Below are positions 1 to 64,000 of a stretch of 64,000 nucleotides of DNA, in pieces. The stretch lies in assembly GCA_020080175.1 (NCBI GenBank), contig JAGHQL010000012.1, forward strand, positions 62,001 through 126,000, read 5' to 3'. Numbering within the stretch: the first letter of the stretch is position 1; every line of letters starts with the position of its first letter. A model generated the notes under the pieces. It was not told where the DNA came from. It made no database searches and saw only the letters and a list, made by a program, of their open reading frames with translations. Source of the stretch: Glutinoglossum americanum (lineage: Eukaryota; Ascomycota; Geoglossomycetes; Geoglossales; Geoglossaceae). The position numbers and the translations under genes are program-made.

Positions 1-1
1 C

Positions 2-3000
2 AGTGCACCTCTGGCAAACCTTAACAGCTCCACCAAGAGTAGTCTTAAGGAACAGGAAATCCAGCTAGATGGTCCAAAGAGTGGTTCGAGCACCTCAGAA
101 GAACAGCGGCAACCTCACTCTGAAGACAAAGAAAGCCAAAACTACCCTCCAATAATAAGTAATGAGGTAATTATTGGGTTATTAATCCCTGCTTTTGTCA
201 AGGACAAGCTAACGCCTCTCAAGCATACCGACGGAATATCAGGTCCAACCGCGCCTAGCAAGAATTTGGACCGTGAAAACGCGGAGAAAGTATTAGAACT
301 AGAACGGCAGGGGAGCGAAGCGGGTGCTCAGCGGCCTGCTAGCCAGGAAGATTTAAAGGTTGGAATTGAAGGACAGCTAGGTCAATGGGGAACTGGGCAG
401 GGACAACAGCAGATGATGGGTGCTGTTGGTGTTGGATTTGATGGTTCAGGCGTCGGATTTCCAAACATGGGTTGGAATGGCCCGGGTGACTTTAATCCTA
501 TGATAAATGGAATGCAAACCGTTATGCCAAGTGCAAACTGGGGATCGTTTTCGAACGCGATGGGTAAGAATCACCGATTGGATTTCCATCCAAACTTCGT
601 GCTAACGGTGACCCCTTCATAGCTATGCCGGGCATGAACATGGATCCGATGGCCATGTCACAGGGTATGTACGGAAGCGGATTTGGGGGGCAAGGCATGA
701 GTATGGGTGGTATGAATATGGGAATGGGGATGGGCTTCAATGGGGGGCAGAGTGGATACGATGGGTGGAACGGGCAGTCCACGTGGAGTGGAGGCCATGA
801 TAAATTCAATCCAAATGCAAATGGCACTAATGCCGGTGGTATGGTTGGTGACTTTGGAGCTAATACTGGATATCATCCCGCTGCTGGTGGATATAATCTG
901 CAATCGCACGGGAATTACAGTCAGATGCATCAACCGCAATATCAAAACAATGATTATCAGGATAGCTTTCAAGGGCAAGGCTACCTTCCGAGAGGAGGCC
1001 GCGGACGTGGCCGGGGGTTCAGCTATGGTGCCCGTGGTCGTGGTGGTTACGGCTATGGCTATGATGGTAATAACGCCCCGTTCCAACAGCAATTACCTCA
1101 GCAGTATTTACAGCAGCCCGTCGATCAAGTCCATCACCAGCATGGTTTTGGAAATGAGACAAATTTGTTACCAAATGGAACAGATGATACCTCTAGCCTG
1201 CATATCGTTGGGTCTGTCACCCCTAAGGGTCCAATGAGTGCGGACGGTGTTGAATATGAGATGTCAGAGGCAAAATCAGAGGCAAAGACTCTTGTTGAAA
1301 CAATAGCTGACATAGCGCCGAGCGAGACCTCAAAACAAGCGAAGGAAGTTGAGATGTCTAGGGTAGAAAAGAATGCATCTGAACCTACTGCAGCAGAACC
1401 TGAAGTTGCTGCTGCTACAGCAGCCGATATGAGCAAGGAGTCCACAGCTCCGCCGGCAAAAGACTTTGCGCCCCCTCTTGCGCCCATTTCAACATATCAA
1501 GGAGAACACCCGCAGGACTTTGCTGCTAGAGGTAGAGGTAGTAATGTTCTACGCGGGCCCTTCCGGGGTGGTGGTGAATTTAGGGGGAACTATCGGGGTC
1601 GAGGAGGCGGGTTTTGGTCTAGCTCTAGTGGAGTTACCGGCCATAGCCCTAACCAGTCTATTCCAACGAGCCAGTTTCCCATAGTCACACCCACAGAACC
1701 AAAACCCGTTCAAGGGCTCGGAGTCCCAGGTGCGCCGTCAGCTCCCAAAGCACTTAGAGAAGGATTCCCGAATAGACCTCGGGGTCGCGGCGGATTTGGC
1801 ACATTAGGGAGGGGTGGGTTTGAAAATAGAGGAGGGCTTGCAGCTCCAGCGCCTCCAGTGTCTCACAGGTTTGTGGCCCATAATCCCTCCCATCCCCCAA
1901 ATCTTACTCATCGTATCTCACGCATTATGTATCGTAAAGCGAGGAACCGGCTACACGACCTAAATCGCCCTCCCGATCAAGATCAAAATCTCCGGAGAGT
2001 CGTCAATCCAACCATCGCCGACATCGCCACCGGTCAAGAAGCATCTCAGATGAGGACAGTGATCGAGATCAAAGACACGAAAGGCGTCGCCATCACTCTC
2101 GTAGGCATAGGGATGACGAGAATGGAGAAAGCGATAGTAAAGAAGATAAAAATATTTCACTACATTCTTCTGCTGAGCACTCACGATCAAGATCTCATAC
2201 ACCAGAGAGGAAAAGCTCACACCGAAGTCGCCATGACAAGGAAAAGGAGCGACGTAACTCACATAGACACAGAGATCCCCACCGATCTCACCGTGACCGT
2301 AGCAGAGATCGCAGCAAGGAAGGCCGTCGTCGGCGCAGAAGATCGAGATCGCCTGAAGATTTCGATAGCGTTGAGCCCACGCGACCTGACCAGGATACAG
2401 CGGATAGTGACACTAGAGCAGAGGCTGACAAGGATAGACGAAGGCCTAAAGAGTCCTACTCAAGCCGGCACCACGACCGGAGGCATTCTCGTCGCGAGCG
2501 GTCTGAACCCCCAGCTGAAGACGAAGCTGAAGTCGAACGGCGTAACCACAACCGGTCGTCTAGGCGCGCTGGTAAAGCTGACGGGACGAGCAACGGCAGC
2601 AACGCCGCTAAGGAGACTGATAGAGATAGACCTCGCGAACTCGAAAGAAACGACCGGAAGAACCGGGACCGAGAACGAGAACGAGACCGTGACCGTGACC
2701 GCGACCGCGACACTTCAAAGACGACCGCCATTGTCCAGGAAGAAGACCCTCACAATCGTGAGCGCGAAGAGCGCAACCGCGAACGGCTCCTCAAAGAACA
2801 ACAGCGCCGCGAAGAGCTCAACAAGGAGCGACAACGCAAGGATAACGAGCGGAAACGAGAGCGCGTGGCTGAAGACGATGACTTTGACAACGATGCCGCG
2901 GGAGAGGCGGACGAGGACCGCCATCGCCATCGCCGACATAAACATAGACATAACCGCCGCCGAGCGATGACAGGGGATGAGGGCGGTGTTGCAACTACGG

Positions 3001-3131
3001 TAGATGGCGCAGGAGCGAATAACAGCAAGGACCGCCAGCGGAGAATGAGTTATAAGTATGAGGATGAGGAGTCTGATGAGGCTAGGGCTCAGCGGGTGGA
3101 AACTGAACGCGAGGCGGCGAGGTGGGGATAG
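2..3131 (+). CDS. RGG/RS-rich nuclear protein, 5' partial
   Basis: The reading frame is already open at base 2, so the start lies outside the window. Exons: <2-563, 623-1868, 1940-3131, giving 999 visible residues. Intron 564-622 starts GTAAGA and has a GCTAAC branch site; intron 1869-1939 is phase 2 and moves the frame from the Gly/Met-rich half into the Arg-rich half. Visible parts in order: a polar acidic N-part, a Gly/Met/Asn-rich stretch, three RGG/RG clusters (near 990-1070, 1530-1620 and 1780-1840), then a long RS/RD/RE-rich tail with many SRSRS and DRDRD runs, ending in an acidic segment. RGG plus RS composition suggests an RNA-binding or splicing-associated nuclear protein (inference); no RRM or other folded domain is visible. 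A 57-base in-frame stretch at 167-223 may be another intron. I do not recognise the exact orthologue. Confidence 0.75.
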
Positions 3132-3631
3132 GCAATCTCCTGCCCTATCTGATACCCATCAAGTAGCATGGAAATCACCACGACACCACAGCAGCGCCCC
3201 TGGACCCTCCCCTCTCTCTTCTCGTTGCTGGCCGTGATCCCGTTCCGCCGACAAGGAACTATTCCACCTCAGTGACAGATGGATAGCGCAGCAGTGGAAG
3301 CAGTGGACTCGAGAGACTTGGGTTTCTATACCGATGCCACGCTTGTATGTATGTACATACATAGACTAAAAAGAAAAATCGAATAGAGAAAGGTCGTGTG
3401 AAAGTCCATGAGATCGGAAGGGAGAAACGCCAGTCAAGCAGTCGATAGGTTTAATAAAGCTCCACTATCTTATCGATTGCAGTCTTGTTGGGAAAACAAA
3501 AGAAAAAGAAATAAAAAAGGCACCTTTTGTATCCTACAAGCCGTAGTTCTGTGTCGACGACCCACCCCACCCCCCACCCCGAGGGAAAATAAACAACCAT
3601 TAAAAAAAAGGGGGGTGGATATTCCACAGCC
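3132..3631. other. Convergent spacer
   Basis: Lies between the stop of the RGG/RS protein and the stop of the methyltransferase on the other strand, so it holds both 3' UTRs. It contains the perfect 18-base palindrome listed separately at 3346-3363, and C-rich and A/G-rich runs near 3560-3615. I see no gene. Confidence 0.6.
3346..3363. repeat. 18-base palindrome TATGTATGTACATACATA
   Basis: A perfect inverted repeat about 215 bases downstream of the RGG/RS gene stop. The identical 18-mer recurs at 31324-31341, about 110 bases downstream of the CCT8 stop. It contains TGTACATA, which fits the TGTANATA Pumilio-type RNA motif on either strand. Both copies lie in probable 3' UTRs. Function is inferred only. 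Confidence 0.6.
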
Positions 3632-5140
3632 CTAAACCCTCCTCCAGATCTCAATCCTCCTCGGCAGCCCCTCCCCTTCGAGCACCCTCTCCCTCAAGAA
3701 CCCCACCTCCTCCAACAAACCCCCAAACGCCTCCGGCCTCACCTCCAACCCCCCCAGCACATCCGCAGCCACCCCACCCCCCCGCCCCGCACCCGCAGCC
3801 TTCCCCATCTTCTTGACGGCCTTCTCGTACGAACCCCACGGCTGAATCTCCAACACGAGCCTCCCGCCCGGCGCGAGCGAGCCGCGGCAGCGCCGGAAGA
3901 ACGACGCGACGCCCTCGTCGCGGGAGAGGATGTGGATCCATTTCAGGACCGAGAGGGCGAGGAGGACGTCGTAGGTCGGCGGGTCGGTTTGGGCTGCTTG
4001 GGGTGGTGGAGGAGGAGGGGGGGGGAGCGACCAGTCCTCCGTGCGGAACGAGACGTTGAAGGGGAAGCCCGGCGCGTCTCCCTGGCGTGCGGGAGGAGGG
4101 GGTTCGGGCCGCCGTCTGTGCCCGTGGTCCAGCACCGAGGATATGGGGAAGTAGGTTTTGGTATCCGCGTCGTTTGTGTTTGCTATGCTCGAGTTCGGGT
4201 CTGGAGGAGAGGAGGGTTTGAGGCGCGAGTAGAGGAAGGAGATGTGCGATTCGGCTTGTTGGATCAGGGAGGGGTCTTTGTCTATTCCCGTGACGGAGGA
4301 GGCGGAGTAGTGGAGAGCTGGTTGGAGGTGTGATGTTAGCGTTAGCTCGCGAGAACGGTAGTGGAGTTGAGGTGGTCGGAAGAATGACGGTGCCGTAATG
4401 CGTGCAGAGAGGTAGGTATGTAGATAGATCGATATGAGGACAGAGAATCGGAACAAGAAGAAGGCAAGAGGATATCCATCACGTATTCCCGACCAACGTC
4501 AAAACAAAACCCCGCAGAGCACCAAACCAAGCAAGCTCCGCCCCCATCCGGTCCACCACATACATAGGCCCCAAACAGCAAAACAACAAGGGAGACTAGA
4601 AAAAAATTAAGAATTTTAATCTAACTCGAAAAAAAAATAAATAGACAAATACAGAGAGAGAGGGTATGATGAAGACTCACCAGCTTCCCCCACGACCCTC
4701 CCACAGTTGCACCCCACATCCAGCACCCTCCGCCCGCGAAACAACCCACCCTCGTCCGCGAATTCCTTATCTGCCAGCTCTAGCCGCCGGTCCAGCACGT
4801 GCGCCCCCGCCGGCGGGAGACCCGCATGCCTGTTGACGGTGCCTTGGTAGTCTACGTTGCTGCCCACGCAGAAAAGGTCAGTCCGGCGGATCCCGGAGTC
4901 CACTGGTTATTTTGCTTCCCTCTCGCGTTTATTTCGACGCATTGTGGTTTTTCCGCGTGTCGATATACACGGTCTTGTGTGTCCCTCTCTCTTCTTTTCT
5001 TTTTTTTCTTGGTGTTTTGGGAAAATCGCTGAAAGAGGAAAAAAGAAAGAAAAAGAGGAAAAAAGAATAAAAGAATAAAAAGAAAAGAAAAAAAGAAAAA
5101 AAAGGTGTTACTCGCTTCGGTAGTTCCCGTAGCCTGCCAT
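3632..5140 (-). CDS. Bin3/MePCE-type SAM-dependent RNA methyltransferase
   Basis: Exons on the minus strand: 5140-5112, 4859-4681, 4317-3632; 297 residues. The short first exon reads MAGYGNYRS, matching the YGNY start of the Bin3 domain (GNYxxYY in relatives). SAM motif I is LDVGCNCG (residues 56-63), motif II GIDKD begins exon 3, and the family signatures LLALSVLKWIH and LVLEIQPWGSYEKA follow. MePCE/BCDIN3D relatives methylate the 5' phosphate of small RNAs; this protein's substrate is unknown. A poly-Pro insertion (eight prolines) lies between motif II and the LSVLKWIH block. The introns (252 and 363 bases) are long for this window, and the first contains a near-homopurine tract. The start was chosen because only this ATG supplies the YGNY motif in phase. 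The C-terminal half is very GC-rich. Confidence 0.9.
5031..5105. repeat. Near-homopurine A/G tract
   Basis: About 75 bases almost purely A and G on the plus strand, broken by a few T. It lies inside the first intron of the Bin3 methyltransferase, so the transcript carries a pyrimidine tract right after the donor site. A mirror-like C/T-rich run precedes it at 4981-5010. Confidence 0.7.
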
Positions 5141-7803
5141 CTGGTCCCTTCTCTCTTGGGGGTCTTGGGGGGACTTCCACCTGATCGCCCGCGTCCCTGC
5201 CACCATCGACGATGTTCAGCTCAAAGACAAAACAAAGGAGGAGGTATATGATATATCACCTCTCTCTCTCTTTCCTTTTTTCGGATTCTTCCCCCTCCTC
5301 TTCGGGCCGTCCCTTCGTCTGGCGCCTGGTTTGCCCTCCGGTTCGATTACGTTTTTCTTTTTCTACTCGCGGTCCTGGATTCGGGACCGATGGTAGCCTT
5401 GTTGGCGAATCAGCCGTGGGCATGTGCGCGTGCGGTAGAGGCGTGCAAGGGGGCGGTTGGATGGTCGGCTGGTATTTGTTTGTTTGATAGCGTTTGAGGA
5501 AGCGTGAGCGTGGAGCGTGGATGGTTATGGGCGGTAGACGAGGGTTTCCCTCTTTTTTGGGGGGGGGTTTCTTGCGCGGGTAGAGTACGCAGCCTGCCGG
5601 GGTGGAGAGGTGATGCGTGGCTGAAGAAGGTTGGTGAGCGACGGAAGGTCTAACCGGACACACCGTCCCGTCCCTTTTTGGTCGGTGCCCGTCCGGGGTG
5701 TGCGGTCATGTCTACGGATTTGTCAAATCATGAGGACGGCTGTATCCTATCCTGTTATGTACTGTACTTTAACCTGTAACACGCTCCTACTCCACTCTAC
5801 ATTGCTCTCCTCTCGCGGGGACGTTGCGATCTTCTGTCACATCTGCTGGGGTGCGGGTGGCTTTGTTGTTCACCCCGCAGAGCAGGCATTCTGCCTGGCT
5901 CAAATGTGCCGCCAACAACAATGAGTTAGTTGGGCTAGTTTATCTCTGTTAACCCCGTTTGTTTTTCTTCCTGCACTGGGAATCAGATGCGAATGTTTAT
6001 GGGAGACAGTGTCCTGGGTGCCACGGCTGACTGGCATCCTCGTATGTTGTTTGAGCAGCGGGAGGCCAACATGTGAGAATTGGTCACTCGAGTCAGTTTT
6101 GTCAGCCCCAATGTCGGTTCTCACACCCCGGAGTAGTGCCCATCTCTGGTTGTGTATGTGCTTAACCTTGTCCAACTCCACTTTGCAGCATCTCTTTCCT
6201 CATATATCACATCGCTCGGTCTCTTGTTCCCTGATGCATCACCTCGTACCCAAGAACGGGGGTAAGCGCGCGGTTTTTTCGGGATAAATTCGTTTTTCGG
6301 ACATCAACTTCGGGACTCCTACACGAAAAGCAACATCTTTCTCATCATGCCGATCCTCCTCGTCGCGTAAACAACTTTGACGATTGGGTATGAGCAGCTT
6401 GCCCAAGAGAAACAACTTGGCGTGGCGTCGGGGCGCTCGCTGGGGTTGAGGGTGACCAATCCGCTGAATGAGGCGATTTCCTAGAAGGGACATTTCCCAT
6501 ATCACCTGCAGACAGATGGCGCCACTGTTCGATTGATTTACCGGACCATCTATGAAGTAAGCTCGAGACTCTTGGTATATCTGATGCAAGTCGGTGCGGA
6601 GCATGCCACTGGAGCGATCAACCCGAAAAGTGAGGTTCCCATGTTGCTCACTCGGACCCCCCCAGCAAATTCCCTATGACCCAAGATTCCGGTACAGGCC
6701 AGCAGGCATGACATACATGCAGGATGCAGTATATTGAAAATATACGGCCTCTCCGAATTGGGACTTGAGAACTGTCCGTGTTTGGTCGGTCTCTGTTTTG
6801 CCTTTGAGATCTGTCACATGTATGCGGAGTAGATCTCCCTGGAAAAAGTGCCAAATGACGAACAGAGCGGGGCGATGATTTTTATTAAGTGAGTCTCAGG
6901 TAACGTAAAATCCTGGTGTTGGTTTTACGAGGGTTTCCGCCCATAAGGTCAAAACTGCTGCGGAGGCTTGACGCGGGATGTTGTGCCACCAGACGGGCTT
7001 CTGACGGACCAAGTCATGGCGATGAGACAATGAATCCGCAATCCCAAGTTGTTTATTAAGCTCTATCACAAAACGAACGCCGCCGATTGCCACAAGCTCC
7101 AGGGATCAGACCTGTGGATATTTGCCCGATGACTAGTTAATCTGCGCACGTCGCCAAAGCCAATTGGACGAGGGAGGCTGATGCAATGAGAGTCAATGCA
7201 CACTTGAACCCGGAATCGATACCTGGTAACTGCAAATGGCGTCGACGAGTTGGTGGGCATCGAAAAGCTTAATGTGTGGGGTTGGACAGTCAGCTGGCGG
7301 GTGCGGAATACCTGGTCGCCTGTTCTTGCTCCGCAATTAAGCCGTTATGCAACGCCTCAACAAAGTAGAAATGTCTACGCGGACTGGCAATATGGGCAGA
7401 TCATGCTCTCTGTTCCTTGCGGCGACATATGCAACAGTCAGCTCGCACCTCTCATCATATTGATTCTCATTTCGACCGGTCGTGGTGAAACTTCCCTGCG
7501 GTCGGCAAGGATGCGTTGAGTATCATCGACCGGGTCGTCGTTGTCGATGCGCGACTGAGGTAATACAGTCGAGGCGGAGATATAGGAACCCATGACAGTA
7601 GCAGGAATGTTCGCGCCTGAGGAATGGAATAAGCCCCGAACTGTTTAACCATGGCCAAAAAGAATACCTAGGCGCTTAGACGGTAAAATACCACTGTTCT
7701 ACTTTTTGTAATTGCTGCCTGGGTTCTTACGTCGCGCGACATTTACCCATATAGACCCGCAATGCCCGCGTCCAATGGAGCATCATAGTGGTGCATGCCC
7801 GGG

Positions 7804-7867
7804 AGGGATCCCTTAAGCCACAATTTTACGGGCGCGCCCTCCGCGATCGCCGCTTGAAGGGATCCCT
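7804..7867. repeat. Cluster of perfect palindromes
   Basis: Within 64 bases: AGGGATCCCT (7804-7813), CTTAAG (7812-7817), GGGCGCGCCC (7830-7839), GCGATCGC (7843-7850) and a second AGGGATCCCT (7858-7867). The two outer 10-mers are identical and, being self-palindromic, also form an inverted pair. Origin unknown; see findings. Confidence 0.7.
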
Positions 7868-8990
7868 ATCCTATACAGTAATCACCATCGAACGGGCATC
7901 CCCCCGATTGTGTTTGTAGCATTTCCGTCTCAAGAATACGTTGGCACGTGAGTCTAGAGGGTTGCGATTCGCAAGCACCAGGGTCCTCGCGGCGATTCAA
8001 CAGTTCCAGTTCTCTCTCAGGCGCACGGGCCAATGCCTTGACTTAAGCGTTGTCTCAGAGCTCAGAGCCGCCTGGGCGGACAACAGGCAATCAACACCTG
8101 GATTGGCACCGCGGACGGTGGAGTGTACACAATGGGTGGGCGAAGGAGAGCTGCGAGAATGGACAAACGTAATGCATACGCCGGCCGGCTTCAGCCAAAG
8201 TGGGGGGAGGAAGCCAGGGAGCAGGAGCTCGATTGAGTAGAAAGAGCAAAAGAGTGGGAGGCGTACAGTACATCAAACTAAGCAAGGTATGCAGGGTATG
8301 CCCTGATGGCGCCGATGATTTCTCTCGCTCTTCGGCATGAGGTCGTAGGCAGATAAACGTTCCCGCGCACTCGCTTGCCGCGCAATCACTCGACAGGAAT
8401 GAATTTTGACAGGCTGTCAGCTTGTTTCCCGGTTTCTCTTCGACTAGCGCCGACCTCCGGCTGATGGACATCCCTAGGATAGCCTCTTTTCCGTTAATGA
8501 CTTATGTACCGCCTTGCGCCCGCAGCACTTGGCGTGCGAGAGTATCGCACCTTGCACCTTTCGGGAGAAGCAGGCCCTGGGATTGACCCAGGATGGACCC
8601 AGAGAGACCGAGACCGAGACCCCAGCACTTAAGACCCAGACCCTGGAGCCCCCAAGGAACTACAGAGTAGAGTGCTGGACTCGTAAGCCTGGCGGAGAAT
8701 CCCTGAAACACAGGGTCCCCCACACCCACATCAAATCAAACGGTTCGACTCAATCGCAAACCCGCACGGCATTGGATGCCACTAGCCTCAGACGACTCTG
8801 CCTCGACGGCAAAATATATGTGGTACGAGAGTTTTACTAGTACCCAGCCCTTCTGCTCCCACTGCGCCCGCCGCGCCCACTATGCTACTCCCACTCCTCC
8901 ACCACTCTATTCCGTGCTCGACAGCCAGGGTAGAGAACCAGCCTTGGCGTCGATCATTAATTATATCATCGTGTTCCAAAGCCCTCGTAG

Positions 8991-9030
8991 GATGGAACAG
9001 GATGGAACAGGATAGGACAGGATAGGACGG
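8991..9030. repeat. 10-bp tandem repeat, four units
   Basis: Units are GATGGAACAG twice, then GATAGGACAG and GATAGGACGG. They lie in the spacer upstream of velC. No coding role is evident. Confidence 0.85.
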
Positions 9031-9240
9031 CAGACAGAGAGCAGATCCCAACAGCCATTCCCTGCTGCCTGGCTGCCTGGCCGTGAACCGCCGAGCGAGT
9101 GACCCACTCACAAAGTAACTCCAAGGTAACTCCAGCCACTTGGTGGTATCTAAAGTATACCGAGCATATACCTACCCATCTAGCTACCTGGCTCGTCGCG
9201 GAAATGTCTCCGAAAGGTTTGAGATGACTGCGGCACGGCG

Positions 9241-9289
9241 TGTCCCAGCGTGTCCCAGCGTGCCCAGCGTGCCCAGCGTGCCCAGCGTG
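9241..9289. repeat. 9-10 bp tandem repeat
   Basis: Two units of TGTCCCAGCG followed by units of TGCCCAGCG, five units in all. In the spacer upstream of velC. Confidence 0.8.
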
Positions 9290-9670
9290 TTCCAGCAGTC
9301 AATACCCTGGGAGCACAGCACAAGCGCAAGCAAGCTCGCTCGCAACACACTCGGACACAAACACGCACCTCGCACGCACGCACGCACGTACGCAGGCTCG
9401 TGTGGATCGTCCGATCCGGGGTGGTTAGCACGTCCGCGTTTAATCGGGCACAGGGTCAACGGGGACTGCGTGGGTCCAACTCCCACGGGTCCAAGTGGAG
9501 TTTAGTGTCTTGGACAAAACACTCAAAAAAGTAGATGCTCTGGGACTGGCGCCGCCGCCACCAAAGTGCCACCTGAAATCCAATGCCGGGGTTGGGTCGA
9601 GGCCGAACTCTAGAACCTCGCCAAAAAACTGTCCCGCAAAAAAGCTACAACGGTTAGCTCTCTACTGGCC

Positions 9671-9750
9671 CTCGACTGGCCACTCGACTGGCTACTCGAC
9701 TGGCTACTCGACTGACTACTCGACTGGCCACTCGACTGGCCACTCGACTG
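9671..9750. repeat. 12-bp tandem repeat, about 6.7 units
   Basis: Unit CTCGACTGGCCA, with CTCGACTGGCTA and CTCGACTGACTA variants, in strict 12-base register. An open frame across it would give a Ser-Thr-Gly-His/Tyr-rich peptide, but nothing else supports translation. Confidence 0.9.
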
Positions 9751-10147
9751 CTCCTCCACTGACCTCTACCGGCCAAGGCAGCCCGTCTACTTCATCCACA
9801 TATGTATCCGCGTTTACGTTTATATGTGTGACTCGCAGACTGCTACATCTCTCCTGCCTGAGCTTCTGGCTTGCTCGCGCGCACTACACGCTGAGCCTTC
9901 AATCCGCACTCGTCGCCCAAGTATCTCCGAAACCAACTCCCGCCAACTGCAGGGCTGCTCTCTCTACCCGCCAGAGAGGAGAGAGACAGCCAGATGCACT
10001 AGCATCAATCACAAGACCCCCTCTCCCCACTACGCACAAACTGCCTACTCGCGATCCTCGCATTCCTCGCATTCCTCGCACTCACACTCACTACTACTGC
10101 TACCCACTGCTACCCCCCTCCCCCCCTCCAATCCCAATCGCTCTCCT

Positions 10148-10211
10148 CTGCTGCTGCTACTGCTGCTGCTGCTACCACTACCACCACCACCACCACCACC
10201 ACCACCACCAC
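10148..10211. repeat. CTG and ACC trinucleotide tracts
   Basis: A run of CTG/CTA units is followed by about ten ACC units. It lies roughly 700 bases upstream of the velC start codons, in its likely promoter or leader. Confidence 0.85.
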
Positions 10212-10900
10212 CGCCGAAACCCTTACCGGCTGCCTTTTTGCATGCACGGGATTTCTGTTTCGTCCACGCTGCGCAGACTTCCACCGCGCTCAGCCACTCA
10301 CAGTCGACGCGCCTTCGTCCCTCCTCAATCCTGTCCTCGTCCCTCTCCATCCAATTATCGTTGGGGGTTTTATCCATCGCAGCACTGAATTGACATCACG
10401 CCAGTTCTGCGAGTTGCGCGCCGATCACCGTTTGTTCGCCTCGCTTACTTTTCTGGTACATTGTTTTGGCGCACCTGTGCTGCACGTTGCTGTCCCCTAC
10501 CATGGGCACTTGAGGTCCGCGGCGGGCAGTCCGGTGCTTCCATCACTCTGGAAGAGGGAATCCATCCGCGGACGTGCAGCAGCAGTGTGGCGGTGGCTCT
10601 TGGGGAAGAGAGGCACGGGCTAACAAAACCGGTTGTGCTCTGACGGGCCGCTATTCCTTCCCCCGGATGTGGGCTCCTCTAGTTTCTCTCTTATCCTAGA
10701 TCTCAGATACGCCCGAATCTCTATTAGGACCTATTAGACTCCTGGGTGCTTTCCGATTTACGGATTGCAGCCCCTTGGAGGTGACAAAAGATACTTCTTT
10801 CCTATTGTTGTCTACTATACCCTCTTTCTTCTCCGCGACATTTCCGACCTCGCTGGACCGCCACGGGAGGGCGCATAAGAAGGCAGCCAGCTTGGCGCGA

Positions 10901-10957
10901 ATGCACGAAACTCATGTCCTCGAGACCTCCTCATCCTCCGCCGATATATCCACATAG
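10901..10957 (+). promoter_or_regulatory. uORF in the velC leader
   Basis: An 18-codon frame from the ATG at 10901 to the TAG at 10955-10957. It overlaps the first in-frame velC ATG (10914) in another frame and ends 22 bases before the second (10980). If both are in the mRNA it could favour starting at 10980 or lower translation. Its presence is seen in the sequence; the role is inferred. Confidence 0.45.
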
Positions 10958-10979
10958 TCCTCAAACTCCAACGTCTACA

Positions 10980-12265
10980 ATGGCTGAGACTCATCCGCCA
11001 CCAGTTCCGGCATATGGCCTTCCTCCACCATACCCGCCATACCCTTTCCCCCCGCTCCTCCCACCACCTCGCAACAGCTCGATACCGATTCCAGCACCAG
11101 TCCACCCCTACCACAGGAACGGTGCACTTGCTCCTCAAACGTTCACTAGCTACGCCTCGGTTGACAGGTGGCAGCAACCGGCTGCCCCAATCGAGAGGCT
11201 CATATCGAATGAAATTAGCCCGCCACCCGGCCTCTATCCTCCGTACCCACCATACTCGGCTCCCACTTTCGAATCTCGCACAGACCCGGGATCCAGACCA
11301 CCGCCTCGGATGGAAAGGGCAAGGTGAGCAAGAGAAGATGGGATCGTGGAAGGTCCTGTTTGGTCACAGCTAATGACTCGGCGAAGGCATCCCGCACCAG
11401 CAATGCCATCACCTACATACACCGTGAGGCAAGGTTCCGACGGGTCTTACCAGACCTCTACCCCTCACTCTGCTGATGTCGTCCCATCGCCCGGGAGCGC
11501 ATCTGCCCTAGGCCCTCCAGAGAACTCTCCGAGGAACAGGTCAGGAACTCTGATTGCCGAGAGTCACGGCTTTGCTGCATACTGACAACGATCCACAGTG
11601 ATGGCAGATACGAGATTAGAGTGCGACAACAGCCCGAGGCAGCTCGATCTTGCGGTTTTGGTGAGCGCGACCGGCGAGTCATCGACCCTCCGCCCATCGT
11701 TGAACTAGTGGTGAAAGATCTTAAAACGGGACTTCCCGATCAATCAGAGCTTCGTTATCCATTCAACGTCCTACATTGTACGTTGTGGAGCGCCGATGGA
11801 AAGTCGGACGAGACGGCACTGGTCGCGCAGGACAGAATACGCACAAATCGGCGACTCATGGGCACGCTTGTGTCATCGCCATTCTTTGGAAAGGACGACC
11901 TGGACCAAGAGGGCTCATTTTTCTGTTTTCCCGACCTGTCGTGTCGGACACCGGGGAAGTACAGATTACGCTTCGTCCTCATGCGGCTGGATCCAGACAA
12001 GGTCCAGTACGGTGGCCGCTCTTCCACCATCACTTCGGCGATGAGCGACGTCTTTACAGTCTTCAACGCTAAGGATTTTCCGGGAATGAAGGCTAGCACG
12101 CCACTTACCAAAGCTTTAAAGCGCCAGGGCTGCGCAATTTCAGTCAAAAAGGGCAACGAGAGGGCAAACGCGAGCGAGAGGAACCTCACCCGGACCTTCG
12201 AGGAGCTGAGCGGAGAGGAGGAGGAGGAGACTGAGGGTGGAAGATCGAAGAGAAGAAGAAAGTGA
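10980..12265 (+). CDS. velC: Velvet-domain regulator, VelC type
   Basis: Exons 10980-11323, 11387-11539, 11599-12265; 387 residues. Introns are 63 and 59 bases, both phase 2. The N-terminal 160 residues are Pro/Tyr-rich and disordered-looking. The velvet domain (about 166-350) starts DGRYEIRVRQQPE and includes DRRVIDPPPIVEL, GTLVSSPFFGKD, FFCFPDLSCRTPG and a terminal DFPGM block. DLSCRTPG and the single-exon domain fit VelC better than VelB (split domain) or VosA. An acidic stretch and RSKRRRK, a likely nuclear localisation signal, close the protein. Velvet proteins bind DNA and link development with secondary metabolism in filamentous fungi (known of the family). An in-frame ATG at 10914 would add 22 residues; the uORF at 10901 favours 10980 slightly. 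Subfamily assignment is less certain than the velvet domain. Confidence 0.87.
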
Positions 12266-12871
12266 TCAACGACAGGTTGAAGCAAGCGATAGTAATGGAT
12301 GAGGAGCCAGCAATGAATCTGGTTCGGAACTTTTAAATCGCCTTGTGCGGGGCATCGATCGATGCAGAGAGGCTTTCGCGGCATCTAATAGCTCCCAGGA
12401 AGGGAGAGGGAGGCCATTTGCCAGGTTTGCAGGCGCAATTTGGATATGCATTTAAGATAAAGGGCGACGATACTACGAGAGCGTTACACTATTTCCCATG
12501 TACTAAGCATTTTTGTAAATCTTCATGAGCATTCACCATCGCCCCCTCGGGCGATCTCCATCAACCGCTCTCCCCTCATCTGCCCAGAGTAGAACTTTCA
12601 GTCTGGAGATTTTGTGAGACTTTTGTTGTGGGAGAGCGTCCTGCGTGTCTTGTGTGTTTTGTATGTTTTGCGTGTTCTGTGTGTTTTGTGTATGTATATA
12701 TTGTGTAGGGCTGTGCTAAGCTGCATCCGGTTAGCGCACAGCAATACAGAGCGCGACGAACAAAATCCCACCTCCAATGCTCGGCCTTGCTCTCTTTTCC
12801 TTTCCTCTTTCCCCCTGGCAACAGCCAGGATCGGCAACACCTACTCGATCCTCCTCACTCAATATCCCGTC
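12266..12871. other. velC-CTP synthase spacer
   Basis: Holds the velC 3' UTR and the CTP synthase promoter. A T/G-rich run of diverged GTGTTTTGT-like units lies at about 12630-12700, and a CT-rich stretch at 12785-12815 just before the start codon, as is common upstream of fungal housekeeping genes. No gene seen. Confidence 0.55.
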
Positions 12872-14992
12872 ATGAAATACGTTCTAGTATCTGGAGGTAA
12901 ATATGCAGCATCCCGGACCCGGCGGGACTGTCAAACTGACGTTTCGTTTCGCAGGTGTCATCAGCGGCATCGGGAAGGGTGTAATCGGTATGCTGTGCCC
13001 CGCCAAAAGTTCCACTTTACGCGCTCGTGAAGCCAACAAACTCACGCGACAACAGCTTCTTCCACGGGTCTGCTGCTCAAGACGGTCGGATTGAAGATAG
13101 GTCTCCCGATCCGACACGTCGTCCTGCCCGAAACATCTAAGAAAATGCTGACTGGCTTTCTACGTGTCATCCATAAAGATTGACCCTTATATGAATGTCG
13201 ATGCCGGCACAATGGCCCCTACTGAGTATGCCCGGCTTACCTGCATCGAAAACGCTAAGCCTAATTGGCTGAGATATGACACAGGCATGGAGAGGTTTTC
13301 GTCCTGGATGATGGAGGGGAAGTTGACCTGGACTTGGGCAACTATGAACGATATCTCAACATCACCTTGACGCGAGAGAATAATATCACAACAGGAAAGA
13401 TCTATCAACACGTAATCGAACGGGAGCGGCGCGGTGACTATCTTGGGCGGACTGTCCAGGTGGTGCCTCACCTGACAGATGCCATCCAGGATTGGATTGA
13501 ACGGGTAGCGCGGATACCTGTCGATGACACCAATGAAGAGCCTGATGTCTGCATAATTGAACTTGGGGGCACGGTGGGGGATATTGAGAGTGGGCCATTC
13601 ATTGAAGCCATGCGGCAGTTGCGCAGACGAGCTGGCAAAGACAATTTTTTGCAGATACATGTGTCCCTGATCCCCGTCGTGGGGGGCGAACAAAAGACCA
13701 AACCCACCCAGCAAGCCATCCGGGATGTACGCAGTGCAGGATTGAGCCCTGACCTTGTAAGATGATCACCTCTGTGGCTCGCACATTCGCCTCAAAAACC
13801 TGCTGATGTCGGGTGTCGTGTATAGATTGCATGCCGCTGTATCCAGCCCCTGCACAGTTCCACGACCGACAAAATCGCGCAATTCTGCCAAGTAGAGCCT
13901 GACCAAGTTGTCGCTGTGCATGATGTATCCTCTACGTATCACGTCCCGCTGCTTCTCGAAAACCAAGGTCTTATTGGCCTCCTTCGCAACATCCTTAAGC
14001 TTGAAGCCCTCACCATATCTCCTCGCCTTTGGAGAAAGGGAAGGGACGTTTGGACGGAATGGAAAACACTCACAGTCTCGCAGGATAGGCTCTTTGAATC
14101 CGTTTCGATTGCCCTCGTAGGCAAATACACGAACCTACACGACTCTTACCTTAGCGTTATTAAGTCCCTTGAGCATGCGTCGATGCGATGTGGTAAGAAG
14201 CTCAACCTCATCTGGGTTGACGCTTCGCATCTGGAACAACAGACCAGTCAGGATAGCCCTGCGGAGTTCCACAAAGCCTGGCATGAAGTCTGCACCGCTA
14301 ATGGTATACTAGTTCCTGGAGGTTTTGGACACCGAGGTACTGAAGGCATGATTGCTGCTGCGAAGTGGGCTCGGCAAAATAAGACTCCATACCTGGGTAT
14401 CTGCCTCGGTATGCAGATTGCGGTCATTGAATTTGCTAGAAACGTCTGCAATATCCCACACGCGTCATCTGGGGAGTTCGCCGAACGATGCTCGGACCCT
14501 GTCGTCATCTTCATGCCCGAGATCGACAAGACCAAACTCGGTGGCACCATGAGGTTAGGCTTACGCCCCACACTCTTCCAGGCGGGTAGCGAGTGGAGTA
14601 AGCTCCGACGGCTCTACGGCGAGAAGGAGGAAATCCTCGAGCGCCATCGCCATCGCTACGAGGTGAACCCGCAATACATCGACCGCCTAGCTTCATGCGG
14701 TTTGGAATTCATCGGAAGGGACGACAAGGGCGAGCGAATGGAGATCTTGGAGCTGCGTGATCATCCCTGGTACGTGGGCGTCCAGTTTCACCCGGAATAC
14801 CTGAGCAGGGTCCTACACCCGAGTAGGCCATATCTCGGATTTGTAGCGGCGAGCGCGGGGTGTCTGGACGAGGTCTTCTCGTCGGTTCCTGCTGTTGACA
14901 CTAACGGCGTCTACCATGGATATGGACGTGGTGGTAGTGCTACCGTTACAGGTTTGACGAATGGTGTTGTCGGGGGTGGTCAAACCGTTTGA
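12872..14992 (+). CDS. URA7: CTP synthase
   Basis: Converts UTP to CTP using glutamine, the last step of pyrimidine nucleotide synthesis. Exons: 12872-12896, 12955-12987, 13056-13096, 13164-13225, 13285-13756, 13826-14992; 599 residues. The N-terminal synthetase domain shows [32 protein letters not shown] and [11 protein letters not shown]. The C-terminal glutamine amidotransferase shows PGGFGHRG, nucleophile Cys404 in GICLGMQ, and His533 in VQFHPEY. Five introns sit mostly in the 5' third. Four are GT-AG; the third (13097-13163) starts ATAG and ends CTAC, and only that pair of borders restores the invariant GLKV-SSIKID junction (see its own entry). The first three exons are only 25, 33 and 41 bases. 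A Gly/Val-rich C-terminal tail is typical of fungal forms. Confidence 0.97.
13097..13163 (+). other. Apparent AT-AC intron in CTP synthase
   Basis: 67 bases, phase 0, beginning ATAGGT and ending CTAC, with a CTGAC branch-like site (in GCTGACT) about a dozen bases before the 3' end. The flanking exons encode GLK and VSSIKID, the expected length and residues of this conserved block. The borders cannot slide by one base either way, and no GT-AG pair nearby gives the conserved junction: reading on, or splicing at the nearest AG, runs into a stop before SSIKID. The donor is a G1-to-A version of a GTAGGT site paired with a G-to-C change at the last base, as in U2-type AT-AC introns. A sequencing error is the alternative. 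Confidence 0.65.
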
Positions 14993-16450
14993 GAACTGGG
15001 GAATTGTGAAGGGGGGGCAAGGGGAAGATAGGAACCGGCTCGGGTGAAAGGGAAAATCTAATTTTCTTCCTCAAGCACATGTTTCTTTTGACCGTCTTTG
15101 ACTGGGCAGAAGACAAAATGACGTGTAGGATTTTGGACGAAATTCACGATGGGTTTCTCTCCCCTGATCACGGCCGCGATCACGTCCTCGAGGAGGGAAC
15201 GACAGATACGGGCAAGAGAATTACCTTAGAAAAGCTTCTTTCCGCGTTGCCTGCGAAAAAAAAAAAACCCTTCCATGTACTCAGTTCCACGACATGCCCT
15301 CTTTGGGAGTAAATTACAGTCCGTGTCGTTTTTTTTATTTTTCCTTATTTTTTTTTTCTTATTAGACAAAAGATCAGATTTCAAAGACGGGGGAAATGAG
15401 GGTTTAAAAAATCACCCTCCCTGCCGTATCCCATCCCCGTATGTATGTACTTGTACAGTAAGCAGATCCCCCCCTCCCAAAAAAAAATAAAATAAAGTGG
15501 TAAAAGAAGCAGCTGCTTTTCTTTTTCGGATCTGGAGTCCGATGTCCCGTTGGCCCGTGCAACTTGGTCTGTGCATTGCGCCGACTCTTCTTCTTCTGAA
15601 GGGGCGTTTTAACATTGTTTTTCTTTTTTTTTTTTTTCTTTCTTTCAATCCTTCCTTTTTTTTGTCTTCCGGATTCTCGTTCGAATTCTTCATCTCTTTT
15701 CCCCGGGAACGTTTCTAAGGAGGAGGAGGAGAGAACGCATGGCTCTTTATTTTTTTTTTTGGGGTTTTTTTAATTCCCTCTCTTTTGTGCCTTTCTTCCG
15801 GAGGGTGGTGATCGGGGAGATGTGCGTATGTGCGACGACGTACCTGCGTCTCTCTCCTTCTCTCGGTGCAATAGGGTGGTAGTAGGTGGGTTCGTTTCTC
15901 GTACGGGCTAGAGTGCGGTGGGTGTCGATATGAGGCGGGTAAGTTTGGCAAACAGGCAAAGGGACGGAGAGGAGGAGTCTTCGAATGGGAATCGGTTATT
16001 AAAGTGTCGTGGATATCTTTCACTCGTGTCATGTTCACTTGTCCTATTTGTTTGCCGTTGTCTGGAAACCTGTCGTCGTTGTCGTTGTGGCTGTTGCCGT
16101 GAGGGCAGAAATCGAGTGAATCTTCATCGACTGGTGAATGAGTCAACGAAAAGAAGACAAGGCCTTAGCCTAGCCGCACCTCACTTCTTAGCACACATAC
16201 ACACACACGCACACGCACACGCACACACGCGCACGCACAAACAGACGGTACCCCGATAGTCTAGCTATCAGCGGATATAACCAAGCTGGGAACATCTACC
16301 CTAGCGCTTCGTGCTATTTAAAACCCCTCGGTTCACTCACTACTGTTTGCTTTTCAACTTGTGTTCTCTCTACATTCGATACTCGAAAAACAACAGCGTA
16401 CTGAGCATTTCTTCTAGACGGAAACTGGGGGTTCAGAGAAATCATCTATC
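14993..16450. other. Spacer between CTP synthase and the AIG2-like gene
   Basis: About 1.46 kb with both genes reading rightward. It contains long T and C/T runs (15320-15360, 15620-15665, 15745-15785), a GTATGTAC site at 15443, and a CA-rich dinucleotide tract at about 16195-16245. No coding frame with protein-like composition. Confidence 0.6.
16195..16245. repeat. CA-rich microsatellite
   Basis: An imperfect (CA)n run with GC interruptions, about 210 bases upstream of the start codon of the AIG2-like gene. Confidence 0.8.
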
Positions 16451-17188
16451 ATGACGCAAGATAAAAAGAATAAGAATAAGAATAGGGAGGAGGCCGTGGC
16501 GACAGGTTCTGGTGATACGGAGACGATAGCCGCAAAACGCGAGGAGGCTGCCCCTACGGCCAGCAAGGAGAGCAAGGAGAGCAAGGCTGGGAATAAAAAG
16601 GGCAAGGAGAACCCTGAAGACGACTTCTCTATCGTCCTCCCAATGAAACATCACCACATGACCCCAGACCAATACCGCACCATCCAACCCACCAACTCTC
16701 TCCCCCTCTTCATCTACGGCTCCCTCCTACTCCCACACATCCTCCACAGCGCCACAGGCGAAGAAACACCAATGATCGAACTGGTAAAAAACACAACGGG
16801 AGCCACACTCCACGGCTACCGCCGCCACGCCATAGCCAACGCGTCCTTCCCAGCGATCGTCCCCAACGCCTCCCACTCCGTCTCCGGCGCGCTAGTCCTC
16901 GGCCTTAGCGACGAAGAAAGAGAATCCGTGAAGTCGTTCGAGAGCGGGATGTACGACAGGGTGACGGTGGACGTCGAGATCGAGATGGTCGCCGGGGACG
17001 TGCCTGAGGGGTGGCTGCTCAAGACTGAGACCGTGAAGGCGGAGACGTATGTTTGGAATTATAGCGTGGGGGCGACGTTTGGGATCGTGCCGGTGGAGGA
17101 GAGGGAGTGGTCGATTGCGCCGCTTGTAAAGGGGGCTTGGGTTGGGGTTGGAGGAGGGGAGTTGGAGAGTGAGGGGGAGAGTGGTTGA
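16451..17188 (+). CDS. AIG2/gamma-glutamylcyclotransferase-fold protein
   Basis: A single exon of 245 residues. The first about 70 residues are Lys/Glu/Ala-rich and low-complexity. The folded part begins with LPLFIYGSLLLPHIL, the YGSL nucleotide-loop-like motif that opens the AIG2/BtrG/GGCT fold. It continues through LHGYRRHAI and GALVLGLSDEE to ESGMYDRVTVDVE, with the usual acidic residue and Tyr-x-Arg pattern, and ends in a Gly/Glu-rich tail. Members are gamma-glutamyl cyclotransferases or amine cyclotransferases; the substrate here cannot be told. The charged N-terminal extension is longer than in typical 150-180 residue members. Confidence 0.75.
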   Translation: MTQDKKNKNKNREEAVATGSGDTETIAAKREEAAPTASKESKESKAGNKKGKENPEDDFSIVLPMKHHHMTPDQYRTIQPTNSLPLFIYGSLLLPHILHSATGEETPMIELVKNTTGATLHGYRRHAIANASFPAIVPNASHSVSGALVLGLSDEERESVKSFESGMYDRVTVDVEIEMVAGDVPEGWLLKTETVKAETYVWNYSVGATFGIVPVEEREWSIAPLVKGAWVGVGGGELESEGESG

Positions 17189-17689
17189 GGGGGGGTAGGC
17201 CTCTTTGGGAGTTTCCCTGGGCGTAACGAACGAGACGTAACGAACGAGAAGGAGAGAAAGAAAGAATAAAAGAAAAAAAGAAGGGCCCTAGCTGCTCGCC
17301 TTGGAGCGTCTCCCTCCACACAAACCGCATACTTTTGTAAACAACTTACCGCGTCCAAACCCGCGATATTAGACGAACTCGGCGGCCCCGCGTCAGATGA
17401 GCAGGAATCCACCTAAGACCGTACATACGATATCCCAAATGAAACGATTTCCTTTTTACTAGTGGGTGTGCAAACGACCATACCCGAAGCTAATGCAAAA
17501 CATCTCACACACGTTAGGGGGTAGGTTGGCGGTCTGGTTTGGGGGGTTAGGAGAAACCGCCTCCCGGGAATGACTGTGCACCTACGCATAGGTAGGAGAT
17601 GAACTACCTGCAATAATCCAAAATTTTCAGCGGTCACTATTCGGGGGTCCCGCGAGGCGAGGGACTCTCGAGCCAGACGCGTCAATGCT
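17189..17689. other. Convergent spacer
   Basis: Two 3' ends face each other. It contains a GTACATAC site at 17421 and no credible gene. Confidence 0.55.
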
Positions 17690-18906
17690 TCACGTAATTG
17701 TAATTTTGCCACTATCGCCAATATGTACTCTCCCGCCCTTCCACCTCGCCTTCACCCTCGCGGCCTCGGCCGCAAATGCTTGGTTCCTCTCTGCTTTATC
17801 CACCCACACCAACCCCTCGGAGCCCTTGCCCTCGTCCTTCAACATCAGCGCAAGGCTAAGTTGGCTTGGTGCGAATTCCCGGGTGGCCGCGAGGATGAAC
17901 CACTCCATCGCCATTCGCCGGAATACTGAATTGTTCTTGGCGGATGCCTGTTGGAGGTAAAACATGCCTAGGTTGTGCTGTGCTTTCACTATTCCAGAGA
18001 CCGCGGCTTTCATGGTGTAGGTGTGGTAATCTTTATGCTCAGGGGGTAGAGTGAGGGTATAGTAGAAGGCTGCGTTGGGATCATTGAGATCGGCCCCCTT
18101 TTTCAGTGCTGCTTCTCCGCCGGCCCGATCGTTTAGTTTTAGTTTTAGTTGTCCAATCGACAGCCACGCGCTAGCCACTCCACTTTCAAACCCAAGATCT
18201 TTGTCCCATTCAGTTTCCGTGGCTTCTTGGAAAAGCTTTAGAGCTTGTGGTCCTTTCCCTTCTTTTTCTAAGATCCTGCCAAGAAGGACCATAGATGCGG
18301 GATTTCCCGCCCTGGAGAGTGCCGAGAGGTGACGGAGCGTAAGCTCCATGCCTGGGCGTGTAAGCATTTCTGCCTGTTGAGGCCGGGGGGCTTGTAGTGC
18401 CCGAGAGACAAGAGCGATTGTCGCTTGGGGGTCTGAGAGCGTGGAGGCTGCAAGAAGAAGAGGAATGACAAGTGTATTTTGCAAATCAGGGTTAAAAGGT
18501 CCGATTGCCTCTGAGAGAGCTGTGATCTCTCGGGGGCTTATATCGTATTCTGTGCATATTTGAGCATCTTGTTTGCGTAGGGCGCGGGAGGCAGGAGAGA
18601 AATACGTTTGGAGAGCTTTACCACCTGGTTTATTTTAAGGTTAGGCCTAAAAGCCATACACTCCGCCATAAACTCCTTGGCCTTTCCTTCATCTTTAACG
18701 GTTCCGGTTTCTATGTTGGGTGTCGGGATAACAGGCGGAAGGTTATTTGGCCTCGCTACTTGTTGCGCTCTCCGGACCGAGGGTGACTTAGACTTCCTTG
18801 GAGAAGCAAGGGCGAATCTTGGGGAAGTTCGGAACAATCTCCTCCTTGTATATGTTGGATGGTTTGATGTAGCACCAGTCAAACCTGCCAATTGGCGACG
18901 GATCAT
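17690..18906 (-). CDS. Sel1-like repeat protein, probably mitochondrial
   Basis: Exon 1 is 18906-18660. Exon 2 starts at 18624 or 18615 and runs to 17690; 393 or 390 residues. The first ATG that keeps the frame gives an Arg/Ser-rich N-terminus (RRQLAG, TRRRLFRTSPRF), typical of a mitochondrial targeting peptide. The C-terminal 250 residues form helical Sel1/TPR-like pairs, for example ASAWLSIGQLKLKL, AQHNLGMFYLQQA and APSQLSLALMLKDEGKG. The intron is needed to leave a frame that stops at 18538 and to enter the QTYFSPASRALRKQ frame. It would be 35 bases (acceptor ACCAG) or 44 bases (acceptor GTAAAG), both very short. Its start faces the U3-associated gene 133 bases away. No specific function assigned. 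Confidence 0.75.
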
Positions 18907-19039
18907 GTTGGTCAATGGAGGTCGTAAGGGCCAACCAGGTTCATTATGATTGAGCCTCGCTGCCAAGACCTGCCTTAGCCAAGACTTTTTATTCAACCAG
19001 CCCAAGTTCGCACAAACCGATAATAATAATTTGGTTTAA
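18907..19039. promoter_or_regulatory. Compact divergent promoter
   Basis: Only 133 bases separate the two start codons (271 if the U3-associated protein starts at 19178), so the Sel1-repeat gene and the ribosome-biogenesis gene must share promoter DNA. A TAATAATAATTTGG run lies at 19020-19033. No known factor site was recognised. Confidence 0.5.
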
Positions 19040-20312
19040 ATGCTTCGACTATTCGTTAAAACAACAAAGTCGCTGTTCTTCCCCGCTCTGAATATTCCCC
19101 AGCAGAACCAAGAGCTGGCAGCACCGCCTCTCCCGGCGGAAGGAAATCCGACTTCATCTATTCGTTACTCTGTGGGCATGGTGCAGACAAGGAGGCAGAG
19201 TCGGTCATTTGATGGGGAGGGCATTAAAGGCAATGCCAACGCTGGCACGACGGAGCAAATCCCGACAACCCTTAAAAGATCTACTGGAGGGAACGGTAGT
19301 CCAATATCTGTGTCTAGGAAGCGGAGAAAAGTCATACCTGTGGAGAGATCTGTCGGGTCACCGGAGGACGTCTCAGACCCTGAGATGGAAGGTTCTATCA
19401 CACTACTTCCGGATCTGCCTGTTAGATCGAAAGGCAATGGAGAAGTGGCTGAAAGAGAGGCACGAGAGTTCATGACCTCCGGGACCTTGGAGCCGGAGGA
19501 GACGAAAACTCGGTCAAATGAACCTCCAAAACCGACTCACACTCGATTTGCAAGTGAAGAACCGGAGCCACGGATGGCAACCACAATAGACACTCCACGG
19601 GGGAATTCAGCAAAGCCTGTTGTTGAGGATTCGGAGGATGACGAGAGTGAAGATGACGCACCTGAAGCGGTTACGCTACTTTCCGGCCAGGACCAAGCAA
19701 GATCTAGAGAAGAGGAAGCTACGAAGGCATTGGAGAAGTACACTCCCCTTCTGCCCACTATAGAAACGTTCCAATTGGTTTTAGCGCTAATATTACTCTT
19801 GATTCTGTAGACAGGAAGTAGATGCTAGAAAGAAACGCAAGGAGCGCGATGCGAGGTTGAAGGAGCAGGCGGCTTCGTCTAGACGCAACAAGAAGCGCAA
19901 GTTTCGTGAGTTGGAGGAGGATGAAGCATCTATTGTAGTCCGGGGTGGCCCCGTGCTTACGAAACCTGGGGATCGCTCCTTCACGAAATCGGGTCTCCCG
20001 GCCCTTCTTCCTGACGAGGTTCTACTAGCGGAACCCGCTTTGAGACCACCGACACCCCCTTTGGAACGCAATGGCCGGAAGCAATCACAATTGGTAGGGA
20101 AGCACAAAATATTCAGGGAGAGGCCACCTAGAGATGTGAGGCGTGGACCTGTTAGAGTGCGTGTGCTGGAGTCGGCAAATGAATTCCTCCCGCCAAAAGT
20201 TAGGAAAGCGAGCAGCTCTATAAAGCAGAGGTGGCTTGCCGGAAGGCCTGGAAGGAACGGACATCCACAGATCGAGCGGCGCAAAGTTGGTGGGGGATTT
20301 TTAAGACGATAG
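19040..20312 (+). CDS. U3 snoRNA-associated protein (Utp16-like)
   Basis: Exons 19040-19737 and 19811-20312; intron 73 bases, phase 2; 399 residues. The protein is highly charged and mostly disordered: MVQTRRQSRS near the start, SRKRRK, acidic SEDDESEDD, then a basic coiled segment QEVDARKKRKERDARLKEQ followed by KKRKFREL. The C-terminal block RRGPVRVRVLE...NEFLPPKV ends in GGGFLRR. This layout, with a basic helix after an acidic stretch and a C-terminal GGGFLRR, matches the U3_snoRNA_assoc (Utp16/Bud21) family of the small-subunit processome in the nucleolus. The ATG at 19178 (MVQTRR) is an equally good start. It is co-linear with the next gene and divergent from the Sel1 gene. Confidence 0.65.
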
Positions 20313-20947
20313 ATACTAGAAGAGAACCGTTCAGGAAACTGGACTATGAAAAAGCCATTCCAACTGTAGGAGAGAGCCATGGATCAGCTGTAGGGCTATC
20401 TTCCGCTTACCCTGGTTGGTGGAGATGGATCCTCTATGAGCCATGAGAGGACTCATAGGTAAAAAAAATCAAGTGATTCTGTGTTACTGTAGTCCATATA
20501 AAAGCCAACCAAGGCGCGCCTCAGGTAGAATCGTTTAGGCCTAATTGAGGTTTTATCTTAGGGCCTCTTTGACTATCGTTTGTTCTTCTGATTATCCTCC
20601 TGCCCAATTGCACGCCGCCGTTGTCGAGCTGTGGTAGGTGGGTTTTTGCTTCTTCAAGTTGCCTCCTTGATATTAGCTTGTTATTGAGTAGAACTATCCC
20701 TATTCCAGTCATATCTTTGTCGGGAGATCGACGCTGCTTTATATCGTCGACGTCACTCCTTAAGCGACTGATCCATGTGAACGGTTTTCCTTTTCGAGAT
20801 AGACTATGCGTCGAGAGCTCTCCCCATACAACGAGTACGAAAGTACTATACCGTAGCATCTACAGGTCCAATGGCTTTAATTCATCTAATCGCCTAACCG
20901 TCCTTTCTTCTCCTATACCTTCTTTGTCTCTTACCTTGATATTGAGC
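20313..20947. other. Spacer upstream of the RMD1-like gene
   Basis: Holds the 3' end of the U3-associated gene and the RMD1-like promoter and leader. The RMD1-like frame stays open upstream of its ATG to about 20621, but that part is CT-rich and has no family resemblance, so I treat it as leader. Confidence 0.5.
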
Positions 20948-22647
20948 ATGGCTTCCGCAACAGAAACCACACCACTCATAACCCAACCTGGCGGCCCCGC
21001 CGCAGCAACGCCAGCATCTAAACCGCAACGCAATGTCACTTTTAACCCTCAGACTACCGTCGCACCTTCTTTTGGGCCTTTGAATTCTTCGCTCAGATCG
21101 CCAACACACACTGCACCTCTCAGACCCCCACACAATGGTGCTGCTGGCCAACCAATGCTCTCTGCTCTTAACAGCAAGCTTAGAAGGCGGAACAGCCATA
21201 GCTCAACCGCCGTGTCTTTGAATCCTGTGTCGAAAATCGGGCCCCAAAGAACAACCAAGACTGCGCAGAAGCTAAAGCTCTTACCGAACCCCGATCCCGG
21301 TGATAATAGCCCCGATGAGGAAAGCGGACGGGATGTTTACTCTCAATTCACACGGATAAAGGATCCCACAGCAAGGAGAGATGCTGCGAGGTTAGGAAAG
21401 GCTGATAGAGATCGACTTCCGAGGGTTACGGCATACTGCACTGCCGGCGCGTACAGATTAGATGGATTGATGAAGTTCTTGAAGGGAAGGGCAAAGCTGC
21501 GGGGCGCATCGCCGAAGCTATTTGACGAGTGCATCTACACTCCGTATAATTACGCAAAGGCAGTGGACGGCAAGTCCAATAATCACTCCTACTTTCCTAA
21601 TAGGCAGCCACCGAGGCAAAGACGACATTCAGATAGTTCCGTTGAAACCAGGGAAATTAATGAGCACCGGAGAGGGGACCTGATTGATCTTCATAATGAT
21701 GGGCCTGAAAGTCTCGAAAACCGTGAGCATGGGACATCTAGTGCTACCAGTCCCGAATTGGAGCATCCCAACCACCAAAGCCCAGCTGACCTGGACACCG
21801 ATGTGCACACCCCCGAGATTTTCCTGTTCAACTACGGCACAGTTGTAATCTGGGGAATGTCGCTCCAGCATGAACAGCGATTTCTCAAAGAGCTTGCGAA
21901 GTTTGAGAGTGAGAAACTCAGCAAAGACGACGTTCAGACTGAAAAATTTAATTTTTATTACACCAAGGAGTACCAGGCGCGGATTTATAATGACTTCATC
22001 AGCTTGAGGGATAAGAAGAACTATATGACCAAACTGGCCATCAGCCATGCACTCGCTCAGAGCGTAAAGGTTGCGTAGCTCTCAATTACCCTTTTCCGTC
22101 CACTCGTTACTAAAAGACACCCGAGTACAGACCTCCCTCTTCGAAGACCTCGTAGACAATACTATTGAGGCTACTAAAGACCTACCGGAGACTATCGCCT
22201 TAACCGGAAAAGTCAACCTCACGCGCCGCGAGATAAACATGCAGATCGGCGAACTTTTCATCCTCCGAATCAACATCCACCTCCAGGGCTCTGTGCTAGA
22301 CTCGCCGGAACTCATGTGGGCGGAGCCGCAGCTTGATCCGGTCTATCAGGCCGTGCGGAGCTACCTGGAGATGGATCAGCGAGTTGGATTGTTGACGGAG
22401 AGGCTGGATGTCATTGCGGATTTACTGGCCGTTTTGAAGGATCAATTGACTCACACGCACGGGGAGTATTTGGAGTGGATTGGTATGGATTTACTTCGCC
22501 TCTTTCCTTTGCGATTTTCGTGGTGTTGCGGTGCGCGCAATCGGAGCTAACTTCCAATGTGGTCGTTTAGTTATTATCCTCATTGCAGCTGAGATCCTCG
22601 TTGCTGCGGTCAATATCGTTGTGGATCTTTTTGCAGCAGGCGACTGA
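20948..22647 (+). CDS. RMD1/RMD8-type DUF155 membrane protein
   Basis: Exons 20948-22069, 22131-22482, 22571-22647; introns 61 and 88 bases; 516 residues. The N-terminal about 110 residues are Pro/Ser/Thr-rich. The DUF155 domain begins at VTAYCTAGAYRLDGL and contains FLFNYGTVVIWGM, KNYMTKLAISHALAQS, LFEDLVDNTIEATKDLP and INMQIGELFILRINIHL. The last exon encodes a hydrophobic segment (VVIILIAAEILVAAVNIVV) that fits a C-terminal transmembrane anchor. Yeast RMD1 and RMD8 are linked to meiotic nuclear division; the mammalian relative RMND1 is mitochondrial, and biochemical activity is unknown for the family. A polar insertion of about 100 residues (21580-21800) splits the domain. Whether it is closer to RMD1 or RMD8 is not decided. 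Confidence 0.87.
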
Positions 22648-23941
22648 GTCTATTTCGACAAGCGTTTTTTCTTTCTTTCTTCCCCCTTTCAATGGTTGCA
22701 TTTCTACTCACATTTTCCCGCTTTTTGGAATTCCTTTTTTTGTTCCCGGGGCGCTTTGAATCCATATCATTTCCGCCTACTACTCTGTTATCGCTCATCG
22801 TATTCCCCTCCCCTTTTTTCTGGGGGGAGGGGTTTTGCTGTTGCTTGGGTCCACTGAAATTTCCCGCTAGGAAAAAAACCCCCCCGGATTGCATGGAAAG
22901 GATTTTGACGGTAGCTGTTTGTACTGTTAGGCTAACTTTCATCTGCCTGTGGCGAGCGTGTTGTGTGGGACAGAGGAAAAAACAGCCCTCTATGCACCCG
23001 TACCCTTAGTTCAAGACGTGTGGCCTATACGGGTCTACAAGTAGTGTTTTTGGCTTTAAAAAAAATGAATGCATAAATGGCGTTTCTGATTAACACAAGG
23101 TGCTGTGGTTCTGGTAGGATCGCGTGAATGTTTGCGGGGCGTTTTTGCGTGTTTAGTGGTGTTTGGCTCTGTATTAGGGACGTGGCGTTGAGAAATTACC
23201 GAGGGGGCGCGGGTGTTCCCGCGGTGATAGGGGGAGAGGTTGGCTGAAGGGCGGGAGAGGATCTGTTCTTTGTAGATAAGGGGGGAGGACTTTGTCTAGA
23301 TCCTTTCAACGGATAATACCATATGCGCCACTTCTGAAGATCATTAGGTAACCAAACTTTCTTCCGCCCTAACCATCGGTTGCTATTGGAGATAAGAGCT
23401 GGCTTTCAAGTAAGCTTATCAACACTCGCTGTTCGAAGGTTCTTTCTGACGATCTCGGTAAGAGGATGTGTGGGGCGAGGTGGTCTTGGTTTTAGATATT
23501 ATTAACCCCTTTAGGGAGTAGATGGCTAGTGAGACGTCTAGGTGCAATTGTTAGTATTTTTTGTGGGTATGAGCCGTGGGACAATATGTGGGTGAAGAGC
23601 GAGAGCAAGATACACGACCGCCCGCTGCTACGATGATGATTGCCAACCCACCTATTCTTAGTTCGGAATGGTGGGTATATGCCGATGATGTGAACACAGA
23701 CGTAAGTCGGAGGGTAAGTGGGAGTATTTGGTGGGAAAAAGAACATCCAATTGCTGCGCCAAGGAGCTGGTAGTCCCCCTCCAAGTTTATATCTATGGTT
23801 GGAACTACAATTCTACTGTAAACAATGTGGTGACCCTGCTCCTAACGCTATGCTGATTGATGACGGTATCCTCCCTGAAAGATCCAGCCCAAGACAAATA
23901 CCACCCAGTTCATGTTTGAGGAGTCCGATCTCTCGTTGGTC
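22648..23941. other. Convergent spacer
   Basis: About 1.3 kb between the RMD1-like stop and the BEM2 stop. It contains T-rich and G/C homopolymer runs (22670-22880) and no credible gene. Confidence 0.6.
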
Positions 23942-26900
23942 TCAACTCTTCTCGAACACGAAGTCTTCTCCGCTGTCCTCCTCTAGTATATCATCGTCAT
24001 CATAGTCATCATCACCAGTGCCATCACCTCCAAATCGCCGCAAAACGAACCGCCGTGGAGACTTCTGCGGTGAGTCTCGCGCTTGTAGCCAGTCGCGTGG
24101 AGCTCCAGTAGTTGGAGATGGTGATGCTGGTGTGGATGCGGGTAGGGCCGCGTTTCTGGCAGCGGTAATAATGGAATCCGCTTCTTCCTCATCGAGATCA
24201 ATAAAAATCTCATCGGCTCGGCCGATAAATAGCCGAAGCATTGAGTTGATTTGCGTTTGGCCCTGATCGGAGCTATCCATCTTCGAGAAACTCATACCGA
24301 AGATAAGAGCAAGGTTATTGACGCTCATCTTGTTCATAGATGCGTTTTTGGCGACCCTAGAATCTGTTAAAAGACGCCCAAAAGGCTTGCAGTGCAGGCA
24401 GGGGAGCTCCTACCTTTGTAAATGCAAGTAAAATGCTCGTAAAAAATTGTAGTGCGGCCTGTCCATCCGTAAACAAATGATCTTGAATCCTTCAATAATT
24501 TCGTTCTCTGGCCTATTTTTATTGGCTATGTTTAGTTAGTAACTATTCATGAGAACCTCCGTTACTGGCGACACAACTCACCGACGGCGGATTGAAACGC
24601 TCTCAGCTCCTTATCCTGGACGATGGGTTCGGGTAGCTCTCTCATCCACATTTTGAGTAGCCCCGTGAGGATATTGGTGTCGGCCCAACGGTCATCATCG
24701 AAGTTGATGGGCTCGCCAGCATCGTACATTGATCGCAAGGCTCTGATGCTTGCAAGTGACCCGGACAATCGATACAAGCCCTCGCTGTCAAGTCCTATCA
24801 GGGTGTCAGCCGTGCTACGACAAGGGGACTGGATAATGAATCTTACCTCTTTTCTCGATTTCGTATATAAGACGATCGATCTCAATTGGAATAGGCTTCC
24901 TATCGCGAGCGCACAACACCGCAAGAGGTATGCCGAACACTGGTTTGCTCATTAGCCGTGTATCTCCCGACGTCGGTGACTGGAAAACTTACACGGTTCT
25001 GGTCGACGACGTGGATCCACAAAGAGTTCTTTGCCTTCCGTTGCCGGCTTACGGCGCAGTCCCTCGATAACACGCAGGAAACTTTCCATGGCTGCTGGAT
25101 CTGTGGATTGAATCTTGAAGACGGTGTTCTTCGCCTTCGGTTGCACGTACCAGATATATTGTTTTCGCGTGTCTTTTGGGCAGGCAACCAGGTTGCACTG
25201 GACAAGGTTGATGGAAGTCAAAGGCCGGCCCCAGTCTTGCACAGATCTGGAGGTAGGTAAGTCTGCGATTGCGACTACACGACTCTGGACATGTGGCGGC
25301 GGAGTCCATGACGATGTGAACGCCATCGATATGGGACGACCCACGGTTCTTATTAAGTTAACACCAAGGCGACGGCCCATACTCCCTTTTGCATCTCCAA
25401 CATCCAGTCTCCCCGCAGTGCCTTGCCGTCGATGGACGGTCTTGGTTGTTTCCCGCAAATGCCGTGAGATGACATCTCTCTGTCGTGAATCGCGACGGAT
25501 TTTCTCCGCCTCCTGGTGTAATAGCTCGCTGAATATTTTATGGAGTTTGCCCTTCAACGACTCATTCTCTCTACTTGCAACTCCCTTCAATCTCTTCAGT
25601 TCGTACTCTGGCTTTGGTGGAAACGAGTATGGCAAAGAGCCAGTGCTCAACTCGTGCGTCTGCATAAATGGCATCTTTGTTATATTGTCGATAAGATTGT
25701 AGGCAAACCGCCTCTTGTCGAAGTTTATCAGCCGATTGTTGTCCACTTGCATGTTAGGAACGAAGCACACTATCTCTAACATTCTCTCAAATAGCCAAAA
25801 AACGCTCGGAGCGAAGGATTCGAGTTTCCGGTCCAACTCAATTTCAGGGATTAGCTCTTCTAGATTGTGGATAGGTCGTCTCTGGCCCGTTACCATTGAA
25901 GCTGCTTCTATCCATGCGTACTCGAACATTCGACTTTCTGGACGTATGACTGCAGACGAGATCGCGGTGGCAAGGAATGAAGGCACTGATTTGCCTGGGG
26001 AGCTCCTACTGCTGTCGTAAAGATCCCAGCGGCTCATCGCCTTACGGCAGATACCAAGGGACCTAAGTACTTGGGCGATCGCCCTGCTACGCTGTTCGAG
26101 ATTAAGCCAAACCGCAGTAATCTGGGTCAGAAACCAATACTTTAGATTGGTGTGGAATCGAAACAAGTCCTTGATGGCTGCAGGGAACGCGTCGAAGACG
26201 GATTGATTCGTCCCGGGGCGCCTAAGGTTAGCAAACAAAAAAGAAACGTCTTGGATCAGACCGTCTTCCTCGTTTTGTGCAACCGCCAGCTTTGTGGGAT
26301 AAAACCCTAGTGGGTCCGTACTCTGGACCTCCAACAGCTCGAAAGCTAACATCCAGTCGTTGATCGAGACCCGGCGATAATAATACACAATCATAGCGTT
26401 TGTTTCCGTCAGAAACCTCGCAAGTGTGTCAAGATTCCTAGTCATCGGGAGTAGAGGCTTGTGCCTGTTCGTCTTGAGATCCGGGAAGCGATCTTGAGGA
26501 GGGGCGAAGCATCTCTGTTTGAACAGAAGTTCTAGTGCCTCGAAAGTCCGGCGAATTTCAGCAGCCTCCTTTAGTGTATCACGGTGCCAAGCCTCATCTC
26601 TCGATTCATGCCATTCGTCCTGAATCTCCCTTCGCCCAAGCGCTATAAAAGAGCTAAACAACTCTCTCATCGAGGCGTCAGCGTTAAAATCATCGAACCA
26701 TTCGTCTATCCAATACAAGAGAGCCCGCAGGATCCTGTAGTGTATCTTTGCAACTAGCACCCAATCTACGCTCCAGAAATCTTCAGGGTCAGTTTTACCG
26801 CCAGTCCAATCTGGAAAATCCTCGCTTCCATCCTCAGAGCGGAAAGCTAGCCACTTGGCTCCCAAAAGTCGCTTCTTTAAAAACTCCAGAAGCACTATCG

Positions 26901-29800
26901 GGGAAATAAAGCTACTGGGGTCTTAGTAAAGCTCTTTCATAGGAAGAACAGCGTAACACTCACCTTCGAAAGGTTGCGAAGAAAGTCCGCCGATATATCT
27001 CCATATCCATTGTGAGGGTTTTCCCTTGTAGGTCTGTCCTGGTCATCCGAGTAGAAAAGCTCTCGACACCGAGCACCAAAATATCCAACAGCCGCTCAAC
27101 GGTAGCACCTTTAGGAACAACAGATATGGTTGAACCATCTGAAGCCTCCGAAGGACCAGCATCGAGAAACCCGCTCTCCCCGGTATCAGGCGAGTAACTT
27201 CGATAATCATGGAGTTGGTCTGAGTGGCTCTGGCTCAGTCTGTTGGAATCTACGTCAATCACACTCATGGAACAGGACTGGGTCTCTTCTGGTAGGGTCT
27301 TGAGGCATAGGTCATCATCCTTAGTAGTGTAAGTCTGCTGATCTAGGCCGGTCACGTCTCGTAGAGCTTGTAAAAGGTTGATGTCCCCGCTCCTCAGTTC
27401 CGATGTCTGAAGTTGTGCCACCCAGTCTAAATCTTGATGGCCAGTGATTGCGCCACTTCCAGAGGGTGGGAATGAGCGGGATCGCCTGAGCATCCTGCCT
27501 CCCGCCTTATCCGACATGGGATATCCATTTTCAGGCTCAAACTTGGCTCGAAACGGTGAATGCAAGTAGGCGTCCTGCCTTGTGGTACCGTGATTCCCAG
27601 TTGGTGGGCGGTGCTTGCTCGTCTTGGCTATAGAATCGTCGTGGCTAAACAGGGAATATGACGGCATTATTTGAACTATCACCAGAGGCGATTGAGCCCC
27701 GATCTCTATTGGCAGGCGTTGGTGATAAATATGCTCTATATACTGTCCTGTGTAGCATGGCTCGCAGCCTAGAGACAGCTGGAAAAACTCCGTGTTCTCC
27801 AAACTCGACGGGTTGTTGTTTTTGAGGTTTAGTGAATGTAACATCTCCTGTAAGTCTTGGTCTCTCTTGTAACTGACGGATCGCAGGCTCCAGGTCGAGT
27901 AAGGCTTCTTATAAGCGTCTTTCCAGCGGTCAAGCCCTGCCCGAAGCGCATTAAGTCCCGTAAAGTACGGCTGGATGTTTAGCTGGCGGCCTCGATTTGC
28001 ATCCGCTTCGCTTATCTCATGACATAGATCCCCATAGTATGGAACTACATCTGAAACGGCTATTGCGGTTCCGGTTCCGTCGGGTACAAGAATCATAGAC
28101 TTGTCCTCAGGGGACAGCTTACCAATGAAATGTAGTTTCCTCCGGTATAATGTTTCCATTATCTCAATCCATGGCTTTAACCATTTGTTTCGATACCGTG
28201 CATTTATGAACTTCCACATTTCCTTGAGTCGAAGAACAGGCGGTGATAAGAGTGCCATCGCTACTGCCAGCCACCCAGCCATATCGCCTCGGATACGGAG
28301 CTCCTCACCGACCCGAAACCACCTATCCCAGATCTCTGCTCGCTGCTCAGGAAGGAGGGATCTCGATTCTGCAATAAGAATATGTGAAAGAGCTCGCTCT
28401 GTAAGAAAGTGTATGCGGCACACCGTGAAGACAAGTGGATTTACGTAGGTAGGGGGAGGGGCGCTGGGCGATAGAAAAAGGAGAGAAAAATCTCTTTCTG
28501 GGTTCCATACATCGAGAAATGTGAGATGGAAGAGGTGAATTTGATCAGCAAATCTGTTAGGATCGAGCGTCTCAAATTCTTCAAGTGACAGACTCAGAGT
28601 CGTGGGTGAGTCGCTCGAAAGGGTCTCCACTAGTGGCGCCAGAGCCGATTTGAGTCCACCCACACATGTTCCAATCTCGGCTCTAAGCTCCTGAGCGAGC
28701 TTCTGATTCTGCCTAGTCACACCTTTCTCCACGAGGAGTTTGACGAGATTCAGAAAATTCGCCTCTAGGAATAGACCAGCCTCGTACTTGAGCAGTAGGC
28801 GAATGATTTCGGCAACCCTTCTGGAACGGTCCGCGATGGCCACCATGTCGGTGAGCATCAAAATTGCGGTATTCGGTACAGCCCAAGCAGACATCGTCAA
28901 TGTACCATTCTTAATAAATTCATTATCTTTGGTGAACAGAATTTCGTGACACAGAGCCTCTGTGCTTCCTCCAATGACAAACTGTCTGTTCTTGCTAAGT
29001 AGGAGATCTGGATGTCTATCGGGGGTCTTGTGAGATAGGGCAGAGCCATCGCCACCAAAATTAGCTGATGCTGGAGCTGTAGATGGCCTGGTCAAAGCGT
29101 TTGATATTGCGGCAATATCAAAGGAGGATATTTGCAAAGATGGCGGGGGCTTAAGAATGTGTAGTTGGTCATGCATGATGTAGATGTATCTTAACGTAAG
29201 AGAAATATCTGTTGGCATCCCCTTTTTTATGCTGACTTGAGCAAGATTAACCCATCCCGCAGGTGCATCTCCGCTAGTTATGCCATCATCACTACCCTCG
29301 TCCGCAACCACAGGCAGGCTTGTCGTGGAGGCAGAACCAATTCCGCTCGATATGCTGTTAGGAGCTGTCATTTTCACAACAGGAGTACCCTCGCTGGAGC
29401 CGTAGACTATTGGAGAGGGAGGTTGTACCGTTCTAGATGGTGGTGACGTTCCGTGCCCAAACATATGGGTCGAAAGGTCTCTCACCGAGACGGATAGAGC
29501 TTTATACGACGAACTCGCAAAGCCGGTGCTCATGAATTTCTGCTTGTTTCTCTGTGAGGACTGAGGAATGTCCAATGGCTCGCTGCCCTCGCTGGATAGG
29601 TCTCTGCTACTTTGGTAGCGACCATCCCGCGTCTTGGGTCTGGTGAAAAGCGGTGAAGTTGGCAGCGTTGGTGACTTTAATTCTCTCCGATCCCTATCCT
29701 TGCCAAAGGGCTTCAGGAAGCTTGTGGTGATCGAGCGCGGCATAGCGCCACCCCTGACACCGTACTTCTGTCCATCATCCGGTCTTGGAGGCGGCTCCAT
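23942..29800 (-). CDS. BEM2: BEM2-type RhoGAP with RasGEF-like and PH domains
   Basis: Exons: 29800-26964, 26914-24993, 24939-24847, 24794-24582, 24507-24414, 24356-23942; 1857 residues; introns 49-74 bases. Order: Ser/Pro-rich N-terminus (1-190), a first RasGEF-like region (about 380-650), a RasGEF_N-like segment across the exon 1/2 border, a second RasGEF-like helical block (about 1090-1330), a PH domain (about 1480-1575), and RhoGAP (about 1592-1760). The RhoGAP has the arginine-finger motif GLYRLSG, LPEPIV, and NKMSVNNLALIFG. The tail is Asp-rich. In yeast, Bem2 turns off Rho1/Cdc42 and controls bud growth and morphogenesis; a hyphal-polarity role is inferred. The RasGEF parts lack obvious catalytic signatures and may be structural. 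All splice phases agree. Confidence 0.9.
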
Positions 29801-31450
29801 GTTGAAAGTTGGTTAACGGTAGTATAGAAGAATGTGTTGGGGAGGTTTGAGTTAGATATCGGCTTTGAGGAATTCTCTAATTGCGCTCTGTCCTCAGCTT
29901 CGCCGCTAGGTCGGATATAATCTGCGTAGCCCCGAGCCTGCAAATAGCAACAGAAATATCGAGAGGAAATTCTACCAGGGGATGCCTTATGGCATGATGG
30001 ATTCCGTCGCCAGGCAATCTGCGAAGAATCCTGTCACCAGCAGTCAGACAACTGGGCCTTGAGAGGCAATCGTGCACTGCTGTAAAGGCAAACTTACAAC
30101 AGCACCTCCCAAAATATTATCCTGATGCTTAAAACTGAACTCTAGTCCGATTGACCACTCGAGCGAGCCACGTTGGAATTGGTCGGGTTTGAAAAGACTG
30201 AAGCTCAGGATGGAGGTAGGTAGGAAGGTCAGTTTGTCGAAGTTTTAGGAACACGCGACTTGGATTGATTGCAACGTAGGGACTGCGCGAGCCGGAAGAA
30301 CTCGCAGCAACCTAGGATACTGTAAAAAGGCCAGGACAAGGAGCTCTATTCGCGAAACGAAGTGGAGGGATATGCTGGAAAGGCTCTTTCCAGTGCCCGG
30401 TAGAATACTTGCGGAGCAATGAAGCTGCTCCCTTCAAGTTCTGTTATTCTAACCGGGAGGAATACGATGCTCAGGAAAAACGAAGTCCTACTCCATATGA
30501 TGGCGATCTGTGATCTACCATCTGCCTAACATGATCCCACATCATCTGCGTCCGGAGCTTTCCATTATTTGAATCTAGAGCCGGGATGACCCCTGCGTGC
30601 ACAAACACAGCATAAATGAACCCCAAATCCGTCGTGCACCCACCCTTCTTCTCAATGTTTGGGATCGGAGCACTGATCCTGCAGCCAGGATATCTAAAAT
30701 AAGGTAGAGTATTGGAATTGGTGAATACAATTACCGGATGGATAATCAGTCAGAAGCACCCCTGTGACGTGTTGCGACAACAGGGTTGCGACGAATGAGG
30801 ACACGTGCTTACGAAGCCCACGTTGGCTGGTGTGGTCCCGGCTCTGGTTCCTGGCGTTCGTGATTGATTGTTCGAGGCCCTTTCGGATGGAGCACGCTAA
30901 CTGTGCGGGCTGGAGAACATTCGGATCTCGATGCGGAGCCTCGCCACTTCGAATGTTCCCGCGCACGGACCCCCACGGTCGACTCCTTTCACAAAGACAT
31001 AGCATACGTAGTATCTGGTTGTCGGCATTCTGCTGATGCAATGGACGGGCGCATAGCGGACATGTCTCAGAATATCACAGCGCTACTATCCTACCGAGAT
31101 TTCGTGTACGTTGTTGTACATCGCATATTCCGCACAACTGAACAATCCACCATCTTTAGTGCCCGTTTTATGTTTCTCCTGCATAGCAGTTGCATGCCGA
31201 TCGGATATCACTCGAAGGTTGGTCTGGACTGTTATGTATGTACAGGTACGGCATGCAGGTGGCAACAGCAGAAGCAACGTGTCAGGAAGCCAAGGGAGAT
31301 GATGACTGCCTTGGTTTTAGATCTATGTATGTACATACATATTCGCCGACCCAACCTAATTGCCACGACGAACCTAAAGGTACTAGTACACAGATCAGGC
31401 GTTCAGGCACAAGCTAATCACAGGATCTAAGTATTTCGCGCAGTCTGCCG
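29801..31450. other. BEM2 upstream / CCT8 downstream spacer
   Basis: 1.65 kb with both genes on the minus strand. The left part is the BEM2 promoter. The right part is the CCT8 3' UTR, with two GTATGTAC sites (31236 and 31327), the latter inside the 18-base palindrome. No gene seen. Confidence 0.6.
31324..31341. repeat. Second copy of the 18-base palindrome
   Basis: Identical to 3346-3363 and about 110 bases past the CCT8 stop, so it is probably in the CCT8 3' UTR. Confidence 0.6.
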
Positions 31451-33579
31451 CTAGTCTTCATTATCCCATCCTGGGTTTGGTCCGGGAGGCTTCGGCCCTG
31501 TGAATCAATCCTCGCGTCAGAGACTTGGTATATATATTGCAAAAACAAGGTTATACACTTGGCACTTGCAATCTCTCCGGTTGGCCTCGTGGAAACACGC
31601 GAGGGGCCAAGCTTTGATCATGGGATTCAGGTACAGAGGTAAAGAAATTTTTCGTACTAACCTCCAGCTTGGCGAGCCACGATGATTTGGTCTACTGAAA
31701 GCACCGTCCGTGCTGCTTCGGTGGCGAGTTTTATAGCCCAACTCTTGGAAGCGAGTAGATCGAGAATCCCTTCGTCTTGCGCGTCGAGAGTCCCGGTCCC
31801 GTCGTCGTTCTGTTGGTCGTTTCGAGTCAGTATTGTCCGAAAGTTTAGGAAATTAACTCTAGCGAACTCGTGTAGGTACCTCGATATCAACCCCAGTCGT
31901 CCAGTCGTCTTTCTTATGATGTGCAGTATACAACCGGCTGAGAACTTCCGTAGAGTCCAACCCTGCACTCTCGGCAAGGGTTCTCGGGATGACCTCAAAC
32001 GCCTCTCCATACTTCTTGATCGCGTATTGGGGCAAACCAGGTGTCTTCTCTCCAAAGGCCGTTACTCTCTCAACGAGTTGCATCTCTGTCGCGCCGGCCC
32101 CAGGAACTAGTCGCGGATCTTTCGTGATGGCCTTGACGACGTTGACTCCGTCATCGACAGCGCGCTCGATATCATCCAAGTGATTCTGAGTTGCCCCACG
32201 TATGACTAGCGTCGCGGTCTTTGTAGCTTCATTCTCTTGTCTGAATACAGTAACTCGGTCTCCGCCAATCTCCAGCGTTTCCACAACGTCCACGTTGCCC
32301 ATCTCATCTGGCATTGGAGCGCCCAATCTCGCCAATGGAGTTGCGCCGACAACACGACATAGTCTCATTAGCTCGAACTTACTCAAAACCTTTATCACCA
32401 GAATGCCAAAGCGATTCAGGTAATGCAGAGCAAGCTCGCCAATAGTAGAGCCAGCCACGACCACCCTCAGCCCCGAATCGTGGAGTTTTTTAATAGTGTC
32501 CTCGAGTTGGTTCTCTTCACCCTTTGTGAAGTTTAGCATTTCCTTAGCATTATGGAGCAGCACGGTGCCTTTTGTTTCAGTTTGACTGATATCAATCGGA
32601 CATGAGAAAACGCCAACTTTTGCCTTCTTTGCTCTCTTGACAGAACCTGCCAAACGTTAGCCGCTGGGTTTCCGGAATGCGCCATGATGTAGTATCATAC
32701 CATCTGGCTCCCGCCCAAAGACCATCCCCTTGACGACTCTGCTCTGCTCGAGGCTACCCCCCATAATCTTGACCACACGGATATTATCCACATTGAAATT
32801 GATCGGATTTTTGGGAAGCACCGCAAGGACGGCCTCGGAAACCATATCAGCAAGAAAACCCTCACTATCCGACTGCTTCGACGCAATGACGGTTCGAATA
32901 GCCTTGCTGAGTTCTGACTGAGACCTCATATCCTTCACCTTGTCGACGCATAGCTCTGTAGATCAACTTAGCCCCAGCAACATGTAAGCCTATAGGTTGA
33001 TAGATACCCTCTAATGCTTCCAGCGCATACCTGCCCGCCCTCTCGTAACCTTGCACAATATCACTCGGCTTTAGGCCAGTCCTTAATAAGTCTTCAGCCT
33101 TCTTTAACAACTCTCCAGCCAGTACAATGACCATATTCGTAGCATCTCCCATCTGGTCGGCCAACAACCATCAGCAATTAACACTCATCAAACCCCCGAG
33201 GAAGGCCTAGGGATACATCAGTCTTCCACAGACCTCTGCCTCCTGTTGTTGACTTGCCATAACAATCAACTTTGCAGCGGGGTGGACTACATCCAGCTCC
33301 CTCAGGATCGTTGCGGCATCATTTGTGAGGATCATCTTCTGCAGATGGTTGATTATGATCTTATTGCGGCCGTATGGGCCCAGAGATGTCTGGACTGTCT
33401 GAGCGATTGTTCTGCACGCGTCGATATTACGCAGAACGGCGCCATCTTCACTCTCGTAGCTGGTTGGTTTAACAGTGCTTAGCTTTGTGATTATGATTAT
33501 TTGATTGTGCAGGAACCTACTTCTGATAGCCCTGCTTGAAAAGGCCGCTGTTGGGCGCAGAAGGTATGGAGAGAGACAT
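31451..33579 (-). CDS. CCT8: CCT chaperonin subunit theta
   Basis: Exons: 33579-33521, 33459-33234, 33152-33008, 32955-32701, 32646-31880, 31809-31662, 31497-31451; 548 residues, about the length of other CCT8 proteins. A subunit of the eight-membered TRiC/CCT ring that folds actin, tubulin and other cytosolic proteins with ATP. Diagnostic blocks: TSLGPYGRNKI, TNDAATILREL (the CCT8 form of the ATP motif), VFGREPDG, FSCPIDISQTETKGTVLLH, DDIERAVDDGVN and VDQIIVARQAGG, ending PGWDNED. Six GT-AG introns; the last (164 bases) isolates a 47-base final exon with the acidic tail. The start gives the conserved MSLSIPSAPNSGLFKQGYQ. Convincing full-length gene. Confidence 0.97.
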
Positions 33580-34393
33580 GTTGGTTTGTTTGCCTAAGAT
33601 GGAAGAAGATGAAGTGCTAGGTACGCGAAATAGGCTTGGCGGCAACAGAGCCGCACCATGTCGAATGATCTCAGTAGGTGTTTTTATAGTTTGCAAATCC
33701 CGTTCAATAGGAAGATGTTCATTTTCTTGGGTATAATGTTAAGCTCAGGTGGGGCAAGTGTACTCATAGTATTTGTTATTAACACCATCTACCTCACCGT
33801 CACCCAATAAAGCGCCAAGATGACTGAAGTCAGAATACAAAATGACCACCTGAGAACCCCAGCCTGGCTAAGAATATCATTTGTCTCATTTGCTCCCCAA
33901 TTCAACGAGAAGTTATCAAAGACAGCCTGGAGGATTAAGGATGGATGCGAGTTTGCCCGACAAAAGTGTACGAATGTCCAGCGATGAGGGGTCACGAAAC
34001 AAGCATCGAAACGAAAAAACGCTATGGAGCAGTCGCGGACGAAGGGGCGAGAGATGAAATTTATATGGCTAAAAAATAAGTGCTAATCCAAAAGCCCCTC
34101 TACACGAACTTTTCGTCCGCATTCTGGGGATACGTGTATATCTCAGACCCAAAGCCAGTGTTCTTCTAGACTCATCAGCCTAGTCCAATAGATTCCAGAC
34201 CTGGATCATGTAGACAGACTCCTTTACCATGTACCGTGATGACAACAGACCTAAGACCCTTGCATGCAACCGTCATGATGGCACCGGAGTGCCAAGGCCG
34301 TCGCAGCGCCTCTCCTGGGACCTACCAACAATATAAGAAAGAAACGAAAATAAAGCGCGATTTTGCTCCTCAGCAGAGATGAATGAAACGGTA
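33580..34393. other. CCT8 upstream / CDC4-like downstream spacer
   Basis: 0.8 kb. A minus-strand frame at 33789-33995 ends in a hydrophobic segment but has no ATG and no clear upstream exon, so I do not call it. Otherwise promoter and 3' UTR. Confidence 0.5.
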
Positions 34394-36645
34394 CTAATCT
34401 AGAGATTCCTCAAAATCGAGAGCGTCAGACATCTTAGTATCCCCGCGGTCCTCGGCTTCGATATCTGTTTGGTAACCAGACATGGTCTGATCAGGGAGGC
34501 TTACAGGGCTACTCGATCGATAGTGTTCGATCAAGGCCTCTTCCGGTGGAGAGAAAGACCACACCTAAACTGCACTGTCAGTATTACCGCTTTTATATTT
34601 CAAATTCAGAATGTCAACTCTGACCTCCATGATCGTCCGGCTAGCGCGGCTGGCCATTATGACAGCTTTTTCCTCCTCAAAAGCCACTCTCCACACGGCA
34701 TCCGCAGGCGAACTAAGTTCTCTAACCAGATGGCCAGTCTCAAGATCCCAAACCTTCACCCGTCCATCGCTTCCCCCGCTCACGACTCTAGTCTCATCAA
34801 ATTGTAAACTAGTGACGCTATTGTCGTGAGCGGCAAGGCGGTGAATTGGTGTCATCTTGTTGAGCGACCAGACGCGGACAGAGCCATCTGAGCCGCCTGT
34901 GACAAGTATGTCGCCCCGCATTTGCACTTGGCCCACCAAGGATGTGTGGCCTTGTAATATAGCATGACATTGCCTACAAAGGGCCGTTAGTGAGATGGCT
35001 AAGTTCGGCAGTACAGATCTAAGACCTACCCAGTGTTCGGATCCCATATTCGTACGCTCGTGTCTAGGCTACCAGTTGCGATTCTTGCGCCGTCAAATGC
35101 AATCGCATAGATTTGACTAAAGTGACCAGTTAAGGTCCTCAGGCATCTCCCTTCAGAAATGCTCCACACTCTCGCGGTTGTGTCGTAGCTCCCAGATACA
35201 GCTATGTCACCCTTGATTTCTAGACACCGAACGCTCGCTTGGTGGCCAACAAGAACATTTTTACATATGCCGGTCTTGATATCCCATATCCTTAAGGTGG
35301 TATCCCTAGAGCCCGAAATGGCGGTTTCTGCATTTGACATCTTTAGGCACCGCACAGTTGACGTGTGGCCTCTGAGAGTATGTACACTCTCCCTATAAAT
35401 AACGTCCAGAGTCAGCAACCAATGTATCTTTAGCTCGAGTTCGAATATCGGACTGACCCAGTAGCCATATTCCATACCCTCACGTCCCGATCACATCCCC
35501 CACTGACTAGTATATCGCCCCATGGAATCATCGCCCATACGCCCATAATGTGGCCCTGTAGCGTCTTTTGGTTGTCACCCTCTGTATCAAAGACATGAAT
35601 CTTTGCATTATCAAGCGCAACTACAATATACTTGGAAGTCAGGTGTAGACTTGTGACCACTCCCTGATCGGGCGTAATGTGCCGGCCCTTGACACGGCCG
35701 CCGTGCCGCCATGCTGTCTCAACCATGTACCTTTGCTTGAAATGCGACTTGTACGAGATCGCTTTGCGCCTTCGTGGGCTGGCAGAATCAACAGTGGCAT
35801 CGAAACTTCGAAGAGAAAGATTCGGGGCGCTTGTCGAAGGCCCAGGAAAATACTGGTCAAATAACCTGGAAGAGTCTGAAAGGGGTGCAGGCAGGGTGTA
35901 AGGACATGTTCTCGGATATGTTGGCAGCTGTCGATCAACGGGGACCGGGTTCCGTCCACACGATGAAGTCGATAGCCGGCGATAGGAATGCCTATCACAG
36001 AGGTTTTTCCAGGTCATATCATCACTGAGTAGTTCATGCCACCGCTTCGACACTTGCGATGATCTGGCTAGTGTCCTTGGGTCATCTATGAAAGTGAGAA
36101 CCTATATCATTAGAGGTTAGCAATGGATGACCGAGTGAGGCGAAGGGAGAGGAGTGTACCCGCAAACAGAGCTCATTCGGTAGAGTCCTGAATGGGTCCT
36201 TCTTCAATCGAGGACTAACAAAATCGTGTACAAAGCTTAGTTGCTGGCTATCACACAGATTCAGGATCTCTGCCAGGTATCTTTGCCGTTCCGAGCCGTC
36301 AAGACGACTAAAATGAGATCTTGCATCCTTCAAAAAGGCATCCTCATTCTCGTTAGCATTGTTCCACCTAGGTGCCCTATGATGGGGTGTCGGACTTGGC
36401 GCTGGTGTAGGCGGTGAGGCAGGAGCGGATGGCAGAAGATTGTGGGGGATGTTAGTCGGTATAGGCCTGCTTGGTGTCGGTAGAGCTTGGGGACGTGCAT
36501 GAATAGAATCGGATCTTCGAGAAAGTCTTGAGGACGAGGATAAAGGGATCGGAGCGGTCTTCAGCGTAATTTCTTCGTCGTCAGTGGTGACCATCGAAGC
36601 TCGACGCTGAGTTAGGCTCAGCGGTCGCGAATACTCTCCCGCCAT
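34394..36645 (-). CDS. CDC4: F-box/WD40 protein of CDC4/FBXW7 type
   Basis: Exons: 36645-36160, 36101-35458, 35392-35030, 34973-34625, 34564-34394; 670 residues; introns 56-65 bases. N-terminal 100 residues are Ser/Pro-rich. The F-box (about 150-198) starts FRTLPNELCLRVLTFI and ends MTWKNLC; the first intron splits it. At least seven WD40 blades follow from about residue 300, with repeated GH...VxGSxDxTxRxWD patterns such as GHTSTVRCL, ISGSRDTTLRIWD and SGGSDGRVKVWD. The layout and blade sequences resemble Cdc4/Fbxw7, the substrate receptor of SCF ubiquitin ligases that binds phosphodegrons on cyclins and transcription factors. Met30/SconB is the main alternative but lacks this degree of blade similarity. 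The C-terminus is acidic. Start: first in-frame ATG (MAGEYSRPL). Confidence 0.88.
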
Positions 36646-38154
36646 TGCAATACTCCGAATATTGTTCACCAAATGGCGTTAGTATCGTGAAGGGCGCGAA
36701 TGCCCTTTAACAGTCGCGCAAGTACGAAAACACGATGACAGATATAGACAGCTCTGTGTCTGGCCAGAACACTGCAAAAGCTGGGTGTACGGCGGTCCTG
36801 AGGCTGCTCGCATGAATCAAGATAGTATCTCGGTCTATGCGGAGCGCAACGGAGGGCACAGCGGAAGATAAAAAGGTCCGTCAATGGAACTCTCGGTATT
36901 CGTAATCACCAGTGTAACGACCGACAATTGTAGATCACAGATGGCGCGTTCGTTTTACTAGCCTAATTTTCAGTCGGATATTCCCCAGATGTCTCCTTAA
37001 CTGGAGATGGCGCAGAAGTAGAGACGTTGGTGAATCCTGTACCTGTTCTCTTAGTGAATCCTGGGGTGCTCTCTACTCGTACCGATTCGTTCTCAGGTCC
37101 GCTCTAAAGGGGTCTGAAAAGATAACCTGCGCAATATATTTCGAACAGAATACCATTGAACTCGGCAGATTTGCTTCAGGCGCCCAAGGGGAGAGGACCT
37201 GAATTTCTTGGCGGCGGTAGGGGAGGCGGGAAATCAGACCAGTGTCAACGCCCGCTAGCCGCCCAGCGGGAGATGGCGCAAAACCCGACCCACGGTTGAC
37301 ACGAGATGATTTGATGTCCACCGTACTCTGTAGAGTCGTTCAAGCCCGTCTTCAAGACAAGTACAAGTACATACGTTTAAATAAGTGATTTCACCGCCCC
37401 CACAAGAACACAAGACGTGCCGCATGAAACGCTGAACAGGCCGCCTCCAACGGACGAAGTACATACAAGTATTCAGCTCTACCGCACCCCCACCCCTGAA
37501 CCTCCCTGTGGCTGTCGTCTCCATGCATATGCCACCTTACGCAAAAAACCTACATTTCAAAGATAGCGAACTAGTTTTACGATAGCCTAACTTAATCAGC
37601 GTTTGTCAGGCATTCAAAGAGTCCACTATCCTCTACCAGAGATGGGAGGTTGCAACACATGAGCAAGAGGTCAAGCTAAATCAAGTGCTGTGGTGTCCCC
37701 GAGCGCTCTCGCCACGCAGTTAGCCGTGCGCAACAGTCGAGAAAAAAGACATTCAACTCAGACAAACACTGCAGCTTTTGGACTATGCAGAGTTGAGTTG
37801 GACGTGCTGAGAGCAACAGGGTACCGCTGCACCTTTATTGCAATCGTTACAGGTAGCTTCCCCCGCTCTTAGTGATAATGAATTCTCAAGCAGAGCAGCA
37901 AAGCTCGCTAGTAGGGAGCCGCCGAAATCTACTTGGTAGACGTCCCTAGACTCCTCAGGCCGTTCGACCGATGAATCGCCAATATTCTCGCTATCGTGAT
38001 CCTTCCATGTATTCGTTACCTATCGGGGACCAAGGCCTCGCTGACTAAGAAACTTCCATGCTATTGTACTAAATCACGTGTTCGCGCTAAACTCTTCTCC
38101 GTGTTCTTGAAATTTGAACTCTCATGTCCATATATCTACCAAGATCAGTCCGAT
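36646..38154. other. Divergent spacer, CDC4-like / bL12m
   Basis: 1.5 kb holding both promoters. Two GTACATAC sites (37367, 37459) lie near its middle. No credible gene. Confidence 0.6.
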
Positions 38155-38788
38155 ATGTCCAATCCTCTTGGAGTTAACGCCATAAGGTGCTACTTGCGAT
38201 CCATCCGCACATCTTCCTCCCTCTATACCTCCTCAGCTGCTGTCACTCATCCACCGCGAATATCACGACAACCTGCACGGCGATGGCAGTCGACCGATGC
38301 AGCAAATCCAAAGCTCTCGGGCATTGTGGACCAGATCAGCCAATTGACACTCCTAGAGACGGCAGACCTAGTGGGACTTCTCAAGGTGCGCTTACTAATG
38401 CTCTTAAGACTGAATACAATCAAAAGAGTTCTCAAATTAGGCTAACGGTCTAACAACAATCGCTCAGACACGACTCAGTATCCCCGACATGCCAATTGGC
38501 GGTTTCGCCGCCGCCGCTCCCGCTGCCCCTGCTGCCCCTGCTGAAGAAGAAGCCGCGCCTGCACAGCAAGAAAAGACGCTCTTCAACCTAAAATTGCAAT
38601 CGTTCGACGCTGCAGCGAAGCCGAAAATCATCAAGGAGATCAAAGCGATGTTAGGATTAAGTCTAGTGGACAGCAAGAAATTTGTGGAGAGCGCCCCCAA
38701 GATGATGAAAGAAGGAGTGCCTAAAGATGAAGGAGAGAAGATTGTTGAGGCTTTGAAGGCGCTCGGTGGAGTAGTTGTCATGGAGTAG
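38155..38788 (+). CDS. MRPL12: Mitochondrial large-subunit ribosomal protein bL12m
   Basis: Exons 38155-38385 and 38468-38788; one phase-0 intron of 82 bases; 183 residues. The N-terminal about 50 residues are Arg/Ser-rich (SRQPARRWQS) and fit a mitochondrial presequence. The L7/L12 N-terminal dimerisation helix follows (VDQISQLTLLETADLVGLLK), then an Ala/Pro hinge (AAAAPAAPAAPAEEE), then the globular domain with FNLKLQSFDAAAKPKIIKEIK, LGLSLVDSKKFVESAP and IVEALKALGG. bL12 forms the stalk that recruits translation factors on the mitoribosome. Domain order and length are normal. Confidence 0.95.
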
Positions 38789-39312
38789 ACTCTCCTCGTG
38801 CGAGAGAGCGGCTTTGGAAGATAGAAAAGGTTTGTATTTTTATATAGAAGTAGAAATGTATAAAACCCATCCCACTATTCTGAATGGGCTGAGGATTCCC
38901 TTGGATGCTGGCTTGGGAGGAAAGAACCCCTTGAGACTACCTTTAAGAGAATAGTTACCATTTCACATTGATATCATATTACATCAAAACGTTTCCGCGC
39001 CACTCCCCACCATAACCAAAACGTCCACTATCTAAATGAAGGGAGAGAGTAAAGATAACGCCTGCCCGCGCACACATTACCAAACAACCTGATGATATGC
39101 CTGTCTGAAGTCTTGGGCTAAGTATTCTCGCCAAGTTAGCGAAAATGGACATTAGCACTAGCTTTATGTCTAGCGTACCATAATCCAAAATACCACCGCA
39201 GTCACTTTCGGCACGTTTGTTTTCGGCTTCAGGGAGCCTAAAGGACCGCGAGATATTCAGTAACAAGACTACTCTATGGCCCTAGCGCTACCAACTGGTA
39301 ACGAGAACTGTC
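38789..39312. other. Convergent spacer, bL12m / OMA1
   Basis: Two 3' ends. Short frames only; nothing recognisable. Confidence 0.55.
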
Positions 39313-40709
39313 TTACCACTCCTGGATCTTGGTAACGCGATTTTGACTCTTTTTAGAGTGCGTTAGCTAGAGCATAAGACCTTTCTAGATCGCAAGTATG
39401 TTGATGTTACGGCAACCTACAGAGGGATGGGTCGATAGCCACTGCGGCGGAGCAAATTGCTCGGCCTTTTCCATCCGTTTCCACCTAAATCGCTGTTAGG
39501 CAGCTGGGTATCTATGTAGGTATCTGGAGCAAAAGAGCTTACACTCCGACAGCAGCCTCAGGATCATAACAACTCTGGGCCATCATCACTAGATCAAACC
39601 TTAGTAAGTGAACTCAGCACCGCCACTGGGTCTACTTACTTAACCCAATATAATCCGCCTTAAAATTGAATTAGCAAATAGACGATATAGTCGAGCTACA
39701 TCGGGGTTTTACCTCTGACTGCGAGACGTTAATCAATCTAAGTTCATGGCTATATTAAGGGAGCGTGCAAGGCATACCTCTTGTCCCCGGGAACCGGGTC
39801 TCGTGAATCCAAAATCTATGAGAATCTGGGACAGGAAGTCTGGGGCCCCAAATAGATATGCAAGACCCCACATGCCTATATATACCCACACTACCTGACT
39901 CAGGCGCTCAGCGGCGTGGTGGGCAACATTATGAGCGATCTCGTGACCGAGAACGACCGCCAGCCCGTCCTCCGTTTCGCAGATAGGCAAGATGCCGCTG
40001 GGTTTTCCGTCAGTGGAGCCGATTTTGGGGTAGATGAAGGACCAGTGACGAACCTAAATACAAAGACCTTCCCTCTGGGATATACCGTCAATCGTTATAC
40101 CAGCACTTTTAGATGGGGAGTCTTCTCACCCAGGAATGACAAAGGCATTGATTTGTTTAGGGTCATCAATAACATGAACCTCCCACTTCAAATCGTTAAG
40201 TCCCGACGCTGGTATAAGGCGGTTTAAGACTCGCTGTACCAACCTGGAGTCTGGGTGGTACGTTGGTAGAACTTTATCCCCAAATTGTCGTAGGACCTGT
40301 TGGTACATCTGCTTTGCAAACTCCTTCTCCATCTCCGGCGACACGACATTAAAACGTCTACGCCCGGACACCTAGACAGCACAACTGACCGTGAGTAGGC
40401 AGAGCCTACAACCCAGAAGGTAAGACTTACAGGGACTTCCTCTAAATTCGATGTGTAAAAGTAGACGCCACAGCCCACAAGGCAAATTGTGCCATACCTG
40501 ATTGCGGGACTCTGAGTCCACTGCGCCTTGAGGTTATTCACCCTATGGAATCTGCTGTACCGCGGGCCGCCCCCAGGATATCCAGTGCGATACGCTGTTC
40601 GTTTTTGCAAGTACACAAATGGGGAGCGGAGGGGTTTGAGCCGAATCATGTTCCGCGAGACAACCTGTGTCACAACACCCTTCCCTGCAGCCAGCTGGGA
40701 CGCAAACAT
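39313..40709 (-). CDS. OMA1: Mitochondrial zinc metalloprotease OMA1
   Basis: Eight exons: 40709-40431, 40371-40130, 40074-40054 (21 bases), 39997-39778, 39658-39640 (19 bases), 39588-39543 (46 bases), 39484-39421, 39348-39313; 308 residues. Introns are 51-119 bases, all GT-AG. M48-family stress-activated protease of the mitochondrial inner membrane. Visible: basic presequence, a membrane segment near residues 75-92 (AIRYGTICLVGCGVYFY), zinc motif HEIAH at 199-203, and third ligand Glu254 in E-ADYIG, with exon 4 ending at that Glu. Then LMMAQSCYDPEAAVGVWKRM and PPQWLSTHPS. Without the tiny exons the conserved GGKVFVFSG and EADYIGL blocks are lost, which supports them. The protein stops right after KIQEW, where relatives have a few more residues (EWLPxA); a further splice there is possible. 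Confidence 0.93.
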
Positions 40710-41174
40710 TGTAGCACTAGCCTGCACGCCCTGTTACCGACTCATGAAGGTTGGGCTTTTGAAATGTCCCTCCAATTGCAGACTAAATCCGAGGTATTCC
40801 CGTCTTGGGATAGGCTCCGCCTGGCGAGTAGTAATCAATTCGGATTGCGGCTCAAATGACGCTTAATTTTCGAGATCATCCAAGGCCATTAAATAAATAT
40901 TCATTGACTACTCAAATATCCAATACCCTACCAGCCCAGAAAAGTTCTCAGAGAAGAACGATCCAAAAGAGAATCTACATCAATCGCCCGCGTAGGTATT
41001 GAAATCATTACACATAAATAAGAACACCATCCAACACCTTGATCGAACCAATTGCAGTCTTTCAAGACGCCTTGCCCGCAAGTCGCGATATCATGTCAAT
41101 ATAGTATTACAGAAAAGCTTGGAACATCATCATAGTACAGTCGTGGCAACGGTGACAGTGCACTAGTTCAGCCA
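40710..41174. other. OMA1 upstream spacer
   Basis: Runs from the OMA1 start to the stop of the Far1/Ste5-type gene, both on the minus strand. Nothing recognisable. Confidence 0.5.
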
Positions 41175-44100
41175 TTAAGTTTCCTCCAGCAAAGCCTCGT
41201 CAGCCTCTCGCCATTCCCGTGATTTCGCAGAAAGCTTCTTAATGCCTGCCACACGGCCGGCCCAAAGAGACTCGGTAGGCGTCCTAAAGGTATAAGCTCG
41301 TTGTGAGGATATAACGCCGATTGCTTGGAGAACTGCTTTTCTCGAATCCCTCCCGAAGACAGCGGGATGATTGATCCATTCAAGGGATGACTCCAGCTCC
41401 GCATCAAGGCCTGAAACTGTGGTTATGTCAATACCAGCGGCAGGCGTATAGTTGGTTTCAGCGTGCGGTGATGGGGTGCGCCTGCGCTCCGGGGAAGTCC
41501 CTGTGGCAGAGGGCGGAGGAGTGCCACTCGAACTGAGCGCACTATTCAGGGATGGAGACTTTGTCGGCGTCGGTGGAATAGGAGGCAGCCCGCCTTTGCC
41601 AAGGCCTTTCAAAATGCTGCGAGTTTCTGTAAGAAGGTGCTGTGCACGTTCATGCTGGCCCCGAGACACAAGCGTCAACGCTCGTGTGAGCATATCAGAC
41701 GTCAATAATTCCATCCGGCGTTGAACGACAGAAGGGTGAGGGGGAATCGGCGGTGTGCTCGGTCTATCAGTTTGCTTTCGTTTCGGCTGAGCAGGTAGCA
41801 TCGTGATTGCCAGAAGGGACGGCCGGGGCAGGTGGGTAAGGGTGCCATCTCGCAGGATATCGCAGTACGTAAGGTCTGCCTGAATCAACGGGACTTCCTC
41901 TACACTGATTACACGTTGCTCATTTTCATCCAATGGACCGCCAAGAGCCTCCAGACCCGACACTATGGACTCCCAGGGGTCCTGGGGCAACTGCTCCTGT
42001 GAAGAGCTATCCGGAGCGATAACAAGTTGGACAAGAATATCTGCAACTTAGTCAGCGAGACCAACTCATATAAGATAGTGCACAAACCTCTCTTATCTCC
42101 GAATCTTAAATCGCCAAGAGCAGCCTCTGCATCCCTTCCAGTTGCTCGTTTGGTTATCTGTAATGCCCCGCTGATCTTTACGAATTTGGCTGGAGAGCCT
42201 TCAGGGAGCTTCAGTCTTAACTTAACGTTCTGATGCGATAGAGTTTGCAGGGATCCGAGGCACCCAGCAACGCATTCCCTCAACATCATCCAGTCTTTAA
42301 CGTATGTATAAGAGGCTTTAGTGCGAGTAGATAGTTCAATCATTGTGTCTGGCTTGTGGGTTAATCCAAGTCCAAATGAATGAATAGTAACCCTAGCCGA
42401 ACGTTAGTTGACGGACGACACTTTAATCTGCGGTGAACAAACTTTGCAGCCTCGGCTCTAGATACCACAAAATCCACACTATCGGCATCTGATGTTGAAG
42501 AGTCACTTATGAGCAGGATGGTTGCAATCGGATTGTTCGACTTCCGCTGCATCAAGAGATCCATCGCAACGTTGGCGCCCTCTACAACATCTGCACGAAG
42601 ACTTTTCTGACCCACAGGGCGAATTGAGCTAAGGATGTTAGCCCACCCACTCCAGGTCTTCGTGGTCATACCAACGAGGGGAACGCCGCCACCGCTAGAG
42701 CCGAACGTTACGAGACCCATCCGGTCCCGGTTGCCCAGGTTTTGGACAAGAAATCTCAACGCATCGCGAAGGAGGGTAATCTTCAGGCCTTGCATAGAGG
42801 AAGAAACCGGGATGACGACGACGATGTCCAGGGGGACATGGATTGCTGACGGCAGTCTATATGCACCCTTGGCAGAGTTAGTATACTCTGTTGGTGCAGT
42901 GTTGGTAGATCTATTTGCGCCATAGGCAGAATTTACCGAAGACACCCTCCTCGTTGTCTTCAGCGTCCGGTAATCATCCTCATCAGTCTCTGAGGTCTCT
43001 GTAGTTTCGTAATTGGGATATGTGACGGCTGCTGGAGCCTCCGACGCGTTAAGGTCAAGGAGAGCCCTCCTCCACTGCCCTAATTGGCCCCGATTAGGAA
43101 ACTGAAGGTGAAAGGACGGCAGTTCGGCAACGGAGAGACTCAAGGTGAGTATATGCTCATCTAATAAGCGTAAGTTTGGGTTAATTTCACAAACTAAGAG
43201 CTCAAGAAAGAGGCCCACCTTGAGAAGCAGATTCGATAACTTGCTTTAGGTGTTTCTTGATTAAGATTGAGCCCTTCAGGGTGCACTTCAACGCCTTCTT
43301 TTTAGATGCCTCGTCCCAGTTTGGTGGTGGCGTAACCTTCTTCTCCTTCACGCAAATGAGCATCTCCGAGAAAAGGTAACATTCCAGTTCTTGCCATGAT
43401 TGACGATCCTTGCCGACTTTAACGGTCCCATAGAGCCGAAGTCTTCCAAATCTGTAGCCCGTTAGTTTCAGTATGCACAAGGTAAGATACAATAGAGTAC
43501 CTTTGAAAATCTAGTCCATGCCAGTTCTCCACACGAACACGCAAGTCTTCCGTAATCGCATCTAGCGTCCCGGGTGACTGGTCGGGAGATGAGGGCTTTT
43601 TGGGGGACTCGGACCGAGCCCGCTGATATTCATCATCACGAGACAAAGGTTGCGCCTGAGGCGCGCTTCGAAGATCTTCAAGGTCAGGTCTCCACAAGCC
43701 TTCAGGTACCTCAACAGTAACCAGGCAGGTCAAGGTCTGCTGCTGTCGAGAGCGGTTGAGTGTCGGAAATTCGCTTCGTACGACAATGGTAGGGGAGGGA
43801 ATAGGGTTCTTTGCCGTGCCGTGCTGAGTGCTCAAGTCGGTCTCCATCGACTGAACATCATAGTCGTGCCGTCGGCCATTGACGCTCTGGTGCGTTTCTG
43901 GGTAGTCTCCCGATGAAGCTGCGCCAGTGGTTCCACTACCGTTCCTAAAATGTTGACGTCCGAGACGTTCAATACGTTCTCGACTCTCCCTGCTGTCTCG
44001 CTGCTGATCTTGTGAACTTGAATCACGAACAGGGCGATCACGAGATGTTGATTGCCCATCCCAAGGCGTAGGCGTAGATTGCGACTCCCGGGGCGAATCC

Positions 44101-44816
44101 CTCGCATCACTAATGGAAACGGAACGTACAATAGTGCTCAACTTTTCTACACGGGTGTCAGCTTAGTCTTGAATCGATGGCTCGGCGACATTACCTAAAT
44201 CGAGGACGTTGCCCCCTCTGCTGGTGTCAAGTCCCAGTGGCGCATTGCATGTTGGACAGTACTGTGACTCGAATTCCTTGATATACTCATAAAAGCAAGC
44301 CTCGTGCGAAATATGGCCGCAAGAAAATTGGAGTATTCGTTCACCGCGGAGAGTGTGTTCCAAAGGCTCTTCGCAAACAGCGCAAACCCCACCGACAAAT
44401 GTCCTCTCCCGCCTCGTGCGCGACCGCTCCAAGTCTAGCATTCCCGCCATCGGGGCGACCTTCTTCCGGCCGAGGGAAGTCTCAGAATGAGAGCTATAAG
44501 TCGGTCGATCACCTTGCCACGAGCGAGCGTATGATCCCCCTGTTGCTGGGCGAAGACGAGACGACTGATATGAACTATTGTTGGGCCTGAGAGACGCAGA
44601 CGAAGCCGATCGGTCAGCCAGGTTGGGGTCGCTCGCCTGATGGCGTAGCCGTCCGTTAAGGTGAGTAGGACCGACAGATTCCTCGAAATATTCCTGTTCT
44701 TCCGCAATAGTGTCTCTAGGTTTTCCTCTCTTTCCGCCGAGACCGAAGCGATACCAATTACTCGAAAGATGAGGATCTTTCTCTTTGGTGGAGTTGGATT
44801 TGGGACGTCTAGACAT
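41175..44816 (-). CDS. RING-PH-VWA scaffold, Far1/Ste5 type
   Basis: Exons: 44816-44195, 44146-43501, 43451-43219, 43160-42443, 42392-42088, 42040-41175; 1129 residues; introns 47-58 bases, phases consistent. RING at about 145-192 (CAVCEEPLEH, FSCGHISHEACF, YCPTCNAPL). A Ser/Arg-rich linker follows, then a PH-like domain from about residue 415 (FGRLRLYGTVKVG, LECYLFSEMLICVKEKK). A von Willebrand A domain starts near 612 (HVPLDIVVVIPVSSSM, MGLVTFGSSGGG). Its metal site lacks the first Asp of DxSxS, so it probably does not bind metal. The C-terminus is Pro/Ser-rich and ends in a helical segment. RING, PH and VWA in this order is the layout of yeast Far1 and Ste5, pheromone-MAPK scaffolds; a signalling-scaffold role is inferred. 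An E3 ligase with the same domains is the alternative. Confidence 0.75.
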
Positions 44817-47324
44817 GGGACGAGTGTCTTGAACTGCTTACAGGAAGGTGGGATGGCCCAACCCTTTCAGTTATTTTCCTGCTGTAATCAGATTCTCACT
44901 CGCGGGGGCACTGCGACGGTTTTGTAGGGGCTGCGCTGTATTGGTGGAAGCCTGCAGGTTGGTGCGCGGGAACTTGAAGAGCGCTGCCGAAAGGTAAGCA
45001 CGTTTGGCGACTGTCTAGAGTTTTACCGAACTCTGTTCTCCTGCAGCCGTCCGGCGTCGTCCGCGGTGCAAACAATCAGCAAGACTCAGGAGGGGGCGAA
45101 GAGGGCTCAGGCCCACAAGTCTCGAGAGAAACGGGAAGGGGGCCGAGCCGCCAAGGGGGACTGTTCTCGGTATGGTTGTCTTCGGTATGGCTGTCTTCGG
45201 TATGGCTGTCTTCGTGCTAGCAGTAAATGTGGCTTGTTGTAGGATTTTGCTGAATCATGTCAGTGTGTACGCAGTAAACGTTGCATCGGAGTTTTGTATG
45301 CGAACCGTGGTAGCACTCCGTGAGGAAGTATTTTGTAAGTGATGATCTTCGAAACACGCCGATTTTTCCCCCCTATGTGTTATCAACCGATAGACCTTCC
45401 CATCTAACCCTATCGAACGGCTCGCGTTCTCCTATAGGATACTCTGGCAAACTCTCCGAGCCGGCGATGTGGCAGGCTAAACCGTACGGCTCGATTACGT
45501 GGGATGTGGGTGAGTTCTTTCGTGGGATGAAAGAGTTGGTTCTAGCGATGATTCGTCAGAATTGATTGCAGTGGCGCCCGCCACTGAAGCTTTGAAATGT
45601 CACCCGTACTCTCTTGAGGATGGGGTACGAATGTATGACAATGGTCACAGATGAGCGATCTTATTCAGGTCTCGGCAGAAGTAAAGCATCCTAGGTCGTT
45701 GGCATGCAGCCTAACCATTTGCCCGTTCAACGCTTGATGAACCCTTTCAAGGGAATCCTTGACGGATGGTTATGCATGGAAAACGTGTCCGGCTTCGGTC
45801 AAGAAAGTTCGACCAAGAGTCCGGAACAAAGCCCAAAAACCGACAGAAAATGTTGTTTTTTATCGGCCGTCGTGCTCTTCGAGGTTCCAACACTTCGATT
45901 TAATTTCAAAACTCTAAGGTAGATTTTTAGATAGATACCCTAGGCATTCTCCAATATCCCTCCTAGTAGAGCTCCGATATTCCCCACAAAGAATCCTAGT
46001 GCTTGGCGTTAACTGACGAAATACACACTAGAAGATCCCTTCGTCCAGCTTTCCATGTCTTCCATTTCTCCCTTCCAATATATTTCCCCATGCACTAACC
46101 TCGAGGGGACGCGCCGAGGCTGAGAGTTTTCCCGGATTCAACCCATTTCAGTGCATCCCCGTCGGGTATCGCCATCCTCGGGTGTAGGTAAAAATGTTGT
46201 GTGCCGGTCGTGCGCCAGATCCAAGACGCTCGTGATTGGGGGTCGACTCAGCTGCCAGTTTGGTAAGTGACACTCAGACATCTCTCCCCCAGACGTTAAC
46301 AAAGGACCAATTAGCGTCCTTGACAAGCAATTTCCTGCGTGTAATATGGCGCAACCCATGGAACGATTTGCATCGCCCCAGCTATGATTCCAGAGAGCGA
46401 TAGAACGTTGACGAGATTCCCCATTGATAAATTGCATTTACGCTCAGGTCTACTGATCGCGCCCGGTCCCATGATCCGCAGTAGCGGGTAAACCTAAGTG
46501 TCCTTACTCAACGCTATATTGCATTACAAGGCTTTATTAAGTGTATGTGCGCAAGCCATATCCACCCACGGTCAGTGCCGCGTGCTAGGAACCAAGAGGA
46601 TCCGCCTCAATAGGCCGGCGCCAGAATTTCGGCACCTAATTGAAACCGCAGGAGCCCAGTCTTTGCCCTATGGGGACTTCGGGATTCACTGGCGACCGTT
46701 TCCACAGCGCGGACCGACACACTTCGGCTTAAGCTTCAGGATTTCTTTGCCTTCCATGCCGGACCGCAAAATGCTCTTTTGAGGTCAATTCTGAGGATGT
46801 GCCACATCCCCCGAAATGATAACTCGGCCCAGATATGCCCCCGATGTCAGGTTAGACGCTCACTTAACATCTAAGGGCATCTCCGTGTACCAAGCGTCGG
46901 CATGTATGTACGCTGATAGTGGTACACACATAACCTGTATATGATGTAAGCACTTACATGTTTCTCAATGTACAGATTGTATTTGAAAGCCGTGGTTCTC
47001 AGGCTACACCAGATCAAAATAGCCCAGTTGTTCGGTTTACAAGTACGTATACTAAGGTATTCTGTGTTTTTATACCGTATCTGTTTTGGGCTTATCTCGT
47101 TTTACAGTGTACGTCGAGAAAATTTACACAGGATCTGAGGATAAGTTTTGCGTAGTGAAGCACACAAGAAAAAAAAATATTTTGTGCATTTTTGATACAA
47201 GCGCTTAGAATGTATCACATAATCATGGGATTCGCTTATCCTAGCTCCCCAACGTTCAACATTCTTTTTGCTTTAAGACGCTCGATCTCAGGACGATCAA
47301 CAGAAACATCAATTATTCCCCATT
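44817..47324. other. Divergent spacer, Far1/Ste5-type / PDA1
   Basis: 2.5 kb between two outward-facing genes. It holds a 15-base tandem repeat (45166-45210) and a GTATGTAC site at 46904. Several 60-100 codon frames exist, but none has protein-like character or splice partners. Confidence 0.6.
45166..45210. repeat. 15-bp tandem repeat, three units
   Basis: Unit TTCGGTATGGCTGTC, two exact copies (45181-45195, 45196-45210) preceded by one diverged copy, about 350 bases upstream of the Far1/Ste5-type gene start. Confidence 0.85.
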
Positions 47325-48824
47325 ATGCTGTCTAGAACAATCAGAGCTGGTCGCTTATCGCCTCTGAGGCGCAGTGCATTTGTGCCAGTTGTCAGACGAA
47401 CCGTCACGACGGATGCTGCTTCGTCACACGCCGACAAGGAGTCGGTCCCTGAGGTACGTCCGAGCTGATGTCTGAATCGGCTGATGCTCATAATTTAACC
47501 TAATGGGATTACGGCGGATAGGAAGACGATAAGTACTTCACCGTAAATTTATCTGATGAGAGCTTTGAGACGTATGATCTCGATCCTCCGCCGTACTCCC
47601 TTGATGTGACGAAGGCGGAGCTCAAGAAGATGTACTATGACATGGTTAGCATCCGGTACGATATCGCCTCTGTTTGGCCTCTGCATAGCCCTTGCTAATA
47701 TGCAAGAATAAGACGAATGGAAATGGCAGCCGACAGGTTATACAAGGAAAAAAAAATCCGTGGTTTCTGCCATCTTTCTACAGGCCAAGAGGCCGTTGCA
47801 GCCGGCATTGAACACGCGATCTCTAAGGACGACTCTGTCATCACTGCATACCGATGCCACGGCTTCGCTCTCATGCGTGGCGGTACAGTACGATCCATAA
47901 TCGGTGAGCTACTTGGTAGGCGCGAAGGGATCGCCCATGGGAAGGGTGGATCGATGCATATGTTCACCAAAGGCTTCTACGGCGGTAACGGTATAGTAGG
48001 TGCACAGGTTCCCGTGGGTGCGGGCCTTGCATTTGCGGATAAATACTTGGGACGATCTAACGCCACTATCTGTCTTTACGGGGATGGTGCGTCGAACCAA
48101 GGCCAGGTGTTTGAGGCTTATAATATGGCGAAACTCTGGAACCTACCAGTTTTATTCGGTTGTGAAAGTATGCGGAGCCATTGCTTGAATTCCCCATGAT
48201 CCGTCACGATGTTAGCGCTAACTATTTTAAAGACAACAAGTATGGTATGGGTACTGCTGCCAACCGTGCTGCTGCTTTGACAGATTATTACAAGCGTGGC
48301 CAGTATATACCTGGCCTCAAGGTAAATGGAATGGACGTTCTAGCTGTTAAAGCGGCTGTACAGTACTGCAAACAATACGCTCTCGCTGGAAATGGCCCCC
48401 TGGTCCTTGAATATGTGACTTACCGCTACGGAGGGCATAGTATGAGTGACCCTGGCACTACCTACCGAGTACACCCCCCTGATTCTCTCTCTCTATACCT
48501 CAGATAGGTCGGCTCTTACTAACCTTTAACCTTCTAATTTAGACCAGGGAGGAAATTCAACGAATGCGTAGCACGAATGACCCTATCGCCGGCTTGAAAC
48601 AAAAATTGCTAGACTGGGAAGTCGTAACGGAAGAAGAGCTTAAAGCTATTGACAAAGATGCTCGAAAGTACGTCGACGACGAAGTTGCGGAAGCAGAGAA
48701 GATGCCACCACCGGAACCTACTCCGCAGATCTTGTTCGAAGATATTTATGTGAGAGGGTCAGAGCCAGACTTTATGCGGGGAAGGATCCCCGATGAAAAT
48801 TACTATTATAGTAAAGGGGAGTAA
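47325..48824 (+). CDS. PDA1: Pyruvate dehydrogenase E1 alpha, mitochondrial
   Basis: Exons: 47325-47453, 47522-47655, 47713-48167, 48233-48468, 48543-48824; 411 residues. With E1 beta it decarboxylates pyruvate using thiamine diphosphate in the pyruvate dehydrogenase complex of the mitochondrial matrix. The N-terminus [17 protein letters not shown] is a presequence. ThDP-binding GDGASNQGQ pairs with the downstream NNKYGMGT, whose NN is completed across intron 3. The regulatory phosphorylation loop [16 protein letters not shown] is present, so PDK-type control is likely. C-terminal [15 protein letters not shown] and [14 protein letters not shown] are typical. Four GT-AG introns of 57-74 bases. 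Full length. Confidence 0.97.
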
Positions 48825-49211
48825 AAGTTGCTGTTTTTGTCGACCGATGGAGCATAGTGAACATTTGTAATCTAGTAGATTGTGGTTGAATTGGGCTTCG
48901 TACAGGGTTTCTAATTTGCTATAACAACTTTCCTTAGAATCGACACTGCCAAAATTAATTTAATACTTTAAGGGCTTGCCATAATCATAGCAGAAAAAAG
49001 GATTCGTGGCTCTAATTGTATGCTACTCGGCGGAATGTTTCCTGCCCGATGCCCGGACCAATCAGCAATAGGTCAATGTGCGGAGCTAGAATTTTAATTA
49101 TTCTCAGACTCCGCAACCACATTGTGCCTACAAGGCCCTTTAAAAGCCACAACGCTTAGACTTGAGAATTCCTTCTCGAGCCGACGCGCAGCTTAGCCCA
49201 TTGGCTAGCAA
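48825..49211. other. PDA1-ILV3 spacer
   Basis: 0.39 kb between two rightward genes. No further feature recognised. Confidence 0.5.
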
Positions 49212-51299
49212 ATGTTTCTCCCACGGCTAAGAGTTGGAGTACTTCGTCCGTCTTTTAGCTCATCACGAGCCTCCCAATATATGTATGTCATCATAGATCA
49301 CAACGGATCTCCTATAACGGATCTCAAACTAACAAGGGCTTCTACACATCCGATAGATGTCCACTGTCATCTACAGTAGTCTGCCCCGAAGATGCATGCA
49401 CTAGTCATGAGAAGGGCAAGCTAAATAAAACCAGTCAACATATCACGCAATCGAAATCGCAAGGCGCGAGCCAGGCGATGCTTTACGCGACAGGCTTAGA
49501 GCCCAAGGACATGAGTAAGGCACAAGTAGGCATTTCATCTGTGTGGTATACGGGCAATCCGTGCAACATGCATCTGCTGGATCTCAGCAACAGGGTCAAG
49601 GAAGGTGTGCAAAAGACTGGACTTATCGGATACCAATTCAACACTATAGGTGTTAGCGACGGGATTTCCATGGGAACTACAGGCATGAGGTACTCACTGC
49701 AGAGCCGGGATTTGATTGCAGATTCAATTGAGACGGTAATGGGAGGCCAGTGGTATGACGGCAACATCTCAATTCCAGGTTGTGATAAGAATATGCCTGG
49801 TGTGGTTATGGCCATGGGACGGGTGAACAGACCTTCATTGATGGTCTATGGAGGCACTATCAAACCGGGCTGCGCAATCACACAGAATAATGCTGAGATT
49901 GACATCGTATCCGCGTTCCAGGCGTATGGTCAGTTCATCACAGGTGAGATCAGTGAGAAGACTCGGTTTGATATTATCAGGCATGCATGTCCCGGCAGTG
50001 GCGCATGTGGTGGTATGTACACTGCGAATACTATGGCTACCGCCATTGAGACCATGGGCATGACACTACCTGGTTCGTCTTCCAACCCTGCAGAGTCAAA
50101 GGCCAAGCAAATGGAATGCCTCGACGCAGGGAAAGCCATTAAGAATCTGCTGGCGGAGGATATCAGACCTCGAGATATCCTCACGCGGACGGCTTTCGAA
50201 AACGCAATGGTCCTTGTAAATATCACTGGTGGTTCAACGAACGCTGTTTTACATCTCATCGCCATTGCGGATTCCGTGGGTGTCAAGCTCACAATTGATG
50301 ACTTCCAGAGTGTCAGCGACCGCATCCCGCTCCTCGCTGATCTGAAGCCCTCTGGAAAATATGTCATGGCGGACATCCATGACATCGGCGGAACACCAGC
50401 CATCCTAAAATTCCTGCTCAGGGAAGGCCTTATCGATGGGAGTGGCATGACTGTGACTGGCAAGACATTGAAGGAGAACCTCGAAAATGCTCCCGACTTC
50501 CCTGAAGAGCAGAAGATCATTCGCCCGCTCTCCAACCCCCTCAAGCAGACTGGTCATATCCAGATCCTGAGGGGAAGCCTCGCGCCCGGGGGATCTGTAG
50601 GTAAGATCACTGGGAAGGAAGGAACGAGGTTTGTCGGCAAGGCGAGAGTCTACGATGCTGAAGACGACTTCATCAAGTCACTTGAGAGGGGTGAGATCAA
50701 GAAGGGCGAAAAAACTGTTGTTGTTATCCGACATGAGGGCCCAAAAGGCGGCCCTGGCATGCCCGGTACGGTTGGCTCATCTTCGCCTAAAGGCTACACC
50801 GTCGATATGAAGCAATTGCTAATACGCCGTAGAGATGCTAAAACCATCCAGTGCCATTATGGGCGCCGGACTCGGCAAAGACGTAGCACTCATCACCGAC
50901 GGCCGTTTCAGCGGTGGCTCTCATGGTTTCTTGATTGGTATATACCCGCATTCCGATTGACTCAATCAAGTTGCTCCCCCCTCACAAGCTTGCTAAACCT
51001 GATTTAGGCCACATCGTCCCTGAAGCGCAGGTGGGCGGGCCCATCGGCCTTGTCCGAGATGGTGATGAGATCGTCATTGACGCCGAAACCAGACGGTTAG
51101 ACGTCCTACTCTCGGAAGGCGAGCTGAGTGAACGAGCCGCGAGCTTCATACCGAAGCCGCTAAAATATACTAAGGGGACACTATTCAAATACGCGAAGTA
51201 AGTTTGAGCGTTCCCCTATGATGGTTGGTACTATAGGACTAATCTAGCCTTCGCAGAAACGTGACGGATGCGAGCCATGGGTGCATTACGGACGCATGA
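49212..51299 (+). CDS. ILV3: Dihydroxyacid dehydratase, mitochondrial
   Basis: Exons: 49212-49282, 49357-50765, 50833-50937, 51008-51197, 51257-51299; 605 residues; introns 59-74 bases. Catalyses the third step of valine/isoleucine synthesis (dihydroxyacid to 2-ketoacid) in mitochondria with an Fe-S cluster. The first exon is a presequence ([19 protein letters not shown]). Cluster ligands are in [14 protein letters not shown] and [12 protein letters not shown]. Other signatures are [22 protein letters not shown] and [20 protein letters not shown], the last crossing intron 3. The 43-base last exon supplies the expected ASHGCITD end. The first intron has a perfect ACTAAC branch site. Its stop is 113 bases from the convergent TAZ1 stop. 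Confidence 0.97.
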
Positions 51300-51412
51300 G
51301 TATCAGCTCAGAACCGCTGGGTGTATTAAAACTTGTCTATAGATCTATCTACCATATCAAGACTATTGTATACTGTTCTTTTGCTCCATGGAGGTCAAAT
51401 CCCGTGGGCGAA

Positions 51413-52745
51413 CTATGTGTCCTTCTCCCAACTCCCGTCCTTCATCCTGCCTTCCCTTTTGGCCCCTTCCACTCTCCAGGTCTCGGCTACTCCGTTCTTC
51501 GGATCATCGTCTGGCCATCCCAATCCTTTCCTAACCCTCAACACTTCTTCTCTCACCCTCCTCGTACACTCGATCCTCAGCTCCGCAACCTCCTCAGTCC
51601 CCTTTAATCCATCAGTCAATACTCCAATATCTAATGGCCCCCCCTCAGCCTCCTTTTCTCTCCGTACAATATCCCGCCACCGCGTTCTCAAGTCTCCAAA
51701 AACCCGTTCCGCATCCACCTCCTCTCCGAACACAACCTTGATATCTTTTCCGATCCGAGGGACAAACCGAGGCTCTGAACGGGACTCGTGCAATACATCG
51801 TCTAGACCCTCAATCCAGATTGGCACGACGCGTGGACATGGCTCGGCCTCTAGAATGAGCCGGGCGACGCCCCATTTAAAGTAGCGCATCGAGCGCGCAG
51901 GGTGCTGGTGCACCTTGCCTTCTGGAAATACGTGAATCCAGGAATGTGATCGGGAGCGGTAAAAAGATGGTGCCGGGAACGTGTCGGAACCTGTTGTTGT
52001 GTACGTAGATGGCGAGGTAAAGGGATCAACAATATCGGGGGAGAGTGAGGAGGTGGAAGGAAGTAAAGCAGTGGGACTAGCGGTAGGGTGTGAGGAGAGA
52101 AGGCGGATGCACTGTGTCAGAGTGGGCTGGAAGAGCCCTCCGTGGGGCGAGTGATGGGAACGGTGAGTTGGAAGTACTTGGCCCAGAGTAAAGAAAGCCG
52201 AGAGAGCCCTTTTGCGACGCTGTTAGCCCAACCCATCGTACTCGAGGCACGAGGTGACAGTCGCACTTATTCTTAAAACATATGTCATAGCTACCCAGAC
52301 TCCAACGGAGATTATCGGGCGAGAGGATGTGCCGCATTGGGAGCGTGCCCCACATGAACGGATCATCAATCCTACAAGAAAGTCAGATGCGAAGCTCACC
52401 AGGCGCGAGCGCATCTAGAAGATCGGTGGGATTTTTTGTTTATCCGCGTGGTACGCACGTACACGCTAATGTGGTTGGAAACTATGCGAACAGAGCCAAA
52501 TCAGATCGGAATTGAACCCAAGCGCTGCTATCAGCGTCGAACGGACCAGTAATCAGCCCTCTTCTCCTCTCTCCTATGTCCCTCCTCTCATCCAATATCT
52601 TCACAAACTTCCCCAGGCCCTGCACTTCCGTTCGGTTGCAGCCGAAGAGAAAGGCTTTAGACACTATTCCGGTCAGGCCCATGGTGATGGTTGAACCAAT
52701 TCGCCATGTTAGGCTGGGGCGCGAGGGAGGCTTGCTGGAGGACAT
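51413..52745 (-). CDS. TAZ1: Tafazzin-type phospholipid-lysophospholipid transacylase
   Basis: Exons: 52745-52547, 52481-52463 (19 bases), 52371-52267, 52208-51413; 372 residues. Remodels cardiolipin acyl chains in mitochondrial membranes. The catalytic HX4D motif is NHISVIDD, and it is assembled by the 19-base second exon, which encodes VSNHISV. Then DDPFMWGTLPMRH, RWSLGSYDICFKN, FTLGQVLPTHR and the FPEGKVHQHP block, followed by MR-YFKWGVARLILE and PIWIEGLDDVLHE. A Ser/Thr-rich insertion (LTQC to DPFT, about 52130-51980) is typical of fungal tafazzins. Introns 58, 65 and 91 bases. Skipping the micro-exon would remove the active site, which supports the exon. Confidence 0.93.
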
Positions 52746-53502
52746 TGGATGCTATCGTCATTACATACATCGAGGCGTTGTGAGGTCTGGAGGAAAATAA
52801 TGGGTGGGTTGTCGGTGGTTGAGGATTGGCGATACATAAGCAAGGTACGAGCGCAGCTCTGTGGCGCGGTAGCCCGGAACTTTTCACTGCTCGCCAAGAA
52901 AACGGTACAATGTATCTGCCGTATTGAGTGTTGCTGTGCGCCACTGACGGGGGCAGGAAGCTAACATCAATCTAGAAATACCCTCTATTTTCTGAAGCTG
53001 CTTTTTCCCATTGTAAATACTGCATCAAGCTCTACATCATGTATATCAGCAAATGAATCTTCAACTTATTTTAGACATTTTTACTTCAAAATCGCTTAGT
53101 CAAACTACTTATGATGATTGTCTATGAATCTATACTTTTTACTTCAATGCTAAGTACATTCTAATCTTATTTTTTAACAGAATAATACAGGAGTACCTAC
53201 GTACATATTGCTATTAATATTACATTTTAGTTTATCAATTAAGAAATTTATTTAATTAAGTAGTTTTTATTTTCGTTAGACCTAAACCTAATAGAAAATA
53301 CCTAGGATTGGTTAAAAGATTATATTGAAAACAATTGATTTTTTTTATTTGTAGATCATATGTAAAGCTTCGACAAGATAGGTGAACAACAAATAGCCCG
53401 GAAACGCGAGGTAGATAGAGAGAAAAACCACATCCCCTAACCCCTCCCTTTTTTCCCAACCCACCCCTCTTCTTAGAGCCTTCTCCTGAAGAACGGAGCT
53501 CT
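52746..53502. other. AT-rich spacer with transposon remnant
   Basis: From the TAZ1 start to the stop of the monooxygenase-like gene. The first 250 bases are ordinary sequence. From about 53000 the base composition turns strongly AT-rich and contains the Tc1/mariner remnant listed separately. No gene. Confidence 0.65.
53040..53345 (+). mobile_element. RIP-degraded Tc1/mariner transposase remnant
   Basis: The frame from 53279 reads DLN-L-IEN-T-stop-DWLKDYIENN, which matches the third catalytic block of fungal Tc1/mariner transposases (SPDLNPIENxWxWxKDYI). The differences are C-to-T or G-to-A: Pro codon now CTA, Trp codon now TAG. Upstream, 53261-53278 reads stop-FLFSL where relatives have WPPFSP, again all C-to-T or G-to-A. 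A weaker QNNTGVPT at 53178 may be the second catalytic block (QDNAxxHT), in a shifted frame. The AT-rich skew confined to this stretch fits repeat-induced point mutation. No terminal repeats were found, so the borders are approximate. It is clearly inactive. Confidence 0.65.
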
Positions 53503-54692
53503 TCACTCCTCCTCCGCATAAGGATCGTCGCCATACTTCTCGTTCCCGTCGCCCGTATCCATCGCCATACGTCCAGCGCTCGACCTGAAGCGGCCTTTCC
53601 TCGCATCGACGATGGGACTGAGCCATACGGGCACCCCGGGCTCCCCTTTCTTGGCTGGGGGGAGGACGGCTCTGTGGGTGGTGGCGGCGAGGCCGGTGGG
53701 GCGGTAGTTGATGTAGATGTTCTCCCAGGCGTGCGGAGGGGTCTGGTACAGCTCGTGCATGATGGCGATGTGCGAGAGGCCGGCGACGTGCTTGTTCCAC
53801 CAGTTCCAGGCCGCGCGGTGGGCTGGCCCGTGCGCGAAGGCGTGGAGGTATGTCACGTTGCGGAAGTAGCAGACTGTCATCAGCTCGTTGGATGAGGTGC
53901 GGTCACTAAGGTTTATCCAGGATGAAGCGCCGAGGACTGTGTTTTCCCCAGGGGTTGGTAGTGGGTTAGCTGTTTGATTCCCCCCTGTTTTTTTGAGGAA
54001 AGGGGAAAGGGGAAAAGAGGCTTACAGCCGAATTCCTCAGGGTCTCGTTCAAGGTTCTCGATCATTTCTCTAAAGTAGTCTCCTATTTCTTTGAAGCCTG
54101 GGGCGAACATCCCGAGGGGGCTGGGGTTGTTGGGGGTTTGTTTTAGTATCAATACCCTCTATTAAAATGATAACAACAACAATAAAAACCCCCAATGAAG
54201 TATGGAAAACTAAGCTAAAAGAAAAAACTCACTGATTCGACCTCGCCCCGATCAAAAAAACACAGATCCCCTCGCTCGACGGCCCCTTCGAGAACCTCCC
54301 CTGGGCATCCGGTATCTGCGCCGAAAACTTCCCCGGTATGACACCTTCAAGGTAGATGTTCTTCTTCCAGCCCGCGGCCATGAGAACGGTGTCCAGGAAG
54401 CGGTACATCAGGAGCATGAAGGGCGGGACGAGGGCGAAGCGCGCGGGGAGGAGGAGAAGGAGGGCGGACTGGAGCGTCGCGCCCACGAGGAGCCAGGTTG
54501 AGATGGTGAAGTTGTCGCGGAGGCCCTGGTAGAAAACGGTGTGAGAGAGGGCAGACAGACAGACAGACACCGACGACTAGACTCTAGACTCACCACTCTA
54601 AAACTCCTCGCCTTCAGCCCGCCAAACCCCCCACTAGCCCACTGGGACAGCGGACGCGTCGCCAGGGGTTTAACTAGACTGATGGGCTCCAT
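53503..54692 (-). CDS. Monooxygenase af470-like (DUF4188) family protein
   Basis: Exons: 54692-54594, 54525-54233, 54120-54026, 53936-53503; 306 residues; introns 68, 112 and 89 bases. Two hydrophobic stretches near residues 40-85 (ISTWLLVGATLQSALLLLL, LVPPFMLLMYRFLDTVLMAA) suggest a membrane-anchored N-terminus. The conserved domain follows: FLIGARSN-HPLGMFAPGFKE, GDYFREMIENLE, EEFG-FLGASSWINLSDR and NELMTVCYFRNVTYLHAFAHGPAHRAAWNWWN. That pattern is the af470-like family (Pfam PF13826), named for a gene of the fumagillin cluster. Reaction unknown here. It lies 1.3 kb from the HR-PKS on the same strand, so it may belong with it (inference). Confidence 0.8.
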
Positions 54693-55377
54693 GTCTAGCT
54701 TGCTTTGCTCTCGAAGATATCCCTATACCAGCAAGAAAGCGAAAATCGGTTCGAAACCGCAGCAGTGGAAGTACGTTTCCTCGACGCTCTCTCTCAAAAA
54801 AACAGCGGGGCAATATCTGCCGTCTATTCCCGTTCCTTTTAAACCGCCCACGCCTGCACGCACAGCCCGAGAGGATCAAGTGCGACCTTCAAGAAAAGAC
54901 GCAGCGGCCGTCCATCCACCCCGAGTCCCAACCTCGGGGGGTTTGATACCCCATCCCCGTCCCCCCCGAGCTGAGCCCGCCCCAAAAAGTTACGAAAAAG
55001 CCCAACAAAAAAACAGCACGCAAGCCTCTCCCCTCCCCTGCGACACGCATGCCACAGCCCTACGCGTATGTAGGATTCGTATCCGCGTCGCGGGCCCCGG
55101 TCAGACGCCGAGAGCTGGTTACTGGGAAAGGCAGGAGAGGAAGCAGGAGGCTTTCGCTCCTCAGCTGCCAGCTGCCAGCTTACTGGTTCTAGTTCTAATC
55201 TAGCTTTGCGGCTGCATGTACACCTTCGCCCGGAACTTCACCCTCCCGAGCGCCGAGCCCCCGGTTCTTTTGGCTCTCGGCGCCCTCGCTGAAAAGATGA
55301 AAAATAAAAAATAAAAAATAAGAAAAGGAGAGGATGGGGAAGGGGAAGAGGATGGGAGCGGGAAGCGGTGGGTGGCC

Positions 55378-55409
<32 letters not shown>

Positions 55410-55991
55410 TTGTCGTCTCGGAGAGGGTGACTTAACCTTTTCTTGGCACCCACTTGGCGCTGCTTTAAATGGTGAGCTGGGTGATGCCCACCCCGAGCTC
55501 ATATGAGCACATCTTACTACTACTGCCTTCATCTTTTATTTTCTGTCTTGGTATTTAAATATAATTTCACTGATCCGATCCGATGAGCGTTTTGTTATAG
55601 TACAGCCTCCCTGAAGCACCTCAACGCTCGTTGCATATGCGTTACTGTCATGCTCGTGTCACCTGTGGTGGTGAAAGTAAGGGATTTGGGAGAATTGTAT
55701 CTCGCACATTCTTCTTTTCTTGTCGAGTCCAGGAAGATGCGGGAGTTGGCGGTTTGATGTTCTGAGAATGCAACTAGCGGGCAGAGGTACAAATTCCATG
55801 CTTGTTAATGGCGATTTATTGCCGCGGAGATAAGGACTATACCATATATAACAGGCAAAAACTTATATTCTTGGATAGAAGATCCCTCAGGACCAGCCAT
55901 ACAACGAGTGACATCACGCCTAACCCGGCTCCGATATACGCTTCGCACTAGCATAATTCAAGAGTACCATCCAACGAACATTTCTATCTTC
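54693..55991. other. Spacer between the monooxygenase-like gene and the PKS
   Basis: 1.3 kb. It contains a GTGGTC hexamer repeat (55378-55410) with an AAAAAT-rich run just before it (55297-55325). An open frame at 54541-55203 is antisense to the neighbouring gene at its start and low-complexity after that. No gene. Confidence 0.6.
55378..55410. repeat. GTGGTC hexanucleotide repeat
   Basis: About 5.5 units in the probable promoter side of the monooxygenase-like gene. Confidence 0.85.
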
Positions 55992-58900
55992 TTAGCCCCT
56001 TATTGCCTTGGCTCCGTTTCTCATCGTTCTTGAGACTTCCGTAGACATGGCCTTTTGGTAGATCTGCTCGATAAGCTGGTTAATGGACTTCGCTCCAAGA
56101 ATCTCCAGAACCGTCATGTCGGCTTGTAATTCTGCAGGCGATTAGGTCAGCCAGCCGTCGAAAGTACTGACGCTTTGCGAAGCGGACTAGCCTCGCGAGA
56201 GGGTAACGAACCTCTATAAAACCAGTACTGGCACGACACCCCGCTCAATGAATCGAGCCCATATATCAACAATGAACTCCCCGGGTCGAAGGTTTCAGCC
56301 CCAAATCCAAGCAGTCCGGCTAGGAAGACTAGAAAAGCATCAGTTAACGCAGCTCGCGCGTCTGCCTCATCCAACTCCTGGATCCGTTCCCGAAGACTTA
56401 TATCCTGCTCGCTGTGCCTACAGTTGACACTCCAACTTCTGCGATGCGGCTGTAGAAACCCAAACTCGGGTAGCTCAGTCCAGTAAAGCATTGTCTGGTC
56501 CTGAGCACCAACCAGTTTGTCATCAACGCGCTCGAACATCTCGAGACCGGTTAGGATAAGTGAGCGATCGGATTGTGTACTGTGGGATTCTATAACAGCT
56601 GCTTCCATAATCTTGCTGAGGTGGGGCTTTCGGAGGGGTGAGAGGCCGCTGCGGGTGATGGCTTGGAGGGTCTCTTCACGGTTAAGAGTGTAGAGGAGGC
56701 TCTCTCCACGGCTGAGAGAGCGGAGGAGGCTCTCTCCACGGCTAAGGGAGTTGGGGAGACTCTCTCCGCAGCTAAGGGAGTGTATGACGCCGATGTCAAC
56801 TGAATCGAAGTCAGCTCCATAGCCTTTGGGAAAAGAGAATAAGCTTGGCCTGTTGGGAAAGAACTTACTCATCGCTCCTAAAGCTATGGCTACACCAGGG
56901 AGGCCTTGGGATCGTCTATATTCGGCGAGTGCGTTCAAAAAGCTGTTACCGACGTTGTAGCCGGTTTGATTCCGGTTCCCGATAACGCTTGCAACGGACG
57001 AGAACATGATGAAGAATTCAAGCTCATCGTGGAGCGTTTCCTCGTGCAATATCCAACTGGAATCGACTTTGGCCCTGAGAGCTCGATCCAAGTTCTCCCC
57101 TTTCATGTAAGCTAGAGGGGCATCGCTTAGGACCATGGCCATATTGATCACTCCTCTAATAGGATGGCGCCGTCGGATCTGAGACAGCACATCGGACATC
57201 AATGTCCGATCGCAGGCGTTAGCTTTCACTACTTCGATTGAAGCCCCTGAAGCATTGATGGTTCTAAAAGTCCCTTGCGCTTCTTCTGACTCAAGTCCAC
57301 TTCTAGAGATGGTAACGAGTCTCTTGGCTCCGTTTGCAACCATCCAAGAGCAGACATAACGCCCGAGTCCACCCAAACCACCAATTATGATGTAGGCGCC
57401 ATCAGAGAACAGCCTTTCTGGCTTTCTGTACACTGCAATGCTGCCCCTGACCTTCCCTACATTCGAGTGTACAAGGACACTCGAGTACGCGGCCTTCTGC
57501 TGCCCACCTTGGAAGGCTTCTTTAAATTCGTGTAATTTGAATAGTGTTAGTGGAGATGCAAACGTTATACACTGCGCCCAGGCTCCGTTGACACTATGTG
57601 CCCCATGCTCCGATGCAAGGTATCTGTCGATATCGACTGAAGAATGGTTGACTAAGAGGCCATCTGTCGCAGTGAGTTCAACACGGAAGTCTACTGTCTC
57701 TTGAGCTTGTAAGCCGAGCACAGTCGCCCCAAAGTCATTAGCGAATTTCGAAATGGCCTCGCCAAGGATGCCACCGATATTTATCCGGAAATTGTCTCCA
57801 GCCCTAGCCCTAGCGAGTCCGTCGACAATGCATAGACCGGTACATATGGCAGCAAAATGGGCCGCGTTAGCTGCAAAGGAAATACTACCCCTGCAAAGTC
57901 GTAGTTGTGTATGTGGCACTTCCAGTCGATTACGGTGGGCACCGACTTGCCATCCAACAACACGCGACCCACGTGGAAAATGCTTGCCAGAATCAGACTT
58001 CACCTCCCCAGCAAAGAATCTCCCACAGCGTGGTCCAGATGGTGCATTTTTGACGCCATTAAACGCATTGATATCGTCTACATCAATGACTGAAGCCTCT
58101 ACCTTGACCAAAACCTTCTTTGTCTCGATTGATTGAAAGAAGATTGGCTTAGAGGCTAGAATTGCCGGCTCATGAGGTGCAGCTAAGATTAACTCGTAGT
58201 CTTCATCGGCAATCGGACGATCCACGTTCCGGGACAAAGCCGCGCCTGTAAAAGAAGAAAGTTCATCGTCCGGAAGGTACCGTCTAATAAACACTTTGGA
58301 ATCTTTCACCTCGTATAGGATCTCGTTATCTCCCACTAACGGACCCGCAATAGTTGACGCAATAGCCTTTTGGATCACGGAGGTGTCTTCCCCTCTATCA
58401 AATATCAACCATGTGGTCTTAAGAGAAGGCTGCTCGGCCTGTAGAGTGCGTAGGAGAGTGCCAGCCATGCCGGTGAATGGATTATGAGGATCTCGCTGTG
58501 TCACCCAGATAATCCTCTTAGACAGTGCAACTAGATCCTGTAGCCATGGAACTAATATATCTCCAGGCCAGGTACCTATGATCGACTTTTCTACGCAATC
58601 AATAACAATCGTGTCGTACACCCCTTTTTCGCCGCGCTGACAGAATGCTTGCACTGATTCTGGCTGAAGTGAGATATATTCTGCATTTGGTAAACACTCG
58701 ATAGTAGATATTCGTTGGTCGGAGTGAGTGAAGACTGTCGCCTTGGAGCCTGGCAAGAGTTGGTCTGAAGTCTCATTCTTGCGCCAAAGGGCCCAGTCAT
58801 TGTCTCTGAATCCTGTAACCTCACATATTTTTGTGAATAAGTTGAAGGGACCTGGTGTTCCTCCCTGATTAGCGGAGCGTACACAAACCAAGCCGTTCGA

Positions 58901-61900
58901 GTGGAGTTTTCCAGGCAGGTGGTCCACAGTAGTATGGTTACCTATAAATATTATGTGGAAGCTGGTATTGACATCTAAAACTTCATTAAATCGAATACGC
59001 TCATCAGTGGATCCGGCCGGTTCTCCAACAATCTGTACTGACCGAAATCGGGACCTCTCCGGGCGCTTTAGATAGTCTAAAATTATTTTGTTGTCTTCGG
59101 TAGTCAGTCCGGTCACTCCGATATCACACATTGGCCACTTGTGGGTTAGCATTTCAAAGCAATCAGAGAGGCTCATCTGTCCCGGCCCTGAAATTTTAGT
59201 GATGTCGGGTAACATGATTTGCCTGAAGAATAGAGATTTGAGTATCGGCTTCTGGCGAACAGCGCCAGTGGCGGCTAGGCGTATATCGGATATTGACATA
59301 AAATACTTGCCAAAGAACATCTCAATATTGCTTTCGTACCCAGATATATGCCCGGAGTTGACTTCAATAGCGAATCGACCGGAACGAGCAGCCTCGACTT
59401 GGGCTGGAAACATAATCGACCCGATAGATGATATTTTAGTTAGTACGGGAAGATTCTGTCCTAGTACTGACACCGGTGGCATATGTAGGATACAATCCAG
59501 CGCTAACGGATCTATGCAGTAGTCTTCACAATAGTGGGAAGCTTCAAACCCCCCTAGAGAGCCTTCGGAACTCACTTGAAGCTCTGTTAATTGGTGGTTT
59601 GTATCCCGTCCAAGCAACTGCATATTTTCGAGTAACAGTGGGTCATGGTTCACCGCCAGGCTGGCGAGCTTAGGCCTCCTAGTTGCACTTTCTGTCCAAC
59701 CAAGCATACCAAAACAGTGTCGGGTTGGGGGGCTTGATCCCTCTATTGGGAAAGAGGTTATGTCGAAATTGAAAATATTCGGCTCCTCGCTTTGACAGGC
59801 AGTGAGGTGCAGTTCTACACTATTTGCGCTAGCGAACGAGTCTAGCTGCAAATCGCCCTCGAACTCAACATCGGATACCAGGAGAGATACAGCCTCTTGA
59901 GCCGCCACGACCTGAAGCTGACGTGCGGCTTCTAAAGCCATAAGGACGAACACTGTTGGTGGTATTTCTGTAGCTCCCTTAGTCTGTAATAGTCGTTAGC
60001 ACCGGTGGCTAAAGGCACTTGAGTATAAGAAACCAAATGACGTGACAGCCTTCAGCATTCCACATGCGTGAATGATATTTCCCACAGCCCAGCATTCCCA
60101 TGGCAGGCAAAAAGAACTCTCAGAACAGCAGATAATGCGTGGCATGCCCCCTAGAATTCAACGCAAGAGGACTCTATTCAATTTCGGGTCACAATCTGTG
60201 TATCACTGGTCTACGGTGCACGTTAAACAGAAATCACTAACCCCCCTAAGTTCCAAGAGCCAAGGCACCTCTTTGAGCATCAGGAGGCTGCGCCAGGCCG
60301 GGCGTGACGGTATATCCTCCAAATAGCGCGACCCAAGCAGCGGGTTGCGAGGGAATTGGCGATTGCGTATATTTCGACTAATTCTCGATTCCTCCCAGAG
60401 TGAAATGGAGTGTTCCCATTGATAGCCTTGCACCCGGAGTCAGCCCGTTTTGAACCTTCGGAGGGGAGAGTCAAAGAGGTATGGGTGTTAAGCAATTACT
60501 TGGTAAATCAGTCAAGACATTTCCAGGTTTGTGAATGCATTTGAGACCGTTGACGACCTCCCGAGCATTGATGGATGGGGTTTCGATGGGTACCCCGCAT
60601 GCTATCATGGCACTAGCACTATCAAGTAGTGCTTCAAGATCATCTCTTCCTCTGAGGCAGGAATGAAAGTATCTGACTGAAGCTTTGCTCAGGCTTCGAA
60701 TGACATCCATTGCTGGCCCCTGAAGAGCCGGATGTGGACCAATCTCCACAATTGCCGAGATTTCGGGACAAGATTCTATACAACTAGTCAATGCGGCGGC
60801 GAATCGGACAGTTGAGACCATGTTTTGCTTCCAATACGATGGTAAGCACGCCTCCGCCATCAAACTTTGGCCGATCACGGATGAAAACATCTGGCATTTT
60901 GTTGCGAAAGTGAGTGGTGATACCTTTGCATCGATAAGAGCCCGTTCGTATCGAGCAGCCACAGGGAAAACGTGGTGTGAGTGATATGCTAAGGAAAAGG
61001 TCAATTGTTCTCTTCAACAACAGGCAACAGACAATAAGCCAAAGCTCACCTGTATCGACACGGAGCTGTCGACAGAAGATGCCGGTCTCCCCACACAAGC
61101 CAACAATCTCCTCAATCGCATCTCGATCTCCAGAAAAGGTACAACTACCCGGCGAATTAACAGCAGCGAGCTGAGCCCGACCCTCGAACCTCTCAAGAAG
61201 CGCAACGGCGCGCTCCTCACCCAGACCAACTGCGCACATAGCACCATTTGGCTTCTTTGCCGGCGAAGCTGCAGCCACGCCTGCAAGGGACAATCCGCGG
61301 TAGTACGCTATAACCATAGAGTCTCGAAGAGAGATATAGCCCGCCGCATAAGCCGCCGCAATCTCTCCCGAAGAGTGGCCGACAACAGCGCTGGGAACAA
61401 GACCCCAAGACCTCCACAAGATCACCAAGCCTAGCTGTAGTGCGGTGCACAATGGTTGCGAGAAACATGATTGGTAGATGTTCGAGTCACCTTTGGATTT
61501 TGACAATTCGTCAATTATGGACCAGGTAGGGCTATCAGTGAGGCTTGAGAGCACGCGCTCGCACTCTAGCAAGACGGCTTTGAAAAGAGGTGATTGCTCG
61601 AGCAAGGCCTTTCCCATCTGTGGCCCTAATATACACAGCGTATTGACTCAACTTTGTCCACGTTAGGGGGCCGCTGGAACCAAAACACTTACACTGGGCA
61701 CCTTGTCCCGTAAAGAGAAAAGCAATATTCTTGGTCTTTCCGTCACTTTTTATTAATGCTTTCGGGCTCTCCGCCCTCAGCATCTGTACAACGTCCTTAA
61801 GTGTTCTAGCGGTGAAGAAAAACGACTGCCTTAATGTCGACCGTCGGCTGAGTAGCGTATACGCCAGATCTTGGATATTAGGATTTCGGGTCTCCACATA

Positions 61901-63452
61901 ATCTACATATTTCATGGAAAGCCTTCTTAAAGCATTGCTATCCACTGCCGAGACTTTGAAAAGCCATGTCCTCCCTGGGGTGCCGTCCTGCGACGATCGT
62001 GGAGGATAAGCTTCCAGTACCGCGTGACCGTTGGTCCCTCCAGCTCCAAATGTATTGATCGCCGCACGCCGAAGGCCATTTCGGGGGGAGGGCCAGTCTA
62101 CTAGATGAGTTGGAATTTGAACGTTCCGGAAGTCGATTTTGGGGTTGGGGTTGCGGAAATGCATCTGTGGGGTTATCTTTCCTCTTTCGAGGCATTCGAT
62201 GGTCTTGATGATACTAGCTAGCGCGGCACAGGCTTCAAGATGCCCGATATTGCTCTTTGTTGATCCAACTATTAATGGTTCGTTCCTAGGCAAGTGTGCG
62301 AATACTGCGTTGATGGCGGAAAACTCCAGGGGGTCACCAGCGATTGTTCCGGTGCCCTATACATACACTAGCGTTGAGATCATCTGTCCGTACAGGATAG
62401 GAGAGACTGACATGCGCTTCAAGATACTGGATATCAGCAGGGTCAAGAGATTTATCTGCATAGAGCTTCTCCATGTTCCGCTGTTGAGCATCTGCCGAGG
62501 GTAATGTAATCCCCTGGGTCCTACCATCCTGATTCAACGCTACTCCTTTTACGACAGCACGTATCGGATCTCTATCCGCCACCGCAGCCCCCAGTGGCTT
62601 GAGAAGCAGGGCCATAACGCCTTCGCCGCGGCCATACCCATCTACATCGGCATCAAAGCTTCGACATCTCCCAGTCGGGCTTAGGAACCCCAGTTCTGAG
62701 GAGGCGACGAACATATCAGGCGTGATGATAAGCTTAGCACCACATACTATGGCCATCGGTGAATCACCACGTTGGACCGCATGTACAGCCTGATGGAAGG
62801 CTATCATGGTAGAAGAGCAAGCTGTGTCAATAGACATACTAGCCCCAGAGAGGTTGAAGAAGTAGCTTATTCTATTTGCCGCCATACATGTCGCCGTACC
62901 CGTCGCTAGGTATCGCGGTGTGGCTTCGACATCCCTAGACAGAACTGCATGGTAATCGCAGCCATCCATTCCTATTCAGTAGGATTATGTAAGTTCCTCT
63001 CATCCCCAAATCTCCCACATACATTCCCTGACCCACCAAAGAAATCTCTTTTCCTCACCCGCATAAACGGCAGTATTGGTGCCAACAAAGCCCTCCAGCG
63101 GGATTCCTGCATTCTCAACAGCCTCGTAAGCGATTTCCAAGAGCATACGCTGTTGGGGGTCCATAGCAATCGCTTCGGCCGGTGTGATGTGAAAAAAAGC
63201 GTGGTCAAACCGGTCAATCGCGTTATCATCCATCATATATGCTCTCTTAACGTTGGTCAATCCTTTGCGAGAACCACCATCGGGGTGGTAGAAACCCTTT
63301 GTGTTGAACCGAGTAATCTCGCTCTGGACATCTCGAGAGGAGACCAGCAATTCCCATAACTCTGATGGGGAATTAACACCTGCAGCCCTGCAAGACATGC
63401 CAATGACAGCAATGTCGCTGTTGCCGTTATTACAGTTAAGATTTGGCATCAT
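55992..63452 (-). CDS. Highly reducing type I PKS (KS-AT-DH*-ER*-KR-ACP)
   Basis: Exons: 63452-63059, 62971-62412, 62356-61693, 61625-61050, 60988-60500, 60426-60242, 59983-56212, 56131-55992; 2259 residues, no internal stop. KS: Cys183 in DTACSS, His318 in EAHGTGT (made across intron 2), His357 in KSNIGHLE. AT: Ser624 in GHSSGE. DH: the N-terminal block is clear (RNRQFPRNPLLGSR, EVPWL) but the position of the catalytic His in relatives (RDHK) reads LELR, so it is probably inactive. A methyltransferase-like stretch before the ER is too diverged to name. The ER has lost its nucleotide-binding glycine pattern. KR: GGLGGLG, with Ser and Tyr of the active site visible (SSVAS, TGYNVGN). ACP: Ser2201 in GLDSL. 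Four 10-residue repeats lie between KR and ACP. No release domain is present. The product is unknown. The DH intron (258 bases) is long. Confidence 0.93.
56671..56790 (-). repeat. Four in-frame 30-bp repeats in the PKS
   Basis: Exact 30-base register: 56671-56700, 56701-56730, 56731-56760, 56761-56790. On the coding strand they give SLSCGESLPN, SLSRGESLLR, SLSRGESLLY and a diverged TLNREETLQA (residues about 2021-2061), between the KR and the ACP. Confidence 0.9.
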
Positions 63453-64000
63453 GAGAGTTGTTGGCTTGGTACGCAGTGTGACCTCGGCTGAACAAGAGAA
63501 TATTTAACAGTCAATAGGTAAAAAGCCTAGAGGCGAGTCCGGAGATTTTGGTGGCCGCATTCGTAAGTTGGGAAAGCACCTAGACAACACGATGTGGCCA
63601 GGTGTGGTAGTGTTAATACCAGCCATCTTCATTCCTGTATGTACGCCAGTCTCGTCATCATCCAGTCGTCACACAGCGGCCGATTACGGAACAACTAGAG
63701 AAACCGATAAGGGATGACGCAAGGCTGAAAATCTTCCGGGTGACCTAGATAAGGGATGGCAGGTCTATGGAATTCAACTGTCCATTTTGACTTGAGACTC
63801 ACGCGTGAATAATAACTCAACCTGGCTACTCTGCATTGAAGTTGGAGGGTATCCAAATTACAATCTGATAGTGCGTTCCACTAACTGGATTAGACGTATG
63901 CCGCATAAATGCGGTTCGGTAGATCGGCCAGATTAATCCTTTTCCGACGTCGTGCAGCTCCACCCCCAAAGCGAGACTACGGATGCTCACGCCAAAAGTT
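63453..64000. other. PKS upstream region
   Basis: The 0.55 kb before the PKS start and up to the window end. Contains one GTATGTAC site at 63637. No frame of interest. Any cluster partners to the right are outside the window. Confidence 0.5.

Follow-up and report, generated by a model that had tools for sequence, protein, structure and literature searches.

Does the third intron of the CTP synthase gene in this probable ascomycete begin with AT and end with AC, and if so, which spliceosome would remove it? The window, meaning the whole 64,000-nucleotide stretch of DNA that was analysed, corresponds to G000:C24:62001-126000 in a searched genome of 25,765,983 bases (25.8 Mb) and 317 contigs. 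Removal of four GT-AG introns together with the AT-AC intron from the gene in Table 1 yields a CTP synthase of 599 residues with no internal stops. The best match among solved CTP synthases is chain 7rkh_D, which aligns to residues 1-564 of 599 (818.6 bits, E 2.4e-245) and does so free of gaps across residues 1-408. This alignment, taken with the matches to PF06418, indicates a full-length CTP synthase with both of its parts. Across the genome, CTP_synth_N (PF06418) is matched three times, each time inside this one gene, which is therefore the sole CTP synthase found. CTP synthase is an essential enzyme. An earlier note on this DNA had remarked on the dependence of such a gene on an AT-AC intron, and the lack of a second copy among the search results supports that remark. 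Directly 5' of the gene lies a velvet-factor gene (window 11477-12262, + strand), and pieces of a polyketide synthase, with a KR domain, an acyltransferase and the C-terminus of a ketoacyl synthase, are found on the - strand at window 56150-62356. The velvet-factor gene and the shortness of the introns are in keeping with a filamentous ascomycete; the earlier note had likewise proposed a probable ascomycete.

Table 1. Features of the CTP synthase gene and of its AT-AC intron, in window coordinates.
Feature	Coordinates	Strand	Details
CTP synthase gene	12872..14992	+	six exons, 599 aa, stop included
Intron 1	12897..12954	+	GT-AG, 58 nt
Intron 2	12988..13055	+	GT-AG, 68 nt
Exon 3	13056..13096	+	41 nt; 3' end TTGAAG = residues L-K; K is residue 33
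AT-AC intron (third of gene)	13097..13163	+	67 nt, phase 0; from junction enumeration and protein continuity
5' splice site ATAGGT	13097..13102	+	preceded by AAG
Branch-site heptamer TGCTGAC	13146..13152	+	presumed branch A 13151, 12 nt before last intron base
3' splice site CTAC	13160..13163	+
Exon 4	13164..13225	+	5' start GTGTCATCCATAAAGATT = V-S-S-I-K-I
TGA stop reached on intron retention	13181..13183	+	from translation of the retained form
Intron 4	13226..13284	+	GT-AG, 59 nt
Intron 5	13757..13825	+	GT-AG, 69 nt

The letters at the junction coordinates read ...GGATTGAAG / ATAGGTCTCC...TGCTGACTGGCTTTCTAC / GTGTCATCC..., where the strokes mark the exon-intron borders. To judge how far the protein fixes these borders, all placements of the third intron were enumerated with starts at 13060-13149, ends no later than 13224, a length of at least 31 nucleotides, an open frame without stops and the other introns held fixed. 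Such placements number 2,127, and exactly one restores the uninterrupted enzyme, namely 13097-13163 with its AT-AC ends. Eight other placements give a protein that differs from the expected one by a single residue; their ends are AA-AC, GA-GT, AT-TC, AT-TG, TA-CT, AG-TA, GG-AC and GT-CG, so that GT-AG, GC-AG and AT-AC are all missing from this set. GT-AG ends occur in three of the 2,127 placements, each losing at least VSSIK, and GC-AG ends in none of these in-frame, stop-free placements. There are eight further AT-AC placements, the nearest of which (13109-13163) inserts IGLP. The intron cannot be slid along the sequence, since it opens with A whereas the downstream exon opens with G, and it closes with C whereas the upstream exon closes with G. 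Both statements of the earlier note on this point, that AT-AC alone joins GLK to VSSIKID without loss of a residue and that the borders are fixed, thus hold, and an intron with AT-AC ends at 13097-13163 is confirmed at the level of the genomic sequence. With the junction set by the protein, the chance of meeting AT at one end and AC at the other is about 1 in 256, a figure for one four-base end pattern under equal base use.

The expected protein was judged against relatives of the enzyme. The search of genome contigs gave 32 loci, prokaryotic only, and the search of viral contigs gave no relative. All 32 loci were fetched, two were dropped because they did not align to the N-terminus, and one of the 30 kept was partly masked. 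All 30 align gap-free over residues 8-70, so no residue is expected to be missing or added at the junction. These loci inform on the gapless block and not on the ends of the intron. Residue 38 is lysine in every one of the aligned prokaryotic relatives (30/30), and it is probably a lysine that binds nucleotide. The intron sequence itself was found in one copy in the genome, and a repeated element was rejected as its source on that account. RNA editing of the A at position +1 was also rejected, by reasoning only, because it would leave the last C unexplained.

The interior of the intron resembles that of a major-spliceosome intron. When AAG/ATAGGT is set against the 5' end of the U1 candidate (AUACUUACCUU), which lies under the Rfam gathering score (53.7 versus 69.5), eight of nine positions pair or wobble and the mismatch falls at +1; the sibling donors pair at 8, 5, 5 and 5 positions. 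In computed energy the duplex of the AT-AC donor (-3.2) is nevertheless the weakest of the five, the siblings reaching -7.0, -4.4, -5.1 and -4.3, because the mismatch at +1 breaks the helix. TGCTGAC matches TACTAAC at 5 of 7 positions, as against 4 or 5 of 7 in the siblings, and its presumed branch A stands at a distance from the intron end that is normal for a U2-type branch site. The length is likewise typical, with siblings of 58-69 nucleotides. AT-AC ends, a donor interior of U2 type and a branch of U2 type together make up the sequence features of a type II AT-AC intron, the term for those spliced by the U2 spliceosome (PMC7072748, in an excerpt). We consider it very probable, judging from these signals, that 13097-13163 is a real spliceosomal intron of this U2-dependent type II kind. 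This agrees with what the earlier note had read from the letters, that is, internal donor bases of major-spliceosome type, a branch of the normal type and no obvious U12 intron. Its further point, that the major spliceosome tolerates the paired change to AT-AC, is stated for yeast in passages of PMC6726248.

Removal by the minor spliceosome is the reading that AT-AC ends bring to mind, and a branch A placed 12 nucleotides from the 3' end would suit it. The donor, however, matches the U12 consensus RTATCCTT at only 4 of 8 positions, two of which are the AT itself, and over positions 2-8 of ATATCCTT it matches 3 of 7, no better than the GT-AG siblings with 3 to 5 of 7. The best match to the U12 branch TTCCTTAAC in the searched part reaches 5 of 9 and lies about 31 nucleotides from the end, and all four sibling introns reach 5 of 9 as well. 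The major spliceosomal RNAs U1, U2, U4, U5 and U6 were all found in the genome, whereas searches for U11, U12, U4atac and U6atac found none of the four there, with the five major snRNAs as the only positive control; the minor snRNA searches also had no match in 14 prokaryotic control genomes, so that this non-detection does not show absence. Excerpts of a published survey report no convincing minor introns in Ascomycota and Basidiomycota (PMC10639083). A U12-dependent intron is accordingly regarded as extremely unlikely. An error of assembly or sequencing would dispose of the unusual ends altogether, since one changed base per end would give a perfect consensus intron (GTAGGT and CTAG), and the assembly does stand in 317 contigs. 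Such an explanation needs two separate errors, 66 bases apart, at exactly the positions that co-vary, in a gene whose 600 codons contain no frame-breaking error, and we hold it to be very unlikely.

The protein might instead differ from the expected one through use of a GT-AG intron, for example the nearest such placement, 13085-13178, which is in frame and free of stops. Its donor (GTCGGA) is poor, and it deletes nine residues (VGLKVSSIK), so that the sole CTP synthase found would be made without the lysine that all 30 aligned relatives share; there is scarcely any likelihood that this intron is the one used. Another reading keeps the AT-AC intron and makes its removal a slow, regulated step, in which the intron is often retained and the spliced share sets the level of enzyme. 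Retention does lead to an early stop, with translation ending at 13181-13183 after 28 extra codons, and splicing with A at +1 is slow or blocked in other fungal introns (passages of PMC4299874). Yet a premature stop follows whichever of the five introns is retained (5/5), so this is nothing peculiar to the AT-AC intron, and regulation by retention appears improbable to a high degree. It is similarly doubtful in the extreme that the AT-AC ends are under selection, with a slow second step turning the intron into a regulated and rate-limiting switch in the sole CTP synthase gene; were it true, enzyme supply would follow the capacity of the spliceosome.

The spliceosomal RNA genes offered observations of their own. 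The sole U6 snRNA match (L012:1501-1680, or G000:C280:33219-33398) is interrupted by a 70-nucleotide GT-AG intron with the branch CTAAC, positioned just after ACAGAGAAGAT; introns in fungal U6 genes are known. Two U2 snRNA matches, L034:1501-1791 (+) and L035:1501-1778 (-), have an apparent GT-AG intron at the same place, 97 nucleotides long in L034 and read by eye in L035, so that the U2 RNA would itself need splicing. The heptamer TGCTGAC also occurs in the U2 snRNA intron of L034. The third U2 match, L036:1501-1677 (G000:C267:131068-131244), contains the second-exon part, and the motif GTAGTAT was not found on the one strand of its 3,177-base locus that was read; the copy may be incomplete, or the first exon may sit at a greater distance upstream.

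How common such introns may be was approached by ab initio scans and from the literature. Three attempts at scanning, covering the window and another 200 kb from contig C1 (264 kb in all), had little power. The first coding-model scan gave 14 GT-AG and 7 AT-AC clusters among 132 and recovered none of the five introns of the CTP synthase gene, and the second gave 35 GT-AG and 10 AT-AC candidates among 373; GT-AG stood little above the other end classes in both. The signal scan for GTRNGT gave 49 GT-AG hits, where nine classes with wrong ends averaged 33.1 and AT-AC had 27, and that for GTANGT gave 39, where the average was 13.9 and AT-AC had 13. Within these 264 kb AT-AC introns were not seen in excess, at the little power of the tests. 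The published figures below are taken from excerpts of the sources. AT-AC introns make up 0.019% of annotated fungal introns (PMC7072748) and 69 of 14,305 RNA-seq junctions in Trichoderma longibrachiatum (PMC4324775), and values of 0.09-5.19% of junctions, which likely include mapping noise, are given for several fungal species (PMC6176087). For C. elegans, at least 42 real AT-AC introns are suspected, probably spliced by the U2-type machinery (PMC3033335). Trichoderma is likewise a filamentous fungus; its AT-AC junctions rest on reads, whereas the CTP synthase intron rests on protein continuity (PMC4324775, in part). CTP synthase goes unmentioned among the matches listed for literature on fungal or ascomycete AT-AC introns.

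U2-dependent AT-AC introns are a subject for which Wu and Krainer (in 1997) are reportedly cited. The CTP synthase intron shares with the type II class its AT-AC ends, its donor interior and its branch, and differs in being a 67-nucleotide fungal intron whose U2 dependence is a prediction from the genomic letters. Budding yeast provides a closer comparison. According to the passages drawn from PMC6726248, AT-AC was the most efficient pair of ends after GT-AG in a mutated yeast intron, no standard yeast intron normally uses it, and a natural AT-AC protointron has been confirmed by sequencing. This SUT635 protointron of S. cerevisiae is spliced without a minor spliceosome, as is proposed for the present intron, but its host is a non-coding RNA and GT-AG ends are used there too, whereas the CTP synthase intron interrupts the coding sequence of an enzyme gene (PMC6726248, in part). 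Other fungal introns indicate that A at +1 is not always accepted. The 5' splice site of Aspergillus telomerase RNA, AUA(A/C)GU, shares the A1 in an otherwise normal donor, and in A. niger the A at +1 of this intron blocks the second step (excerpts of PMC4299874). That RNA is cleaved with its second step blocked, whereas the CTP synthase intron has C as its last base and needs both steps. In fission yeast, according to the same source, A at +1 inhibits splicing of a tif212 intron and, in the case of the S. pombe TER1 intron, stops the first step, which suggests that tolerance is context-dependent (PMC4299874).

The type II reading, which we prefer, leads to the following proposal. U1 would recognise AAG/AUAGGU through the pairs that flank position +1, U6 would recognise the later bases of the donor, and U2 would pair with UGCUGAC, so that the first step could take place at A1. 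An A at position 1 would by itself be expected to hinder splicing, and the C at the other end may allow the two terminal bases to contact each other as a pair of Gs normally would; with both steps completed, the CTP synthase message would be made. As to origin, the ancestor of this intron most likely had GT-AG ends, which two changes, G1 to A and the last G to C, turned into AT-AC. Each single change is expected to splice poorly, so it is probable that the second soon joined the first or that an intermediate with weak splicing existed for a time.

The AT-AC intron of CTP synthase is one more case of a rare and already known intron type, and is otherwise ordinary. Gene finders that accept GT-AG only will break the CTP synthase gene model. 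What the locus offers is a clean candidate, supported by protein continuity, for a naturally occurring intron that runs from A to C, in what is apparently the only CTP synthase gene of a fungus whose genome yielded no minor spliceosomal RNA to the searches. The interaction between first and last intron bases, so far mostly studied by mutation, could be tested on it in a natural setting.
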